Source of the DNA: Leisingera sp. ANG-Vp
GTDB lineage: Bacteria; Pseudomonadota; Alphaproteobacteria; Rhodobacterales; Rhodobacteraceae
NCBI RefSeq assembly: GCF_000813725.1
Contig: NZ_JWLD01000009.1
Location: 2,757 to 66,756 of the forward strand
Reading direction: 5' to 3'
Length of the DNA: 64,000 bases
Shown: positions 1 through 64,000 of the stretch, one piece after another
Position numbering within the stretch: the first letter of the stretch is position 1
How the letters are laid out: every line of letters begins with the position of its first letter
Made by a program: the position numbers and the translations under genes
Notes under the pieces: generated by a model
Databases searched by the model: none
What the model was told of the DNA's origin: nothing
The model's input: only the letters and a program-made list of their open reading frames with translations

Positions 1-154
1 CCCAGGGTCGGGCGCGGCCCTCAGTGCCACAAATGTACCTGGCCCCTGCTTCAAACTACTGACGGATGGCATAAGCTGCCACTGCGGGCCGAACCTTGCA
101 GCCGTTTTGCTTTCCTCGGCGCCGCCTCTTACGGCCCCCGAATTGGAGACCCCG
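1..154. other. Leader upstream of TRAP permease gene
   Basis: No gene could be supported in these bases. They precede a permease gene whose family normally has a periplasmic solute-binding gene just upstream, so that gene probably lies beyond the left edge. A GGAG ribosome-binding site at about 145-148 serves the start at 155. Confidence 0.4.
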
Positions 155-2380
155 ATGTCCTTGGACACCCATCTCGACAACAAAGCGCTTGAGGAGCTGG
201 AGAAACAGTACGACTCCGCTCTGAACACGCGCGACAACGGACCCAAGCTGACCGGCGTCATCTATTGGGCCTCCATCGCTTTTGCCCTTTACCACCTGTG
301 GACGGCCGGCTTCGGCACGCCGGTGGACCATGTGCATATGGGCATTCACCTGGCAGGGCTGTTCCTGTTCATCTTTGTGGGCTTCCCGCTGATCAAATCG
401 GCGCGCAGCCTGGAATGGCGCGGGCCGAACCCGCTGCGCCCCGGCAATGTGCCCCTTTATGACTGGGCGCTCACAGGCCTCAGCATGGCGGCGGCGCTGT
501 TCCTCTGGGTCAGCTGGCGCGGCTTTGACATGTTCGGCTTTGACATTGCCGAGCAGGCGCTGCGGCAGGGCAATCCTTCAGGCCTCGACGTGTTCTTCGG
601 CTCGGTGCTGATCCTGACAGTGCTGGAGATCGCCCGCCGCACCATCGGCTTTGTGCTGCCGCTGATCATCCTGGTGTTCATGATCTATGCGCTGTTTGGC
701 CCCTACATGCCCGCGCAGATCCTGAAGCATCCAGGCGTCAACTGGCAGCAGTTCGTCAACAACATGTATTTCCCGTCCGAAGGCATTTTCGGCGTGACGC
801 TGTGGGTGGTCTCCACCGTGGTGTTCCACTTTGTGCTGTTCGGCGTGGTGGCGCAGCGGATGGGGCTGGGGCAGTTCTTTGTCGACAACGCCATGCTGCT
901 GGCCGGCCGCTATACTGGCGGCCCGGCAAAGGTGTCGGTTGTGTCCTCAGCCTTCTTCGGCACCATTTCCGGCTCTTCGATTGCCAACACGGTCTCCACC
1001 GGCTCGCTGACCATCCCCAACATGAAGAAACTCGGGTATCCCGGCCATTTCGCGGGCGGGGTTGAGGCTGCGGCGTCGGCTGGCGGACAGATCACACCAC
1101 CGATCATGGGGGCTGCGTCCTTCCTGATGGCCGAGTATCTGGAGGTGCCCTACACCACCATCGTGATTGCGGCGATTGTGCCGGCGATGATGCATTACAT
1201 CGGGGTGATCTCGATTGTGCATTTCACCGCCAAAAAGCTGGGGCTGACCGCTTATCCCAAGGATCAGCTTCCCAAGTTCCTGCAGGTCTGGAAAGACGGC
1301 TGGTATACGATCATTCCGCTGATTGCGCTGCTGCTGGTCTTGTTCTCGGGCTACTCGCCGAACATGGCGGCCTTTATCGGCCTGAGCCTTTGTATTGTCG
1401 TCGGCTTCTGCGCCTTCAACAAGCCGGCAACCATGCTGATCCCGCTGGCCTTGCTCGGCTTTATCTTCTGGAAGGCCTCACCCTATTCCGGTGAGGGGTA
1501 TACACCGGTGATGGCAGGCATGCTGGCCGCACTCACCCTGATCGGCTGCCTGCACCGCAACGAACGGCAGAACTTCCGGGATCTGTTCGACAGCTTCCAC
1601 GTCGGCGTGCAGTATGCGCTGGCTGTGGGTGCCGCCTCGGCTGCGGTGGGTATCGTGGTGGGTGTGATCAACACCACCGGCGTCGGCTTCCGCCTGGGCT
1701 TCATGGTCACCGGCGGCGCGGCGGATATGGCAGCTGCCCTGGCACCGCTCTTGGACTGGACCACCATCGAGGCCTTCAGCCAGCCGTCAATCCAGCAGTT
1801 CCTGTCGCTGGTGCTGATTGCCATGGCCTGCATCCTGATGGGCGCCGGCCTGCCAACCACGGCGCTTTACATCATGCTGGTCGCGGTTGCGACGCCGGCG
1901 CTGAGCCAGCTGGGCGTGCCGCCGCTCGCTACCCATATGTTCGTGCTCTACTACGGTGTGATTTCCGAAATCACCCCGCCGGTTTGCGCATCGGCTTATG
2001 CGGCGGCGGGGATTGCGGGCTCCAACCCGTTCCGCACCGGGCTCAATGCCTTCACCCTTGGTCTGGGCAAGCTGATGGTGCCGATGGTGTTTGTCTATGC
2101 GCCGGTGATGCTGATCGTGCTGCCGGAGTATTTCACCTGGGTCGGTTTCATCCAGGTGACCGGGACCTGCGCACTGGGTGTGTTTGCCATCGCCACCGCT
2201 GTGTCGGCCTACTTCCTGGCGCCGCTCAGCGGGATCTGGCGGCTGCTGATGGCCATTGGCGGGCTGCTGCTGGTGGCACCGTCCGGCGGCTCGGACCTCG
2301 CCGCTCTGGTGATCATGGCGCCGGCCCTGGTCCAGCAGCTGGGCCGGCAGCGCAAACTGCAGGCTGAGGCCGCTCAATGA
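155..2380 (+). CDS. TRAP transporter fused permease (4TM/12TM)
   Basis: 741-residue inner-membrane protein with small and large TRAP permease subunits fused in one chain, as in the TAXI-type branch. Many hydrophobic helices run the whole length, and the DctM-like core has glycine-rich stretches such as GTISGSSIANT and GAGLPTTALY. These permeases use an ion gradient and a periplasmic binding protein to import organic acids or amino acids. The ATG at 155 has GGAG six bases upstream; longer readings add an unlikely leader. Its stop overlaps the next start (ATGA), so it is coupled to the amino-acid oxidoreductase. The binding protein is not in the window and the substrate is unknown. Confidence 0.9.
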   Translation: MSLDTHLDNKALEELEKQYDSALNTRDNGPKLTGVIYWASIAFALYHLWTAGFGTPVDHVHMGIHLAGLFLFIFVGFPLIKSARSLEWRGPNPLRPGNVPLYDWALTGLSMAAALFLWVSWRGFDMFGFDIAEQALRQGNPSGLDVFFGSVLILTVLEIARRTIGFVLPLIILVFMIYALFGPYMPAQILKHPGVNWQQFVNNMYFPSEGIFGVTLWVVSTVVFHFVLFGVVAQRMGLGQFFVDNAMLLAGRYTGGPAKVSVVSSAFFGTISGSSIANTVSTGSLTIPNMKKLGYPGHFAGGVEAAASAGGQITPPIMGAASFLMAEYLEVPYTTIVIAAIVPAMMHYIGVISIVHFTAKKLGLTAYPKDQLPKFLQVWKDGWYTIIPLIALLLVLFSGYSPNMAAFIGLSLCIVVGFCAFNKPATMLIPLALLGFIFWKASPYSGEGYTPVMAGMLAALTLIGCLHRNERQNFRDLFDSFHVGVQYALAVGAASAAVGIVVGVINTTGVGFRLGFMVTGGAADMAAALAPLLDWTTIEAFSQPSIQQFLSLVLIAMACILMGAGLPTTALYIMLVAVATPALSQLGVPPLATHMFVLYYGVISEITPPVCASAYAAAGIAGSNPFRTGLNAFTLGLGKLMVPMVFVYAPVMLIVLPEYFTWVGFIQVTGTCALGVFAIATAVSAYFLAPLSGIWRLLMAIGGLLLVAPSGGSDLAALVIMAPALVQQLGRQRKLQAEAAQ

Positions 2381-3660
2381 GCGGCCCAGCCTCCCCCGGT
2401 CTGCACACCACCCCGGATGTGACGGTTCTGGGCGCCGGGATTGTCGGCATCTGCTCGGCCTTGTCTTTGGCCGAGCGGGGGCTGAAAGTCCGGCTCATTG
2501 ACCGGGACGCGCCGGGACAGGCGACCTCTTACGGCAATGCCGGCATCATCTCGCCGTGGTCGGTGGTGCCGCAATCGATGCCGGGCCTGTGGAAGAAAGT
2601 GCCGGGCTGGCTGCTGGATCCGCTTGGTCCGGTGACCGTGAAGCCCGGCTATCTGCCCAAGGTTGCGCCCTGGGGGCTGCGGTTCCTGTCCGAGGGGCGC
2701 GCGGGGCGGATCCAGCAAATCTCCGACGCAATGGATACGCTCAACCGCAACTGCGTGGAGCTGTACCGTCTGCATCTGGCAGGCACTGGCCACGAGGATC
2801 TGGTCCGGGACAGCTATTACGTCCATGCCTTTCGCAATGCAGCGGCTGCGGATCTGAATTCAACGGATTACCGGATGCGCCGGGAGCGCGGTGCGGATCT
2901 GGAGCGGATCGGAGCCACTGAACTGCGCGAATTGGAACCGGCGCTGACACCGGAGTTTCAGGCCGCAATCCTGATCAAGGGCCAGGCGCGGGCATTATCT
3001 CCAGGCCGCATCTGCACAGTCCTGTCGGAGAAGTTCCTTTCCATGGGCGGCGAGATCCTGGCCCAGACCGTGCGGGCCATCCTGCCTGCCGAGCGCGGCG
3101 GCTGGACCTATACCACCGCCGAAGGCCAGGAGTGGACGCCGAAGCTGGTCCTGGCCATGGGTGTCTGGTCCGGAGAGCTGCTGAAACCGCTTGGCATCAG
3201 GATCCCGATGGAATCTGAGCGCGGCTACCATGTGTCGTTCCGCAACCCCGGTGTCGCGCTGAACAACTCGATCATGGATATGGACATGAAATTCGTGGCC
3301 TCCTCGATGGAGGAAGGGCTGCGGGTCGCTGGTACTGCCGAGTTTGCGGGGCTTGATCAGCCGCTCAATCAAAAACGGCTTGATGGCCTGGTGGAGCTGG
3401 CCAAGGCGTTGTTGCCCGGCCTGCAGGCTGACGACATGGACACCTGGTCCGGCCAGCGCCCCAGCCTGCCCGACAGCCTGCCCTGCATTGGCGAGGTCGA
3501 GGGCTTCCCGGACCTGATCGCCGCTTTCGGCCACAGCCATTACGGGCTGATGATGGCGCCGAAAACCGGGCGGCTGGTGGCGGATATCGTCAGCCAGACC
3601 CCGATGAACGAAGACCTCGCGCCGTTCCGCGCGCGGCGGTATGAAAGGATCAAGACATGA
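2377..3660 (+). CDS. FAD-dependent amino-acid oxidoreductase (DadA-like)
   Basis: 427 residues. The N-terminus has a Rossmann FAD motif (VLGAGIVG) followed by a DadA-type segment with SYGNAGIISP, and the C-terminal part has the GHSHYGLMMAP stretch usual in D-amino-acid dehydrogenase-type flavoproteins. The family oxidises the amine of D-amino acids or N-methyl amino acids to imines or keto acids. It overlaps the TRAP permease by four bases and the racemase-like gene by four bases, so the three are probably made together. Substrate is not decided by sequence; oxidation of an imported or racemised amino acid is the simplest reading. Confidence 0.82.
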   Translation: MSGPASPGLHTTPDVTVLGAGIVGICSALSLAERGLKVRLIDRDAPGQATSYGNAGIISPWSVVPQSMPGLWKKVPGWLLDPLGPVTVKPGYLPKVAPWGLRFLSEGRAGRIQQISDAMDTLNRNCVELYRLHLAGTGHEDLVRDSYYVHAFRNAAAADLNSTDYRMRRERGADLERIGATELRELEPALTPEFQAAILIKGQARALSPGRICTVLSEKFLSMGGEILAQTVRAILPAERGGWTYTTAEGQEWTPKLVLAMGVWSGELLKPLGIRIPMESERGYHVSFRNPGVALNNSIMDMDMKFVASSMEEGLRVAGTAEFAGLDQPLNQKRLDGLVELAKALLPGLQADDMDTWSGQRPSLPDSLPCIGEVEGFPDLIAAFGHSHYGLMMAPKTGRLVADIVSQTPMNEDLAPFRARRYERIKT

Positions 3661-4385
3661 CCATCCACCCCGGCGGGCAGAACATCTGCGGCGTCTCTAT
3701 CGGCGTCCTTGCGTTGGAAAGCTATTTCCCCAAACCGCCCGGCCATATCAAGAACCCCTCCAGCCTGGGGTTCACCACGCTTTATGAGATGCTGGACGGG
3801 ATCACGGTGCCAAAACTGCTGGCCAACCCGACCGGTGAAATGAAGGATCGGCTGATCGATGCCGCCAAGCGGCTGGAGGCCAAGGGCGTGCGGGCGATCA
3901 CCGGCTCCTGCGGGTTCCTGGCGATCTTCCAGAAGGAAATCGCGGCGGCGGTGAATGTGCCGGTGTTTGTCTCCTCGCTGATCCAGGTGCCGCTGGCGCA
4001 TCAGATGACCGGGCGCACCGTGGGGGTGATCACCGCGTCCTCCGGCAGTCTGACCGAGGCGCATCTGAAGGGCGTCGGCGCCGAGCACACGCCGATTGCG
4101 GTGCAGGGGCTGGATGATGCCGAGGAGTTTTCCACCGTGATCCTGCGCAATGAGCGCACCGCGATGGATTTGGCCAAGGTCGAGGCCGAACTGCTGGCCG
4201 CCGCCAAAGGCATGATCGCCCGCAACCCGGAGATCGGCCCGATTGTGCTGGAATGCACCGACCTGCCGCCCTATGCGCATGCGCTGCAGGCGGAGCTGAA
4301 CCGGCCGGTGTTTGATATCATCACTTTGACTGAGATGGTGCATCGGGCTGCATTGCGCACTCCCTTCTCAGGTTTCATTACCTGA
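3657..4385 (+). CDS. Aspartate/glutamate racemase-superfamily protein
   Basis: 242 residues with the two-cysteine layout of the Asp/Glu/hydantoin racemase superfamily: Cys85 in GSCGF and Cys200 in LECTDLP, each after a hydrophobic strand. Members racemise or isomerise acidic amino acids, hydantoins or maleate without a cofactor. Its ATG overlaps the oxidoreductase stop. Together with a transporter and a DadA-like oxidase this suggests interconversion of stereoisomers of an imported compound before oxidation. The exact reaction cannot be read from the sequence. Confidence 0.75.
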   Translation: MTIHPGGQNICGVSIGVLALESYFPKPPGHIKNPSSLGFTTLYEMLDGITVPKLLANPTGEMKDRLIDAAKRLEAKGVRAITGSCGFLAIFQKEIAAAVNVPVFVSSLIQVPLAHQMTGRTVGVITASSGSLTEAHLKGVGAEHTPIAVQGLDDAEEFSTVILRNERTAMDLAKVEAELLAAAKGMIARNPEIGPIVLECTDLPPYAHALQAELNRPVFDIITLTEMVHRAALRTPFSGFIT

Positions 4386-4388
4386 GAT

Positions 4389-4451
4389 CGGGCAAGCTCC
4401 CTGCCCGTCGCGCTAGCGGCAGGCATGCGTCCGCCCGCCCCACGGCGGGCG
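4389..4451 (+). terminator. Two GC-rich hairpins after racemase-like gene
   Basis: Directly after the stop lies a 6-bp stem (CGGGCA 4389-4394 with TGCCCG 4402-4407), then a perfect 8-bp stem (CGCCCGCC 4432-4439 with GGCGGGCG 4444-4451, 4-base loop). Neither has a clear T-run, so termination is likely but weakly supported. The rest of the 253-base gap to the next gene shows nothing else clear. Confidence 0.4.
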
Positions 4452-4638
4452 CGTTCCGCTCCCGCCCAGGGGTACGCTCACCGTGAAAAGCTACCCTGCT
4501 CCACAGGGGAAACTGGCTTTAACCGACCCTTCTCCCACAGAGATTTCCGGCTCTCAGCCCCCAAATCTTTTGCATGTGGAGCGAAGCCCTGGCCCTTAAT
4601 CTGGCGCGGAAACGCACATTCCGCCTGATAGGACCATC

Positions 4639-5892
4639 ATGAGCCAGATCACCGACACCCTCCTCGAGCAAATCCGCGGCCGCTTTGCCCAGGTTGACAG
4701 CTGCCCGCAGCAGGGCAGCCGCATCTTCTTTGAAAACGCCGGCGGCGCGCTGACGCTGAAATCGGTGGTTGAGACTTCAGCGCAATACGCTGCCATCGCC
4801 GACAACCAGGGCCGCGACAACCCGGGCAGCCACGAACTGGTGCGGGTGATCAACAAGGCCAAGGACGACATGCGCGTGTTCATGAATGCGCCGGGCGGCC
4901 AGTTCTTTGCCGGCGAAAGCGGCACCGAGCTGTTGTTCCGCCTGATCATGAACGCTTGCCTCGGCAGGGGCGAAGGCGGCACCGTGCTGGGCTCGACGCT
5001 GGAGCATCCGGCCACCCGTTCGGCCTGCGCCCGCTGGGCCGGGGTAGCGCGGCAAAAACATGTTCTGATCGAGCATGACAACGCCAGCGGCACCCTCACC
5101 GCCGATGCCTATGCCAAGGCGGTCACGCCGGACACCGTGGTGGCGACCATCGTCCATACCTCGCCTGTGACCGGCATGGGTGTCGACCTGGCGGCTTGCG
5201 CTGCCGCCATCCGCGAGGTGGCGCCGGACTGCCTGATTATCGTCGACGGCATCCAGCACGCCGCCCACGGGCGCATTGACCTGGAGGCCTATGACGTCGA
5301 CGGCTATGTGATCTCGCCCTACAAGATGTTCTCGCGCCACGGCTATGGCTTGGCCTGGATCTCTGACCGGATGACCCATGTGCCGCATAACGCGCTGATC
5401 GACGGGCCGGAGGACAACTGGGAAATGGGCACCCGCGACACCGGAAGCTATGCCACGCTTTCGGATGTGGCCGAATACCTGGAGTGGCTCGGCGGCGAAG
5501 TCAGCGATGCCACCGGCCGGCGCGCGAAATTCGTGGCCGCGGGCGAGGCAATCCACGCGCATGAGAAGGCCCTAACCGACGCGATGATCCATGGCACCGG
5601 CAACCTGCCCGGGCTGGCTGAGATGGAAGGCGTCACCATCCTGGGCGGTGCAGACAACCCCGCGCGCGAGGGGCTGGTGTCCCTGACTGTTGAGGGCGTG
5701 CCGTCGGTGGATGTGGTGAAGCGGCTGAACGAACAGGGCATCCGCACGCATCTGCGCAAGGCAGATCATTACTCAGGCAACATTCTGACGCCTCTGGACA
5801 TGGACAGCTGCGTGCGGGTCTCCATGTGCCATTACAACAGCATAGGCGAAGTGGCGAAGTTCCTCGGCGTGATGAAAGAGATCACCGGCTGA
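4639..5892 (+). CDS. Class V aminotransferase-fold PLP enzyme (cysteine-desulfurase-like)
   Basis: 417 residues of the fold-type I, class V aminotransferase family. The PLP lysine is Lys229 in ISPYKMFS, preceded by the cofactor-binding Asp203 and His207 (VDGIQHAAH); the N-terminal part carries GGQFFAGESGTELLF. The family includes cysteine desulfurases, selenocysteine lyases and isopenicillin-N epimerase-like proteins; no desulfurase cysteine loop was identified, so a lyase, epimerase or aminotransferase role is possible. It stands alone 253 bases after the racemase-like gene, in the same direction, and may belong to the same amino-acid pathway. Confidence 0.8.
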   Translation: MSQITDTLLEQIRGRFAQVDSCPQQGSRIFFENAGGALTLKSVVETSAQYAAIADNQGRDNPGSHELVRVINKAKDDMRVFMNAPGGQFFAGESGTELLFRLIMNACLGRGEGGTVLGSTLEHPATRSACARWAGVARQKHVLIEHDNASGTLTADAYAKAVTPDTVVATIVHTSPVTGMGVDLAACAAAIREVAPDCLIIVDGIQHAAHGRIDLEAYDVDGYVISPYKMFSRHGYGLAWISDRMTHVPHNALIDGPEDNWEMGTRDTGSYATLSDVAEYLEWLGGEVSDATGRRAKFVAAGEAIHAHEKALTDAMIHGTGNLPGLAEMEGVTILGGADNPAREGLVSLTVEGVPSVDVVKRLNEQGIRTHLRKADHYSGNILTPLDMDSCVRVSMCHYNSIGEVAKFLGVMKEITG

Positions 5893-6158
5893 CACCCCTC
5901 GTCTTGGCCGCCGCACTCTGCTGAGAGCTGTGCCCAAGCCAATGAGCGCTGAGCGCTGCCTGTGCCTTGGAAGCTTGCAAAGAGGCGCAGGCGCTTGAAA
6001 TCGCCACTGGTTTCAAGCCCTGTGTGAACCACAACCGGTCCGGTAGAGCCATCTGTGTCAGGTCTTCAGCGAATTTGACCGCATCTGGGCAGGGCCTGGC
6101 GACGTCAATGAACCAGAGGCAATCATTTCTTCCCAGCCAGCCGCATGAAATCGAAGCT

Positions 6159-6193
6159 GCCCGCCGCACTTTCTGTTTTGGAATGCGGCGGGC
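6159..6193. terminator. Hairpin between convergent genes
   Basis: A perfect 10-bp stem (GCCCGCCGCA 6159-6168 with TGCGGCGGGC 6184-6193) with a 15-base loop lies between the PLP enzyme gene and the BCCT gene, which converge here. It could end transcription from both sides, though no strong T-run follows. The remainder of the 319-base gap (5893-6211) holds no supported gene. Confidence 0.5.
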
Positions 6194-6211
6194 GGGGTTA
6201 AGCTGTCTGCT

Positions 6212-7783
6212 CTACTTGGCTGGCAGTTCCTCTTTCAAGGCCTTGTACAGGCTGATCATCATCAGAAGAATGACGATTGAGAACGGCAAAGCGGCAGCGA
6301 TCGATGCAGTCTGCAACGCAACCAATCCCCCGGCGACCAGCAGCACGCTGGCGACAACGCCTTCGGTGACGCCCCAGAAGATCCGCACCAGCCGTGGCGG
6401 ATGCTGGCTGCCCATGGCCAGCATGGTGCAGATCACCAGGGTGCCGGAGTCCGATGAGGTGATGAAGTAGGAGGCAATCAGAAAGGTGACGATGGCGGCA
6501 AAGGCGGTGCCCCAAAGGCCCACATCCATGCCCTCAAGCGTCGCATAAAGCGCCAGGGTCGGGCTTTCGTTGACCGCTTCGATGATGCCGCCCGCGCCCT
6601 GCAGTTCGATGCTGACGGCATTGCCGCCGAACATTGCCAGCAGGAACATGGTGACCAGCGGCGGCACGATCAGCAGCGCCACTACAAACTCGCGCAGAGT
6701 TCGGCCCTTGGAGACGCGGGCGATGAACAGCCCCACAAAAGGCGACCAGGCGATCCACCAGCCCCAGTAAAAGACGGTCCACCAGCCCTGCCACTGCCGG
6801 CCCTGCTCTTCATCGACCCACAGGCCCATAGGCACGAAGTTCTGCACGTAGTTGCCGACCAGATTGACGAATTGACCCAGCAGGTAGACGGTCGGGCCGG
6901 CAAACAAAAAGAAGGCCAGAATGGCAAAGGTCAGCCACATGTTCAGCTCGCTGATGATGCGGATGCCCTTCGACACGCCCGAGACCGCGGACAGGGTGGC
7001 AATACCAGTTACGATGGCGATCAGGATGATCTGGTTGGTTGTCGAATTGGCAATGCCGGTCAGCAGGCTCAGGCCGGTGTTCATCTGCTGGACGCCCAGC
7101 CCCAGGGTGGTGGCAACGCCGAAGATGGTGCCAAAGATCGCCAAGAGGTCGGCTGCATGGCCCCAGAAGCCGTAGATGCGGTCTCCGATCAGCGGGTACA
7201 GAGTGGAGCGCATCGAAAGCGGCAGACCTTTACGGTAAGCGAAATAGGCCAGCGACAAAGCCACGATCACATAGACCGCCCAGCCGTGCACCCCCCAGTG
7301 GAAGGCGGTGATCAGCATGGCGGTGCTGGCAGCCAGGGCTGAGTTCGCCTCGGTTCCGGCCATCTCGATAAACGGGTTGCCCTGCAGGTGGTACATCGGC
7401 TCGGCGATGCTCCAGAACAGCACGCCATTGCCCATGCCGGCGCTGAACAGCATGGCAAACCACGAGAAGTTGCCGAACTCCGGCCGGTCGCTGTCCTTGC
7501 CCAGCCGGATATGGCCATAGCGGCTGAAGGCCAGCCAGATGCTGAACAGCAGAAAGATGCTGATCATCAGGATGTAGTACCAGCTGAGCGTGCTGGTGAT
7601 CCACGACTTGACCCCGTCGAACACGCCCGAAGCAAATTCGACATTGGCGACGGTGAACACAACAAAGGCGATCACCATGAGCTTCGAGGCGATGCTCATC
7701 CGTGCATGGACGCCTTTCAGCAGGCCGGTACTGGCGACGGCGTTGTAAGGGTAGCGGCCGTCAAAGCCCTGTTCGAGTGACAT
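6212..7783 (-). CDS. BCCT-family transporter
   Basis: 523-residue inner-membrane carrier of the betaine/choline/carnitine transporter family, about twelve helices. Family marks are visible: the glycine stretch SAGMGNGVLFW in TM3, FHWGVHGWAVY, and the GWWIAWSPFVG segment followed by ARVSKGR. BCCT proteins import quaternary amines or related zwitterions with a sodium or proton gradient. The ATG at 7783 follows AGGGAGAA. It is the last gene of a minus-strand run after creatinase and a GlxA-type regulator, so creatine, a zwitterionic guanidino compound, or glycine betaine are sensible substrates. That is inference from neighbours. Confidence 0.88.
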   Translation of the reverse strand: MSLEQGFDGRYPYNAVASTGLLKGVHARMSIASKLMVIAFVVFTVANVEFASGVFDGVKSWITSTLSWYYILMISIFLLFSIWLAFSRYGHIRLGKDSDRPEFGNFSWFAMLFSAGMGNGVLFWSIAEPMYHLQGNPFIEMAGTEANSALAASTAMLITAFHWGVHGWAVYVIVALSLAYFAYRKGLPLSMRSTLYPLIGDRIYGFWGHAADLLAIFGTIFGVATTLGLGVQQMNTGLSLLTGIANSTTNQIILIAIVTGIATLSAVSGVSKGIRIISELNMWLTFAILAFFLFAGPTVYLLGQFVNLVGNYVQNFVPMGLWVDEEQGRQWQGWWTVFYWGWWIAWSPFVGLFIARVSKGRTLREFVVALLIVPPLVTMFLLAMFGGNAVSIELQGAGGIIEAVNESPTLALYATLEGMDVGLWGTAFAAIVTFLIASYFITSSDSGTLVICTMLAMGSQHPPRLVRIFWGVTEGVVASVLLVAGGLVALQTASIAAALPFSIVILLMMISLYKALKEELPAK

Positions 7784-7939
7784 TGTTTCTCCCTGTTTTT
7801 GTGTTTCGGCCGGGCCCGGAGGGACGGCCATGGCCCCGCCTCCCCTGCCGCCAACAGGCACTGTGTGTTCAGCCTGGGACCTTAGCGGAGCATTGGATAA
7901 GCGGAGAATGAGAACTGCAAATGCTTGGATTTACGATGC

Positions 7940-8962
7940 TTATGGCGGGCTGCTGCAAAGCGACCAGGATTTGCGGAAGCTATGCGGCGAACGGTCGAAC
8001 TTGCGCTTGAACTGCCGCGAGAAATACGAGGTGTTTTCAAAACCGGAAGCCATGGCAATCTCGTGCACGCTCAGGTCGGTTTCGTTGAGCAGGGAGAACG
8101 CCCGATCCAGCCGCAGGCCGAAATAGAACTGCCAGGGCGACTGCCCGACATATTTTTGAAACAGCCGCTCCAGCTGACGGCGGGAGACAGACAGTTCTTC
8201 GGCGATCCCGTCCATGTCCAGCGGTTCTTCGAGGTTGGCCTGCATCAGCCGCACAGCGCGGACCAGGCTGGGATTGCGGCTGCCGAGCATCGGGGAGACC
8301 GGTGAAATCTGCTGCGACATGCCCGCGCCCGGGCGCTTGTGCAGGCACATGTCCGCCACGCAGGAGGCCAGATGGGTGCCGCAGTGCGCCTCGATGATGT
8401 CCAGCATCATATCAGTGGCCGCGTGCCCGCCACCGCAGGTGTAAAGGCCGCGGTCAGCCTCGTAGAAATTGCCGGTCGGGGTGAGGTGCGGAAACAATTC
8501 GGCAAACCCCGGGGCGTTTTCCCAATGCAGGGTGAAACGCCGCCCGGCCAAAGCGCCTGCCGCCGCCAAGGCGAAAGCGCCGGTGCAGATGCTGCCAAGG
8601 CTGACGCCGTGCGCCTTTTGCCGGCTGATCCAGCTGACGGCGCGGCTATCGTAGGATTGCGCGGGCTCTGTTCCTGCGCAGACAAACAGCGAAGCATTGC
8701 GGTCCAGATCGCACAGGCCGGCATCCACATGTATCGGAATGCCGTTAGAGCAGCTGACCGGCAACCCGTCGGGGCTGTGCGCATACCATTCGAACAGCGG
8801 CTTCTGGGTCAGCTGATTGGCGATCCGCAACGGCTCGATTGCGGCGCTGAAGGCTAGCATAGTGGTTTTCGGCAGCAGCAGAAAATGGAACGTCTTCGGC
8901 GGTGCATCGCTGTCAAAGCGCACCGTGGCAGCGCCTTTGGGGAGGAAGCGGGAGTCTTGCAT
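7940..8962 (-). CDS. GlxA/AraC-family regulator (CahR-like candidate)
   Basis: 340 residues: an N-terminal DJ-1/PfpI-like amidotransferase domain (about 20-200; strand FHFLLLP, nucleophile region GSICTGAF) and a C-terminal AraC helix-turn-helix domain (about 235-330; ASGFENTSYFSRQFKRKF). These regulators sense betaine, carnitine, sarcosine or creatine in pseudomonads; CahR, which activates creatinase, belongs here. The start at 8962 follows AGGAGAAG. Position between creatinase and the BCCT carrier makes creatine control likely, but orthology to CahR is not proved. Confidence 0.85.
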   Translation of the reverse strand: MQDSRFLPKGAATVRFDSDAPPKTFHFLLLPKTTMLAFSAAIEPLRIANQLTQKPLFEWYAHSPDGLPVSCSNGIPIHVDAGLCDLDRNASLFVCAGTEPAQSYDSRAVSWISRQKAHGVSLGSICTGAFALAAAGALAGRRFTLHWENAPGFAELFPHLTPTGNFYEADRGLYTCGGGHAATDMMLDIIEAHCGTHLASCVADMCLHKRPGAGMSQQISPVSPMLGSRNPSLVRAVRLMQANLEEPLDMDGIAEELSVSRRQLERLFQKYVGQSPWQFYFGLRLDRAFSLLNETDLSVHEIAMASGFENTSYFSRQFKRKFDRSPHSFRKSWSLCSSPP

Positions 8963-9057
8963 GGTCTTCTCCTGAACGGCTGCTGGCGGGCAGCGCTCCG
9001 GGGTTATTGCTGTTCTAGCAGGTCCTGGCGCTGCGCCCCGAAGGGCGCAGCAAGATG

Positions 9058-9216
9058 TTATTGCGGAACGGGAAAGGCCAGGCGCAGGTAGACCCACTGA
9101 GCCCCTTCGGAACTGGTGCGCTGCGGGTCAGGCGCCAGCGCCAGCAGGCAGATGGACCCGGCCAGGACGGCCAGACAGGCCAGCCCCTGCAGCAGTATGC
9201 CGGCCTTCCCCGCCAT
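9058..9216 (-). CDS. Small single-span membrane protein
   Basis: 52 residues with one hydrophobic segment of about twenty residues near the N-terminus (after MAGKAG) and a short polar tail. Its ATG lies one base after the creatinase stop (TAA-G-ATG), so translational coupling is plausible. I do not recognise a family. It could be a spurious frame, but position and composition favour a real small gene. Confidence 0.4.
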   Translation of the reverse strand: MAGKAGILLQGLACLAVLAGSICLLALAPDPQRTSSEGAQWVYLRLAFPVPQ

Positions 9217-9217
9217 C

Positions 9218-10438
9218 TTACGCCTTGGCCCCGACGATGTTGTGCTCGGGGCCATAGGGGAAGCCGGTGATATTTTCGGCGCCGTCTTCACCAACGATCA
9301 GAATGTCATGCTCGCGGTAGCCGCCCGCGCCGGGCGTGCCTTCGGGCAGCATCACCATCGGCTCCATCGACACCACCATTCCGGGCTTCAGCTCGGTATC
9401 GATATCCTCGCGCAGCTCGACCCCGGCCTCGCGACCGTAGTAGTGGCTCAGGACGCCAAAGCTGTGGCCGTAGCCGAAGGAGCGGTACTTCAGCAGGTCC
9501 CACTCGCGGTACATCTCATTGAGCTCCAATGCGATGTCCTTGCATTTCGCTCCGGGCTTGATCAGCTCCAGCCCGCGTTCATGCACGGCAACGTTCTTTT
9601 GCCAGATGTCGAGGCTGGCGTCGTCCACGTGATCGCAGAACAGCGTCCGCTCCAGCGCAGTGTAGTAGCCGAAGATCATCGGGAAGGTGTTCAGGCTGAG
9701 GATATCGCCGGATTGAACGATGCGGTTAGTGACCGGGTTGTGCGCGCCGTCGGTGTTGATGCCGGACTGGAACCAGGTCCAGGTGTCCATCAGCTCGACA
9801 AAGGGGAATGAGGCAGCGATTTCGCGGATCATTGCATTGGTGCCGGCAATGGCCACCTCATGCTCGGCCACCCCTGCCTGCACTGCACCCGCAACGGCAG
9901 CGCCGCCAACGTCGCAGATGCGCGCGCCTTCGCGGATCAGTTTCAGCTCCTCGGTTGATTTGATGGTGCGCATCCACATCGACGGACCCGAGACATCAAC
10001 TAACTCGACACCGGGCAGGGCATCCTGCAGCGCCTGGCGGTAGTCCAGCGACACATGGTCGAACTCAATCCCGACCCGCTTGGCGCCCTTTGTCAGGTCC
10101 TGCACAGCGCGGTAGAAGTTGTCCCGGCGCCAGTCGGTATAGGTGATGTTATTGCCAAAGCTGCGGCGCCAAGGCTGGCCGCCGTCAATGCCCGCCGAAA
10201 TCGTGGTGGCGTTCTTCTGATCGATGACCATGCCGTATTTGCGGCCGAAATAGCAGTACAGCCAGCCGGAGTAGTAGTTGATGCAGTGATAGGAGGTGAA
10301 CAGCGCCGCATCGACGTTCTGCTTCGCCATCCAGGCGCGCAGCTCATCCTGGCGGCGCTTCATTTCCTGGTCGGAGAACGGCGAATAATCCTTGTCGCCG
10401 TTGTGCCATTCCATGACGTGGAGCATATCTTCAGACAT
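9218..10438 (-). CDS. Creatinase (creatine amidinohydrolase)
   Basis: 406 residues, hydrolysing creatine to sarcosine and urea in the cytoplasm. It has the two-domain M24 pita-bread fold and reads along its length like the Pseudomonas enzyme, including SYHCINYYSG, NIDGGQPWRR-type and DTWTWFQSGINTDGAHNP blocks. The catalytic set of creatinase is present: His233, Glu263, His325, Arg336 and Glu359, one higher than the Pseudomonas putida numbering as I recall it. These set it apart from metal-dependent M24 peptidases. It lies between a LysR gene and the GlxA-type regulator. No sarcosine oxidase or urease is in the window. Confidence 0.93.
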   Translation of the reverse strand: MSEDMLHVMEWHNGDKDYSPFSDQEMKRRQDELRAWMAKQNVDAALFTSYHCINYYSGWLYCYFGRKYGMVIDQKNATTISAGIDGGQPWRRSFGNNITYTDWRRDNFYRAVQDLTKGAKRVGIEFDHVSLDYRQALQDALPGVELVDVSGPSMWMRTIKSTEELKLIREGARICDVGGAAVAGAVQAGVAEHEVAIAGTNAMIREIAASFPFVELMDTWTWFQSGINTDGAHNPVTNRIVQSGDILSLNTFPMIFGYYTALERTLFCDHVDDASLDIWQKNVAVHERGLELIKPGAKCKDIALELNEMYREWDLLKYRSFGYGHSFGVLSHYYGREAGVELREDIDTELKPGMVVSMEPMVMLPEGTPGAGGYREHDILIVGEDGAENITGFPYGPEHNIVGAKA

Positions 10439-10537
10439 GTTTGATCCTTTCTTCGGGGCCTGCCTTTGTCGGTAGCACCGGAGAAGGATGTCAAAAAATT
10501 AATAGATATGATCCATCCATAAGGATTGGAAATACCC

Positions 10538-11434
10538 CTACCCGGACGCGGGTTTAATCGTCTTGCGGAAACCGCCCACGCCTTCGGCAATCTGCTCGAT
10601 TAGTTTCAGCGCTGCGTCGCCCTGGCGCACATGCTTGTAGAACAGCCCGACGTGTATCCGCGCCAGCTCAGGGAAACCGATATCCGGTGTCAGGATGCGC
10701 ATGCCCGGCAGCAAGGTCTTGGTTGTCAGGGCTGAAATGCCCCAGCCGCTGGCTACCGCGTTCTGCAGCGCTGAGATGCCCGGGCTTTCAAAAGCAATCC
10801 GCCATTTGCGCCCCTCACCGTTCAGTGACTCGATCACCCGGTCGCGGTAGACGCAGCCCTCCGGGTGCAGCACCAGCGGCAGCGGCTCATCCGGATTGAA
10901 ATGGAAGTCTTTGGCACAGACCCATTTGGGGCGCTCAGACCAATAGTGCGAGACATATGGCGCGGGCATTGAATCGGTGATGGCGATGGTCATGTCCAGC
11001 TCATCAGCATGCAGCCTGCTGAGCAGATCCCGGCTCCAGTGGCACCGGATGTCCAGTGTGACTGCCGGGTTGGCTTTGACAAAGTCCGAGATGATGGTCT
11101 GGAAGAACTCGGTGGCATAGTCGATTGGCAGGCCGACCCGCAGCACGCCCTGAATACTGGAGCGCGACAGGCGCGCAACCGCGCTGTCGTTCAGCCGCAG
11201 GATCTCGCGCGCGTATCCGATCAGCGCGTGGCCATCCTCGGTCAGCGTCAGCTCCTTGCCCTGATGCACAATCAGCTTGCAGCCGCTGAGTTCTTCCAAG
11301 CGGCGGATCTGCAGGGAAATCGCGGGCTGCGTCCGGCCAAGCGCCTGTCCGGTCTCGGTATAATTGCCAAGGTCAACCGCTGTCACAAAGGTGCGCAGCA
11401 GGTCGGTCTGCAGGTTGGTGAACTTTCTAGACAT
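10538..11434 (-). CDS. LysR-family regulator, divergent from creatininase
   Basis: 298 residues: N-terminal winged helix-turn-helix (about 8-65; GRTQPAISLQIRRLEEL) and a LysR substrate domain (about 95-290). It starts 99 bases from the oppositely oriented creatininase gene, the standard layout for a LysR protein controlling its divergent neighbour, and the AT-rich spacer is a good operator location. Creatinase follows 99 bases downstream on the same strand. Control of creatinine uptake and hydrolysis is inferred. Confidence 0.88.
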   Translation of the reverse strand: MSRKFTNLQTDLLRTFVTAVDLGNYTETGQALGRTQPAISLQIRRLEELSGCKLIVHQGKELTLTEDGHALIGYAREILRLNDSAVARLSRSSIQGVLRVGLPIDYATEFFQTIISDFVKANPAVTLDIRCHWSRDLLSRLHADELDMTIAITDSMPAPYVSHYWSERPKWVCAKDFHFNPDEPLPLVLHPEGCVYRDRVIESLNGEGRKWRIAFESPGISALQNAVASGWGISALTTKTLLPGMRILTPDIGFPELARIHVGLFYKHVRQGDAALKLIEQIAEGVGGFRKTIKPASG

Positions 11435-11533
11435 TTACAATTCTTATTCTTGCATTGTTACTATCAATTTCTCACATGGAAGATCCGGAGTCAAAGTAAA
11501 GCAAGCCTTAACTTTCCCGGATTGAGCTTTCCC

Positions 11534-12349
11534 ATGAAGAACAACTCTGTATTTGCCGTTGAGCGGACCTGGCCGCAGTACAAGTCGCTTGTTGAAGACG
11601 GTCAAACCCCCATTCTGATCCCCGTCGGCTCCATGGAGCAGCACGGGCATCACATGGCGATGAATGTCGATGTGCTGCTGCCTAACGAGTTTGCCCGCCG
11701 GATCGCGGAGCAGATCGGCGGTCTTGTCGCGCCGCCTTTTATGTACGGCTACAAGTCGCATCAGAAGTCCGGCGGCGGCAATTTCTTTTCCGGCACCACC
11801 AGCCTGGACGGCGGCACTCTGGTCAGCGCCTTGAAAGACCTGATCAAGGAGTTCGTGCGCCACGGCAACCGCAACTTCTGCCTGGTGAACGGCCACTTTG
11901 AGAATTCCTGGTTCATTTCCGAAGGCATTGATCTGGCCCTCAGAGAGCTGAAGTGGGACGGCATCACCGGTGTGAAAGCGGTTGTCCTGTCGTACTGGGA
12001 TTTCGTTGACGAAGACACGCTCGCCGCTCTCTACCCAAATGGTTTCCCGGGTTGGGAAATGGAGCACGCGGGGGTGATGGAAACCTCGCTGATGCTCAAG
12101 CTGCACCCGGAACTGGTGAAGCTGGAGGATGCAATCGATCACGCGCCGCCCGCCTTTCCGCCCTATGACGTCTACCCGCCGCACCAGGACTGGACCCCGG
12201 CCACCGGCACGCTGTCGTCGCCGGTAGAGGCCACGGCCGAAAAGGGCGAACTGCTGCTGAGTGTCTGCACCAAGAGGATCGTCACGGCGCTCAAGAAGGA
12301 ATTCGCAGACCGCTCTGCAGTAAGCGCGGCGGCAACAGCTGCGCAATAG
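11534..12349 (+). CDS. Creatininase (creatinine amidohydrolase)
   Basis: 271 residues, interconverting creatinine and creatine. The metal ligands known from the Pseudomonas putida enzyme are all present: Glu35 and His37 in SMEQHGHH, Asp46 in MNVDVLLP, and His121/Glu123 in NGHFEN. Tryptophans in SYWDF and GWEMEH near the active site also match. The start was placed by alignment to MSKSVFVGELTW of that protein; the Shine-Dalgarno there is weak. It heads a plus-strand operon with an ABC importer and, with creatinase across the divergent promoter, gives a creatinine-to-sarcosine route. Confidence 0.93.
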   Translation: MKNNSVFAVERTWPQYKSLVEDGQTPILIPVGSMEQHGHHMAMNVDVLLPNEFARRIAEQIGGLVAPPFMYGYKSHQKSGGGNFFSGTTSLDGGTLVSALKDLIKEFVRHGNRNFCLVNGHFENSWFISEGIDLALRELKWDGITGVKAVVLSYWDFVDEDTLAALYPNGFPGWEMEHAGVMETSLMLKLHPELVKLEDAIDHAPPAFPPYDVYPPHQDWTPATGTLSSPVEATAEKGELLLSVCTKRIVTALKKEFADRSAVSAAATAAQ

Positions 12350-12368
12350 AACCAGCAAGGAGACTGAC

Positions 12369-13487
12369 ATGCTTAGGAAATCCACCCACCCCAGCCGGCG
12401 CGCGCTGCTAAAAATGTCGGCAGGCGCCGCCCTGGCCACCCCGTTCCTGTCGATCCGGGCCGCGGCGCAAACCGTGAACCTGTCGATGCTGGCCTGGTAC
12501 GGCCACGCCGAACCGGATGTGGTCGGAGAGTTTGAAGAACTGCACAATGTGAAGTTCACCCCCAAGTACTACACCGGGGGCGACAATATGCTGGGGCTGA
12601 TCGCCCAGTCGCCGCCGGGCACCTATGACGTGATCCTCTCCGACGCTGAGTATGTGCAGCAGCTGAATGCCGCAGGCTACATCGAGGAACTGGACCCGAA
12701 CGACTATGCGTTTGACGATTTCTTCCCGGAATTCCAGCAGTTCCCGGGCCACTGGCAGGACGGCAAGCTTTTCTCGGTGATCACCCGGTTCGGTTTCCTT
12801 GGCATTTCCTACAATGCCGGCGTGCTGAGCGAGGCGGATGCCGCCAGCTACAATATCTTCAGCGACAGCCGCCTGACCGGCAAGCTGGGGCATTTCGACT
12901 GGCACTTGCCGAACCTTGGCCAGGTGAGCCTGCTGAACGGCAACGCAGATCCCTTCAATCTGAGCGATGCCGCCTGGCAGCAGGTGCAGGACAGCACCAT
13001 GGCGCTGCGCGGCCAGGTGGGCGGGTTCTTTGACTATGGCGGCACTTTCTCTTCCTTGAAGAACGGCCAGATGACGGCCTTTGCCGGCATCGGCGACTGG
13101 ATCACCGGCGTGCTGGAGAAGAACGGCGCAAATGTGCGCACCGCTATTCCTGAGGAAGGCGGTCTGCAATGGACCGAGAGCTTCTCGATCGGCAAGGGCT
13201 CGCGCAACCAGGAGATGGCGCGCAAGTGGATCCAGTACATCACCTCGCCTGAAGGGCAGGCGAAATCAGCGGATATGGCGGCCTACCCGGCAATGATCCC
13301 CAACAAGAAGGGCTGGGTGGCGCTGAATGAAGCCAACCCGGGCGAAGCCAAGCGGCAGAACATGGTGCTGGGCCAGAATAACGCCATCGACCTGATCCGC
13401 GACGGCCGCATCAAGTACCGCCAGCTGCCCGGACAGCAGAGCCTGGAGGATTGGAACGACTTCTGGTCCGACTACAAGGGCGCCTAA
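12369..13487 (+). CDS. ABC solute-binding protein, PotD-like, Tat-exported
   Basis: 372 residues. The N-terminus is a twin-arginine signal (Arg10-Arg11 in SRRALLK, then a hydrophobic stretch ending AAAQ); the mature part is a spermidine/putrescine-type periplasmic binding protein. It starts 19 bases after creatininase with a GGAG site, and permease and ATPase genes follow. Sitting directly behind creatininase, it may bind creatinine or a related guanidine; the sequence alone supports only a cationic or polyamine-like ligand class. Confidence 0.88.
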   Translation: MLRKSTHPSRRALLKMSAGAALATPFLSIRAAAQTVNLSMLAWYGHAEPDVVGEFEELHNVKFTPKYYTGGDNMLGLIAQSPPGTYDVILSDAEYVQQLNAAGYIEELDPNDYAFDDFFPEFQQFPGHWQDGKLFSVITRFGFLGISYNAGVLSEADAASYNIFSDSRLTGKLGHFDWHLPNLGQVSLLNGNADPFNLSDAAWQQVQDSTMALRGQVGGFFDYGGTFSSLKNGQMTAFAGIGDWITGVLEKNGANVRTAIPEEGGLQWTESFSIGKGSRNQEMARKWIQYITSPEGQAKSADMAAYPAMIPNKKGWVALNEANPGEAKRQNMVLGQNNAIDLIRDGRIKYRQLPGQQSLEDWNDFWSDYKGA

Positions 13488-13570
13488 TCTCTCCCCCGCT
13501 CCGGAAGCCTCTCTTCCCCGGCTTCCGGCGCCTTACTGAAGGCCAGCTGCCGCCCGGCGCTGGAAAACCG

Positions 13571-14416
13571 ATGAATACACGGCCATCTCTGTTTTCTCTG
13601 ACCTTTTCACTGCCGCTTCTGATCTGGCAGCTGGCCTTCTTTTTGTTCCCGCTGGCCTTTCTCGTGGCGCTCAGCTTCTGGACGGTGCGGAACTTTCAGA
13701 TGCAGCCGGACTTCGACACCGTGAACTGGATCAAGATCTATTCCCGCGGTGTTTTCTGGGATGCCTATTTCCGGACCCTGCTGATGGCCTCGGCCAGTGC
13801 GGTGCTGATCAGCCTGTTGGCGTTTCCGGCCTCTTATGCGATCTCGTTCAAGCTGCGGGACAGTGTCAAACGCTGGATGATCTTCATCCTGATCATCCCT
13901 TTCTTCACCAGTTACCTGGTCCGGGTCTATTCGCTGCAGGTCTTCCTGTCCGATGCTGGCATTCTGAATGCTTTCCTGGGCTATCTGGGCCTTGGCCCCT
14001 ACCCGATGCTCAACAACACATTCGGCACGCTTGCGGGCTATGCCACATTGTGCCTGCCGCTGGTGATCCTGCTGCAGGTGTTCAGCCTCAACTTCGTGAA
14101 CCGTGACCTGGTCGAGGCTGCCCATAACATGCGCTGCGGACGGCTGCAGACAGTTCTGGAAGTCATTATCCCCTCGGCCAAGGCAGGGCTGGTGATTGCC
14201 GCGCTCTTTGCCTTCATCCTCAGCTTTGGCGACTTCGTCAGCCCGCTCTATCTGGGCGGAGGCAACCCGCCGACCCTGTCAATCATGATCACAGATATCA
14301 CCAAATCCGGACAGCAATGGCCGCGTGCGGCAGTGGTGGCACTGACAATGATCGCCACTTTGCTGACCGTTGCCTTCGCCGCCATCAAATTTGCTTACAG
14401 GGAGGCAGGAAAATGA
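13571..14416 (+). CDS. ABC transporter permease, PotB-like
   Basis: 281-residue inner-membrane permease with about six helices and the cytoplasmic EAA loop (DLVEAAHNMRCGRLQTVLEV) that docks on the ATPase. It pairs with the PotC-like permease whose ATG overlaps its stop. The start at 13571 is the first methionine before the first transmembrane helix; only a weak ribosome-binding site is visible. An upstream in-frame reading overlaps the binding-protein gene and was not used. Confidence 0.88.
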   Translation: MNTRPSLFSLTFSLPLLIWQLAFFLFPLAFLVALSFWTVRNFQMQPDFDTVNWIKIYSRGVFWDAYFRTLLMASASAVLISLLAFPASYAISFKLRDSVKRWMIFILIIPFFTSYLVRVYSLQVFLSDAGILNAFLGYLGLGPYPMLNNTFGTLAGYATLCLPLVILLQVFSLNFVNRDLVEAAHNMRCGRLQTVLEVIIPSAKAGLVIAALFAFILSFGDFVSPLYLGGGNPPTLSIMITDITKSGQQWPRAAVVALTMIATLLTVAFAAIKFAYREAGK

Positions 14417-15213
14417 CCGGCAACCGCAATCCCCTCATCGACGGCCTGCTCAAACTGCATATCGCGCTGTGCCTCATCTTCATCTTCGCCCCCATTGCAG
14501 GCAGCTTCGTGTTCTCACTGAACTCCGACCGCTTCCCCTCGCTGCCGCTGGGCTCCTTCTCAACCGAATGGTACCGGCTGATTTGGGAGGACCCGCTGGT
14601 CTGGGCCGGTTTCTTCAACACCCTGCTGGTCGGCGCCTGTGTTGCAGCAATCGCCACACTGCTGGGATTTGGCGGCGCCTATACCGACTTCCGCTACAAG
14701 TTCTTTGGCAAGACTGCCTATCTGGCCCTGGCCCTGCTGCCGCCGACCATCCCGGTGGTGATCATGGGGCTGGCGATGCTTGCCTTCCTCTCCCGCGTCA
14801 GCCTGTCGGGCAATGTGGTCTCGGTGATCATCGCCCACGGCGTGATGTGCAGCCCCTTTGCCATGGCCATTATCCGCCTGCGGCTGTCGCAGATGGATCC
14901 CGATCTGGAAGCGGCAGCCTGGAACCTGGGCGGCAATGAATGGGTGACGATGCGCCATGTGATCATCCCCTTCACCAAGCCCGCGATCTATGCCGCGCTG
15001 TTCATCACCATGGCGGTCTCTTTCGACGAGTTTGCAGTGGCCTGGTTTGTTTCCGGCCTGAACGAAACGCTGCCGGTCAAGGTGCTGGGCTTCCTCCAGG
15101 GCCAGGTCAGCCCGCGGATCAATGCCATCGGCTCGCTCGCCTTTGTCAGTTCGATCTCCTTCATCGTGATTGCCCAGCTCCTGATGCGCAATCCGGACAC
15201 CAAGACCCCTTAA
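14413..15213 (+). CDS. ABC transporter permease, PotC-like
   Basis: 266 residues, about six helices, EAA loop DLEAAAWNLGGNEWVTMRHV. The ATG at 14413 is inside the previous stop (ATGA) and has GGAGG twelve bases upstream. Second membrane subunit of the putative creatinine/polyamine-type importer. Confidence 0.9.
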   Translation: MTGNRNPLIDGLLKLHIALCLIFIFAPIAGSFVFSLNSDRFPSLPLGSFSTEWYRLIWEDPLVWAGFFNTLLVGACVAAIATLLGFGGAYTDFRYKFFGKTAYLALALLPPTIPVVIMGLAMLAFLSRVSLSGNVVSVIIAHGVMCSPFAMAIIRLRLSQMDPDLEAAAWNLGGNEWVTMRHVIIPFTKPAIYAALFITMAVSFDEFAVAWFVSGLNETLPVKVLGFLQGQVSPRINAIGSLAFVSSISFIVIAQLLMRNPDTKTP

Positions 15214-15229
15214 CAGACAGGACAGAGCC

Positions 15230-16324
15230 ATGCTGGACACCCCAATCGTGCATTTCGACAATGTTGTGAAAAGGTTCGGCAGCTTCACCGCTGTTGAAAA
15301 GGCCGACTTCCAGATCGCCCGCGGCGAGTTCCTGGCGATCATGGGCTCTTCGGGATGCGGCAAGACCACCACCTTAAGGATGCTGGCCGGGCTGGAGGAT
15401 CCGACCGAAGGCAGTATTCTGCTCGATGGCGAGCAGATCAACGGCAAGCCGACCTGGGAGCGGGACACGCCGATGGTCTGGCAGAGCCTGGCGCTGTTCC
15501 CTTTCCTCACAGTGCAGGAAAACGTCGAATTCAGCCTGAAAATGCGCAAGGTGCCCAAAGCCGAGCGGCGAGAGCGTGCCCGCAAATGGCTGGACCGGCT
15601 GGATATTCTGGAGTTTGCCGACCGCAACATCTCGCAGCTGTCCGGCGGCCAGCGCCAGCGGGTGGCCCTGGCCCGTTCCTTGGTGACCGAGCCCAAGATC
15701 CTGCTGCTGGACGAACCGCTTTCCGCACTTGATGCCCATCTGAAAGTACGCATGCAGTCAGTGCTGTCCAGCCTGCAAAAAGATCTGGGCATCACCTTTG
15801 TCTATGTGACCCACTCGATGTCCGAGGCATTTTCCATGGCCGACCGGGTGGTCATCATGAGCCGCGGCAAGATTGAACAGATCGGCACACCCGAGGAAAT
15901 CTACCGCGAGCCCCACAACCGCTTTGTTGCGGACTTCCTGGGGTCCTCAAATGTGTTTTCCGGCCGCCTCGCGTCCGACGGCAGCAGCGTTTGGACCGTT
16001 AAGGCCGAACACGCCGCCTTCACGGTGAAAGCCCCGGCAGAGCTGCAAAGGGCACCAGGCGCCAATGTTGCCTTTGCCGTAAGCTCCGAGAACATGTCAT
16101 TGGCCCCTGCCGGAGCGTCCTGTACCGGAAACTGTGTTGAAGCCGTGGTCGTCGGCGGAGAATTTGCCGGCGCCTCTGCCACTGTCTTTCTTGAAACAGA
16201 CCAGGGCCAAGAGCTGAAAGTGCAAAAAGGGCATGACGAGCTAAAGTCCGTGGACATCAGGGCTGGGCAGAAACTCCTGGTGCACTGGCTGCCGGAGCAT
16301 TGCCACGTTCTGCCGGGGGAGTAG
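15230..16324 (+). CDS. ABC transporter ATPase, PotA-like
   Basis: 364 residues. Walker A GSSGCGKTT, signature LSGGQRQR, Walker B LLLDEPLSALDA and the switch histidine in YVTHS are intact, followed by a C-terminal TOBE-type domain from about residue 240. It energises the importer formed by the three preceding genes and lies 16 bases after the second permease. Confidence 0.92.
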   Translation: MLDTPIVHFDNVVKRFGSFTAVEKADFQIARGEFLAIMGSSGCGKTTTLRMLAGLEDPTEGSILLDGEQINGKPTWERDTPMVWQSLALFPFLTVQENVEFSLKMRKVPKAERRERARKWLDRLDILEFADRNISQLSGGQRQRVALARSLVTEPKILLLDEPLSALDAHLKVRMQSVLSSLQKDLGITFVYVTHSMSEAFSMADRVVIMSRGKIEQIGTPEEIYREPHNRFVADFLGSSNVFSGRLASDGSSVWTVKAEHAAFTVKAPAELQRAPGANVAFAVSSENMSLAPAGASCTGNCVEAVVVGGEFAGASATVFLETDQGQELKVQKGHDELKSVDIRAGQKLLVHWLPEHCHVLPGE

Positions 16325-16669
16325 CGTTTCTGCAGTGGCTGGCTCCTCGCTTTCAGCCATCTGAAAATGCCAGAATAGGAGAGAAACCGGCTTCGCCCGC
16401 GGCCAGAAGCTGATTTTGGCCCCCGGTCCGGCTTCTGCGGCTTTGCAGGCAGACTTTGACCTTGCGGCAGACACCTCTGTTTTCACCGCAACATCAAAAG
16501 ATTTTCTGATACTCATGCCCGCAGCTTGTCAGAACTTGATAAGCTCGTGTCCGCAAGAAGAACATTCGCCGCGAGGGAAGGCGCAGCCGGTCAGGCGCGG
16601 CGGCCTACCTCGGCAGTCAATGACGCCTCCTGCGGCAACCTGGACAGTACAAACAATCGAGTCCTAAGC
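16325..16669. other. 345-base gap between ATPase and thioesterase genes
   Basis: No gene with a ribosome-binding site or family resemblance was found. A short open frame continues upstream of the thioesterase start but carries no recognisable protein. No strong terminator hairpin was seen. Confidence 0.35.
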
Positions 16670-17155
16670 ATGGCAACAGAAGAACAGAACATCCGGCAGG
16701 CACGCCCTCTTCCGCTTAACGCAAGCGACCTGCCGGAAGGCCTTTGGTCCCAGCCCCATGTGTTCCGGCACGGCCAATGCGATCCGGCTGGCATCGTCTA
16801 TACTCCAAAGTTCTTTGACGTCTTCAATCAGGTGATCGAAGCCTGGTTCTGCGAGTGCCTGAATATCGACTACTACGACATCATCGGCCCGCGCCGCACA
16901 GGCCTTGGCTATGCGAATGCGGGAGCCACCTTTTTCACCCCCTGCATGATGGGAGATGAAATCGAAATCTTCGTCTCTGTCACGGCGATCGGCGGCAAGT
17001 CCTATCAATTGCAGCTGCACGCGATGAAAGACGGCCGCGAAGCCCTGCGCGGAAGTTTTACCACTGTTGCAACATGCCTGAACGAACACCGTGCGATCGG
17101 TATTCCCGAGGATATCAGGGAAGCATTGTCCGCTTATGCGGAACATTGCGGCTGA
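16670..17155 (+). CDS. Hotdog-fold acyl-CoA thioesterase
   Basis: 161 residues of the 4-hydroxybenzoyl-CoA thioesterase (YbgC-like) group: the conserved GQCDPAGIVYTPKFFDVF block near residue 35 carries the catalytic aspartate. Such enzymes hydrolyse aromatic or short-chain acyl-CoA. The start at 16670 was chosen because family similarity begins shortly after it; an earlier start at 16526 would add 48 unlike residues. It follows the creatinine operon by 345 bases and its connection to it is unclear. Confidence 0.8.
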   Translation: MATEEQNIRQARPLPLNASDLPEGLWSQPHVFRHGQCDPAGIVYTPKFFDVFNQVIEAWFCECLNIDYYDIIGPRRTGLGYANAGATFFTPCMMGDEIEIFVSVTAIGGKSYQLQLHAMKDGREALRGSFTTVATCLNEHRAIGIPEDIREALSAYAEHCG

Positions 17156-17428
17156 CCTAGCCCAAGGCCGGACCTATACCATGTTTGGAACGAAGCCACT
17201 CTGGCCGCTTGCGTCAAAAAACGAAAATGGTAACGCGGTTCGGGCTGAGAGTCGTGGATGATCACCAGTTCATACTCGGCGGCGGCTTCGCCGCTTGCCG
17301 TAAACTCAGTACTTTCAGTACTGCGGCTCAAGGCCTACCGAGAAACAGCCGTTCAAGCTGGTTCGGACGTGGGCATTGTGATCACGCAAGCCTCGAATGG
17401 CTGCATGCCCATGGCACGGTCGCGGCGT

Positions 17429-18247
17429 TTAGAAGCTGGCTGTTAAGGTAGCCGTTTGCGTGCCGTCCGCTAGGAAAATGGAATTGCGAACAAACTCGGG
17501 CACTTCGGGGTGTCCGCTCTTGTAGGCGCCGCAACGCTGCAGAGTCTCCCGCAGGTCCGGTGATTTTCCCAGAAACTCCCACACCACACGGGTGCCGTAC
17601 AGCATATGCCCGCCTTCAGGTTCGATCCCCTGGAGCAGCCCGGGAAGAAACGATGGCTCATCATAGTCCGACGCGATAAGCGCCGTGGTCCACATGCCGT
17701 TGCCTTGCCCCTGTTCGCGGCTTGTGATGAAAATCCGCTTGTGCGCCTCGAACACGAGGCCTGAGTGCTTCAGCGTCGAGGGCACAGCGAATTCATCGTC
17801 CTCATAGCGCTCCACTTCTTTTGAAAACCAGTCCTGCCCGCTGCCAAAAATGTGCCCGATACTCTTGAGCAAGTAATTCTTGGCGGGGTCCGGACTCATG
17901 TAGATGTGGTAGTAGCCGGCGTGGCGTTCCAGCAGGCCGGTATCACGGCGGTCGCGGCGGATGACCTTCTCCATATGCGTGGCCAGCGGATCCTCTGCCC
18001 GGTTCAGAACCGGCGGGCGCAGCCGCACCAGTTTGGCAAAGGCTGCATGGTCCTGCAGGATCTCGGCCTCATCCACGCCGAAAAAGTCGCAGATCCGGCG
18101 CAGCGTCGCCAGCGAAGGAGCGGTCTGGCCGGTGAGGTATTTGTTGAATTGCTGCCGGTTGATGCCGATTCGACGGCACACATCCGAAACTGAACGGCCA
18201 TAGCTGCACAGCAGCCGGAGGTTAGCGGAGAGACGGGTTTCAGACAT
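17429..18247 (-). CDS. XRE-type helix-turn-helix regulator
   Basis: 272 residues. The first 65 form a Cro/C1-type helix-turn-helix (SVSDVCRRIGINRQQFNKYL); the remaining 200 are an unassigned sensor-like domain. It is divergent from the peptide-type ABC operon by 124 bases, so it probably controls that operon and itself. Two direct TTTATGCT repeats lie just outside its start. The 273 bases beyond its stop (17156-17428) hold no supported gene. Confidence 0.82.
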   Translation of the reverse strand: MSETRLSANLRLLCSYGRSVSDVCRRIGINRQQFNKYLTGQTAPSLATLRRICDFFGVDEAEILQDHAAFAKLVRLRPPVLNRAEDPLATHMEKVIRRDRRDTGLLERHAGYYHIYMSPDPAKNYLLKSIGHIFGSGQDWFSKEVERYEDDEFAVPSTLKHSGLVFEAHKRIFITSREQGQGNGMWTTALIASDYDEPSFLPGLLQGIEPEGGHMLYGTRVVWEFLGKSPDLRETLQRCGAYKSGHPEVPEFVRNSIFLADGTQTATLTASF

Positions 18248-18250
18248 ATC

Positions 18251-18268
18251 TTTATGCTAATTTATGCT
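18251..18268. promoter_or_regulatory. Candidate XRE-regulator operator (two TTTATGCT repeats)
   Basis: TTTATGCT occurs at 18251-18258 and again at 18261-18268, one helical turn apart, in the short AT-rich gap between the regulator and the ABC operon. Same-face spacing suggests cooperative binding, probably by the neighbouring regulator. Function is inferred. Confidence 0.4.
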
Positions 18269-18371
18269 CTTTAGCTTCGTCCAGCTTAATTTCTGGGGTC
18301 TGACAGTGCGTGATTTGCGGCGCGGCTGCCCTCTAGACTGATGGAAAAGATGCCAACAGACGGAGAGGAAA

Positions 18372-19907
18372 ATGACCCAAACTGCCAAAGACCGGGCAAA
18401 GCGCGCATCCGCATGTGCCAGCACAGCCGCCGCATTCTGGGCTGCTGCAGCGGGGGCCGCCCAGGCCGAAACCCTCCGCATTGCGGTGGCTGCAGATCCA
18501 GGGTACCTGGACCCGGCCTATTGGGGGTCCAGTTCAGAGCAGCTGCTGATCGACAACCTCTATCCGCGGCTGGCCAAATATGCGGCGGGCAACAGCTGGC
18601 AGGCCGAACTGGATGCGGCCAAGTCGGTTGATCTTTCGGACCCGCAGCATATCGCGTTTGAACTGAAGCCCGGCATCATGTGGTCCGGCGGCTTTGGCGA
18701 GCTGACCGCAGAAGACGTGGAATACTCCTTTGAACGCCATCTGGATCCGGATCTGGAATCGGGCGTTTCTGCGGAGTTTTCCCTGCTGGAAGATGTTGAG
18801 GTTACTGGGAAATACACCGGTATCATCCATCTGAGCGCACCGTCGCCTGCGTTCTGGAGCGCGACGCTGTCCTACACTTCGGGTGCGATCATCTCCAAGG
18901 CGGCAGCCGAGGCTTCGGAGGGATATTTCGAGGCCACCCCGGTCGCAACTGCGGGCCCTTACAGGTTCAAGTCGCATGAGCCGGGCCAGCCCTTCATGCT
19001 GGAGAAAGACCCGGACTGGAGCGGCGCGGCGGCAGAGTTCGAGGAAGTGGCCATCATCGCCATTGCCGACGACAACGCTGCCCGGGTAGCCTTTGACGCG
19101 GGCGAGATAGACTACACCTATGCCGCCTCGGCGCTGGAGTATGACAATTGGTCCAAGAGTTCCGGCAACACCGAACTGCGGTCTTCGCTTGATCCGCTGT
19201 GGATGGGCATTTCGGAGACCTACGAGGGGTTGTCGGATATCCGCGTGCGCCAGGCCATCCAGAAGGCCGTGGATGTGCCCACAATTCTGGCAGCCATCTC
19301 GAACGGGCGGGCGGATCACGCCACCGGTATCGTGGCGCCGGGGCTGCTGGGCTACCGCGACGCCGCTCCGGCGCCGCGGGATGTCGACGCCGCCCGCGCG
19401 CTGATTGCCGAGGCGGGGGCCGAAGGAACCGTGCTGCGGCTGGATTTCGTCAACACCGCCAACCGTGCCACCATTGCCCAGATCATTCAGGCCAATCTGG
19501 CCGAGATCGGGCTGATCGTGGAGCTGAACGGTCAGGATGAGGGCACCTTCTGGAGCGTTGACGAAGCCCGCGCGGCGGATCTGCAGCTGCATGTGAAGTC
19601 CTGGACCGGCAATCCCGACGGCATCTACACCATGCAGTATTTCACCTCTAACCAGGTTGGTGTCTGGAACTGGGAAGGCCTCAGCAGCCCGGAGTATGAC
19701 GCCCTGGTCGAGAAAGCGCGCCGCAGCACCGATGAGCAAGAGCGCGGCCGGCTCTACGCCAGGATGCAGGATCTGATGGTGGAGTCCGGCAACTTCCTGT
19801 TCCTGACCAATGAGCCGCTGACCATTCTGTGGAACGACAAGGTGGTTCCGGCAGTGCTCCCCGACGGCCGCCCGGTCTTTGCCGGCTTCAAGAAGGCCGC
19901 GGACTGA
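18372..19907 (+). CDS. ABC solute-binding protein, family 5 (peptide type)
   Basis: 511 residues with an N-terminal export signal ending AAQAET and the layout of family 5 oligopeptide/nickel-type binding proteins (GYLDPAYW near residue 45, FELKPGIMWSGG near 95). It captures the substrate in the periplasm for the two permeases and duplex ATPase that follow. GAGAGGAAA precedes the ATG. An amidase closes the operon, so an amide, lactam or peptide-like substrate is plausible. Confidence 0.88.
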   Translation: MTQTAKDRAKRASACASTAAAFWAAAAGAAQAETLRIAVAADPGYLDPAYWGSSSEQLLIDNLYPRLAKYAAGNSWQAELDAAKSVDLSDPQHIAFELKPGIMWSGGFGELTAEDVEYSFERHLDPDLESGVSAEFSLLEDVEVTGKYTGIIHLSAPSPAFWSATLSYTSGAIISKAAAEASEGYFEATPVATAGPYRFKSHEPGQPFMLEKDPDWSGAAAEFEEVAIIAIADDNAARVAFDAGEIDYTYAASALEYDNWSKSSGNTELRSSLDPLWMGISETYEGLSDIRVRQAIQKAVDVPTILAAISNGRADHATGIVAPGLLGYRDAAPAPRDVDAARALIAEAGAEGTVLRLDFVNTANRATIAQIIQANLAEIGLIVELNGQDEGTFWSVDEARAADLQLHVKSWTGNPDGIYTMQYFTSNQVGVWNWEGLSSPEYDALVEKARRSTDEQERGRLYARMQDLMVESGNFLFLTNEPLTILWNDKVVPAVLPDGRPVFAGFKKAAD

Positions 19908-19971
19908 TCTCCCTCCTGCCGGGCGGCGGCCCCGTGCCACGCCCGGATCTTTCTTCCGAGGAAATTCCAAC

Positions 19972-20919
19972 ATGCTTGGCTATATCTTCCGCCGCACCTG
20001 TCTTGGGGTGGCTGTGCTGATCCTGGCGGTCTCGTCGCTTTATGTGCTGGTGCAGCTGGCTCCGGGTGATCCGGCCAGCGCCATGCTGGGGCCGCGGGCC
20101 ACTCCGGCGATCAAGGCAGAGTTTGCCGAGCGGCTGGGGCTGGACCGGCCGATGCCGGTGCAGATCGTGAAATACCTGGGCGCGGTTGCGCATGGCGATC
20201 TGGGCACCGACCTGCGCAGCCGCCTGCCGGTCAGGGAAGTTCTGCTGGCGCATCTGCCGCATACGGTGCAGCTGGTGGCAGCGGCGATGCTGCTGGCGGC
20301 GGGGCTTGGCATCCCGCTGGGCTGCCTGGCGGCGGTGAAGCGCAACGGGGTGTTCGACCGGCTGATCGGTGTGCTGTCGGTCAGCGTCATTGCGGTGCCC
20401 TCGGTGATCATCGCGATTTACGGCATGCTGCTTTTCTCGGCGCGCTTGGGCTGGCTGCCTGCAATCGGCGCCGGCGAGGGCGGCGTCTGGTCGGCACTGC
20501 ACCATCTGATCATGCCCGCGGTGGCAGTCGGCATCGGCTGGGTCGGCTATCTGGCCCGGCTAGTGCGCGCCTCGATGATCGAGGTGCTGTCGGCGAACTA
20601 TATCCGCAATGCCCGCTCTTTCGGGCTGACCGAGCCGCGCATCATCCGGACTTATGCGCTGCGGGTGGCTGTGGCGCCGACCATCACCGTTCTGGGCGTG
20701 GGCGTCGGCTATATGCTGGGCAGCGCGGTCTTTGCCGAGATCGTCTTTGCCCGGCCCGGCATCGGCAAGCTGATGTATGACGCGGTGATCCTGCGCAACT
20801 ACCCGGTGACACTGGGCGCGGTGCTGGCCTCCAGCGCGCTGCTGATCGCGGCGACCACCGCCGCCGATATCCTTAACGCCATCATCGATCCCCGTTTCAA
20901 GGAAGGCCAGGAGCAATGA
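19972..20919 (+). CDS. ABC transporter permease, DppB-like
   Basis: 315 residues; N-terminal helix and the APGDPASAMLG segment are typical of DppB/OppB permeases, and the EAA loop IRNARSFGLTE is present. The ATG at 19972 follows GAGGAAA. Its stop overlaps the DppC-like start (ATGA). Confidence 0.9.
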   Translation: MLGYIFRRTCLGVAVLILAVSSLYVLVQLAPGDPASAMLGPRATPAIKAEFAERLGLDRPMPVQIVKYLGAVAHGDLGTDLRSRLPVREVLLAHLPHTVQLVAAAMLLAAGLGIPLGCLAAVKRNGVFDRLIGVLSVSVIAVPSVIIAIYGMLLFSARLGWLPAIGAGEGGVWSALHHLIMPAVAVGIGWVGYLARLVRASMIEVLSANYIRNARSFGLTEPRIIRTYALRVAVAPTITVLGVGVGYMLGSAVFAEIVFARPGIGKLMYDAVILRNYPVTLGAVLASSALLIAATTAADILNAIIDPRFKEGQEQ

Positions 20920-21791
20920 CCGCTGTTGAAATCCAACCCGTCAGCAAGCCGGTGCGCTCCAGCGGTTTTGTCCGGCTGATGCAGGATCCGATGGGCATGT
21001 TCGGGCTGGTCCTGGCGGTGCTGCTGATCCTTTCGGCGGTGCTGGCCCCCTGGATCGCGCCTTATGGGCCAAACGCCATGGACATTCCGTCAAAGCTGCA
21101 GGGGCCAAGTGCGGCCCATTGGCTGGGCACCGATCAGCTGGGCCGCGATGTGCTGTCGCGCGCGCTTTACGGCGGGCGGATTGCACTGACCGTGGCGCTG
21201 GTCTCGACCGCGCTGTCGGTGATCCTGGGCTGCATCCTGGGCATGGCGGCGGCCATGGGCCCGCGCTGGCTGGATTATGTGCTGACGCTAGGGTTTGACA
21301 CCGTGCGCGCCTATCCGGTGATCATTCTGGCGCTGGCCATCGGCCCGATCTTCGGCGGCGGCATGGTGGTTCTGGTCGGCCTGCTGGTGGCAACCTCGGT
21401 GCCCTACTACGGGCGGATCATGCGCGCCTCGGTGATGGCGCAGGCCAATGCCGAATACGTCGAGGCGCTGCGGGCAATGGGCGCCGGCCGCGTGCGCATC
21501 GTGGCGCGCCACATCCTGCCCAATGTGATCGGCCCGGTGCTGATCGTCGCTTCGATGGACATTCCAACCTTCATTGCCGCAGAGGCCGGCCTCAGCTTCC
21601 TGGGCGTGGGGGTCAAGCCGCCTGCCTCCAGCTGGGGCCTGATGCTGCAGGACGGCTTCGACTTCGTCGGCCACACCCCGTGGCTGGTGGTGGCGGGGGG
21701 CATTCCGCTGGTGCTGGCGACGCTTGGCTTCACCTTCCTGGGCGAAGCGCTGCGCGATGCCTTTGACCCGAAACTCGGCGGAAAGGGCTGA
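20916..21791 (+). CDS. ABC transporter permease, DppC-like
   Basis: 291 residues with the DppC/OppC pattern: a short cytoplasmic N-terminus, the first helix, HWLGTDQLGRDVLSRALYGG, then five helices with the EAA loop EYVEALRAMGAGRVRIV. Partner of the preceding permease; translation is coupled by the ATGA overlap. Confidence 0.9.
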   Translation: MTAVEIQPVSKPVRSSGFVRLMQDPMGMFGLVLAVLLILSAVLAPWIAPYGPNAMDIPSKLQGPSAAHWLGTDQLGRDVLSRALYGGRIALTVALVSTALSVILGCILGMAAAMGPRWLDYVLTLGFDTVRAYPVIILALAIGPIFGGGMVVLVGLLVATSVPYYGRIMRASVMAQANAEYVEALRAMGAGRVRIVARHILPNVIGPVLIVASMDIPTFIAAEAGLSFLGVGVKPPASSWGLMLQDGFDFVGHTPWLVVAGGIPLVLATLGFTFLGEALRDAFDPKLGGKG

Positions 21792-21794
21792 CCG

Positions 21795-23507
21795 ATGGCA
21801 GAGACACTTCTGGAAGTTTGCGAGCTTGCGGTGCGCTTTGGCCCCGTTCAGGCGGTGAAATGGGCCTCGTTCTCGCTGCAGAGCGGCCAGACCCTGGGCA
21901 TTGTCGGCGAGAGCGGCTCGGGCAAATCCACCCTTTTGTGGGCGCTGACCCGGCTGCTGCCGGATGCGGCCACGCTGAATTCAGGCGAAGTCTGGTTTGA
22001 CGGCGAGGATCTGCTGCGCTTGCAGCCCGCCCGGATGCGGGCGCTGCGCGGCACCCGGATCTCTTATGTCTCGCAGGACCCGATGACCTCCTTGGCGCCG
22101 GGGCTGACCATCGGCCGGCAGATGACCGATCTTCTGTACCGCGAGCCCTGGTCCAAGCGAGAGAAATGGCAGCGTGCCATTGATGCTTTGGACTGGGTCA
22201 GCCTGCCGGACCCGGCGGCGCGGATGAACATGTATCCGCATGAGCTGTCCGGCGGCCAGCGCCAGCGGGTGTCCATCGCCATGGCGCTGATGCTGGGGCC
22301 GGATCTGGTGCTGGCGGATGAGCCCACCACGGCGCTGGACCCGACACTGGAAGTGGAAATCCTGGAGCTGCTGCAGCGCCTGCAGCGGGAAACCGGCTGC
22401 GCTATCATCTTTGTGACCCACCATCTGGGGGTAGTTGCCTCGCTCTGCGACGAAGTGCTGGTGATGAAGTCCGGCGAGATACGCGAGGCGGGACCGGTGC
22501 AGAACGTCTTCACCGAGCCGCAGGACGATTACACCAAGGCCCTGCTGCGCTGCGACCCGGCACAGATCGAAACCCCGACCCGGCGGTTGCCCACGATGAG
22601 CGAGGCGCTGGAGCGTCCTGTGCAAATCGTTCAGGGCCCATTGGAACGGATCGGGCCGGAGGACGCGCCGGTTCTGCGAGTCGAGGATCTGTCCGTCACT
22701 TTCACCCGCTCGGGCCTGCTGCCGCCGGTCTTGGGCGGCTGGCGCGAGGAGATCCCGGCGGTCCGCAACGTGAGTTTTGACATCCGCAGCGGCGAAACGC
22801 TGGCGCTGATCGGCGAGAGCGGTTCGGGCAAGACCACGGTGGCGCGCTCCATCATGGGGCTGGTGCGCCCTGACAGCGGCAGGATCAACTTGAATGGCAG
22901 CGAACTGACTGGAGCGGATGCCGCAGGCTGGAGCCGCGCGCGCGAGCAGGTTGCGATGATGTTTCAGGATCCGGCCGGATCGCTGTCGCCCCGGGCAACT
23001 ATCGCTGAACAGGTGGTTGAGCCGCTGATCGTGCATGGCCGCCGCGGCGAGGCAACCCGAGCCCGCGCGATTGAGCTGCTGACCCAGGCCGGGCTTGGCG
23101 AAGCCTATGCAGACCGCTTTCCGCATGAGCTGTCCGGCGGGCAGGCACGCCGCGCGGGCGTGGCCCGGGCGCTGGCGCTCTCACCTTCGCTGGTGGTCGC
23201 GGATGAGCCCACCGCCGGGCTGGACGTTTCGGTCCAGGGCGAGGTGGTGAACCTGCTGAACGCACTGCAGGAGCAGATGGGCCTGTCGATCCTGCTGATC
23301 ACCCACAACATGAGCGTCGTCCGCCACGCCGCCGACCGCATGATCGTCATGCTGAAGGGCGAGCTGGTGGAGACCGGCCCTACCGCCCGGCTCTTTGCCG
23401 GAGCGGGCCACGGCTACACCCGAAGCCTGATTGCGGCGTCGTATCACGCCCTTCCTGATCAACAACAGACACCTAACCAAGAGAGAAAACTCCATGCCGT
23501 TGAATGA
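21795..23507 (+). CDS. Duplex ABC ATPase (DppD-DppF fusion)
   Basis: 570 residues with two full ATPase modules. Module 1 has GESGSGKST, LSGGQRQR and LADEPTTALD; module 2, from about residue 290, has GESGSGKTT, LSGGQARR and VADEPTAGLD. Both nucleotide-binding halves of a dipeptide-type importer are thus on one chain. The gene starts three bases after the second permease and its end overlaps the amidase start by 14 bases. Confidence 0.92.
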   Translation: MAETLLEVCELAVRFGPVQAVKWASFSLQSGQTLGIVGESGSGKSTLLWALTRLLPDAATLNSGEVWFDGEDLLRLQPARMRALRGTRISYVSQDPMTSLAPGLTIGRQMTDLLYREPWSKREKWQRAIDALDWVSLPDPAARMNMYPHELSGGQRQRVSIAMALMLGPDLVLADEPTTALDPTLEVEILELLQRLQRETGCAIIFVTHHLGVVASLCDEVLVMKSGEIREAGPVQNVFTEPQDDYTKALLRCDPAQIETPTRRLPTMSEALERPVQIVQGPLERIGPEDAPVLRVEDLSVTFTRSGLLPPVLGGWREEIPAVRNVSFDIRSGETLALIGESGSGKTTVARSIMGLVRPDSGRINLNGSELTGADAAGWSRAREQVAMMFQDPAGSLSPRATIAEQVVEPLIVHGRRGEATRARAIELLTQAGLGEAYADRFPHELSGGQARRAGVARALALSPSLVVADEPTAGLDVSVQGEVVNLLNALQEQMGLSILLITHNMSVVRHAADRMIVMLKGELVETGPTARLFAGAGHGYTRSLIAASYHALPDQQQTPNQERKLHAVE

Positions 23508-24945
23508 AACCCTTGCCATGTCCGGTCTCGACCTGTGCTACCTGCCCGCAACCGAGCAGATCGCCCTGTTCAAGTCCGGCGAGCTGTCGCCAGTGGATGT
23601 GGTAAAAGCGCAATTTGCCCGCGCTGAGGCTGTCGAGCCGGTGATCAACGCCTTTACTGAGACCTTCTACGAGCAAGCCATGGATGCTGCCCGCGCTGCG
23701 GAGGAAGTCTATGTGAACCGTCCCGGCGATGCCCGGCCGCTGGAAGGGATCACGGTTGCGATCAAGGATGAGATGTCCGTGGAAGGGCAGCGCAATACCC
23801 AAGGCTCGCTGATCTACAAGGACTATGTCGCTGACGAAACCCACCCGGTGGCACAGCGGCTGCGCGATGCAGGCGCGATTTTCCATGCACGCTCGGCCAC
23901 GCCTGAATTCTGCAGCGCCTGGACAACCGAAACCCGTCTGCACGGGGTGACCCGTAATCCCTGGAACCCGGACTACACCCCCTCGGGCTCCTCCGGCGGG
24001 GCGGGGGCCGCATTGGCGGCGGGCACCACTACCTTGGCCACCGGCTCGGACATCGGCGGCTCGATCCGCGGCCCGGCGGCGATGTGCGGAGTGGTTGGTT
24101 TCAAACCGCCTTACGGGAGGGTTCCGGATGCGGCGCCCTTCAACTTGGATCCATACTGCCACGTCGGCGCCATGGCCCGGACGGTTGCCGACTGCGCGCT
24201 GATGCAGAACGTGATTTCCGGCCACCACCCGCAGGACATCGCCACGGTCCGGCAGAAAATGACCATCCCAATGGAATACGGCAGTCTGCAGGGCAAGCGC
24301 ATTGGCTACAGCCTGGATATCAGCAATGAAGTGGTGACGAAGGACGTTGCCGATCAGACTTTCAAGGTGCTGGACGCGCTGTCGGATGCCGGCGCCATTG
24401 TGGAGGAGGTGAAGCTCGGCTGGGGCCATGAGGTGCGGGAGGGGTGCAAGAATTACCTCAACCACCTGATGGGGGCTGCACTGGCGCGTGAAGTCGAGGC
24501 GCACCCGGATCAGGTCTGCGACTACACCAAATACTTTGCCGAATGCGCCGCCAAGACCACGGCGGAGGATTTCTTGGCAGCCTTTGACACAGCGGCGGAC
24601 ATCTACAGCCGGTTCGGACCGATGATGGAGAACAGCTATTACGCCTTCGTCTGCCCGGCCTTCGCCAGCTACGAGATGCTTGCCGAGCAAAAACCCTGGG
24701 ACCGCATCACCATCGGAGACCGGGATTTCGACAGCGAGTACGACCTCAATACACTGGCCGTCTTCAACATGCTGTCGCGCCTGCCGACCTTGGCGGTTCC
24801 GGCCGGAATCGGCGCCAACGGGCGGCCGGTCGGCGTGCAGATCGTGGCCCGCGCCTTTGACGACCCGCGGGCCTTCCACGTGGCCTCGGTGCTGCAGCAG
24901 AGAATGCCCTGGCTGGATCAGGCGTCGCGGCGCCCGAACTTGTGA
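23494..24945 (+). CDS. Amidase-signature family hydrolase
   Basis: 483 residues. The Ser-cisSer-Lys triad of amidase-signature enzymes is visible with standard spacing: Lys91 (AIKDEM), Ser166 (PSGSSGG) and nucleophile Ser190 (GSDIGGSIRGP). These enzymes cleave carboxamides to acid and ammonia or amine. GAGAGAAA precedes the ATG at 23494, which lies inside the end of the ATPase gene, so it is the last gene of the ABC operon and probably acts on the imported compound. Substrate unknown. Confidence 0.9.
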   Translation: MPLNETLAMSGLDLCYLPATEQIALFKSGELSPVDVVKAQFARAEAVEPVINAFTETFYEQAMDAARAAEEVYVNRPGDARPLEGITVAIKDEMSVEGQRNTQGSLIYKDYVADETHPVAQRLRDAGAIFHARSATPEFCSAWTTETRLHGVTRNPWNPDYTPSGSSGGAGAALAAGTTTLATGSDIGGSIRGPAAMCGVVGFKPPYGRVPDAAPFNLDPYCHVGAMARTVADCALMQNVISGHHPQDIATVRQKMTIPMEYGSLQGKRIGYSLDISNEVVTKDVADQTFKVLDALSDAGAIVEEVKLGWGHEVREGCKNYLNHLMGAALAREVEAHPDQVCDYTKYFAECAAKTTAEDFLAAFDTAADIYSRFGPMMENSYYAFVCPAFASYEMLAEQKPWDRITIGDRDFDSEYDLNTLAVFNMLSRLPTLAVPAGIGANGRPVGVQIVARAFDDPRAFHVASVLQQRMPWLDQASRRPNL

Positions 24946-25013
24946 CAATCCAACCAGTCAGTGAAGAAAGAGGTGCTGCCGAAGGCAGCGCCGTACACCA
25001 AACACCTAATTGC

Positions 25014-25042
25014 AGAAGGCGGATAACACACAGCCGCCTTCT
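25014..25042 (+). terminator. Hairpin downstream of amidase gene
   Basis: Perfect 9-bp stem AGAAGGCGG (25014-25022) with CCGCCTTCT (25034-25042), 11-base loop, followed by ATAG. It sits in the 228-base gap between convergent operons. A smaller GCTGCC-GAA-GGCAGC hairpin lies at 24975-24989. Confidence 0.5.
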
Positions 25043-25123
25043 ATAGTCCGGATCGGCGGGTGTTTTGCCGGGCCAGCGAATTTCTGCAGCGATGCACCGG
25101 TTGAATGAGGGGGAAGGATTCTG

Positions 25124-25146
25124 TGCGGGTGCATTCAGCACCCGCA
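25124..25146 (-). terminator. Candidate terminator of the ectoine operon
   Basis: Perfect 9-bp stem TGCGGGTGC (25124-25132) with GCACCCGCA (25138-25146) and a 5-base loop, 28 bases beyond the atf stop on the minus strand. No strong T-run follows, so factor-independent termination is probable rather than certain. Confidence 0.5.
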
Positions 25147-25173
25147 GCAATGGCGCGCAGCCTGCGTGCGGCT

Positions 25174-26547
25174 TCAGCCCAGAACGGCCTGGACTGCCCG
25201 CAGAGTGGCGGCAACCACCTGATCGGCCTCAGCACGGCTCAGGCAGAACGGCGGGGCAAAGCCCAGGATGTCGCCCTGCGGCATGGCGCGGGCAATGACC
25301 TTGTCCTGCTCCAGCAGCTTTGCAGAGATCTGCGGGCCGATCTTGTCCGCGGCATCAAAGAAGCTGCGGCTGTCCTTGTCCTTCACGAATTCCACCGCAC
25401 ACAGCATCCCCTCGCCGCGCACCTCGCCGACATTGGCGTGGCTGGACAAGGCTTCAGCCATTGTGGCATTCAGGTAGGCGCCGGTTTCGCCTGCGTTTTT
25501 CACCAGGTTCAGCTCGTCGATCAGCTTCAAGTTGGCAACACCGGCGGCGGCACCGATCGGGTGCGCAGAATAGGTCCAGCCGTGGCCGATCGGGCCATTC
25601 TCGTCGGTGCCCTGTTCAAGCACTTTCCAGACCTTGTCCGACACGATGGAGCCGCTGAGCGGCGCGTAAGCCGAGGTGAGGCCCTTGGCGATGGTGATGA
25701 TATCCGCTTCGATCCCGTAGTGATCGGAGCCGAACATTGTGCCAAGACGGCCGAAACCGGTGACAACCTCGTCGGCAACCAGCAGAATGTCGTGCTTTTT
25801 CAGAACTGCCTGAATTGCCTCCCAGTAGCCTGCAGGCGGCGGCACGATGCCGCCGGTGCCCAAAACCGGCTCGCCGATGAAGGCGGCGATGGTGTCCGCA
25901 CCCTCGCGTTCGATCAGCGCTTCCAGTTCGGCGGCACAGTGGGCGGCGAACTGCTCCTCGGTCTGGCTGAGGTCTTCCCGGCGGTAGTAATAGGGCGCCT
26001 CGGTGTGGATCACCTGCTCCACCGGCAGGTCGAACTTCTTGTGGAACAGCTCCAGCCCGGTCAGCGAACCGGTCACCAAACCCGAGCCGTGATAGCCGCG
26101 CCAGCGGGAGATGATCTTCTTCTTTTCCGGGCGCCCCAGAATGTTGTTGTAGTACCAGATCAGCTTGACGTTGGTTTCATTGGCGTCAGAGCCGCCGAGG
26201 CCGAAATAGACCTTGGACATGTTCTTCGGCGCCCGGTCCAGGATCATCTTGGCCAGCGTGATCGAAGCTTCGGTGCCATGGCCGACATAAGAATGGTAAT
26301 AGGCCAGCTCCCGCGCCTGGTCGGCGATGGCTTCGGCGATCTCCTGGCGGCCATAGCCCGCGTTCACACAGTAAAGCCCGGCAAAGGCGTCCAGCAGCCT
26401 GTTCCCGTCGCGGTCCTCGATAAAGACACCGGAGGCGGTCTTGATCACCCGATTCGGGCTCTCCCCGCGGGCATGCTGGGCCAGATGGGTTGAGGGGTGG
26501 AAAAAGTTTTCCCGGTCCCACTGGTCGAGCTGGTCGTTCTTCAGCAT
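25174..26547 (-). CDS. atf: Diaminobutyrate aminotransferase of ectoine catabolism
   Basis: 457-residue class III aminotransferase; the PLP lysine is Lys288 in ITIAKGLTSAYAPLSG. In this roseobacter cluster Atf removes the amino group of 2,4-diaminobutyrate, made from ectoine by EutD and EutE, giving aspartate semialdehyde. The ATG at 26547 follows AAAGGAAAG. It is the last gene of the operon, 28 bases after ssd. Sequence shows only an omega-type aminotransferase; the specific role comes from conserved gene order. Confidence 0.88.
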   Translation of the reverse strand: MLKNDQLDQWDRENFFHPSTHLAQHARGESPNRVIKTASGVFIEDRDGNRLLDAFAGLYCVNAGYGRQEIAEAIADQARELAYYHSYVGHGTEASITLAKMILDRAPKNMSKVYFGLGGSDANETNVKLIWYYNNILGRPEKKKIISRWRGYHGSGLVTGSLTGLELFHKKFDLPVEQVIHTEAPYYYRREDLSQTEEQFAAHCAAELEALIEREGADTIAAFIGEPVLGTGGIVPPPAGYWEAIQAVLKKHDILLVADEVVTGFGRLGTMFGSDHYGIEADIITIAKGLTSAYAPLSGSIVSDKVWKVLEQGTDENGPIGHGWTYSAHPIGAAAGVANLKLIDELNLVKNAGETGAYLNATMAEALSSHANVGEVRGEGMLCAVEFVKDKDSRSFFDAADKIGPQISAKLLEQDKVIARAMPQGDILGFAPPFCLSRAEADQVVAATLRAVQAVLG

Positions 26548-26575
26548 TTGCTTTCCTTTCTCATCCGCGTGCGGG

Positions 26576-28051
26576 TTAGGCCCAGTCGCGGCAAACGTAT
26601 TTAACCTCAGTGAATTCTTCCATGCCCAGCCGGGCGCCCTCGCGGCCCAGGCCGGATTGTTTGGTGCCGCCAAAGGGGATTGGCGCGCCCGTTACTTTGG
26701 TGCGGTTCACCGCCACCATGCCGTATTGCAGCGCCCGGCTCAGGCGGTAGATGCGGCGCGGGTCGTGGCTGTGGACATAGGCTACCAGCCCGTATTCGCT
26801 GTCATTGGCGCAGGCGATCACCTCTTCCTCGGTATCGAAAGGGGCAATGGGGGCCACCGGGCCAAAGGTCTCCTCGGACAGGATCAGCGCATCGGCTGGC
26901 ACATCGGTCAGCACAGTCGCCTGATAGAACAGCGGCCCCAGCGGATGCCTGCCGCCGCCGCAGGCCAGTTTTGCGCCTTTGGCGAGCGCGTCGGCTACAT
27001 GCTCTTCCTGCTTCTGCACTGCCTTTTCGTTCATCAGCGGGCCGAGGTCGCAGTCATCCAGCCCGGGGCCGATGGTCAACGCCTTGGCAGCTTGGGTGAA
27101 CCTGGCACAGAACTCTGCATAGACGGGGCGTTCGACAAAGATCCGGTTGGCCCCCAGGCAGTCCTGACCGGAGGTAGCAAACTTTGCCTTGATGGCTTCC
27201 GCCACTGCCTTGTCCAGGTCGCAGCCCTTGAAGACGATCACCGGCGCGTGGCCGCCCAGTTCCATGACCAGCCGTTTCACCGTATCCGCTGACTGCCGGT
27301 ACAAGAGCTTGCCTATGCCGGTGGAGCCGGTGAAAGAGAGCGCCCGGACCCGGGTGTCGCGGGTCCAGGGTCCGACAATGGTGGACGCCTTGCCGGTCAC
27401 CACATTGAACACCCCGGCCGGGACGCCTGCACGCTCGGCCAGCTCCGCCAGCGCCAGTGCGCTGAAGGGCGTTTCGCCAGAGGGGTGCGCCACGACGGTG
27501 CAGCCCGCCGCCAGCGCCGCAGCGGCTTTGCGGGTCAGCATGGCCGAGGGGAAATTCCAAGGCGTGATCAGCGCCGCCACGCCCACCGGCTCGCGCCACA
27601 ATTCAACCTCGGCATCCGGCAGATGGCTGGTGACGCCCTCGATATTGGGGCGCTTGGATTCTTCGGCGTAGAATTCCGCAAAGGCTGCGCCGTAATCGAT
27701 CTCGCCGCGCGCCTCCGACAGGGGTTTGCCCTGCTCCAGCACCATGATGCGGGCCAGATCTTCCTTATGTTCCTGCTGCAGCTCGAACCAGCGGCGCAGG
27801 ATGGCCGCGCGCTGCTGCGGCAGCAGCGCTGCCCAGTCCGCAAAGGCTGCCTGGGCAGCATCCACAGCAGCAGAGGATTCTTCTGCCGAGAGGCTGGCCA
27901 CATGGCCGAGAACCGAACCATCCGCCGGATCAGCCACAGGAAAGCATTCACCGTTCGAGGCGGCTTTCCATTTTCCGTTTATATAGGAAAAAGAACGCAC
28001 TAACGTCTTGTCGGCGATATCGTCACGGGCCGAGAGAGCAGTCTCTGTCAT
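26576..28051 (-). CDS. ssd: Semialdehyde dehydrogenase of ectoine catabolism
   Basis: 491-residue NAD(P)-dependent aldehyde dehydrogenase with Glu264 (MELGGHAP) and nucleophile Cys298 (SGQDCLGANR); the cysteine context resembles succinate-semialdehyde dehydrogenases. In ectoine degradation it oxidises aspartate semialdehyde to aspartate. GAGGAGGAC lies just before the ATG at 28051, a very strong ribosome-binding site. The 114-base gap to asuR is the largest inside the operon. Confidence 0.9.
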   Translation of the reverse strand: MTETALSARDDIADKTLVRSFSYINGKWKAASNGECFPVADPADGSVLGHVASLSAEESSAAVDAAQAAFADWAALLPQQRAAILRRWFELQQEHKEDLARIMVLEQGKPLSEARGEIDYGAAFAEFYAEESKRPNIEGVTSHLPDAEVELWREPVGVAALITPWNFPSAMLTRKAAAALAAGCTVVAHPSGETPFSALALAELAERAGVPAGVFNVVTGKASTIVGPWTRDTRVRALSFTGSTGIGKLLYRQSADTVKRLVMELGGHAPVIVFKGCDLDKAVAEAIKAKFATSGQDCLGANRIFVERPVYAEFCARFTQAAKALTIGPGLDDCDLGPLMNEKAVQKQEEHVADALAKGAKLACGGGRHPLGPLFYQATVLTDVPADALILSEETFGPVAPIAPFDTEEEVIACANDSEYGLVAYVHSHDPRRIYRLSRALQYGMVAVNRTKVTGAPIPFGGTKQSGLGREGARLGMEEFTEVKYVCRDWA

Positions 28052-28165
28052 GATGTCCTCCTCATGTCTTGAAGAGGAATCTGCCTGTTTCGCAAAGAGG
28101 AAGTGACTGAAGTTGGCAGCACAGGCAGAGGATTCCTCTGCTGCAGGGGCGCCTTGCGTCAAGAG

Positions 28166-28645
28166 TCAGCTGTTGCCCAGCAGAATGTCCAGCGGCGGCA
28201 CGCCCGCGCCTTTCACCGGTTTGGTGACCACATAGGTGAAATAGCGGCTGAGACCGATGCGGGCGTCCAGCATTTCGTCGATCAAGCGCTGGTAAGCGTC
28301 GATATCACGGGTGACGATCTGCAGCAGGTAATCAAATCCGCCGCCCAGGGCCCAGCAGGCGGTGACCTCGTCATAGCGCTGCATGGCGGCTTCAAAGGCC
28401 TGGAAACTGGCGGCGGTGTGATCGGCAAGCTCAGCCGCGACAAAGACGGTCACATGCGGCCCGAGCTTTCTAAGGTTGATGCGGGCGCCGTAGCCCTCGA
28501 TCAGCCCGGCCTGTTCCAGCTTGCGCAGCCGGTCCCAGCAGGGGGTTGGCGACAGGCCGATCCTGTCGGCCAGCGCGGCCTTGGTGATGCGGCCCTCGGT
28601 TGAGAGCACGCGCAGAATTTCGAGGTCGCGCTGGTCCAGTTGCAT
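28166..28645 (-). CDS. asuR: Lrp/AsnC-family regulator of ectoine genes
   Basis: 159 residues: N-terminal helix-turn-helix (about 2-60; ALADRIGLSPTPCWDRLRKL) and a C-terminal AsnC ligand-binding domain. AsuR in Ruegeria is a feast/famine-type activator responding to diaminobutyrate. It starts eight bases after eutE and occupies the same place as in the described cluster. Confidence 0.9.
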   Translation of the reverse strand: MQLDQRDLEILRVLSTEGRITKAALADRIGLSPTPCWDRLRKLEQAGLIEGYGARINLRKLGPHVTVFVAAELADHTAASFQAFEAAMQRYDEVTACWALGGGFDYLLQIVTRDIDAYQRLIDEMLDARIGLSRYFTYVVTKPVKGAGVPPLDILLGNS

Positions 28646-28653
28646 GGGGCAGG

Positions 28654-29646
28654 TCAGTCTCCGGTAACACCGATGACGGCAGCACAATCGCCGGCCTGGA
28701 TCAACCCCGGAAAGTGGCGGCTGATCAGCAGGCCGTCCCGGCCGGCGCGGTATTCGGCCGGCGCCTCGCCGGTGCGGTCAACCGGCCAGACGCGGGCGAC
28801 CAGATCGCCCTTGGCCACTGGTTCGCCCAGGTCCTTCATGATCTCGAAAAGCCCCGCGCCCTGGCTGAAAATGAAACAGTCATCATCAGGCATGCTGAGC
28901 GAAACCGTGGGATCAATCTGCTTCTGCCCCTGCAGGATGCCAAAGTGGATCAGCACGTTGCGCAGACCCTTCTTGGCAATTGCATTGCTGCGGGCAGATG
29001 AGGAACCGCCGCCGCCAAGTTCGGTGGTGACCAGAACCTTGCCCATCTCTTCGACTGCGGTGTCATACATGCCTGCGCTGTCGATCTCCAAGAGCTGCAC
29101 CGAGTACGGCGCATTGAACGCTTTCATGGCCGAGAAACAGGCTTCCTCGGTCGTTTTGTCGTCCAGGATATGCGCCGCGGCAAAAGGCACGAAGTCCAGC
29201 GTCTTGCCGCCTGAATGGAAGTCAACCGCCACATCCGCCAGCGGCAGCAATGTGCGCTGGAAGTAGTCGGCGATCTTCTCGGTCACAGTACCGTCCGGGC
29301 GGCCCGGAAACGACCGGTTCATATTGCCCCTGTCTATGGGCGAGGTGCGCGTGCCGGCCCGGAAGGCGGGATAGTTGAAAGCCGGCACAATGATCAGCCT
29401 GCCGGTCACATCCTCTGCTTTGGTGTTTGCTGCCAGTTCCTGCAGCGCAATCGGGCCTTCGTATTCATCGCCATGGTTGGCACCGGTCAGAAGGGCCGTC
29501 GGCCCCTCGCCGTTCCTGATCACCGTCAGCGGGATCATCACAGATCCCCAGGCCGAGTCATCCCGGCTGTAGGGCAGCTTTAGAAAGCCGTGGTGCACCC
29601 CGTCCTGATCCAGAGGAATGGTGGGTGAAATGGGATTTTCCTTCAT
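28654..29646 (-). CDS. eutE: N-acetyl-diaminobutyrate deacetylase
   Basis: 330 residues of the succinylglutamate desuccinylase/aspartoacylase family. Zinc ligands are readable: His58 and Glu61 in ANHGDEYEG and His144 in DFHSGG. EutE (DoeB) removes acetate from N-alpha-acetyl-2,4-diaminobutyrate, the ring-opening product of ectoine. It lies three bases after eutD, so the two steps are tightly coupled. Confidence 0.93.
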   Translation of the reverse strand: MKENPISPTIPLDQDGVHHGFLKLPYSRDDSAWGSVMIPLTVIRNGEGPTALLTGANHGDEYEGPIALQELAANTKAEDVTGRLIIVPAFNYPAFRAGTRTSPIDRGNMNRSFPGRPDGTVTEKIADYFQRTLLPLADVAVDFHSGGKTLDFVPFAAAHILDDKTTEEACFSAMKAFNAPYSVQLLEIDSAGMYDTAVEEMGKVLVTTELGGGGSSSARSNAIAKKGLRNVLIHFGILQGQKQIDPTVSLSMPDDDCFIFSQGAGLFEIMKDLGEPVAKGDLVARVWPVDRTGEAPAEYRAGRDGLLISRHFPGLIQAGDCAAVIGVTGD

Positions 29647-29649
29647 GGA

Positions 29650-30837
29650 TCAGTCCTTTACCAGCATCTTGCGCGGCACATCTGAGAGGCATTCCGGCCC
29701 GTCTGCGCCGATGCGGATGCTTTCTGTGATTTCAAAACCCCAGTCCTCCATCCAGAGGCCGGTCATGAAGTGGAAGGTCATATTTTCCTGCAGAACCGTA
29801 GTGTCTCCGGGGCGCAGGGACATGGTGCGCTCGCCCCAGTCCGGAGGATAGCTGACGCCGATCGGATACCCTGTGCGGTTGTCCTTTTCGATGCCGTATT
29901 TCTTCAGCACTTTGAAGAAGGCCTTGGCAATGTCCTCGCAGGTGTTGCCGGCTCTGGCCATTTCCAGCCCGGCCTCCATGCCTTCCAGAACGGCTTTCTC
30001 TGCATCCAGGAAGGTTTGGGTGGGTTTGCCGAGGAAGACAGTGCGCGACAGCGGGCAGTGGTAGCGGTGCACGACCCCGGCGATCTCAAAAAATGTGCCT
30101 TCGCCGGATCTCATCGGCTGATCGTCCCAGGTCAGATGCGGCGCAGCAGCATCCGGGCCGGAAGGGAGCAGCGGCACGATGGCCGGATAGTCGCCGCCAA
30201 AACCCAAGGCCTCATCATGGCGCAGGCCGGCATCATAGATATCAGCCACCAGATCGCATTTGCGCATCCCCGGCTCCACCTTGTCAAAGATCCGCTGGTG
30301 CATGCGTTCCACCAGCTTGCCCGCCTGGCGCATATAGGCAAGCTCGGCTTCGGATTTCACCGCACGCTGCCAGTTTACCAGGGCGTTGGCGTCGCCAAAG
30401 CGGGCATTCGGTAGGTGCTTTTGCAGAGAGGCGTAGGCCGCGGCCGTGAAATAGTAGTTGTCCATCTCGACGCCGATATTGCCGCCGTCCAGACCGCGGT
30501 CCTTCAGCTGGGCCGAGAGGTAATCCATCGGGTGCCGCTCGGTCGACTGCACGTAGTGATCCGGATAGCCGATGATACTGGCGGGATCCATGTAGCAGGT
30601 CCGCAGGGCACCATTGGCGTCCTGGCTGCGGCCGTACCAGATGGGCTCACCGGTGAGGCCCAGCACCACGCATTGGTGCACATAGAAGGACCAGCCATCA
30701 TAGCCGGTCAGCCAGTTCATGTTGGAGGGGTCGGTGACGATCAGAAGATCAAGGCCCCGGCGGGACATCTCGGCCCGGGTCTTGTCCAGGCGCTCTTGGT
30801 ATTCAGCGCGGGAGAAATACAGCTTGGGGTCTGCCAT
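29650..30837 (-). CDS. eutD: Ectoine hydrolase
   Basis: 395-residue M24-fold protein of the creatinase/aminopeptidase P type. EutD (DoeA) opens the ectoine ring to N-alpha-acetyl-2,4-diaminobutyrate, the main EnuR inducer. The N-terminal domain has NMNWLTGYDGWSFYVHQ and the C-terminal domain HRYHCPLSRT and GYPIGVSYPPDWGE, as in ectoine hydrolases. It shares a fold but little sequence with the creatinase at 9.2 kb. Confidence 0.93.
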   Translation of the reverse strand: MADPKLYFSRAEYQERLDKTRAEMSRRGLDLLIVTDPSNMNWLTGYDGWSFYVHQCVVLGLTGEPIWYGRSQDANGALRTCYMDPASIIGYPDHYVQSTERHPMDYLSAQLKDRGLDGGNIGVEMDNYYFTAAAYASLQKHLPNARFGDANALVNWQRAVKSEAELAYMRQAGKLVERMHQRIFDKVEPGMRKCDLVADIYDAGLRHDEALGFGGDYPAIVPLLPSGPDAAAPHLTWDDQPMRSGEGTFFEIAGVVHRYHCPLSRTVFLGKPTQTFLDAEKAVLEGMEAGLEMARAGNTCEDIAKAFFKVLKKYGIEKDNRTGYPIGVSYPPDWGERTMSLRPGDTTVLQENMTFHFMTGLWMEDWGFEITESIRIGADGPECLSDVPRKMLVKD

Positions 30838-30855
30838 ATGCGTGTTCCTGGTTGA

Positions 30856-31848
30856 TCAGCTGGTGAAAGTGGCGCCTGCACCCGCCGCGTTGGCACGGGA
30901 GCAGGCAAGGGTTGCGATGGCGGTGTCCTGAACACCGGTGCCGGTCAAATCGGCAATGATCAGTTCACTGGCGGAGCTGCGCCCGGCAGCCTGGCCGGAG
31001 GTGATGCCGCCTAGTTCGGCAAAGCTCTGGTCCTCCGCGATCAGCCCAGCACCCAAGGCGCTGCGCAGCTCGCCTTTGACGGCGCATTGGGACTGGCTGT
31101 CAGGGACATACAGATCCGCCTTGGTCAAGCAGGCAGGCTCCAATTCGCATTTGTGCTCCTGATCCGATCCCATGGCGATGACCAGTTGTCCCGGCTGCAG
31201 CCACTCTGCCATGATCACAGGCTCTGCCGCCGGGGTTGTTGCTACAACGATATCCGCCGAGGAAACCGCTTGTTCAATACTGGTGCTGACATGGATCTCA
31301 ATCCCGAGTTCCTCACGCAGGCCTGCCGCGGCGGCCTCTGCCTTGGCCGCATCCCTTGCCCAGATCGCCGCGCTTTTGACATCGCGTACAAGGGTCATGG
31401 CTTTGAGCTGCATTTTCGCCTGGACGCCGGCGCCGATGATGCAGACATGCGAGGCGTCCGCCCGCGCAAGGTGGCGCGCAGCCACCGCCCCTGCCGCAGC
31501 CGTGCGCACATCGGTCAGATAACCGTTGTCCAGGAGCAGCGCTTCAAGAAGGCCGGTCCTGCTGGAGAACACCACCATCAGCCCCGTGGTGCTGGGCAGG
31601 CCAATTTTGGGATTGTCAAAAAAACCTGGGCTCATCTTCATGGCAAAGCTGTCAAGCCCAGGCACATAGGCGGTTTTCACGCAAACCTCGCCATTTTGGT
31701 CAGACACCGGCAGCGTCATGATCGGCGGCATCACCACCTTGCCGCCGGCCAGGGTCGTGAAGCCCTGTTCGACGCAGTCCACCGCATCACTGTCCAGCGG
31801 CACCAGGCCGCGCAGCTCCGCTTCGGTCAGGATTTTGATGTCAGGCAT
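30856..31848 (-). CDS. eutC: Hydroxyectoine utilisation protein, OCD family
   Basis: 330 residues of the ornithine cyclodeaminase/mu-crystallin family with a Rossmann domain in the middle (VCIIGAGVQAKMQLKAM). In roseobacters EutABC are thought to convert hydroxyectoine to ectoine before EutD acts. The ATG at 31848 follows AGGGAGGC and overlaps the eutB stop by eight bases. Confidence 0.9.
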   Translation of the reverse strand: MPDIKILTEAELRGLVPLDSDAVDCVEQGFTTLAGGKVVMPPIMTLPVSDQNGEVCVKTAYVPGLDSFAMKMSPGFFDNPKIGLPSTTGLMVVFSSRTGLLEALLLDNGYLTDVRTAAAGAVAARHLARADASHVCIIGAGVQAKMQLKAMTLVRDVKSAAIWARDAAKAEAAAAGLREELGIEIHVSTSIEQAVSSADIVVATTPAAEPVIMAEWLQPGQLVIAMGSDQEHKCELEPACLTKADLYVPDSQSQCAVKGELRSALGAGLIAEDQSFAELGGITSGQAAGRSSASELIIADLTGTGVQDTAIATLACSRANAAGAGATFTS

Positions 31849-32848
31849 CTGCGCCTCCCTTTGTCTCCGCTTCAGCATCCACGTCTTCGCCATCAATGAT
31901 CCGTTTGTGCAGGTCCATGCCGATGTTCTGCCCGCTCACCAGCACCACGCAGCGCCCCGGGTTTTCGATCTTGCCCGCCAGCAGCGCAGCAATGCCGACG
32001 CTGCCAGAGCCTTCGATCACCTGGCGCTCCTCAGAATAGGCGTGGCGAATGGCGGCGGCGATTTCGGCTTCGGAAACCAGTACCACATCATCCACCAGGG
32101 CCTTGGTCATTTCGAAGGTGTAGGCATTGTCCAACCCGATGCCGCCACCCAGGGAATCGGCCAGCGTGGGCAGCTCCTCGACCTGAACAGGTCTGCCGGC
32201 CTTCAGGCACTCATGCATTGCGGCACCACGCTCCATTGAAATGCCGATGACGCGGATGGCCGGGTTTACGGCTTTCATCACCATCGCAACGCCAGAAATC
32301 AGCCCGCCGCCCGACAGGGGCACAAGAACTGTCTCCAGATCCGGCGCCTGCTCCAGCATCTCAAGCGCCACGGTGCTTTGGCCCGCGATGATATCAGGGT
32401 GATCAAACGGCGGCAGCAGGGTCATGCCATCCGCCACCAGCCGGTCGACCTCCACCTGGGCATCGTCCTGCGAGCGGCCTTTGATCCGCACCTCCGCACC
32501 GTGGGACCTGATGCCGTCGACCTTGTTCTGCGGTACCAGTTCGGACATGCAAATGACGCAGCGCACACCGGCCTGTGCCGCCGCATAGGCCAGCCCGCGC
32601 CCGTGGTTGCCGGTGGAAACACCGACAACACCCGCCGCGCGCTGTTCCTCTGTCAGCGACAGCACCGCGTTGGTGGCGCCGCGCAGCTTGAAACTGCCGG
32701 TGATCTGGGTGCTCTCCAGTTTCAGCGAGACTCGCCCGCCGACAAGCGCGCTCAGGGAAGGCGAGTCAACCAATGCCGTGCGGCGGATGCGCCCGGCGAT
32801 GCGTGCGCGGGCCTTGAAGCTGTCCTGAAGGGTTAGTTTTGCTGTCAT
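31841..32848 (-). CDS. eutB: Hydroxyectoine utilisation dehydratase
   Basis: 335-residue fold-type II PLP enzyme related to threonine dehydratase; the PLP lysine is Lys54 in TGSFKLRGA and the phosphate-binding glycines are in SGGGLISG. EutB is proposed to eliminate water during conversion of hydroxyectoine. It sits 18 bases after eutA and overlaps eutC. Confidence 0.9.
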   Translation of the reverse strand: MTAKLTLQDSFKARARIAGRIRRTALVDSPSLSALVGGRVSLKLESTQITGSFKLRGATNAVLSLTEEQRAAGVVGVSTGNHGRGLAYAAAQAGVRCVICMSELVPQNKVDGIRSHGAEVRIKGRSQDDAQVEVDRLVADGMTLLPPFDHPDIIAGQSTVALEMLEQAPDLETVLVPLSGGGLISGVAMVMKAVNPAIRVIGISMERGAAMHECLKAGRPVQVEELPTLADSLGGGIGLDNAYTFEMTKALVDDVVLVSEAEIAAAIRHAYSEERQVIEGSGSVGIAALLAGKIENPGRCVVLVSGQNIGMDLHKRIIDGEDVDAEAETKGGADA

Positions 32849-32866
32849 ATCACTCGTCTTGCCTGA

Positions 32867-33631
32867 TTAGAGTTCAAAAAGCCTGCCGTAACCCTGCACC
32901 GGATCACTGATCCCGGCCAAGCGCAGACAACGCCAGACCATTGCCTGGTTCGAGGTGACAACAGGTTTGCCCAGCCGGTCCTCAATCTGCTGCGCACAAG
33001 CCGCGGCGCGCAGCGCGGTACAGGACAGGAACAGGGCATCTGCCGCCGGGTCACAGGCCGCTATTCCGGCTTCGATGATGCTGTCTTCGGAGATCCGCGC
33101 CATCTGGCGGTCGTCTGTCAGACCGAAGCAAGCTGCGTTGACCACGTTCGGACCGTGGGCAGCAAAATACTGCGTCAGCTCATCCGTCACCGCTGGGCTG
33201 TAGGGGGTCAGGACCGAAACCCGCTTGGCACCCAGAGCCTCAAAGGCATCAAAGGCGGCAGAGCTTGGCGTGACGCACGGCGTGTCCGGCTTGGCGGCGT
33301 TCAGGTAACGGGTGACCGCATCATTTCCCAGCACGATGGACGCCGCAGTGCAGCCGTAGGCGATGACGTCGACGTCCTCATCCGGCAGGATTTGCGCGGC
33401 AGCTTCTGTCAGGCGCGGGCCGGTCTCCAGCAATGTTTCCCTGGTCGTCGGGTTTTCGAAGGCGATGCGGTTCACATAGACGCCCGCCTGGTCCGGGTCG
33501 CAGATGCGGGCGAAGTCGCGCTCAGAGGTATGGTCCGTGGCAAGTGCCACCAGCGCGATCCTCTTTTTCACCGGGCGGGCGTCCAGCCGCGCAGGAATGC
33601 GCGAGGGCGTGGAATGAATATCAAGAGCCAT
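32867..33631 (-). CDS. eutA: Hydroxyectoine utilisation protein EutA
   Basis: 254 residues of the Asp/Glu racemase and maleate isomerase superfamily, with the paired cysteines Cys94 (AYGCTAAS) and Cys204 (LSCTALR). It acts with EutB and EutC on hydroxyectoine. The ATG at 33631 follows AGGAAAG; it begins ten bases after usp. Confidence 0.9.
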   Translation of the reverse strand: MALDIHSTPSRIPARLDARPVKKRIALVALATDHTSERDFARICDPDQAGVYVNRIAFENPTTRETLLETGPRLTEAAAQILPDEDVDVIAYGCTAASIVLGNDAVTRYLNAAKPDTPCVTPSSAAFDAFEALGAKRVSVLTPYSPAVTDELTQYFAAHGPNVVNAACFGLTDDRQMARISEDSIIEAGIAACDPAADALFLSCTALRAAACAQQIEDRLGKPVVTSNQAMVWRCLRLAGISDPVQGYGRLFEL

Positions 33632-33641
33632 TTTTGCTTTC

Positions 33642-34079
33642 CTAAACAACAAGTACCGGGGGCTCCGCCAGGCTGGTCACCTTGTGGGACACGCTGCCCA
33701 GCAGCACCCCTTCCAGAGAGCCCAGCCCGCGGCTGCCGATTACGATCAGATCATGCCCGTGTTCCGTGGCAAAACCTGTGATGGAGCGGGCCACCGGGCC
33801 GCCTTTGACAAAGGCGCGGGGGGCGGAAACGCCTCGGGCCGCCGCCAGCGCCTTGCCATGTTCGGCAACCTGTTTGGCGTGGCTGCGCATAATGTCGTCC
33901 AGATTGTCTGGCTGACCCGCTTGCACCACATGCATAGAGGCCTCCAGCAGCGAATGGTGCCGGTAGACGGTCAGCAGCGTCAGCTCCGCCCCGCACAGCC
34001 CGGCCAGTTCTGCTGCCTTGGCCAGCGCGGCCTCGGCGCCTTGCGAGCCGTCGAAGGGGACCAGAATGGATTTGAACAT
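33642..34079 (-). CDS. usp: Universal stress protein linked to ectoine TRAP transporter
   Basis: 145 residues with the UspA nucleotide-binding pattern near the C-terminus (GSRGLGSLEGVLLGSVS). In Halomonas the equivalent TeaD binds ATP and damps the ectoine TRAP transporter; the gene is between the transporter and catabolic genes here too. Starts ten bases after uehC. Confidence 0.92.
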   Translation of the reverse strand: MFKSILVPFDGSQGAEAALAKAAELAGLCGAELTLLTVYRHHSLLEASMHVVQAGQPDNLDDIMRSHAKQVAEHGKALAAARGVSAPRAFVKGGPVARSITGFATEHGHDLIVIGSRGLGSLEGVLLGSVSHKVTSLAEPPVLVV

Positions 34080-34089
34080 CTTTGCCCTC

Positions 34090-35376
34090 TTATTTCGCAA
34101 AAGCCAGGTCGCGCAGGAACAGCGCAATTTGCGGGAAAAAGATCAGCGCCACCGACACCCCCAGCAGCATCAGGATAAAGGGAGGCGTGCCGCGCACCAC
34201 CTCTGCGTAAGGACGTTTGAAGACTGCGATGGCGGTGAAAATATCGCAGCCGAAAGGCGGGGTGGCAGAGCCGATGGCGACCTGCAGCGTGATGATGGTG
34301 CCGACCAGTACCGGGTCCAGCCCCACTGATTTCACCACCGGCGCAAAAACCGGCACCAGCACCAGGATCACCACAATGGGGTCGACAAACATGCAGCCGA
34401 TGAAGAAGGCGATGGAGATCACAAACAGCACGCCAATGGTGCCCATTTCGGCAATGCCGATGGCTCCCAGGATCTGCTGCGGCACCTGCGCGAAGGAGAT
34501 CACCCAGGAAAACGCCGCGCCCGCGCCGACCAGAATGAACACGATGGCGGTGATCAGCCCGGTGGACTTGGCGGTTTCATAGACATCGGCCAGAGCCATT
34601 GACCGGAACACGCCAACCTCGAGGACCAGCGCGTATAGCACGCAGGCGGCTGCCGCCTCGGTCGGGCTGAAGACACCGCCGTAGATGCCGCCAATGATGA
34701 TTACCGGAAATCCCATCGGCCACAGCGCCTGGCGCATTGTTTGCAAACGCTGGCCCCAGCTCGCTTTTGGTTCGGTGGGCACATTGTTGCGCACCGCATA
34801 GATGTAGGCATAGGCGGAAAACAGCAGCAGGATCAGCAGGCCGGGCCCGATGCCCGCGATGAACAGCTCGGCAATCGAGGTGCTGGAGACCACCCCGTAG
34901 ATGATCATTCCGATAGAGGGCGGGATCAGAAAGGCAATGTCGCTGGCGTTCACAATCAATGCCAGCACAAAACTGTCCTTGTAGCCCGCTTGCAGCATCC
35001 GCGGCCGCAGAGGCGAGCCGATGGCCACCACAGTGGCCTGGGTCGAGCCGGAGACGGCGCCGAACATGGTGCAGGCGGCGGCGGTGGAGATTGCCAGCCC
35101 GCCGCGGATGTGGCCCATGTAAGCCATCACCACATTGATCAGCCGCCCGGCCGACTGGCCGCGGGTCATGATGTCTGCTGCAAAAATAAACATCGGCACT
35201 GCAATCAGCGAGGCAGGCCGGATTCCGGCCATCATCTGCTGCACCATGGTCTCGGTCCGGGCCAGATCACCGAACAGCATCAGGAAACCGACCAGAGCGC
35301 CGGCAATCAGCGGGATCATCATCGGAAAGCCCAGAAGCAGCAGAGCAATCATGGTCAGGAAAATCGTAGCAGCCAT
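34090..35376 (-). CDS. uehC: Ectoine TRAP transporter large permease
   Basis: 428-residue DctM-type membrane protein, about twelve helices, with the large-subunit pattern GSPLRPRMLQAGY and FGCDIFTAIAVFKRP. It is the translocating subunit for ectoine and hydroxyectoine with UehB and UehA. The ATG at 35376 follows CTGAGGACC, ten bases after uehB. Confidence 0.92.
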   Translation of the reverse strand: MAATIFLTMIALLLLGFPMMIPLIAGALVGFLMLFGDLARTETMVQQMMAGIRPASLIAVPMFIFAADIMTRGQSAGRLINVVMAYMGHIRGGLAISTAAACTMFGAVSGSTQATVVAIGSPLRPRMLQAGYKDSFVLALIVNASDIAFLIPPSIGMIIYGVVSSTSIAELFIAGIGPGLLILLLFSAYAYIYAVRNNVPTEPKASWGQRLQTMRQALWPMGFPVIIIGGIYGGVFSPTEAAAACVLYALVLEVGVFRSMALADVYETAKSTGLITAIVFILVGAGAAFSWVISFAQVPQQILGAIGIAEMGTIGVLFVISIAFFIGCMFVDPIVVILVLVPVFAPVVKSVGLDPVLVGTIITLQVAIGSATPPFGCDIFTAIAVFKRPYAEVVRGTPPFILMLLGVSVALIFFPQIALFLRDLAFAK

Positions 35377-35386
35377 GGCTTGGTCC

Positions 35387-35998
<612 letters not shown>

Positions 35999-36022
35999 TC
36001 AGCAGCAACTGCGGTGAAAGCG

Positions 36023-37039
36023 TCAGTTGGCGGTTGCGGCCAGATCAGCCTTCAGCTGAGCCAGAATTGCCGCGCCGCTGTCACCGGTCATCTCGATGAA
36101 CTTGGCTTCAACCTCGGCTGCCGCTGCCTTGAAGCAGCTGCGCTGGTCGTCTGAGAGAACCGTCACCTGCATCTCCGGCTTGGCCTCCATGATCTTGGCC
36201 AGCTCAGTCTCAGCCGCCTGCTGCTGATAGACCACAGTGTGATCATAGGCCGCCTGCGCCGCATTCTGCACAACCTGCTGATCCTCAGCGCTCAGCCCGT
36301 CATAGAAATCCTTGTTGGCCATTACCGCCGTGGTGAAATTGTTGTGTCCGGCGTAGGTGATGTAGTCGGTAACCTCATAGATCTTGGTCGAGTAAAGGAA
36401 GAAGGTCGGGTTCTCCTGGCCCTGGATCACGTTGGTCTGCAACCCGCCGTACACCTCGCCCCACGGCAGCGGTGTCGGGGTGGCGCCAAAGGCCTTGTAG
36501 CTTTCCACCAGAAGCGGATTGGTCATCACCCGGAATTTCACCTCGTCCAGATCAGCACAGGTGGTGACCGGGGTTTTGGTGGTCATCGCCACTTCGCCTT
36601 CCGGGAACATGTTCAGCAGTTCCAGCCCCTGCTCGGCATAAAGCGGCTTGAACATGCCGTTGATCGCCTTGCTCTCTTTGTAGAAGCGCGCCAGGTGCTC
36701 CTGATCGGTGGGCAGCAGGTAGGGGACAAAGAACACCTGCGCCTCGGGAATCAGCGAGCCGGTAAAGCCCGGCGACTGGTCCACGAACTGCAGAATGCCA
36801 TCCTGGGTCTGCTCCATGATGTCAGCAGATTCGCCCAGCGTGCCATATGGGAACAGCTGGATCTCGTGATCCGAGTTCGCCTCGATCTCTTCCTTGAATT
36901 TCTGTGCATAGACGCCTTGCACATCGGTCATCGCCTCTTCGAAGGCATAACGCCAAGTGTCCGCCTGAGCCGCACCGGCAGCCAATGCAATCCCTGCGGC
37001 CGCAACGGCCCCAAAGGTGAATGTGATGGATTGAGCCAT
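36023..37039 (-). CDS. uehA: Ectoine/hydroxyectoine-binding protein of TRAP transporter
   Basis: 338-residue DctP-family protein with a signal peptide (cleavage near AAQAD) and the DctP signature region around MTNPLLVESYKAFGATPTPL. It binds ectoine and hydroxyectoine in the periplasm. GGGAGGAAATC precedes the ATG. The upstream gap holds a candidate EnuR site shared with the enuR promoter. Confidence 0.92.
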   Translation of the reverse strand: MAQSITFTFGAVAAAGIALAAGAAQADTWRYAFEEAMTDVQGVYAQKFKEEIEANSDHEIQLFPYGTLGESADIMEQTQDGILQFVDQSPGFTGSLIPEAQVFFVPYLLPTDQEHLARFYKESKAINGMFKPLYAEQGLELLNMFPEGEVAMTTKTPVTTCADLDEVKFRVMTNPLLVESYKAFGATPTPLPWGEVYGGLQTNVIQGQENPTFFLYSTKIYEVTDYITYAGHNNFTTAVMANKDFYDGLSAEDQQVVQNAAQAAYDHTVVYQQQAAETELAKIMEAKPEMQVTVLSDDQRSCFKAAAAEVEAKFIEMTGDSGAAILAQLKADLAATAN

Positions 37040-37107
37040 GATTTCCTCCCAAGTCTTATCAGTGCCTGAGCACTGCTGCGCCAGACTTGGGAAATATTGT
37101 ACTGCAT

Positions 37108-37139
37108 GTCAATTTTTTTATTGACGCGTGACAATTCTA
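37108..37139 (-). promoter_or_regulatory. Candidate EnuR operator at uehA promoter
   Basis: The 97-base gap before uehA holds GTCAAT (37108-37113) and ATTGAC (37120-37125) as a 6-bp inverted repeat around six T, then TTGAC-GCGT-GACAA (37121-37134), a near-palindrome. GACAATTCTA at 37130-37139 recurs exactly at the enuR start. AT-richness and the shared word make this the likely regulated promoter. Binding is inferred. Confidence 0.5.
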
Positions 37140-38531
37140 ATAAGTGAAGGGGGCAACTCCTTCTGGCGGGCGGCTGAGCATGCCGGCGATCAGTTCCAGC
37201 GCCTGCCGGAACCGGTCCGGGTCCTGAATACTGCCAAGCGAGACGCGCACTGCATTTTGCGTTGGCGTCTTAGGGGTGAGGAAAGGAGCATCCGGCGCCA
37301 CCGCCACTTTCAATTCCCTGGCGTAGGAGACAAAGCTTGCAGTGCTCCAGCCTTCAGTCAGCGGCAGCCAAAGATGCAGGGCGGAAGGGTGTCCGCGCCA
37401 CGGGTTCCCCTGCAGCACGTCTGCTGCGATGCCGTACCGTTCCGCAAGCGCCCGGCGCTGCCATTGCGCCAATTCCGCTGCGGTTCCGTCCAGCACCCAG
37501 CGGGTGGCCAGCTCGCACATCAGCGGCGTCGCCATCCAGCCGAACACAACCAGGCGTCCGGTCAGGGCCGGCAGCAAATGTTCGGGTGCCGCCATATAGC
37601 CCGCCCGAAGGCCTGAGATGGTGCATTTGGTAAATGTTGTGAGGTAAATCGACCTCTCTGGCGCCAGCGCGGACACAGGCACCGGACGGTCATCGGCAAC
37701 CGGTCCGAAGGCATCGTTTTCGATGATGTGCAAATCGTGTTTGCGGGCAATGCCCACCAGATCGCGGCGGCGCTCCTCTGGCATCATTCCCGCGGTAGCG
37801 TTTGCCAAAGATGGAAGCAGAAACAATACCTTCACAGAATTCTCGTGACAGTACCGGTCCAATGCCTCCGGCAGAATACCCTCTGCATCGGCCTCCAGGC
37901 CGGCGAGGTTCAAACCAAGGTAAGAGCAGCCTGAAACCAGCAGGTGATGCGTGATCAGGTCCGACACCACCGTGTCGCCCGGCCGGGTCAGTGCAGACAA
38001 GGCTGCGGACATTCCATGGCTGACCCCATTGGTCATGATAATCCGCTCCATCGGAACCTCCAGCCCGCAGAGCTGCAGCCAACGGGCTCCGGCCGCGCGG
38101 TGGGCATCATGGCCGACATTCGGGCGGCAGGACAGGTAGTAGCTCGGGTCCAGTCCCTCAGGCAAATCTCTCAGCGTCTGCTGAAACCGCTCCGCATGCT
38201 GATGCGAGACCACCGGGCGCGAGATAGACAGATCGAAATTACCGCTCTTTTCAGAGCTCAGCTGGAACGGCTGGTCATTAGGTTTGTCAGGATCCAGCAC
38301 ATAGCTGCCGCGCCCCACCTGACCATCAATCAGCCGCTGCCGCCGCAGACTCTCGTAAGCTTTGCTGACGGTGTGCACACTAAGATTCAGCTCTTCCGCC
38401 ATCTTCCGATGCGTCGGAAGCTGCGCGCCCTTGGGCAGCCTGCCGTCTGAAATGGCCTTGGCGATGGCCTGGGCAAGACTGGAATGCAAAGGGGATGTAA
38501 GAGCGGAGGGGTCGGGAAGCCAAATTGTCAT
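37137..38531 (-). CDS. enuR: MocR/GabR-type repressor of ectoine genes
   Basis: 464 residues: GntR-type winged helix (about 12-80; SVHTVSKAYESLRRQ) fused to an aminotransferase-like effector domain. The PLP lysine is Lys302 in TTFTKCTISG, the position reported for Ruegeria pomeroyi EnuR. EnuR represses the import/catabolic operon and is relieved when its PLP binds N-acetyl-diaminobutyrate or diaminobutyrate. It is the first gene of the 13-gene run. The start lies inside a palindrome, suggesting autoregulation. Confidence 0.93.
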   Translation of the reverse strand: MTIWLPDPSALTSPLHSSLAQAIAKAISDGRLPKGAQLPTHRKMAEELNLSVHTVSKAYESLRRQRLIDGQVGRGSYVLDPDKPNDQPFQLSSEKSGNFDLSISRPVVSHQHAERFQQTLRDLPEGLDPSYYLSCRPNVGHDAHRAAGARWLQLCGLEVPMERIIMTNGVSHGMSAALSALTRPGDTVVSDLITHHLLVSGCSYLGLNLAGLEADAEGILPEALDRYCHENSVKVLFLLPSLANATAGMMPEERRRDLVGIARKHDLHIIENDAFGPVADDRPVPVSALAPERSIYLTTFTKCTISGLRAGYMAAPEHLLPALTGRLVVFGWMATPLMCELATRWVLDGTAAELAQWQRRALAERYGIAADVLQGNPWRGHPSALHLWLPLTEGWSTASFVSYARELKVAVAPDAPFLTPKTPTQNAVRVSLGSIQDPDRFRQALELIAGMLSRPPEGVAPFTY

Positions 38532-38543
38532 GCGACAATTCTA
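38523..38543 (-). promoter_or_regulatory. Palindrome overlapping enuR start, candidate operator
   Basis: AATTGTC (38523-38529) and GACAATT (38534-38540) form a perfect 7-bp inverted repeat with a 4-base centre, covering the enuR start codon at 38529-38531. The word GACAATTCTA (38534-38543) is repeated in the uehA promoter. The remaining bases up to 38715 show no gene. Confidence 0.5.
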
Positions 38544-38715
38544 TAATTGAATGCGCTTAGTTTGCAATGAGAATACCCTGCAATTTACATGCATGGCATT
38601 GGCTGCGGCTCAAGTTGCTCCGAAGGCTGAGACACCATTCGCAGCCGTATGCCCCCCTGCCCGCTCCCCCGGTTCCAGGGACCGCAAAGCGTACTGGCGG
38701 GCAGCTCTCATTGGC

Positions 38716-39486
38716 CTATGCTCTCCCTATCATCGGAGCAGCGTCTATTCCTGCGGTCCGGAATGCCTCCCGGAGTCGTTTGGCAGTCACATCAGCAGAA
38801 GCCGTGTCACCATGCAGGCAAATGGTGTCGATGCACGTGGAAATCCTGGTTCCATCCGTGGCTATGATTGCCCCTGCTTTTAGCATTCTGACCACGCGCT
38901 GCGATATTTCACCGGCATCATGAATAACGGCGCCGGGTTCGCCGCGGCTGACCAGGGTTCCGTCCGGATTGTAGGCCCGGTCAGCAAAAATCTCACAGGC
39001 GCTCTTGCAGCCAAGCTCCCTGGCTGCGGCCTGCTGTTCAGTGGCGGCCATGGCAACGACGATGATGTCCGGTGCGACCGACAAGGCAGCATCATAGCAG
39101 GCTAGGGCCACGTGCCGCTCCTCGGCCGCCAGATTGGCTAAGGCGCCGTGCAGCTTGAGATGCCTGATTTCCGCCCCGCACGCCCGTGCCATCGCCTGGG
39201 CCGCGCCGAGCTGGTAACGCACGATGTTGCCGAGGCTTTCCGGCGGGATGCACATCTTGCGCCGGCCAAAGCCTTGCAGATCAGGAAAACCCGGATGCGC
39301 ACCGATACCGATGCCTCTGTCATGGGCGGCGGCGATGGTGCGCGCCATTACATCGGGGTCGCCCGCGTGGAAGCCGCACGCAATATTGACCGACGTCACA
39401 GACCCCAGCAGGGCCAGATCGTTGCCCATTCGCCAGGAGCCGAAGCTCTCGCCCATATCTGCATTCAGGTCGACAGTTTTGGCCAT
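38716..39486 (-). CDS. pxpA: 5-oxoprolinase subunit A (LamB/YcsF family)
   Basis: 256 residues with the family start VDLNADMGESFG and the ANIACGFHAGDP-type block (VNIACGFHAGDP). With PxpB and PxpC it hydrolyses 5-oxoproline to glutamate using ATP. Its start overlaps the pxpC stop by one base (TAATG), and it is the last gene of a long minus-strand operon. Confidence 0.92.
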   Translation of the reverse strand: MAKTVDLNADMGESFGSWRMGNDLALLGSVTSVNIACGFHAGDPDVMARTIAAAHDRGIGIGAHPGFPDLQGFGRRKMCIPPESLGNIVRYQLGAAQAMARACGAEIRHLKLHGALANLAAEERHVALACYDAALSVAPDIIVVAMAATEQQAAARELGCKSACEIFADRAYNPDGTLVSRGEPGAVIHDAGEISQRVVRMLKAGAIIATDGTRISTCIDTICLHGDTASADVTAKRLREAFRTAGIDAAPMIGRA

Positions 39487-40511
39487 TAGTGGTCCCTCTC
39501 AAGGTCGTCGCCGGCGGTGGCGCCGCTGATCAGCTGATAGGACAGCAGATCGAACATGCTGCGGGGGTCGCGCAGCAGCGGCCGCAGCGTTGCCCCCAGG
39601 GTTTTGCGGCGCTCCTGCTCGGCGGCTTCAATTTCCACCGCTTCCTCCAGCGGCACGAAGCGGAAGCGGAACAGGGTTCCGGGCCGCGCCTGCGCTGCCA
39701 GCGGCAGGTCCGCGGGCAGCACCGTGCCGATCCGCGGGTAGCCGCCGGTTGTCTGGCATTCGCTGAGCAGCACGAAGGGCGAGCCGTCGCCGGTAATCTG
39801 AATGTCGCCTGGCACGATGACTTCCGAGACCACTGTCAGCCCGCCGCCGGGTTTCAGCGCCGCAGCCTCCGAGGTCAGCCGCACGCCCATCCGATTGCCC
39901 CGCACGTCGCGCCGGAAGGAGGTGTTTTCAAAAGCCCGGATCTGCTCCGGAGTGAACAGGCCGGTCTGCGGGCCTGCCACAACCCGCAGGGTGCCGCCTT
40001 CGCACCGCGCAGCCGGGTCCAGCCGCTGGCCGGTGCCGCGCAGGCCGGGATCCGCGCCAATTGGCAGGCGGTCGCCCGCCTGCAGCGTACGGCCCAGCCC
40101 GGCGCCCAGATGCGCCGAGCGCGATCCCAGCATCGGAACGGTTGCGATGCCGCCGCCAAGATGCAGGTAGCCGTAGCTGCCGGCCTCGCAGCCGCCGATC
40201 TTCAGTCGGCCGCCGCACGGCAGCAGATGGCTGGCATTCCAGACCAGCGGGGCACCATCCAGGCTGGCCCGCATCGGCGCGCCGGTCAGGGCGATGCGGA
40301 TGTCTTCGGAGGCCTCGAACTCCCCGCCGGCGCCCGCCATCTCCAGCGCCGCGGTTCCGGCATCCTGCCCCAGCAGGGCAGCGCCTTCGGCCAGCGCCAG
40401 CCGGTCGGCGGCGCCGCCGCGCGACAGCCCGCCGGCCAGATGGCCGGGACGGCCAAGGTCCTGCACACTCACGCCCGGCCCGGCGCTGCGGATGATCAGG
40501 GTTCTGGTCAT
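39486..40511 (-). CDS. pxpC: 5-oxoprolinase subunit C (carboxyltransferase-fold)
   Basis: 341 residues of the biotin-dependent carboxyltransferase-like family (KipA/PxpC), with SVQDLGRPGHLAGGLSRGGA near the N-terminus and GGYPRIGTVLPADL in the C-terminal half. The ATG at 40511 overlaps the pxpB stop (ATGA). The open frame continues further upstream, but only through pxpB in another frame. Confidence 0.9.
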   Translation of the reverse strand: MTRTLIIRSAGPGVSVQDLGRPGHLAGGLSRGGAADRLALAEGAALLGQDAGTAALEMAGAGGEFEASEDIRIALTGAPMRASLDGAPLVWNASHLLPCGGRLKIGGCEAGSYGYLHLGGGIATVPMLGSRSAHLGAGLGRTLQAGDRLPIGADPGLRGTGQRLDPAARCEGGTLRVVAGPQTGLFTPEQIRAFENTSFRRDVRGNRMGVRLTSEAAALKPGGGLTVVSEVIVPGDIQITGDGSPFVLLSECQTTGGYPRIGTVLPADLPLAAQARPGTLFRFRFVPLEEAVEIEAAEQERRKTLGATLRPLLRDPRSMFDLLSYQLISGATAGDDLERDH

Positions 40512-41245
40512 CGGATCACCTCCGCACGGGCGCCGCCGTCCGGGTCCGCTTTCATCCGCTCCAGCGTCTCCGCGTCCACCGGGGTAAACAGCACCTCGTC
40601 GCCGGGGCGGAGCACAAAGGGCTGCTCCGTTTCCGGACGGAACAGGCGGAACTGCGTCTGGCCGATGTGCCGCCAGCCGGTGGGCGCGGGCACCGGGAAC
40701 AGGACCAGCTGCCGGATCGCCACAGCCAGCGCACAGGCCGGAACCTGGCTGGTCAGCTTGCTTTGGCGCGGGATGTCCCAGGCAGGGGGCAGCTCGCCCA
40801 GGTACGGCTGGCCAGGGGCAAAGCCGATGGTCTGCACCCGTACTGGATTCTTGGTGAGCGAGGCCACGGCCTCTTCCACGGTCAGCCCGGCAGCATGTGC
40901 GGCCTCCCCGAGCTGCGGCGCCAAAGAGGTGCCGAAAACCGCGGGCACCCGCCACAGCCTGCGCCCCTGCGGCAGCGGTGCGGCGAACCAGTCCTGCCGA
41001 CCTAGCAGGCCGCGCAGCGCTGTCAGCAATTCCGCGTGGCTGATGCCGCGGGGATCGAACCGCAGATAGGCAGAGACCAGCGAGGCCGAGGTTTCCTGCA
41101 CCGCGCTCCAGCCGCTGCGCTCCACCGCGTCGCGGAAGGACAGGGCTGCCCGGTTTGCCGGCTCGCTCAGGCTGTCTGCGAAGGTCACAAGGAACCCGTC
41201 AGTGCCAAGCGCACTGATCCGGGGCCATTCAGAAGCGATGGCCAT
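40508..41245 (-). CDS. pxpB: 5-oxoprolinase subunit B (KipI-like)
   Basis: 245 residues of the CT_C_D/KipI family; FAPGQPYLGELP and PAPTGWRHIGQTQFRLF are the conserved blocks. It forms a complex with PxpC and lies 23 bases after the TRAP large permease. Confidence 0.9.
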   Translation of the reverse strand: MAIASEWPRISALGTDGFLVTFADSLSEPANRAALSFRDAVERSGWSAVQETSASLVSAYLRFDPRGISHAELLTALRGLLGRQDWFAAPLPQGRRLWRVPAVFGTSLAPQLGEAAHAAGLTVEEAVASLTKNPVRVQTIGFAPGQPYLGELPPAWDIPRQSKLTSQVPACALAVAIRQLVLFPVPAPTGWRHIGQTQFRLFRPETEQPFVLRPGDEVLFTPVDAETLERMKADPDGGARAEVIR

Positions 41246-41268
41246 CGTTCACATCCTTTTTTGCGGAG

Positions 41269-42552
41269 TTAGTAGAACAGGGCGGGCAGCCAGAGCGCGA
41301 GGCCCGGGAAGGCCAGCAGCAGCCCCAGCATGACGAACATGGTCAGCACGAACGGCAGCGCGCCCTGCATCACATCCATCATCGGGCCGGATTTGCGCAG
41401 CCCCTGCACCACATAGAGGTTGATGCCGATCGGAGGGGTGATCAGGGCGGTTTCCAGCAGCACCATCAGCAGGATACCGAACCACACCGGATCAAAGCCG
41501 AGTGCCACCACGATGGGCGTCACCAGCGGCGCCATGGTCAGGAGCATCGACAGGGTCTCCATGAAGCAGCCGATCAGCACCAGAATGGCCACGATCATCA
41601 GCATCGTCTGCATCGGCCCCCAGCCAAGGCCGGTGACAAAGTCGGTCAGCGCCTGGGTGAGACCGATGATCGACAGGACGAAGTTCAGGAACACCGCCGC
41701 GATGATGATCAGCATGATCATGGCGGTGGTGCGCATGGTGCCCTCGATGGCTTCGCGCATCATGGTGATCGAGAATTTGCCATTGAAAGCCGCCAGCGCC
41801 ATGGCCGCAACCACGCCCAGGGCGGCGGCTTCGGTCGGGGTGGCGATGCCTGCGTAGATCGAGCCGACGACAACCAGGAAAATCCCCAGCGGCGGCACAA
41901 GCGCGGGCAGCGCCCGCATCCGCTCGCCCCAGGAGTAGCTGAGTTTCTCGCCGCCCCAGCCCGGGCGCAGGATGCAGGTGGCCGCCACGGTTGCGATGAA
42001 CAGCGCCGCCAGCAGGAAGCCGGGCAGGAAACCCGCCAGATACAGCTCGGGCACCGAGGTGTTGGTCAAAAGGCCGTAAAGGATCAGGTTGATCGAGGGC
42101 GGGATCAGGATGCCCAGCGTGCCGCCCGCCGCGATGGTGCCGAGGAACAGCGGCTCGTTATAGCCGCGTTTTTGGATCTGCGGGATTGCCACGGTGCCGA
42201 TGGTCGCGGCTGTTGCCACCGAGGAGCCGGAGGTGGCGGCGAACAGCGCCGAGGAACCGATGTTGGAGTGCATCAGCCCGCCGGGCAGCCAGCCCAGCCA
42301 TTTGACGATGCCGTCATACATCTTTTCGGTGATGCCCGCCCGCAGCAGGATCTCACCCAGCATGACGAACATCGGGATCGCCACCAGCAGGAAGTCTGTG
42401 CTGGTCTGCCAGGCCATGTCCGAGATGGCGCGGTGCAGCGGCATCGGGCTGTCGGTCCATTGCAGGATCAGGCCGAGCCAGCCAAGGGAGGCCGCGATGG
42501 GCACGGCAAGACCGATCAGGGCCAGCAGGATAAGGAGTGTCTTCAGCAGCAT
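41269..42552 (-). CDS. TRAP transporter large permease (DctM)
   Basis: 427 residues, about twelve helices, with DctM marks GSSALFAATSGSSVATAATIG and TPTEAAALGV. Next to 5-oxoprolinase genes it probably imports pyroglutamate or a precursor; pyroglutamate-binding TRAP proteins are known in Bordetella. It begins three bases after the small permease. Confidence 0.9.
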   Translation of the reverse strand: MLLKTLLILLALIGLAVPIAASLGWLGLILQWTDSPMPLHRAISDMAWQTSTDFLLVAIPMFVMLGEILLRAGITEKMYDGIVKWLGWLPGGLMHSNIGSSALFAATSGSSVATAATIGTVAIPQIQKRGYNEPLFLGTIAAGGTLGILIPPSINLILYGLLTNTSVPELYLAGFLPGFLLAALFIATVAATCILRPGWGGEKLSYSWGERMRALPALVPPLGIFLVVVGSIYAGIATPTEAAALGVVAAMALAAFNGKFSITMMREAIEGTMRTTAMIMLIIIAAVFLNFVLSIIGLTQALTDFVTGLGWGPMQTMLMIVAILVLIGCFMETLSMLLTMAPLVTPIVVALGFDPVWFGILLMVLLETALITPPIGINLYVVQGLRKSGPMMDVMQGALPFVLTMFVMLGLLLAFPGLALWLPALFY

Positions 42553-42555
42553 GGG

Positions 42556-43119
42556 TCAGACGCTTTCGTCTTCGATTTGTTCATCAATAGATTTCACTCC
42601 GATCAGGTCCTGCACGCCGGCCTGATCGCCCTTGGCCAGCCGTTGCAGCGCAACCAGCCCGATCAGGACCCCGGAGACGACAAACAGCAGCCAGCCCAGC
42701 AGCCAGGGGATCTGCGGGATCGAGAGCGGAACCCGCAGCGGGGTGATCGAGCGCGAGCCGTGCTGGACGGTGTCGCCCACCATGCCCCAGACCATCACCG
42801 CGACAATCCCGGCAAAGCCGATCAGCAGCACCAGCCCCAGAATGTTGATCAGCGGATGCAGCTTGCGCGGCAAAACACCCATCAGCGCATCGACCCGGAT
42901 ATGGGCGCGTTCAAACAGTGCAAAGCTGAAGGCAAAGGCGGTGGCGACCCCGAAGGCATAGCCGGAAATCTCATCCGCGCCGCCCAGAGACACGTTGAAA
43001 ATCTTGCGCAGCAGCACTTCCAGCGTCACCAGGAACGCAGAGAGCACAATCAGGGTTCCGCCGGCCCAGGTCAGCCACAGGCTAAGTTTGCGGGTGCGGT
43101 TCAAAAGGGACACAAGCAT
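42556..43119 (-). CDS. TRAP transporter small permease (DctQ)
   Basis: 187 residues with four hydrophobic helices of the DctQ type (GADEISGYAFG, FERAHIRVDAL). The start at 43119 was preferred to one seven codons upstream because the latter has no ribosome-binding site; either is possible. Confidence 0.88.
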   Translation of the reverse strand: MLVSLLNRTRKLSLWLTWAGGTLIVLSAFLVTLEVLLRKIFNVSLGGADEISGYAFGVATAFAFSFALFERAHIRVDALMGVLPRKLHPLINILGLVLLIGFAGIVAVMVWGMVGDTVQHGSRSITPLRVPLSIPQIPWLLGWLLFVVSGVLIGLVALQRLAKGDQAGVQDLIGVKSIDEQIEDESV

Positions 43120-43183
43120 GGTCCTGCCTTTCGGATGCAATAAGGGCGGCCGGATGGAACAGGCCGCCCCTTTGTGTTGGAGT

Positions 43184-44221
43184 TCAGTTGGCCTTGGCGG
43201 TCATGCCCAGGACCTTGCCGACGGTGTTGTTCCAATTCTCGGCGCAGTCTTCGCCGCAGCGCTCGGCCCAGCGGGCCAGCACCACGTCAGCGGCGATCTT
43301 GTCACGGATGGCGAGGTCCTCGGCGGAAGGCTCCACCAGCTTCATGCCGCCCTTTTCGCCAATCGCGCAGTCGCCGCCGGTGATGCAGGAGATCGCAATG
43401 CCGTCCTCGGTGGCGGTCTCGGCCCACATGCGTTCATTCAGCGCCGCGATTTCGGTCTGCATCAGGTCCTGCTGCTCAGGCGACATGGAGTTCCACTTAT
43501 CCATATTCATCGCCCCGAAGGCGAGCCCCCAGCCGACCCGAAGCGTATAGGCATGGGTGGCAACCTGCTGCCAGTTGGCGGTGTAGGCCGACATGGTGCC
43601 GGTGATGCCGCAGTCCACCACGCCCTTTTCCAGCGCCGGGATCACTTCCGAGAAGGCTACGGTAACAGAGGTGCCCCCCGCCCCTTCGACAAAATCACCC
43701 AGGGTGGTGGCATAGACGCGGATCTTTTTGCCTTCCAGATCCTCGATCCCGTTCACCTCGGCATTGCACCACAGGGTCTGGCTGGGGAACGGGTACAGCA
43801 TCAGGAGCTTGGCGTTGTAGTATTCGGCAAAGGCCTCCTCCAGCGTCGGGAAATAGGCATCCGCCACCTTGCGCTGGGTTTCGATGTCCTGGGTTACCGA
43901 GCTGAGGTCGGCGCCTTCAAAGACCGCGTTCTCAGCCGCCACATAACCGGGCAGGCCGAAGGCAAAGTCAAAGACGCCGTTCTTGACCAGCCGCATGATC
44001 TCAAAGCCTTTCAGGCCCAGGCCGGATTGCGACTGGATCTCGCCGACAATCTGCCCGCCCGAGGCCTCGGCCAGGCGCTCGTTGAAAAACGGGCCTTCGT
44101 GTTTTTGGTAGTTGGTGAGGCTGGACCAGGTGCCCACGGCCTTCAGCACAACCGGGCTATCGGCCAGTGCCGCGCCTGCGCTCAGCGCCAGTGCGGCGGT
44201 CAATGCGGTCAGTTTTTTCAT
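43184..44221 (-). CDS. TRAP solute-binding protein (DctP)
   Basis: 345 residues with a signal peptide (cleavage near GAALADS) and the DctP signature with its carboxylate-binding arginine in KIRVYATTLGDF. Ligand is a carboxylate, by context pyroglutamate or an acidic amino acid. CAGGGAGAGAG precedes the ATG; the DUF1445 gene is 18 bases upstream. Confidence 0.9.
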   Translation of the reverse strand: MKKLTALTAALALSAGAALADSPVVLKAVGTWSSLTNYQKHEGPFFNERLAEASGGQIVGEIQSQSGLGLKGFEIMRLVKNGVFDFAFGLPGYVAAENAVFEGADLSSVTQDIETQRKVADAYFPTLEEAFAEYYNAKLLMLYPFPSQTLWCNAEVNGIEDLEGKKIRVYATTLGDFVEGAGGTSVTVAFSEVIPALEKGVVDCGITGTMSAYTANWQQVATHAYTLRVGWGLAFGAMNMDKWNSMSPEQQDLMQTEIAALNERMWAETATEDGIAISCITGGDCAIGEKGGMKLVEPSAEDLAIRDKIAADVVLARWAERCGEDCAENWNNTVGKVLGMTAKAN

Positions 44222-44239
44222 CTCTCTCTCCCTGAAGAT

Positions 44240-45052
44240 TTATGTCCGGTAATCGGGAACCTCGGCACTTTCGCTGACATCGGTGATCAGCATGCAGCCG
44301 GGTTTGTGTGTGATGCAGAGCGGCAGCGCTGCAGTTTCGATGGCAACCTGGGGGGTGACGCCGCAGGCCCAGAACACCGGGGTTTCGCCGGCACCGACCG
44401 GGGCCGCGTCGCCCCAGTCCGGGCTGCTCAGATCGTGAATGCCGATTTCAGCCGGGTCGCCCCAATGCACCGGAGCACCATGGGCCAGCGGGTATCGGCG
44501 CGAAACCTCGGCCGCCTGCTCTACCCGGCCGCGCGGCAAAGCCCGCATGCTGACAACCATCTTGCCGCTGAACGGACCCGAGGGGGTGGTGTCGATCGCA
44601 GTCCGGAACATCGGCACGGTCTTGTTGTTTTCGACATGCCACAAAGGCAGCCCGGCGCGCTGCAGGGCGTGCTCGAAGGTAAACGAGCAGCCGAGTGCAA
44701 AACCCACGAAATCATCCTGCCACAACTCCTGGATGTCTGGGGCCGTCTCCGCCAGCTTGCCATCGCGGTAGACATTGTAGGCCGGCACATCGGTGCGGAT
44801 GTCGATGTCCCGGCCCAGCGTGGCCATCATCGGATTGCCAGTGTCAGAAACGCCTGTCAGAGGGCAAGGCTTGGGGTTGCGCTGGCAGTAGCGCATGAAA
44901 TCCAGGGCATATTTTTCCGGCATGATTGCCAGGTTGGCCTGCAGAAAACCGCTCGCAAGCCCGGCTGTATGGCCCTGGTACCGCCCGGCCCGGATGGCTG
45001 CGCGAACCTCGGCTGCGCTGCCGTTTTTCAGATCCTGATATGTGGTGATCAC
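44240..45052 (-). CDS. DUF1445 putative hydro-lyase / D-glutamate cyclase-like
   Basis: 270 residues of the YcsI/DUF1445 family, with conserved blocks LASGFLQANL, FCQRNPKPCPL-like and ALGCSFTFEHAL. A related domain occurs in mitochondrial D-glutamate cyclase, which makes 5-oxo-D-proline. The GTG at 45052 has GGAGGG six bases upstream and fits where family similarity begins; a GTG ten codons earlier is possible. First structural gene before the TRAP and 5-oxoprolinase genes, so cyclisation or dehydration feeding 5-oxoprolinase is a fair guess. Confidence 0.82.
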   Translation of the reverse strand: MITTYQDLKNGSAAEVRAAIRAGRYQGHTAGLASGFLQANLAIMPEKYALDFMRYCQRNPKPCPLTGVSDTGNPMMATLGRDIDIRTDVPAYNVYRDGKLAETAPDIQELWQDDFVGFALGCSFTFEHALQRAGLPLWHVENNKTVPMFRTAIDTTPSGPFSGKMVVSMRALPRGRVEQAAEVSRRYPLAHGAPVHWGDPAEIGIHDLSSPDWGDAAPVGAGETPVFWACGVTPQVAIETAALPLCITHKPGCMLITDVSESAEVPDYRT

Positions 45053-45127
45053 AGGCTTCCCTCCGCTTGGCGAAAGGGTCACAAGAATTGCCTATAAGAT
45101 CAAATCGAATGTTTTTTGCAGTTTTGA

Positions 45128-46027
45128 TCAGGAATTTTTATCGGCAAAGAAGCGGACAGCAACCTCCCGGGCCAATTGCGCTGCGGTTTCGGTGACATGG
45201 CTTTTGGGTTCGCCCAGATAAGACGCGGTAAAGCTCAAGGGGCCGGGAACCCAGCCGGGATCAAACTCGACAATCCGGCCTGCCGCCACCAGGTCTTCAC
45301 CCAGAACCCGGGGCAGCACGGCAACGCCCAGATCGGCCTCAACCAGCCGGAAACAGGCGGAAAGCGAGGAAGACGGGAACAGCGAAACATCCGGCCCGAC
45401 CCGTTCGAACAGCATTTCCTTCAGCTCCCGGTGCGGGCGGGTGTGGCGCGCATAGGTCAGAACCGGGCGCTGCAAATAGGCTGCAGGATCCAGCTCTGCG
45501 CCGCCGTTGGCAGCCGCGTACCAAGCCAGCGGAAATCCGGGCAGATCAATGTTATTGACGGAAAAATCCGATACCGGCCCCAGCAGAACCGCCAAGTCGA
45601 TCTCGCGGTCCATCAGCCCGGCCCGCAAGTTGACCGAGATATCCACGTTGAACTCGATCTCCAGCTTAGGAAAGCGATCATGCAGCGCCGTGACCAGTTC
45701 CGGCAGCCAGCACTGTGCAATAGTTTCCGAGACGCCCAGGCGCAGCCGGCCTTCGATGCCGCCCGGCTCGACAACGTCCTTTTCAACCAGCTCGGACAAT
45801 TGCTCGAACTTCTCGGCATGCGCTACGAGAAGCTCACCGCGCTTGGTCAGCTTCATGCCGCCCGAGGTACGGTCAAACAGCTCGCAGGACAGCGAGTCCT
45901 CAAGGTTCTTAATCCGGGCAGTTACCGCGGGCTGGGTCAGGTTCAGGGCATTGGCTGCCCGCCGGACCCCGCCCAGCCGGACCACATTCAGAAAGGTTTT
46001 GAGTTGTTCAAAGTTGATTCTCGCCAT
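45128..46027 (-). CDS. LysR-family regulator of the TRAP/5-oxoprolinase operon
   Basis: 299 residues: helix-turn-helix (about 4-62; ALNLTQPAVTARIKNLEDSL) and a LysR effector domain. It is the first gene of a same-strand run ending at pxpA, 75 bases before the DUF1445 gene. Control of that operon is inferred. Confidence 0.88.
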   Translation of the reverse strand: MARINFEQLKTFLNVVRLGGVRRAANALNLTQPAVTARIKNLEDSLSCELFDRTSGGMKLTKRGELLVAHAEKFEQLSELVEKDVVEPGGIEGRLRLGVSETIAQCWLPELVTALHDRFPKLEIEFNVDISVNLRAGLMDREIDLAVLLGPVSDFSVNNIDLPGFPLAWYAAANGGAELDPAAYLQRPVLTYARHTRPHRELKEMLFERVGPDVSLFPSSSLSACFRLVEADLGVAVLPRVLGEDLVAAGRIVEFDPGWVPGPLSFTASYLGEPKSHVTETAAQLAREVAVRFFADKNS

Positions 46028-46397
46028 TTCCGATTAGTCGCATGAAGTCATCATGAATGCACCGGAACCACGGCCTTTCGGGCAAAACTGCGTCAAACCC
46101 GGCTCAGCACCAAGCGTGCCAGGAACCGGGTTGCCCGTGCTGTTGCTCGGCGGCCTGCTGGCCGCCCTGGATGCTCCCGCGATCTTTTCGGTATGCTGCC
46201 CCCCTGCAAGGGGTAAAACCGTGGGTGTCTGCGCCCGCCAGATGCTTGCCCCCTTTTGCCCCTCATCATCTCAGCAGCAAAACAACCTCGCTTTGGCGAA
46301 TTCCGCCGAAGGCTGAGGTCGGCAAAAGCAATGGTTTCGAATGCCTGAAATACCGCTGTGCCAACCAGTTTGAGACCCGCCTCCTAAGCGGTCCACC
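46028..46397. other. 370-base gap between LysR start and oxyR end
   Basis: Contains a perfect hairpin GGCGGCC-TGCT-GGCCGCC at 46149-46166 and no supported gene. An 87-codon frame on the plus strand has no family resemblance and no good ribosome-binding site. The left end should hold the LysR promoter. Confidence 0.35.
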
Positions 46398-47342
46398 TCA
46401 ACTACGTCCCGCAGACATTTTTGTCATGGCGGGCATCTCCATCTGCGACCTAACAAAGTTTCCAAACTGCTCCAGGTACTCTGCCCGGGGATCGCTATTG
46501 CGCCAAACCAGCCTGATGTTACGCCCAAAGTTTCCGTCTTCGATAGGGTGCAGCGTTGCCAACCCGCCGAAACGGTCAGGACCGCTAACGGACAACGCCG
46601 GGAAAAGAGCTGCCCCGTCGCCCAAGGCTACCATCTGGCGCAGCATTTCAAGACTACTGGCGACGCGGTGCCCGGGCCTGTCGATCCGGTCGCAAAGCGC
46701 CATTGTCTGATCACGCATGCAATGTTCTTCGGACAACAGGATCAGCTTGGATGCCAGAACCCCGGACCAGCGAACGGTCTTTCCTGGTTTCCTTTGCAGC
46801 TCCTTTGGACAGGCAAGAATGAAATGCTCGAAGAACAATGCAAGTGAATCAAGCATCTGCTGCCTTGGTTCGGTAGCGGCTAGAGCCGTGTCAAGTTCAC
46901 GTTTCATGAGCATCTCTTCCAGTATGTGCGTTGGTTCTTCGAACAGCGAAATCTGCACATTCGGGTAGGCCGATTTAATAGGTTTCAAGATCAACGGCAG
47001 AAGATACGGTCCCAATGTCGGGATAACACCGATGCGAAGTTCCCCTTCCAGGCTGTTGTTCAGGCCGAGGGACAGCTCCAAGAGTTCTCTGGCCTCGGCC
47101 AGGAGGATCTCGGCCTTGCGAACAACGATCTGCCCGTTCGGCGTCAGGGACACATGTTTGCCTTGCCGTTCAAAAATCGAAAACCCCAAGCGGGCCTCCA
47201 ATTTCAGTACCTGCTGGCTGATGGCAGGCTGGGACACCCCGCAGATCGAGGCAGCGCGCCCGAAATGCCCCTCTTCAGCAATGCTTTGAATGTATTCGAG
47301 ATCCCGGAGCGAAAGACCAGCGACGGATGTGCGTTTTGTCAT
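46398..47342 (-). CDS. oxyR: Peroxide-sensing LysR regulator OxyR
   Basis: 314 residues: helix-turn-helix (about 11-70; GVSQPAISQQVLKLEARL) and an OxyR effector domain. Cys208 and Cys217 in EEHCMRDQTMALC match in spacing and context the peroxide-reactive pair Cys199/Cys208 of Escherichia coli OxyR. It is divergent from katA by 97 bases, so it very likely activates katA under peroxide stress. Confidence 0.93.
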   Translation of the reverse strand: MTKRTSVAGLSLRDLEYIQSIAEEGHFGRAASICGVSQPAISQQVLKLEARLGFSIFERQGKHVSLTPNGQIVVRKAEILLAEARELLELSLGLNNSLEGELRIGVIPTLGPYLLPLILKPIKSAYPNVQISLFEEPTHILEEMLMKRELDTALAATEPRQQMLDSLALFFEHFILACPKELQRKPGKTVRWSGVLASKLILLSEEHCMRDQTMALCDRIDRPGHRVASSLEMLRQMVALGDGAALFPALSVSGPDRFGGLATLHPIEDGNFGRNIRLVWRNSDPRAEYLEQFGNFVRSQMEMPAMTKMSAGRS

Positions 47343-47439
47343 GGATCATCTCAGCTTATCGGACGGATAATTTATATAAGTTGGAGTAGTTTGGCGGTTT
47401 CCGGTTGGGTGCTCCCGTACGCAAGTTCAGGAGAATGAC

Positions 47440-48900
47440 ATGACCAGCAAACCCAAACTGACCACCGCGTTTGGTGCGCCTGTGCCCGACAATCAGAACA
47501 TCCAGACTGCCGGTGCGCGCGGCCCGGTGCTGCTTCAGGATGTCTGGTTTCTGGAGAAGATGGCGCATTTTGACCGCGAAGTGATCCCGGAGCGCCGCAT
47601 GCATGCCAAAGGCTCCGGCGCCTATGGTACTTTCACCGTTACCCATGACATCACCAAGTACACCCGGGCCAGGCTGTTTTCCGAAGTTGGCAAGAAGACG
47701 GACCTGTTCCTGCGGTTTTCGACTGTTGCCGGGGAGCGCGGGGCAGCAGACGCAGAACGGGACATCCGCGGCTTTGCCGTCAAATTCTACACCGAAGAAG
47801 GCAACTGGGATCTGGTTGGCAACAACACCCCGGTGTTCTTCCTGCGCGACCCGCTGAAGTTTCCCGACCTCAATCACGCCGTCAAACGCGATCCGCGCAC
47901 CAATATGCGCAGTGCGGACAACAATTGGGACTTCTGGACCAGCCTGCCCGAAGCCTTGCATCAGGTCACAATTGTTATGTCTGACCGCGGTATCCCTGCC
48001 AGCTACCGGCATATGGACGGGTTCGGCAGCCACACCTTCAGCTTCATCAATGCGGAAAATGAGCGCTTCTGGGTCAAGTTCCACTTCAAGACACAGCAGG
48101 GCATCAAAAACCTGACGGATGAGGAGGCAGCCCAGATCATCGCAGGCGACCGCGAAAGCCATCAGCGTGATCTTTTTGAAGCGATCGAGAAGCGGAACTT
48201 TCCGAAATGGACGCTCTATGTCCAGATCATGCCTGAGAAGGAGGCAGGCGGATACCATCTCAATCCGTTCGATCTGACCAAGGTGTGGCCGCATGGCGAC
48301 TACCCTTTGATCGAGGTCGGCGAGCTTGAGCTGAACCGCAACCCGGAGAACTATTTTGCCGAAGTGGAGCAGGCAGCCTTTGCGCCGTCCACTGTTGTTC
48401 CCGGGATCAGCTTTTCGCCGGATAAAATGCTGCAGGGGCGGCTGTTTTCCTACGGCGACACCCAGCGCTACCGGCTGGGGGTCAACCATTCCTCCATTCC
48501 GGTGAACGCACCCCGCTGCCCGTTCCATTCCTACCACCGCGACGGGGCAATGCGGGTCGACGGCAATGCGGGATCGCGGATCGGCTATGAACCGAACACG
48601 CTTGGAGAGTGGAGTGAACAGCCGGATTACTCGGAACCGCCCCTGTCGCTTGAGGGGGCTGCGGATCATTGGAACCACCGGGTGGACGAGGACTATTTCT
48701 CGCAGCCCGGAGACTTGTTCCGGCTGATACCGCCGGACCAGCAGAACGTGCTGTTTAAAAACACAGCCCGCGCCCTCGGCGGCGCCCGGGAAGACATTCA
48801 GCGCCGCCACATTGCGAATTGCCTGCAAGCTGATCCAGCCTACGGGGCCGGAGTTGCCAAGGCGCTTGGGCTGAACGTCAGCGATACGGCTCAGGTGTAA
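47440..48900 (+). CDS. katA: Monofunctional haem catalase
   Basis: 486 residues, a small-subunit clade 3-type catalase that breaks hydrogen peroxide into water and oxygen. Distal haem residues His55 ([13 protein letters not shown]) and Asn128 (VGNNTPVFF) and the proximal tyrosine in [14 protein letters not shown] (about 338) are present. CAGGAGAATGAC precedes the ATG. It is alone in its transcript, faces oxyR, and ends at a strong terminator. Confidence 0.96.
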
Positions 48901-48958
48901 GGATGCAAGGCGGTATTCCGGCCCTCCACTCCTGAAAAAGTACCGCCTTACAAACCTG

Positions 48959-48990
48959 GGCTGGCCGGACGCAACCGCATCCGGCCAGCC
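48959..48990 (+). terminator. Rho-independent terminator of katA
   Basis: Perfect 11-bp stem GGCTGGCCGGA (48959-48969) with TCCGGCCAGCC (48980-48990), 10-base loop, followed by ATTTT. A separate perfect 9-bp inverted repeat (AAGGCGGTA 48907-48915, TACCGCCTT 48941-48949) lies just before it. Confidence 0.85.
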
Positions 48991-49111
48991 ATTTTGGATC
49001 TGCCGGGGCCATTTGGCAGACGGCCGCACAAAGGCGGTCATGTTTTTGCGCAACGGCTGGCCTGGCTCCGAAGAAACCTTCGCCTTTGCCTGCAGCCAGG
49101 CCGCAGGCATT

Positions 49112-49636
49112 TCACACGGTGCAGCCATCGCCGCCGCACCGGCCAGAGGAACCGGGCTGCCGGCCTGCGGCAGCAGCAGCAGCTTTGCCGGCAAGCAGGC
49201 TGCCAATCTCCGCACCCACCTGCAGCTTCGAGACCTGGCCAAAATGATGTGCCGCAATCCGGCCCGACTGATCCAGCAGAACCAAGCTGGGCGTCCCATG
49301 CATCCCGTATGCAGCCATAGTTTCCGGCAGCGGCCCTGCCCCCTGTTTGTCGACCGCCACAGGAAACGTAATGCGGTATTCATGCAAAAAGGCCTTCAGC
49401 GATACCGGGGTCATGGCCTCGTGGTGTTCAAAGACAGTGTGCAGCCCGATCACTGCCACCTGATCGCCGGGAAAATGCCGATGCACCTCCTGTGCCAGGG
49501 GAATGCCATGGACGACACAGCCGGGGCACAGCATCTGGAAAGCTTCAATCAGGACAACCTTTCCATGGAAATCCGTCAGCTTGGGGTTTCCGTCAGTGTT
49601 GAACCATTCGGATACCTGAAGTTCAGGCGCTTGCAT
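49112..49636 (-). CDS. Redoxin-family thiol protein (CPGC)
   Basis: 174 residues with a thioredoxin-like fold and the pair Cys37/Cys40 in MLCPGCVVHG, then the cis-proline region HGTPSLVLLD near 110. No signal peptide is seen, so it should act in the cytoplasm as a thiol reductase or peroxiredoxin-like protein. The C-terminal tail is alanine-rich with two further cysteines (GRCGGDGC). AGGAGAGACC precedes the ATG. It lies 57 bases after the secreted-protein gene. A decayed copy of its first 73 residues is at 59621-59839. Confidence 0.85.
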   Translation of the reverse strand: MQAPELQVSEWFNTDGNPKLTDFHGKVVLIEAFQMLCPGCVVHGIPLAQEVHRHFPGDQVAVIGLHTVFEHHEAMTPVSLKAFLHEYRITFPVAVDKQGAGPLPETMAAYGMHGTPSLVLLDQSGRIAAHHFGQVSKLQVGAEIGSLLAGKAAAAAAGRQPGSSGRCGGDGCTV

Positions 49637-49657
49637 CTTGGTCTCTCCTGTTCAGCT

Positions 49658-49684
49658 GCCGGCCGCCTGTTTGAAGCGGCCGGC
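49658..49684 (-). terminator. Hairpin between secreted-protein and redoxin genes
   Basis: Perfect 9-bp stem GCCGGCCGC (49658-49666) with GCGGCCGGC (49676-49684) and a 9-base loop. It has no T-run and may act as an attenuator or mRNA stabiliser rather than a full terminator. A different hairpin sits in the same place in the decayed copy at 59.57 kb. Confidence 0.45.
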
Positions 49685-49693
49685 TGATACCGG

Positions 49694-50443
49694 TTACTGA
49701 AGCTTGCCCGGCAGGCTCAGATCGCCTGAGGCAACGTCAAACACATCGGTGACGCACAGCAGCGGCGCGTGAATGCTGGCGTTCACCCGAAGGGCGGCCG
49801 TGACACCGTCATAAGCAACGCCCTCCAGATCAACGCCGCTGGCAAAGCCCGCATTCACCGTGATCTCAGGCCCATCAAACAGCGGCGTGAACCCCGGGCT
49901 GTCCAGGAAGATCGGGAAACCAGGCCATGTCGCGGGCAGCTGCGGAGATGTGCCTTCCGGGATGTCGCGCACCGCAAGGGCACCCGGGCCGCAGGCTTCT
50001 GTCGGGGTCAGCACAACCCAATGGCTATGCCATACGATGCCGTCGTTCGCCGGGTCGCCATCGCCGTTTTCATCAAAAAGCGGGGTGTCGTCAAAATCCG
50101 GATGGCTGGTCGCAGCCATTGCCAGAATACCTGTGCCGCCCTCAAATCCAACTGCCGAGGGGTCAAGAGATGTGGGCCACACATAGGACCAGACATCTGA
50201 CCCGCCCACTGCACCGGTTGCCGCTGGGACCGAGGCCCCGGCGGTGCCGCTGGTAGTCATGTGGAAGGTAACAGTGTTGCCACTGCGGTGTGCATGCGCC
50301 GCAAGAATGTCGAAGTCAGCCACCTTACCCGCATCAGCCGGAGAGATGACGGCCCCCTCCTGATGAAGGGCGTGATTGCCGTCTGCTGCAGCAGACGAAG
50401 CTCCCAGCGCAACGGCGGCAAAGAAAATCCAGGGTCGTTTCAT
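49694..50443 (-). CDS. Secreted protein of unknown function
   Basis: 249 residues with a clear signal peptide (MKRPWIFFAAVALGASSAAA). The mature part is acidic, with histidine-containing motifs (AAHAHRSG, VWHSHWVVL) and an Asp/Asn/Gly-rich loop (DENGDGDPANDG) that could bind calcium. I do not recognise a family. It is divergent from the MarR gene across a 103-base gap with three operator-like repeats, and probably co-transcribed with the redoxin. Its last 21 codons are duplicated at 59495. Confidence 0.72.
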   Translation of the reverse strand: MKRPWIFFAAVALGASSAAADGNHALHQEGAVISPADAGKVADFDILAAHAHRSGNTVTFHMTTSGTAGASVPAATGAVGGSDVWSYVWPTSLDPSAVGFEGGTGILAMAATSHPDFDDTPLFDENGDGDPANDGIVWHSHWVVLTPTEACGPGALAVRDIPEGTSPQLPATWPGFPIFLDSPGFTPLFDGPEITVNAGFASGVDLEGVAYDGVTAALRVNASIHAPLLCVTDVFDVASGDLSLPGKLQ

Positions 50444-50466
50444 GTCGTATCTCCAGTGTTTTGATG

Positions 50467-50534
50467 TCGACTCGCCATTAGTATCGACTCGCTACTATAT
50501 CAAAAAACACATTGCAACTTTAATTTCGACTCGC
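50467..50534. promoter_or_regulatory. Candidate MarR operator: three TCGACTCGC repeats
   Basis: TCGACTCGC occurs at 50467-50475, 50484-50492 and 50526-50534 in the divergent gap. The middle copy is the core of a 19-bp near-palindrome, TAGTATCGA-C-TCGCTACTA (50479-50497), one mismatch per arm. The layout suits control of both directions by the MarR protein encoded 12 bases beyond the last repeat. Binding is inferred. Confidence 0.6.
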
Positions 50535-50546
50535 TACTTGTTGAGC

Positions 50547-51089
50547 ATGAAACCCGACCATGGCATCCGCATCCTCATCAACCGCCTTGCCAGAATTGAT
50601 TCCGCTGCCGGCTGGGCCGGCGGCCTGAACCCAACACAAAGGGCAGCGCTGGAATATCTGTCTGAGGCCAATCAGTTTTCCCGCTCGCCGTCGCATGTCG
50701 CCGACTATCTGGGAACCACGCGCGGGACGATGTCGCAGACACTGAAGGCGCTGGTGCGCAAGGGCTATGCGGCTGAACACCGGCAAAAATCCGACCAGCG
50801 GTCAATTTCCTATGAGCTGACCGAGGCTGGCGCGGCCGCTGTGACTGAACCCAACCCGATTGCAGATGCCATTGGCAGCCTGCCCGCCAGCGTTCAGGCC
50901 GCGCTCAAAGAAGGGTTGCTTCAAAGCTTGAGACTGGCTCTGGCGGCTAACGGCGGCCAGTCTTTCGGAAAGTGCAAGACCTGCGCTTACCATGACGCCG
51001 CTTCCGAAAGTGGCTTCTGCACTTTGCTGGGGCTCGGTCTGGAACCCGGCGAAAGTGACAAAATCTGCGTTGAGCACAAAGAGGCCTGA
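50547..51089 (+). CDS. MarR-family regulator with cysteine-rich tail
   Basis: 180 residues: winged helix of the MarR type (about 25-100; VADYLGTTRGTMSQTLKALV), then a tail with four cysteines, Cys143, Cys146, Cys158 and Cys174 (CKTC-x11-C-x15-C). Such a tail could bind zinc or an iron-sulfur cluster and give redox or metal sensing. The ATG at 50547 leaves the operator repeats outside the gene. The MOSC gene starts at the next base after the stop. Confidence 0.85.
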   Translation: MKPDHGIRILINRLARIDSAAGWAGGLNPTQRAALEYLSEANQFSRSPSHVADYLGTTRGTMSQTLKALVRKGYAAEHRQKSDQRSISYELTEAGAAAVTEPNPIADAIGSLPASVQAALKEGLLQSLRLALAANGGQSFGKCKTCAYHDAASESGFCTLLGLGLEPGESDKICVEHKEA

Positions 51090-51782
51090 ATGACCCTTCC
51101 TGACCTATCGGCAGAAATCGGTGGAATTTTCCTAGGCAAAGTTCAGGACCGCTGGGAGGGAAAACCACCCTCTGCCATTCAAAAAGACCATGCCCGCGGC
51201 CGCCAGGCCATAACGCTGACGGGTTTCTCCAGCGATTCACAAGCGGATCTGACTGTGCACGGCGGCGAAGAAAAAGCCATCCATCACTATGCGCTGGATC
51301 ACTATGCCGCTTGGCAAATCGAAGGACATATGGCCACCGGCACAGTCCCTGCTGCCTTTGGGGAAAACATCACAACAACCGGTTTGACCGAGGCAAACCT
51401 CTGCATCGGCGATATCCTGAAACTGGGCACAGCAACCGTTCAAATCAGCCAGGGCCGCCAGCCCTGCTGGAAGCTGGGACGCCACACCGGCAATGAAAAA
51501 ATGCCCTACCAGTTCCAGAAAACAGGACGCACCGGATGGTATTACCGGGTGCTGGAAACCGGCACCGCTGCTGCGGGTGACAGGATCACGCTCATAGAAA
51601 GACTCAACCCGGGCTGGACTGTCCTGCGCGTAACCCGTGCCCGGCTGACACGCAGGGTTTCCAGTGAAGATGCCGAAGCTCTGGCAGCGCTGGCTGATCT
51701 CGCCACCGGCTGGCGGCAGGCATTCGCACGCATGGCCGGAGGCGATACAAAGGAAGACACAAGGGCAAGGCTTAGCGGTTAG
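51090..51782 (+). CDS. MOSC-domain protein (YiiM-like)
   Basis: 230 residues. The MOSC domain spans about 30-165, with VHGGEEKAIHHY, AFGENITTTGL and the conserved cysteine Cys126 in GRQPCWKLG; a helical C-terminal extension follows. MOSC proteins carry or use sulfur or molybdenum-cofactor chemistry; YiiM-like members reduce N-hydroxylated compounds. It directly follows the MarR gene and may be co-regulated with the redoxin. The 273 bases after it (to 52055) hold no supported gene. Confidence 0.88.
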   Translation: MTLPDLSAEIGGIFLGKVQDRWEGKPPSAIQKDHARGRQAITLTGFSSDSQADLTVHGGEEKAIHHYALDHYAAWQIEGHMATGTVPAAFGENITTTGLTEANLCIGDILKLGTATVQISQGRQPCWKLGRHTGNEKMPYQFQKTGRTGWYYRVLETGTAAAGDRITLIERLNPGWTVLRVTRARLTRRVSSEDAEALAALADLATGWRQAFARMAGGDTKEDTRARLSG

Positions 51783-52073
51783 CGCTGATACCGGTGCATT
51801 GCCTGCCGATGCAGCATTTCCGTAAACCGGGCCGCGCCAAGGCGGGACATTGCCGCCGCTCACCAAAAGCGCAGGTCAGGTGATCCCCCGGGCAAGGTTT
51901 GCGCGGTCAGTGGTTTCGAAATTGCTCGTCCAATAAATGCCGGCGGTACGGCAGCCCTTCCCAAAGCCTACGCATCGAAAAATTTGACCGCGCGGATTGA
52001 TCAATCATCTTAACTGTATGTTTGACAGGCGCTCAGCAATGAAGCTGCAGCTCGATTGAGCGAGGTCCGCAAC

Positions 52074-53279
52074 ATGCCTGAACTGGCGCGGAAGACCTAT
52101 TTGCGCGACACCCACCGCCTGCGCGATCCGGCGCAGACGCTGGAACAGGTCAAGCCGCATTTGGCCGGCATGGGCATAACCCGCATTGCCAATCTTACCG
52201 GGCTTGACCGAATCGGCCTTCCCACCGTTATGGTCACCCGGCCGAACTCCCGTTCAGTAGCGGTTGCCTTGGGCAAGGGATTGTCGCTGGAAGCCGCGCA
52301 GGCTTCGGGGGTTATGGAGGCAATCGAGACCTGGCATGCAGAGCGGATCTCGCTGCCGCTTCGCCTGGCAACATTTGCGGACCTGGAGCGGGAAGCACCA
52401 GTTGCAGACGTCATGCGCTTGCCCCGGGTTGCCGGACGCAGCTTTGATCCATTCCGCCCCATGCTCTGGATAGAAGGCAACGATCTTGCCAGCAAAGTTT
52501 CCCGGTGGCTGCCATACGAGATGGTGGATACCGACTACACCGCCCCGCCCAGCAGCGGACAGGGGGCGTTTCCACGCTCCACCAACGGGCTTGCCTCGGG
52601 CAATGACGTTCTGGAGGCCGCTTGTCATGCGGTTTGCGAGTTGATTGAACGGGACGCCACAACGCTGTGGCACTCTGCGTCTTCCGGACGGCGCATTGAT
52701 CCAGCTACGGTTCAAGACCCGCGCTGCAGGCAGGCGCTTGACTGTTTGACTGCGGCCGGGATCGATTATGCGGTCTGGGATACTGCCACGGACATTGGCG
52801 TTGCCTGCTTTCACTGCGTCATCTGCGAAGCAGGCAGCCAGCCCGGCCACATCGGGATTGGTGATGGCTGCCACCCTGATCGTTCCATCGCCTTGCTGCG
52901 GGCTGTGACCGAGGCCGCGCAGACCCGCCTGACTTACATTTCGGGTGCCCGCGATGATCTGGACCCTGACGAGTTCACCACAGAGGCGGTTGCCTCTCGG
53001 GCGCAATATGCACATGGGCTGATCCGAGGGGGTGTGCCGGCGGGAAGCTTTCAGGACTGCCCGGACTTCAGCTCGCCATCATTTGATGAGGACCTCGATT
53101 GGCTGCTGAACCGTCTGAAGTCCGCCGGCATGGATCAGGCGCTGATCGTTGACCTGTCCCGCGATGGCATTGGCATTGCTGTCGTGAGGGCTGTGATACC
53201 AGGCCTTGAGGCGCCGCATGACGATCCCGGTTTTGTCCCGGGCCCGCGCGCGCGGCAAGTTAGGGAGACGGCGGGATGA
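52074..53279 (+). CDS. YcaO-domain ATP-dependent cyclodehydratase/thioamidase
   Basis: 401 residues. Hallmark YcaO ATP-binding blocks are intact: GKGLSLEAAQASGVMEAIE (Glu82, Glu85, Glu90), NGLASGN (171-177) with CELIERDA (Glu189, Glu192, Arg193), and TEAAQTRLTYISGARDD (from 279). No PxPxP tail, so not an azoline-type enzyme. YcaO proteins activate backbone amides with ATP; with TfuA they make thioamides. The ATG at 52074 has GAGG eight bases upstream. Its stop overlaps the tfuA start. Confidence 0.92.
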   Translation: MPELARKTYLRDTHRLRDPAQTLEQVKPHLAGMGITRIANLTGLDRIGLPTVMVTRPNSRSVAVALGKGLSLEAAQASGVMEAIETWHAERISLPLRLATFADLEREAPVADVMRLPRVAGRSFDPFRPMLWIEGNDLASKVSRWLPYEMVDTDYTAPPSSGQGAFPRSTNGLASGNDVLEAACHAVCELIERDATTLWHSASSGRRIDPATVQDPRCRQALDCLTAAGIDYAVWDTATDIGVACFHCVICEAGSQPGHIGIGDGCHPDRSIALLRAVTEAAQTRLTYISGARDDLDPDEFTTEAVASRAQYAHGLIRGGVPAGSFQDCPDFSSPSFDEDLDWLLNRLKSAGMDQALIVDLSRDGIGIAVVRAVIPGLEAPHDDPGFVPGPRARQVRETAG

Positions 53280-54622
53280 CTGCAGTTGTCTTTGCAGGTC
53301 CCACCATTGCGGCGGACGAAGTCAAGGCAGTGATTGAAGCAAAGGTCCTGCCTCCAGCCGGTCAGGGGGACATCTACAGGGCAGCCCGGAAAAAACCGTC
53401 TGCCATCGGTTTGATTGATGGCTATTTCGAAGGCGTCCCATCGGTCTGGCACAAGGAAATTCTCTGGGCGATGGAGCGGGGCATTGCGGTCTTTGGCAGT
53501 GCCAGCATGGGGGCTTTGCGGGCGGCTGAGCTGTCCGTTTTCGGCATGATCGGAGTTGGCCGTATCTTTGAAAGCTACGAATCCGGTCGTCTGAGCGATG
53601 ATGATGAAGTTGCAGTTCTTCACAGCCCGGAAGAGTTGGGATTCAAGCCGCTAAGCGAACCTATGGTTTCGATCCGTGCGACTGCCGAGCATGCTGTTTG
53701 CGAGGGGCTGCTGGCACCTAATGAGGCTGCGCAACTGCTAAACGCGGCAAAGGCGTTTTATTACAAGGATAGGAACTGGGACAGAATTCTGGCGGAGTTC
53801 AAAGGATCCCATTGGCATGGCGCATTTTCGGACTGGCTGCCATCGGGGCACATTGATGCCAAGCGCCAGGATGCTTGTGAGATGCTGGTACAGATGTCGG
53901 CTTTTCTGACTGGCGATGCACGCGATGAGGAGCCGCAGAGGCACCGGGTCGAGCGCACGCTTGCCTGGCAATGTCTGGCAAGCCGCGTCGACGCAGAAAG
54001 AACTGGCACAAACGAAGATGCACGCGGCCTGCTTGACGAATTGCGCCTCAATCCGGCGCGCTATGCCGGATTCCGCACAAAGGCCGCTCTTCGCGTGCTG
54101 GCGCTGCAAGAAGCAGAAGGCACAGCGAAGCGTATCGAACGCACTGCGTTGCTGGATCAAATGGCCCGCCACCGAGCAGCGCGGGGGCTAGCTCAAAGCC
54201 GTGACTTGCAACATTGGCTGAGAGAAAACGGATTAGACGGAGCTGGATACGAAGAGTTGCTCCGGGACACTCTTAGCATGGAGGAAGTCGTAAGCGCCCT
54301 TGGGGATCAGCTGGAACCGCAAATACTGGCCGAACTCCGGTATGCAGGCGCTTATGCGGGGCTGCAGGAGCGCGCGGTGGAAAAAGAAAAGAGACTGCAA
54401 AAGCTGGACGCGGCCTCAGGCAATTTGCCGGGTGCGGACAAACTTCAGGTTCTCATCTGGTATTTTGAAACCTTGCTGGGCCGTGATGTGCCTTCGAACC
54501 TTGAGTCCCATGCCAAAACCCTTGGTCTTGCGGGCGTTGAAGAATTCTATGCGCTGATCACCCGCGAATTCATGTATCATCAAAGCTGCATAAACCAGCC
54601 AGCGGCGGGAAAAATGGAATAG
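53276..54622 (+). CDS. TfuA-like protein, partner of YcaO
   Basis: 448 residues. The N-terminal 180 or so are the TfuA core: FAGPTI start, FGSASMGALRAAEL near 80, and GVGRIFESYESG with DDDEVAVLH. TfuA is thought to bring sulfide or assist YcaO in peptide thioamidation (shown for methanogen McrA and some RiPPs). The remaining 260 residues are a long helical extension I do not recognise. ATGA overlap with ycaO makes a fixed pair. Confidence 0.9.
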   Translation: MTAVVFAGPTIAADEVKAVIEAKVLPPAGQGDIYRAARKKPSAIGLIDGYFEGVPSVWHKEILWAMERGIAVFGSASMGALRAAELSVFGMIGVGRIFESYESGRLSDDDEVAVLHSPEELGFKPLSEPMVSIRATAEHAVCEGLLAPNEAAQLLNAAKAFYYKDRNWDRILAEFKGSHWHGAFSDWLPSGHIDAKRQDACEMLVQMSAFLTGDARDEEPQRHRVERTLAWQCLASRVDAERTGTNEDARGLLDELRLNPARYAGFRTKAALRVLALQEAEGTAKRIERTALLDQMARHRAARGLAQSRDLQHWLRENGLDGAGYEELLRDTLSMEEVVSALGDQLEPQILAELRYAGAYAGLQERAVEKEKRLQKLDAASGNLPGADKLQVLIWYFETLLGRDVPSNLESHAKTLGLAGVEEFYALITREFMYHQSCINQPAAGKME

Positions 54623-54661
54623 GCAGGAGATACAGGGGGCTCAGCGGTTCTGGAGGGACGC

Positions 54662-55960
54662 ATGCACAACCCTGATGACTTTGACGAAGAGGCACCGGGC
54701 ACCCGGTTCCTTCTGTTCCCGCAGGCGCCGTTCCGCAAGCCGGATGCCGTCCCCGAACTGGTTGAAATCTCCGCACCGCGGGGCACCATCGGCCCTGGCC
54801 CTTCGGGGCCGCGCATGTATACCGTCAATCCTGTCAGCAAGCGTATCCCCTACGGCGCCATCATTGACCGCTCAGAGGGCCCAAGCATGTATCTGCCGCC
54901 CTGGGACGGTTATATCCAGCCGCCGCCCGAACCGGATCAGTTCGGCAACTTCAACCATATCCTGCCGTCTGATCCTGCATTTGAGGCGGCGCATCTGTTT
55001 GGTGCGGCGCATTTCACCATGGATGTCTGGGAAGGGTATTTCGACCACCCGATACCCTGGCACTTTGCGCGGGATTTCGAGCGGCTTGAACTGTCGCTTT
55101 TGCCCAGTCTGGACAATGCCCATATCGGCTGGGGTTTTCTGGAAACCGGAGGCACCAGCGAACATGGAGGCGAATACCGCGCTTACAGCCTGAATTTTGA
55201 TGTTGTTGCCCATGAGATCGGCCACGCCATCATCTACAGCGTGGTAGGGATGCCGCCCTCGGAGGATGTGCCCGGCGAGTATTACGGTTTCCATGAGTCT
55301 GCCGCGGATATGGTCGCGCTGCTTGCATCCCTGCATTTCGGATCTGTTATAGAAGAGCTTCTGGAGAACACCCGGGGCAACCTGTACACGTTCAATCAGC
55401 TCAGCCGGTTTGCAGAGCTTTCCGGAAACGCACAGATCCGGATGGCGGCCAATACCCGGACCCTGCCGGAATTCGCGCATGGCTGGACCAGCGAGCACGC
55501 TTTGTCCGAACCGCTGACCGGCGCCATGTTCGACATCTTTGTCGACATTTTCCATGAAAGGCTGCTGGTTCACGGACTGATCACCCGGGAGATGGAGGAG
55601 CTCTCGGACCGGCTGGAAGAAACACCTTTCTACAGCGACGTCATGCAGGCGCTTTTTGATACCCGCTATGCGCTTGACCCTGAAGGTTTTCGCGTGTCCC
55701 TGCTGGAGGCTCGCGATTTTCTCGGCTCTTATCTGGCCGATGCCTGGAGCCTTCTGGAAGCGGAGAATCTCACGTATTCAGCTGTCGAACAGGCTCTGCT
55801 GGCTGTTGACGCGGAGATTACCGGCGGCGCCTTCCAAATGATCATCAAAGAGAATTTCAGAATGCGCGGCATCGGCCTGGTGCGGGCCGGTCCCCGCTTG
55901 CAATCCGCCGATGATACAAGCCACGCGGTTTCGGTCCGCACACGAGTGCCCGAATGGTAG
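54662..55960 (+). CDS. Gluzincin-type zinc metallopeptidase
   Basis: 432 residues without an obvious signal peptide. HEIGH at 184-188 gives the zinc histidines and catalytic glutamate; HESAAD at 211-216 supplies the third ligand (Glu212), as in M4/M36-like thermolysin relatives. The N-terminal 100 residues are proline-rich and may be inhibitory or substrate-binding. GGAGGGACGC precedes the ATG, 39 bases after tfuA, same strand. A processing protease for whatever the YcaO-TfuA pair modifies is possible but unproved. Confidence 0.8.
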   Translation: MHNPDDFDEEAPGTRFLLFPQAPFRKPDAVPELVEISAPRGTIGPGPSGPRMYTVNPVSKRIPYGAIIDRSEGPSMYLPPWDGYIQPPPEPDQFGNFNHILPSDPAFEAAHLFGAAHFTMDVWEGYFDHPIPWHFARDFERLELSLLPSLDNAHIGWGFLETGGTSEHGGEYRAYSLNFDVVAHEIGHAIIYSVVGMPPSEDVPGEYYGFHESAADMVALLASLHFGSVIEELLENTRGNLYTFNQLSRFAELSGNAQIRMAANTRTLPEFAHGWTSEHALSEPLTGAMFDIFVDIFHERLLVHGLITREMEELSDRLEETPFYSDVMQALFDTRYALDPEGFRVSLLEARDFLGSYLADAWSLLEAENLTYSAVEQALLAVDAEITGGAFQMIIKENFRMRGIGLVRAGPRLQSADDTSHAVSVRTRVPEW

Positions 55961-56107
55961 AGATTCAATAACCTTTAAATTTTAACCTTTTTGTGGCATT
56001 TTATCTGCAGGGGGACTTTCTCAAACAATCGGGCTCGCACGTGTTTCGGCTCATGCATTGGGAGAAAATCTTCTGGTGTTGTTTCCATAGCCACGGGAGT
56101 GAGTAAG

Positions 56108-56650
56108 GTGGCCGAGACGTTACTCAGTTTTTCAGAAGTGTTACTATTTGGACGTTTGGTGAAGGACCTGAAGATCAAGGACAGGAGCCGGGGAGAGCGT
56201 TGCGGCGACAACGGGTTTCTTGCAAAACAACTGCAGGAAGGAACGGATCCAAGGCTCGCCCGCATCTACGGGTTTTCCTATGAAGGCACCTATCATCAGC
56301 TGCCTGAGCCAGTCATCCTGCTGGTGCACGGCAAAGGGGAAGACGCCTTTGCTGACAGCGGCGAATTCGCCCGCTCACCATTGAGCCCTTCGAAATCAGG
56401 TGTTGCTGCGGCTGATTTCCAGATGGCCGACAAGGTCAAGTTCTGGGAATACGACAAGGCTGACTACACAATACGCATGGACCTGATGACCGGCATGCTG
56501 GAGCAGGTGTTGCTGGACGTGTATTTCGGCTCAGCAGGCCCAGCCGTCAGCGGAGCCAAGGTGAGTGGCGCCAAAGTGAGCGGTGCAAAGGTGAGCGGTG
56601 CAAAAGTCAGCGGCGCCAAGGTGAGCGGCGCAAAGGTCTCAGGCGACTGA
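56108..56650 (+). CDS. Unknown protein ending in six VSGAK repeats
   Basis: 180 residues from a GTG at 56108 with GGGAG eight bases upstream; earlier starts lack a ribosome-binding site. The first 145 or so residues are globular-looking (FLAKQLQEG, RLARIYGFSYEG, KFWEYDKADYTIR) and of no family I know. The C-terminus is six exact VSGAK pentapeptides plus VSGD, resembling a short pentapeptide-repeat beta-helix coil or a linker. It follows the metallopeptidase by 147 bases on the same strand. Start is uncertain. Confidence 0.65.
   Translation: MAETLLSFSEVLLFGRLVKDLKIKDRSRGERCGDNGFLAKQLQEGTDPRLARIYGFSYEGTYHQLPEPVILLVHGKGEDAFADSGEFARSPLSPSKSGVAAADFQMADKVKFWEYDKADYTIRMDLMTGMLEQVLLDVYFGSAGPAVSGAKVSGAKVSGAKVSGAKVSGAKVSGAKVSGD
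56546..56647 (+). repeat. 15-bp in-frame tandem repeat (VSGAK)
   Basis: Six 15-base units at 56546-56635 plus a partial unit encode VSGAK repeated. Units differ at third codon positions (gtc/gtg, ggc/ggt/gga, gcc/gca, aag/aaa) while the peptide is constant, so the protein sequence appears to be under selection. Not a CRISPR array: there are no spacers. Confidence 0.9.
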
Positions 56651-56674
56651 AACGCGCTTGAGCGCCGCACCGCA

Positions 56675-58444
56675 TCAGAAACCGGCTTTCCTCAGCCCTT
56701 CAACAAAGTGCTGCGTATCTTCTTCCAGGCGATCAGGCTGCACTTTGGCCCAGCGTTCCAGCGAGAAATTCGGGTGAGCCTCCTGGTGTTTCCGGGTCAT
56801 TTCCTGTGCCTGATCCATTCGGCCTAGCTGGGCATAGCTGGCCGCAAGCATCCGCTGGCCTTCAGTTGGGTTGTTCATCTTCGTCAGCGTATCGATTACC
56901 GCCTGATATTCCTTGAGATTGTAGTAGGCGCCGCCAAGGTGCCACAGGTACTGGTCCGGGAAATAAGGGTTCAGGCGCATTGCTTGCTTCAGGTGCTCGA
57001 TCGCTGCTTCGTTGTCGCCGGAATGCGCCATCGCATCCGCAAAATCTGAGCGCAGATCCGCATCATTGGGATTGAGAGCGAGCGCGCGCTTGTAAGCACC
57101 GATAGAGGCGTCGTGCTCCTTGCGGTAGAGATGCACAAAACCAAGTTCGCCAAAACCCCGCGCATCCGTTGGATCCAGGTCAACAGCCCGCTGCGCAAAG
57201 CCCAATGCGGTATCAAGCGCGTGGTCCGCATCCTTGGCCCAGGAGTAGCGCCAATCGATGTTCATCGTACGGGATATTGCCGCTGAAGCCCGGGCGTAGT
57301 CCTGATCGCAGGCAAGCGCCCGTTCATAGAGCACATGGGCTTCATGATTGTCCTGGCGGGTATACCTGAAGATAAACTGCTGGCCACGGAGCACGTACCC
57401 GTAGGCGGCAAGGTCTGCGGGTGCCCTTTGCGCCATCCGTTTGCGTTCCTGTGTTTCAATCAGGACCGCAGTTGCCGCAACAATGGCATCCGTGACTTCG
57501 TCCTGTATTTCAAAAATGTCGTCAATGTTGCGGTCATAGCGTTCCCCCCAGATGGTTCTGCCGCTGTCCGCGTCAATCAGCTCAACCGCCACCCGCACCC
57601 GCGAAGCTGCCCGCCGGACACTGCCGCGCGCAATATAGCGTACTCCCAATTCCCGCGCGGCGTCCTGGGGCGGCATCGCTTGCGATTTGAAGAAAAAGGC
57701 GGAATTCCGGGCAATCACAAACAGGTTCTTGAACTTGGAAAGGTTCAGGATGATGTCGTCGGTCAGACCTTCGGCAAACCAGCTGTCGGATGGATCCCCG
57801 CCCTGGCTGGCAAAGGGCAGAATGGCGACTGAAGGTATTTCAGGCCGTTCCGGTTCAGATTTCTGAAAGTCCGGCCGGCGGCTTGGCGCCATGGTCACGC
57901 CCGCAACCTCGCTCCTGACGCAATACGTCTGCACTGGATCGGCAATGTTCTTGAGCGTGCAAGGGCCCAGAAACTCATAGCCGAACCGCAGCCGGTTGCG
58001 GATCTGCTCATAGACAGCCGCACTGACAAACACGCGGCCGGGTTCGGCAATCTCCTGCAGACGGGCGGCAATGTTGACATTGTCGCCATGAATGCCGCGG
58101 TCGTCTTCCAAAATTTCGCCAAGATGCACCCCGGCGCGGAACCGGATTTTCTGGTTATGGGGGCGGGCCTGATTGCTCAACTCTGCAATACGATGCAGTT
58201 CGACGCCGAATTGAACGGCATCGGTCGCCGTCTCAAACAAAGCTAAAACGCCATCTCCGCGCACAGCAATCACTTGGCCGTCATACGTTCCACAGGCTGC
58301 TTCGAGCTGCATAATCAACGACTTCAGCGTGCTGTAGGTGTCGACCTCATTGGCCCCCATCAGCCGGGCATAACCAACAACATCGGCAAAAAGAACTGCG
58401 CCGAGTCTTCGCCGGAACGAAGGGTTTTTGTTCTGATCGCCCAT
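56675..58444 (-). CDS. Class III adenylate/guanylate cyclase with TPR repeats
   Basis: 589 residues: cyclase domain at about 10-180 with metal aspartates in LFADVVGYARLM and VRGDGVLALFE and the NVNIAARLQ helix; a TolB/CadC-like linker domain at about 205-320 (VAILPFASQ, IWGERYDRNIDDIFEIQDEV); then TPR repeats to about 570. Such proteins make cAMP in the cytoplasm. GAGGGA lies before the ATG at 58444. Its 3' end converges with the VSGAK gene, 24 bases apart. Confidence 0.9.
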   Translation of the reverse strand: MGDQNKNPSFRRRLGAVLFADVVGYARLMGANEVDTYSTLKSLIMQLEAACGTYDGQVIAVRGDGVLALFETATDAVQFGVELHRIAELSNQARPHNQKIRFRAGVHLGEILEDDRGIHGDNVNIAARLQEIAEPGRVFVSAAVYEQIRNRLRFGYEFLGPCTLKNIADPVQTYCVRSEVAGVTMAPSRRPDFQKSEPERPEIPSVAILPFASQGGDPSDSWFAEGLTDDIILNLSKFKNLFVIARNSAFFFKSQAMPPQDAARELGVRYIARGSVRRAASRVRVAVELIDADSGRTIWGERYDRNIDDIFEIQDEVTDAIVAATAVLIETQERKRMAQRAPADLAAYGYVLRGQQFIFRYTRQDNHEAHVLYERALACDQDYARASAAISRTMNIDWRYSWAKDADHALDTALGFAQRAVDLDPTDARGFGELGFVHLYRKEHDASIGAYKRALALNPNDADLRSDFADAMAHSGDNEAAIEHLKQAMRLNPYFPDQYLWHLGGAYYNLKEYQAVIDTLTKMNNPTEGQRMLAASYAQLGRMDQAQEMTRKHQEAHPNFSLERWAKVQPDRLEEDTQHFVEGLRKAGF

Positions 58445-58508
58445 TGGATGTCCCTCGTGCGTCAATCCCTCTTGATCTGCTCAGTGCCCTGCTGCCTCGT
58501 CGTTCCGC

Positions 58509-59150
58509 TTAACCGGCTGTATAAGTGGATGGGCACGGCGGCCAAACCCAGCCGGGGGTCTCTTCAGAGCCAAAACAGACCGCCAAATCTGCCTTGAGCT
58601 TCCGGGCTAGCCCCTCGCGGTGCGCATCCCATTCCTCCCGCAGTATCCCAACCGCTACCATGTCAAAGCACTGGCCTTCCGCAAACCAGGCCCGGCGCAT
58701 CCTGCCTTCGGTTTCAAAGCCAAGCTGTTCGGTCAAATTCCGGGTGCGCGTGTTGTCTTCGCGGTAGTATGATGTGACCCGGTTCAACCCCAGTTGGCGG
58801 AATGCAAAATCCAGCACCAAAGCCATGGAGCGGATGCCTATTCCTTGCCGGCGTCTCTCCTTCCCAATGAACAGGGCGATCACTGCATCCCGGTTTACCG
58901 GCGAAATGGCTTCAAGTCCGGCGATCCCGGCAAGCTCGCCGCCGTCAGCCGCAATCGCAAACCAGCATTGACGCATCCCGCCGGCTGCATCCACCGCGGC
59001 TTCCCAGGCCTGCTCGGTGGCGGCAGAGTTTAGAGGAGCGCGCGCAGAACGGTCAAAACATGCAAGGTCCGCTACATCCTGAAACCAGCAGGATGCCACC
59101 GCAATATCCGCCTTTTCGAGGGGCCTGAGCGTGAATAGACAGCCGGACAT
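58509..59150 (-). CDS. GNAT-family N-acetyltransferase (RimJ/RimL type)
   Basis: 213 residues. The acetyl-CoA-binding loop is RRRQGIG near 115, followed by NLTEQLGFETEGRMRRAWF typical of RimJ/RimL-like proteins that acetylate amino groups of proteins or small molecules. The ATG at 59150 follows GGGAGATCAGG. A C-terminal tail of about 40 residues is not conserved-looking. It starts the transcript that leads into the cyclase gene 64 bases downstream. Confidence 0.82.
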   Translation of the reverse strand: MSGCLFTLRPLEKADIAVASCWFQDVADLACFDRSARAPLNSAATEQAWEAAVDAAGGMRQCWFAIAADGGELAGIAGLEAISPVNRDAVIALFIGKERRRQGIGIRSMALVLDFAFRQLGLNRVTSYYREDNTRTRNLTEQLGFETEGRMRRAWFAEGQCFDMVAVGILREEWDAHREGLARKLKADLAVCFGSEETPGWVWPPCPSTYTAG

Positions 59151-59494
59151 GGGCCTGATCTCCCTTTCCTCCCAGGATGTTTCTTTTCTTCCGTGCAATC
59201 CCAGTATGAAAAACCCTGCAAAGCAATTGTAACATGGTTTGGTCTTTCGAGGGACAGCGTATGATTGCAAAGTTGGAAACAAGGTTTTCTCCGCGACCAA
59301 TCATGCTTCCTTGAGGCAGATTTTCCTGACCGGGAAGCCAACGCAGGTCTTGGCTGCCTTACAGAGAACGTGTTTGGAAACCGGTCCGGAGGCTGGGCTG
59401 GTAGGGTTCGTCCGCGGCTGACAAGGTCGGAACAAGACCGCTCTGCAAACGCGCTCGGCTGGACCAACTTCATTCTGTGCACCCATCCGCAGGT

Positions 59495-59560
59495 TTGCTC
59501 TGTGTCACCGATGTTTTTGACATCGCGTCAGGCGATTTGAGCCTACCCGGCAAGCTTTAG
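59495..59560 (+). pseudogene. Remnant of secreted-protein gene (last 21 codons)
   Basis: Translates as LLCVTDVFDIASGDLSLPGKL and stop; 20 of 21 residues equal the C-terminus of the secreted protein at 49694-50443, one codon shorter at the end. No upstream part of the gene was recognised, and no start. The preceding bases back to 59151 hold the GNAT promoter region and no supported gene. Confidence 0.8.
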
Positions 59561-59571
59561 TAGATACCATA

Positions 59572-59601
59572 GGGCAGCCGAAGAAGACGGTACGGCTGCC
59601 C
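59572..59601 (+). terminator. Hairpin between the two gene remnants
   Basis: Perfect 9-bp stem GGGCAGCCG (59572-59580) with CGGCTGCCC (59593-59601), 12-base loop, followed by GCTTTTG. It lies where the intact locus at 49.66 kb has another hairpin, but the stem sequence differs. Confidence 0.55.
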
Positions 59602-59620
59602 GCTTTTGAGGAGAATGCAA

Positions 59621-59839
59621 ATGCAAGCGCCTGAACTGCAGGTATCCGAATGGTTCAATATGCGAGAGAAACTGAAACTTTCAGGCTTGAAGGGGAAAGC
59701 TATTCTGATCGAAGCTTTCCAGATGCTGTGCCTGAGGTGTGTTCTTCATGGAATCCCCCTGGCCCAGGCTGTCCAAAGAACTTTCCCTGCTGGTAAGGTC
59801 TCTGTGATCGGGCTGCACTTCTTCTTTGAGCACCAAGAG
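59621..59839 (+). pseudogene. Truncated copy of redoxin gene (first 73 codons)
   Basis: Begins MQAPELQVSEWFN after GAGGAG. By eye 49 of 73 residues equal the redoxin at 49112-49636; both cysteines remain but the active site reads CLRC instead of CPGC. Similarity stops after FEHQE, and the frame then runs on without meaning through the antisense of soxC. A thioredoxin fold cut here would lack its cis-proline half, so it should be inactive. Confidence 0.8.
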
Positions 59840-60745
59840 ACCAAACGCAGGCCGATCGGTAACTTCAAGCCGGTGCAGCCATTTGACATTGGTGTTGCCT
59901 TCCCAGCCCGGCAGGAACAGGCGCATCGGATAACCTTGTGCCGGCCGCAGGCGCTCGCCGTTCTGGTAAAGCGCGATGATTGCGTCATCTATCAGTTTTT
60001 CCAGCGGAATACTGCGGGCCAGACCGCCAGCATCCGCTCCAACTGCGATGACCCATTTTGCCTTGGGATCGATACCCGCCTCCTGCAGGAGGAGCTTGAC
60101 CGGCACGCCGATCCACTCCGCCCCGGACAGAAGACCGTAGAGGTACTGAAGCGGCATCTGCTGCGGGTCCGAGTGATAGCCGTTGGGGGCCGTGTTGCCG
60201 CCGCACTCAAGGAAATTGATGCCGCCGGTCATTGGATAGCGCAAAAGATCACTTGCTTTGAATTTCAAAGCCCGCTCGGTCATCCCGTGGATGATGAGCT
60301 CATGCGTTTCCGGATCGACATCCGGAACACCGGAATGGTGGGCGCCGAAATGCAGCCCCGAAGGGGTAATAATCCCTTTCTGGACGTGCAGGGGCGAAAA
60401 GGACGCCGTCAGGGTGGACTGCCCGTGCTGCGGGAAGATCTTGCGCACGACGTCAGACTCGTGCGGAGACGGGCTGCCATAGGCCTCATCCTCGACACCC
60501 GGATACAGCATATTGTCGGGGAACTCCCTGGCATTTGCAGATCCGCTTGCTGCAATGGCGGCCGGAACAGCCGCAGCACTGGCGGTGAGCAGCGTGGCTC
60601 CTGATTTCAGGAAGTCGCGCCTTCCTATAAATCCTGTGTAGCTTGTCTTGATTTTGAACTCCTGAAGTGGTTCTCGGTCAGAGAGCGAACCGCCCTTTTG
60701 GCCAGGTTCGCAGGTGCCTCTGCTGATGTGTTGCGGCGGGGGCAT
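59681..60745 (-). pseudogene. soxC: Truncated sulfane dehydrogenase gene
   Basis: Residues 1-299 read as SoxC, the molybdenum subunit of the periplasmic Sox thiosulfate-oxidising system: twin-arginine signal (GRRDFLKSG, 41-49), molybdopterin-binding fold with Cys181 in NFLECGGN, and LPGWEGNTNVKWL near 285. The C-terminal Mo-co dimerisation domain (roughly 130 residues in full-length SoxC) is absent; beyond about 59849 the frame reads the antisense of the redoxin remnant. No other sox gene is in the window. It follows the MFS gene by 12 bases. Confidence 0.82.
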
Positions 60746-60757
60746 GGGGGATTCAGA

Positions 60758-61966
60758 TCATTGGGCCTTCCTTTTTCCGATGCTTTCCTGACGGCTGTGA
60801 AAAAGGATGGAGAGGCCGGTCAGCCCGATCCAAGGCAGCAGCACCAGATTGAGGGTTTGCCAGCCCAGCGAAGCCTGCATAAATCCGGCGCTTGCGGAGC
60901 AAGCGAGGCCAACGGCAAAGATAATCAAGTCATTCATTGCCTGCGCCTTGGATTTCTCCGATGGCGCATAAGCTTTTGTCAGGAGGCTGGTGCCGCCAAT
61001 GTAGAGAAAGTTCCAGCCGACCCCGAGCAGGATGAGCGCTCCAGCGAAAGAGTAGAAATCCGTACCTGAAAACGTGAACCACACATGCAGGAGGAAGAAG
61101 AAGACTCCTGCCAGCATCACCGGGCGAACCCCGAAGCAGCTGATCAAAGACCCGGTGAAGAAGGATGGCAGGAACATGCCCAGGACATGCAGCTGGATAA
61201 CCGTTGCCGTGACGCCGTCGCCATGACCATGGTGTCCCATCGCCAGCGGCGTGGCGGTCATTGCCAAAATCATTATTCCGTACCCGGAAGCTGCGGAGAA
61301 TAGCGCCACCAGGTAGGTTGGCTGCATAAAGATCTGAAAAAGCGGGCGGGCTTCCTTCGCCTCGGCATGCGGCCCGGTGTCAGCACCGGGAATGTTCAAG
61401 AACATAAGTGTGCCCATCCCGACCAGCGATACCGCACCAGCAATCAGGAAGGAGGCGGTGTAGGAAGGCTCAAGAAGAGTTCCGCCCCATACTCCCAGCT
61501 TGGGGCCCGCAATGGAGGCAACAACACCGCCGGCCAGAACGTATCCTATCGCACGGGGGCGGTAATCTTCATCGGCAACTTCCGAAGCCGCAAACCTGAA
61601 AAACTGGGCAAACCCCTGGTAGACACCAACCAAAAACGTACCGGCGCACAGCAGCCACAAGGACGCTGTAAAGACACCTCCAGCAGCTAGAACCCCGCCG
61701 GCTGCACCCAGACCTGCACCAGTGAGAAAACCGGCCCTGCGGCCCGCTCGGGACATGAACATTGATGCGGGCACGGTTGCGGCCGCGGTTCCCAAGAACA
61801 TCGCTGCGATTGGCAGCGTGGCAAACCCGGGTGTGCTTGCGATTTGAAAGCCGGCTAGTGCTCCGACCGTTGCGACAAGCACGGATACTGTTTGGAACAG
61901 AGCTTGAGAAACCGCGAGGATCCATACTTGCTGGTACATTTGGGTTTTGGATTGAAGTGCGGTCAT
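60758..61966 (-). CDS. MFS transporter
   Basis: 402 residues with about twelve helices and the MFS loop 2-3 pattern (MSRAGRRAGFLTG). A histidine-rich loop (MGHHGHGDG) sits in the second half. The methionine at 61966 is 13 residues before the first helix; an upstream ATG at 62035 is possible and neither has a good ribosome-binding site. Placed after the ArsP-like permease on the same strand. Substrate unknown. Confidence 0.82.
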   Translation of the reverse strand: MTALQSKTQMYQQVWILAVSQALFQTVSVLVATVGALAGFQIASTPGFATLPIAAMFLGTAAATVPASMFMSRAGRRAGFLTGAGLGAAGGVLAAGGVFTASLWLLCAGTFLVGVYQGFAQFFRFAASEVADEDYRPRAIGYVLAGGVVASIAGPKLGVWGGTLLEPSYTASFLIAGAVSLVGMGTLMFLNIPGADTGPHAEAKEARPLFQIFMQPTYLVALFSAASGYGIMILAMTATPLAMGHHGHGDGVTATVIQLHVLGMFLPSFFTGSLISCFGVRPVMLAGVFFFLLHVWFTFSGTDFYSFAGALILLGVGWNFLYIGGTSLLTKAYAPSEKSKAQAMNDLIIFAVGLACSASAGFMQASLGWQTLNLVLLPWIGLTGLSILFHSRQESIGKRKAQ

Positions 61967-62134
61967 CGGATCTGATTGGTTCTTGTCGGTGTTAGTATTG
62001 AGCGGGCAGCCCGTCGTGCTGCCCTTGGCGGTCATTTCTGTGCAGGGTTTCGCTCCGCTGCGAAATTGCCGGCACCCGCCCCAGCCATTTGATAGAAATG
62101 TCTGGAACAGGCATTCATCGCATCTGGCGGCCGG

Positions 62135-63184
62135 TCACAGCACCTGCCAGGCTTGAAACAGAAGCCCCGCTGCAAAGGCGCCGCTGAGCGACAGGCCGAG
62201 GTAGAGAGCAAAGACCTTGGGCTTTGCCAGCGCCCAGACAGCCATCGCTGCGGGGATCGAAGTGACGCCGCCGGCCACCAGGAAGGCCAGACCTGCGCCA
62301 GGCGCCATTCCCTGCTCGATCAGCCCGCCAACCAGCGGCAGTGCGGCGTAGCCGTTCAGGTAGGCGGGCACGCCAACCAGAGTTGCAGTAATGATTGGCA
62401 GCAGCCCTTCGCCGCCCAGGGTGGACGTGACGGTCTCGGCCGGGATCCACGCCAGCATCAGGCTTTCCAGGATGAAGGCCAGCAGCAGCCATTTGGCCAG
62501 GAACAGCGTTGTGGTCCACGCGGTCTTGGCAAACTTGGCCCTGCGCTCGGCCTCCTGCCAGAACTTCCAGACAACAGGTTTGGGCGTCCGCATTCTCGAG
62601 CCGCCGCAGCCGCCGTTGCCGACCCCGTCCCGCAGGGGATCGGTCAGCGCCCCTCGGTGGCTCAGCAAGTGAACCGCAAGACCGCCGAAGAGGCCCAGGC
62701 CCACAGCCGCGAAGGTCTTGGCCACTGCGAATTCAATCCCCAGAACACCAGCGGTCAGGAAGAACATGGAAGGATCCATAATTGGCGAAGCGAGCCAGAA
62801 GGCCATCACAGCCGACAGCGGCACGCCCATGGTCAGCAGAGCAGCGATCAGAGGGATTACACCGCAAGAACAAAAGGGCGACAGCCCGCCCGCAAGCGCG
62901 CCAAGGGCGATCATCAAAAGCGGTGAGCCGGTAAAGGCCTTTGCCACCAGATTGTCTGCCTCGGTTGCGCCTGCCCAGGCGGCAACAGCAATGGAAAACA
63001 AGAGATACGGGGCTGTGTGAAGCAGTGCCGCGCCTGCAAAACCCGCGCTTTGCGGGGCCTGGGCAGGGTCAAATACTGCCAGCAGGAGAAGGATAGCGGC
63101 AGATGCCAGCCAGACCCGCTGGTCCTTGAGGAATTGCCAGATAGCGGCGCCGTGCCGTGGCGAGTTCTCTGTTGTGCTTGTCAT
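62135..63184 (-). CDS. Permease of the DUF318/ArsP-like family
   Basis: 349 residues, two blocks of about four helices linked by a cytoplasmic loop. The family motif GGLSPFCSCGVIPLI, with a cysteine pair in the membrane, and the second-half repeat VGVPAYLNGYAALPL are present. Relatives export organoarsenicals or are co-encoded with metal and sulfur genes. The ATG at 63184 has GGAAG seven bases upstream. It lies 54 bases downstream of an ArsR-type gene, which probably controls it. Confidence 0.88.
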   Translation of the reverse strand: MTSTTENSPRHGAAIWQFLKDQRVWLASAAILLLLAVFDPAQAPQSAGFAGAALLHTAPYLLFSIAVAAWAGATEADNLVAKAFTGSPLLMIALGALAGGLSPFCSCGVIPLIAALLTMGVPLSAVMAFWLASPIMDPSMFFLTAGVLGIEFAVAKTFAAVGLGLFGGLAVHLLSHRGALTDPLRDGVGNGGCGGSRMRTPKPVVWKFWQEAERRAKFAKTAWTTTLFLAKWLLLAFILESLMLAWIPAETVTSTLGGEGLLPIITATLVGVPAYLNGYAALPLVGGLIEQGMAPGAGLAFLVAGGVTSIPAAMAVWALAKPKVFALYLGLSLSGAFAAGLLFQAWQVL

Positions 63185-63238
63185 ATCCAAACTTCCAGTT
63201 TTTTGGTTGTTTTGAGGTCAAAAAAAGGCCGATGAATA

Positions 63239-63556
63239 TCACACGGCCTCTTCCTTGGCTTCAAGCTTTACACCCTCGCAGCACCCTGAAGTCAGAAAAG
63301 TAGAGAGCCTGAGCATTACAGGATAGTCGATCCGGTTAAACACTTCGCGCCCCCGCTTCTCCTGGATAACCAGCCTGGCATCCACAAGGGTGGAGAGATG
63401 GTGTGCCAGGGTGGATGCGGCAAGCCCCAGATGCTCGGCAATGTCGCCGACCCTCAATCCTTCCTCGCCCGCTTTCACGAGTATTCGGTAGATGTCCAGA
63501 CGGGCATCATGGCCAAGGGCCGCAAGGGCACGGGCATTGGAGCTTGAAATAGTCAT
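63239..63556 (-). CDS. ArsR-family repressor
   Basis: 105 residues with the winged helix of ArsR/SmtB proteins (about 10-75; GDIAEHLGLAASTLAHHLSTL). A vicinal cysteine pair Cys92-Cys93 (SGCCEG) near the C-terminus is a likely thiophilic sensor site. Divergent from the rhodanese gene by 165 bases and followed by the ArsP-like permease, so it probably represses both. Confidence 0.88.
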   Translation of the reverse strand: MTISSSNARALAALGHDARLDIYRILVKAGEEGLRVGDIAEHLGLAASTLAHHLSTLVDARLVIQEKRGREVFNRIDYPVMLRLSTFLTSGCCEGVKLEAKEEAV

Positions 63557-63721
63557 GAGGCAAAAATAACTAAAAAACCGGTTTTGTCAATATGGTCCGG
63601 AAAGTACTTCGAAACACCATATTAACCCGCTTGCGAGGGCATGAAGAACACCAGGGCTCGGAGCACTTTCTTCCGGCAGAAGACAAAGCCGCCCCAACAT
63701 CAACAATGGAAGAAAAACGCT

Positions 63722-64000
63722 ATGGCGCAAAATTTTACCAAAGGGATCAAAGACCTGATGGGTGAGGCAAACAGCGTGGTTGCCGTCATGCCTATTGACG
63801 AAGCAAAGGAAAAATATTCCGACGGGAACTATGTGTTTGTCGATATCCGCGATGGCACTGAAGTGCAGCGGACCGGACTTATCCCGGGTGCGGTACATTG
63901 CTCCCGCGGCACCATGGAGTTCCAGATCGCCCCGGACAGCCCGCACCACAAGCCCGTGTTCAACCAGGATAAGACTTATGTGTTCTATTGCGCAGCTGCC
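63722..64000 (+). CDS. Rhodanese-like protein, cut by window end
   Basis: First 93 residues of a rhodanese-domain protein: VDIRDGTEVQRTGLIPGAVHCSRG is the domain's first conserved block, and Cys90 in VFYCAAA is at the place of the sulfur-carrying cysteine. The window ends inside the active-site loop. GGAAGAA precedes the ATG. With the divergent ArsR and permease it suggests sulfur or arsenic handling. Confidence 0.85.
   Translation, partial: MAQNFTKGIKDLMGEANSVVAVMPIDEAKEKYSDGNYVFVDIRDGTEVQRTGLIPGAVHCSRGTMEFQIAPDSPHHKPVFNQDKTYVFYCAAA

Follow-up and report, generated by a model that had tools for sequence, protein, structure and literature searches.

A conserved ycaO-tfuA cassette with a gluzincin-like peptidase and a repeat-tailed protein is a candidate thioamidation system in Leisingera and its relatives

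The window analyzed here is a 64,000-nucleotide stretch of contig NZ_JWLD01000009.1 of Leisingera sp. ANG-Vp, and between positions 52074 and 56650 it carries four forward-strand genes encoding a YcaO protein, a TfuA protein, a metallopeptidase and a repeat-tailed protein. This single-strand set, described in a first-pass annotation made from the sequence, was seen again in the open reading frame (ORF) map, as was the start of the peptidase 39 bases past the TfuA stop, with its HEIGH motif (residues 184-188) and HESAAD motif (residues 211-216). The features are:

52074..53279, + strand: YcaO; ATG start, in-frame TTG at 52056; Pfam YcaO 272.9 bits, E 5.3e-81
53276..54622, + strand: TfuA; PF07812 160.6 bits, E 1.7e-47; NF033432 205.2 bits
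54662..55960, + strand: gluzincin-like metallopeptidase; HEIGH 55211-55225, HESAAD 55292-55309
56108..56650, + strand: repeat-tailed protein, proposed substrate/precursor; 180 aa, GTG start, longer ORF from 55991; start and N-terminal domain conserved in relatives
56108..56545, + strand: N-terminal domain of the repeat protein, ~146 aa; 24-row alignment A5 and structure model
56546..56647, + strand: repeat tail, six VSGAK and a final VSGD; probably disordered, pLDDT <50 at residues 143-180
56675..58465, - strand: class III nucleotide cyclase with TPRs, convergent neighbour; Pfam Guanylate_cyc and TPR
58509..59300, - strand: GNAT acetyltransferase, next and less constant neighbour; Acetyltransf_3 E 9.7e-17

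The YcaO blocks, earlier described as intact, proved to be so: the Pfam YcaO domain was found, and the nearest solved chain in a sequence search was MJ1094 (6pe3, E 8.5e-34), with which the window protein has the MEAIE and NGLASGN blocks in common and matching ELIERDA and LRAVTEAAQ blocks, all of which we take to be ATP-binding. TfuA, whose nearest solved chain by sequence is 6xp8 (E 6.7e-35), does carry the extension of its core that had been noted, but at about 240 rather than 260 residues, since the McrA-type TfuA model spans residues 3-207; the PF07812 match covers residues 48-166, the core residues 1-207 and the extension residues 208-448 (53897-54619). The extension is confined to some relatives, and long and short forms both occur. 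With a YcaO domain, an adjoining TfuA domain and a ThiS-family sulfur carrier in the genome (two PF02597 matches, neither on the window's contig), the elements of a YcaO-TfuA thioamidation pair are present. Both proteins fall below the McrA-type equivalog cut-offs (YcaO, TIGR03266, 216.5 against 365 bits; TfuA, NF033432, 205.2 against 235.2 bits), which argues against a YcaO clade already tied to another fixed substrate.

The third protein has the HExxH and downstream ExxxD motifs of a gluzincin, and H184, E185, H188, E212 and D216 are invariant in 19 of 19 rows of the peptidase alignment (A4). Its structure model (pLDDT 78.5, pTM 0.83) adopts the M4/M36 fold, matching in Foldseek the M36 peptidase 7qfy (E 6.1e-7) and thermolysin 4tln (E 1.0e-5) with TM-scores of 0.48-0.64. 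While it thus resembles thermolysin and fungalysin in motifs and fold, it differs from M4/M36 enzymes in its 12-14% identity to Foldseek ranks 1-13, in Pfam scores for both families that lie under their cut-offs (12.4 against 23.3 bits for Peptidase M36, PF02128), and in the lack of any signal peptide on inspection by eye. A phage origin of the peptidase was considered and rejected, with two weak matches only (E 1e-3 and 5e-7) among 50,697 phage records.

Conservation of the cassette was assessed in the 80 loci that, out of 170 peptidase relatives, were most similar to the window's peptidase. The tfuA gene lies directly upstream of the peptidase in all 80, and ycaO is present in 79, the one exception being cut by a contig end; since the 80 are the most similar of the 170, this proportion overstates the constancy of ycaO in distant relatives. 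A repeat protein follows the peptidase in 76 loci, 75 found by HMM, all on the strand of the peptidase, and one more by tblastn; L068, L070 and L073 keep ycaO-tfuA-peptidase, with no repeat protein in the stretch examined. Loci L027 (same record as L092) and L189 and L190 (on contigs of the same lengths as those of L080 and L087) were left out of these counts. The peptidase of L130 (G219) is truncated by the contig end, so that locus escaped the ORF-based count and was found by tblastn. Many loci are close kin: 104 peptidases collapse to 31 rows at 78% identity. Across 385 genomes of the class, the window's included, TfuA adjoins eight of eight strong peptidase matches, a count that excludes six weak matches (E 9e-5 to 3e-18) in genomes without TfuA, treated as other zincins, and all six N-domain matches adjoin the peptidase. 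The cassette is carried by 8 of the 26 TfuA loci in this class-wide sample (window's included), about a third. The co-occurrence of peptidase and repeat gene with ycaO-tfuA, on which the first-pass annotation had made its proposal depend, is upheld by both sets of counts, and the same order of genes is seen in several families of bacteria.

For the repeat protein, GTG 56108 is the likely start, because it is preceded by GGGAG and the resulting start, MAETLLSFSEVLLFGR, agrees with that of most relatives. The repeat tail noted earlier stands, refined to six exact VSGAK units and a final VSGD. No Pfam or NCBIfam family matched the protein up to E 0.1. Its structure model is of low confidence (mean pLDDT 64.5, pTM 0.56); in blocks of ten residues, pLDDT is 71-88 over residues 11-80 and 111-140 and 46-59 over residues 81-110, and the tail is probably disordered in the model. 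A PDB profile search with the N-terminal domain gave a best E of 0.55, and its modelled fold had no Foldseek match under E 2.3 and a best VIA Z of 2.7, which is not evidence of a new fold. Some Ruegeria and Leisingera repeat proteins have an additional N-terminal segment. That of L038 weakly matches phage head-decoration and virion families (E 0.0018 and 0.0015); the window's own protein has no such segment, and a phage link was set aside for the repeat protein. The tail alone was also rejected as a search handle: a profile that included the tail matched 33 of 295 genomes, and eight of these (G000, G001, G007, G054, G055, G146, G609 and G626) have rows covering the N-domain. The remaining rows, many of them from long proteins, align solely or mainly to the profile's tail end. 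They were dropped and the tail-free alignment A5 was used for the class-level N-domain search, which misses G358, whose repeat protein is matched only by a looser HMM (E 1.4e-5), and G219, whose contig stops ahead of the repeat gene.

The repeat units of the window vary in DNA and are identical in protein. Pairwise comparison of repeat units, leaving out L074, whose repeat protein is split across two ORFs, gave 4924 synonymous against 539 nonsynonymous codon differences, a synonymous share of 90% compared with 28% for random single changes, and the repeats are kept by selection at the protein level. Because units differ in DNA and not in protein, and because the gene order recurs across families, neither the repeats nor the gene set is due to chance. 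Relatives carry other arrays, or short tails without repeats; tails hold 5-10 units, periods of 4, 6 and 7 occur among the relatives, and unit types include GMNAR, GMNV, VAGAR, AVMASR, VSGAM and SRSGGxx. By layout and repeats, the protein qualifies as a candidate precursor with a repeated core beside ycaO-tfuA, as expected of a thioamidated multi-core RiPP.

Two other readings of the tail bear on this evidence. The AKVSG unit presumably resembles the A(D/N)LXX unit of pentapeptide repeats, and the tail could be a structural element of that kind (A-x-L/V-S-G) with the enzymes acting elsewhere. Three relatives do score against PF00805, yet at 13.4-16.1 bits, below the 20.2-bit gathering cut-off, and the window protein has no match up to E 0.1; with the periods of 4, 6 and 7 in relatives, and 5-10 units amounting to a short helix at most in a tail of pLDDT <50, we regard this explanation as improbable. 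Alternatively, YcaO might form azolines or another backbone change in place of thioamides, given that the serine of VSGAK could cyclise and that YcaO scores 133.2 bits with a SagD-type model. That score is under the subfamily cut-off of 219.25 bits, however, GMNAR, GMNV and VAGAR units have no serine, tfuA is invariably upstream of the peptidase in the 80 loci, and among solved YcaO proteins MJ1094 is the nearest in sequence, all of which makes azoline formation quite improbable.

Plasmid and split loci provide natural dissections of the cassette. A Paracoccus plasmid carries ycaO-tfuA-repeat protein and no peptidase across the 16.6 kb examined. Conversely, peptidase and repeat protein occur without ycaO-tfuA within 6-8 kb in 6 of 14 plasmid loci examined, all six belonging to one Rhizobium p42c-type plasmid lineage with the order cyclase-peptidase-repeat protein and conserved SRSGGxx repeats. 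R. etli CFN 42 has this p42c version and another ycaO-tfuA pair on p42e, which may act in trans, and pRL11 of R. johnstonii 3841 has a version with ycaO-tfuA; both are common laboratory strains. In G380 the cassette is tfuA-peptidase-repeat protein, and the sole detected YcaO is on another contig. Since the Rhizobium lineage keeps the peptidase and repeat protein without nearby ycaO-tfuA, the tail may not be there for YcaO alone. In a rival reading, the central system consists of the peptidase and the repeat protein, with the tail as peptidase substrate or tether, and ycaO-tfuA is an add-on that modifies a different site, such as the N-domain or the peptidase. This reading accounts for the six Rhizobium loci; L143, the one row of the p42c lineage in the peptidase tree, is nested among rows with the pair, so ycaO-tfuA looks to have been lost there (modest support, 87/86). 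We consider the rival rather unlikely: ycaO is kept in nearly all of the 80 nearest loci, and the Paracoccus plasmid retains the repeat protein with ycaO-tfuA and lacks the peptidase. The repeat protein is the member shared by the Paracoccus and Rhizobium dissections, which points to it as a common substrate, judging by gene content.

Beyond the four genes, 64 of the 70 loci with room for it have a class III cyclase gene downstream, convergent in 62 of the 64, a count that depends on a greedy ORF choice (L039, one of the six misses, also shows a cyclase match). A GNAT family member is near in 52 of 91 mapped loci and was set aside as a fixed part of the cassette, being a frequent neighbour; an ABC-ATPase family is loosely linked (35 of 91, at varying distances), and no exporter was found at a fixed place among the 91. 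Separate lineages have cyclase-domain proteins of differing builds next to the cassette (AC-TPR, AAA-cyclase and a 1115-residue cyclase-like protein in L135), and the neighbour in L131 is a BTAD protein that matches a cyclase weakly. This, with a Crp-type family near in 7 of the 91 loci, would fit a cyclic-nucleotide module for defence or stress, with the cyclase sensing and the modified protein acting as effector. Such a module is very unlikely here, as PADLOC gave no more than weak Pycsar cyclase matches (best 4.3e-8) and left the other five proteins unmatched, the cyclase is usually convergent and not co-transcribed, only a short cyclase piece was matched in L036, the nearest relative, and the window's genome holds 15 class III cyclase domains.

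Weighing these lines of evidence, we take as the likeliest reading, at about even chances, that the cassette turns the gene-encoded VSGAK protein, by way of its large N-terminal domain and disordered repeat tail, into a thioamidated product. Among the three targets suggested earlier, the VSGAK protein is favoured by its conservation beside the enzymes; a distant target, or McrA, was set aside, a conserved neighbour explaining the enzyme pair better. The suggestion of a new thioamidation system is accordingly retained in part: the conserved cassette holds; the thioamide is putative, and the tail may have a role beyond YcaO. In the proposed scheme, recognition would fall to the N-terminal domain, which would stand in for a short leader, and the C-terminal array would be the multi-copy target. 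TfuA would release sulfide from a ThiS-type carrier, and YcaO would use it with ATP to swap one backbone oxygen for sulfur per unit, so that the window protein would gain as many as about six sulfurs (~+96 Da). The modified site may be glycine, following McrA, or the small residue that precedes K/R, following thiovarsolin; neither rule is general, because basic residues are missing from the GMNV array (L134) and from VSGAM units (L093), and AVMASR has no glycine. Next, the adjacent gluzincin would remove the tail or cleave it between units; thermolysin-like enzymes prefer a hydrophobic residue at P1', and V, I, L or M is present in every main repeat-unit type seen. The neighbouring cyclase would probably link production to cyclic-nucleotide signalling. 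A more specific outcome, a poly-thioamide protein with regularly spaced backbone thioamides, its tail retained on or freed from the carrier domain, is unlikely and is kept in view because of the lack of a fixed exporter, the large N-domain and the lineage-specific repeat periods; inside the cell it might, for example, serve in metal or redox binding or in signalling, controlled by cyclic nucleotides, and not be a secreted antibiotic.

An earlier example of a YcaO-TfuA pair that works on a repeated core is the thiovarsolin pathway of Streptomyces varsoviensis (PMC6511847), which shares with this locus the enzyme pair and repeated precursor core, most units here having K/R where the thiovarsolin APR core has R. 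The sections of that study drawn on here report no specific protease for the cluster, whereas the present cassette has an adjacent gluzincin, an N-domain of ~146 residues, other units and a neighbouring cyclase. The glycine thioamidation system of methanogen McrA provides the closest solved relatives of YcaO and TfuA by sequence and modifies a whole protein, as proposed here; unlike that system, the cassette misses the equivalog cut-offs and has its own candidate substrate and peptidase. EcYcaO, which thioamidates the whole protein uL16, is described in the consulted part of PMC13063428 as having a TPR domain and no TfuA, whereas here a candidate substrate gene adjoins. According to the portion of a 2021 survey used here (PMC8120280), Proteobacteria hold >1000 TfuA clusters, and known TfuA-YcaO products all come from Actinobacteria. 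Searches of open PubMed Central main texts turned up no account of the cassette, and the survey's unnamed clusters may include such loci. A candidate substrate, a modifying pair and a dedicated peptidase sit together in roseobacters and rhizobia, and their natural variants without the peptidase or without ycaO-tfuA offer ready-made tests.

The four cassette genes lie on one strand of the window:

52074-56650, + strand: genes for YcaO, TfuA, a metallopeptidase and a repeat-tailed protein (ORF map)

The YcaO and TfuA genes overlap by four bases, and the identity of both products is certain (Pfam E-values of 5.3e-81 and 1.7e-47, respectively); by sequence, their nearest solved relatives are the methanogen YcaO MJ1094 and the TfuA domain protein 6xp8. 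Both proteins score under the McrA-type equivalog cut-offs, and no prior tie of this YcaO clade to another fixed substrate, a prospect raised in the first-pass annotation, was found. The ORF map bore out the peptidase gene, with HEIGH and HESAAD motifs, 39 bases downstream of TfuA. Peptidase residues H184, E185, H188, E212 and D216 are invariant in 19/19 rows of its alignment, the fold predicted for it matches those of M36 and thermolysin-type enzymes, and inspection by eye found no signal peptide at its N-terminus. For the repeat protein, GTG 56108 is the most likely start codon, as GGGAG precedes it and the resulting start is conserved in relatives. Elsewhere the window's genome encodes another ycaO-tfuA pair (G000:C64; L002, L035), which adjoins a TPR-like protein and has no peptidase among the ORFs listed around it. 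The window also holds two copies of a start that looks redoxin-like by eye (MQAPELQVSEWFN...):

49112-49636, - strand: redoxin-like start
59606-59800, + strand: second copy, apparently cut short and continuing into other sequence

A contig scan with the peptidase alignment returned 170 relatives, and neighbourhoods were counted in the best 80 of these 170. The gene tfuA lies directly upstream of the peptidase in all 80 and ycaO upstream in 79, the sole miss being a contig end; in one locus (L091) a single 943-aa ORF matches both. The repeat protein follows the peptidase in 76/80 (75 by HMM and another, at a contig end, by tblastn), so the proposed co-occurrence of peptidase and repeat gene with ycaO-tfuA holds among these relatives. 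In one locus the contig stops 96 bases past the peptidase, and three others (L068, L070 and L073; two Leisingera and one Rhodobacteraceae MAG) keep ycaO-tfuA-peptidase, with repeat protein and cyclase absent on the stretch examined. Many of the loci are closely related: at 78% identity the 104 peptidases collapse to 31 rows that span several families. In some lineages, small proteins of no known kind come after the repeat gene (L030 6650-7687, L131 9301-9783, L142 9983-10321, L144 8675-9085) and are possible extra substrates or partners.

Across 149 genomes of the family, the peptidase was matched in 7 (weakly in G082), the repeat protein in 6 (by its tail only in G102) and TfuA in 9. The 385 genomes of the class, the window's included, hold 26 TfuA loci across 21 genomes. 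TfuA is adjacent to all eight strong peptidase matches (E below 1e-100), and therefore the cassette represents about a third of TfuA loci in this sample. The six weak peptidase matches all fall in genomes without TfuA, and the profile of the repeat protein's N-domain matched 6 genomes, beside the peptidase in 6/6. Within these 385 genomes, strongly matching peptidases and the N-domain are restricted to the cassette.

A cyclase of the window's family lies downstream in 64 of the 70 loci with room for it, on the opposite strand in 62 of these 64, and the median gap between it and the repeat gene is about 60 bases. In L036, with a peptidase 94% identical to that of the window, the only match was to a short piece of cyclase. 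With 15 class III cyclase domains across the 5.15 Mb of the window's genome, the probability that a given genome shows this adjacency by chance is estimated at a few per cent; common descent accounts for much of the recurrence. A GNAT family (52/91 mapped loci) and, loosely linked, an ABC-ATPase family (35/91) also occur near the cassette, beyond which flanking genes vary. A Crp-type regulator family was seen near L029, L030, L031, L077-L079 and L086, with the cNMP domain confirmed in L030 only.

Pairwise codon differences between repeat units in 74 arrays of 5-10 units comprise 4924 synonymous vs 539 nonsynonymous changes, whereas 28% of random single changes would be synonymous. The array is thus maintained as protein sequence rather than arising by accident in the DNA. 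The final residue is D in 68/75 repeat proteins and E in 7/75, and the units are of several types.

Repeat unit types
Main arrays: VSGAK, VSGAR, VSGSR, GMNAR/GMSAR
L093: VSGAM
L133: AVMASR
L135: SDLVGR
L134: GMNV, four-residue period, no basic residue
Rhizobium p42c type: SRSGGxx

L131 has an Arg-rich end with no repeat, and a second tail type, in Rhizobium and some roseobacters, is short and unrepeated (e.g. YAITASLAHRDGRLNRE or YSAHMQMAHRGGKLS). In most unit and tail types a small residue precedes K, R or H, which is a tendency rather than a rule since the GMNV and VSGAM types depart from it. The model of the whole repeat protein has a mean pLDDT of 64.5 and pTM of 0.56, with moderate to low confidence in the N-domain and pLDDT under 50 in the tail; structure and PDB profile searches detected no relative of known fold for the N-domain. 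In some Ruegeria/Leisingera repeat proteins (e.g. L038 11447-12298), the first 30 residues are followed by an additional segment of ~100 residues (VNGETLAPGDKILVMAQ...NGLYQVG). The window's protein lacks it, and in L038 it shows a weak likeness to phage head-decoration proteins.

Plasmids and split loci provide natural dissections of the cassette. On a plasmid of Paracoccus denitrificans HAMBI_2443, ycaO-tfuA-repeat protein occurs and the 16.6 kb examined contains no peptidase; in G380 tfuA, peptidase and repeat protein stand together, and YcaO was detected solely on another contig. The peptidase has matches in 153 plasmid records, and 14 loci from these were examined. Eight have ycaO, tfuA and peptidase (L144, L145, L147, L154-L158; in L154 the N-domain HMM does not recognize the next small ORF), and six are of the Rhizobium p42c type (L142, L143, L146, L151-L153), where cyclase, peptidase and repeat protein stand together and ycaO-tfuA is absent within 6-8 kb. 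The p42c peptidase has Q in place of H before the ExxxD glutamate, with HExxH and ExxxD intact. In L145 (3520-6569), two transposase-like ORFs, named by eye, separate a short tfuA ORF from the peptidase, a layout that would fit disruption of this copy of the cassette by an insertion element. The repeat protein is common to these dissected forms, an indication that it is acted on by both enzymes, and the six p42c-type loci make a tail that serves YcaO alone less likely. In the peptidase tree, L143, the sole p42c-type row, branches among rows with ycaO-tfuA, making loss of ycaO-tfuA in that lineage likely, though the fork has a support of only 87/86. R. etli has another ycaO-tfuA pair on p42e (L148). 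Its neighbours there are a gene for a BTAD regulator and two small ORFs of 47 and 88 aa, and the group may form a thioamide peptide cluster in its own right.

The closest precedent is the thiovarsolin pathway, in which a repeated precursor yields N-acetylated APR tripeptides and the thioamide lies between Pro and Arg; the thiovarsolin cluster is described as encoding no specific protease, whereas the cassette has its own peptidase (PMC6511847). The available text of a review of RiPP leader proteases covers metalloprotease families M1, M16, M50, M61, M79 and M103, with M36, M4 family and thermolysin absent as terms (PMC10885120). In that of the global TfuA survey, the word 'repeat' is absent and 'peptidase' is used once, for prolyl endopeptidase (PMC8120280), and adenylate cyclases and a YcaO-TfuA association are both noted in loci from a survey of ATP-grasp peptide clusters (PMC8939145). 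Among the matches listed, no paper with a pentamer string contains VSGAKVSGAK or VSGARVSGAR.

The possible thioamidation system first proposed, YcaO-TfuA with a peptidase and the VSGAK protein, stands as a conserved locus whose gene order recurs, and thioamidation would be its chemistry. Given the observed gene content, order and conservation, selection on repeats and catalytic motifs, we infer a scheme in which sulfur delivered by TfuA would be placed by YcaO into the tail units, the tail would then be cut by the peptidase, and the cyclase may regulate production. The cassette is real and conserved and, as far as searches of open papers reach, an undescribed variation on YcaO-TfuA modification that comes with a candidate substrate and a peptidase of its own.
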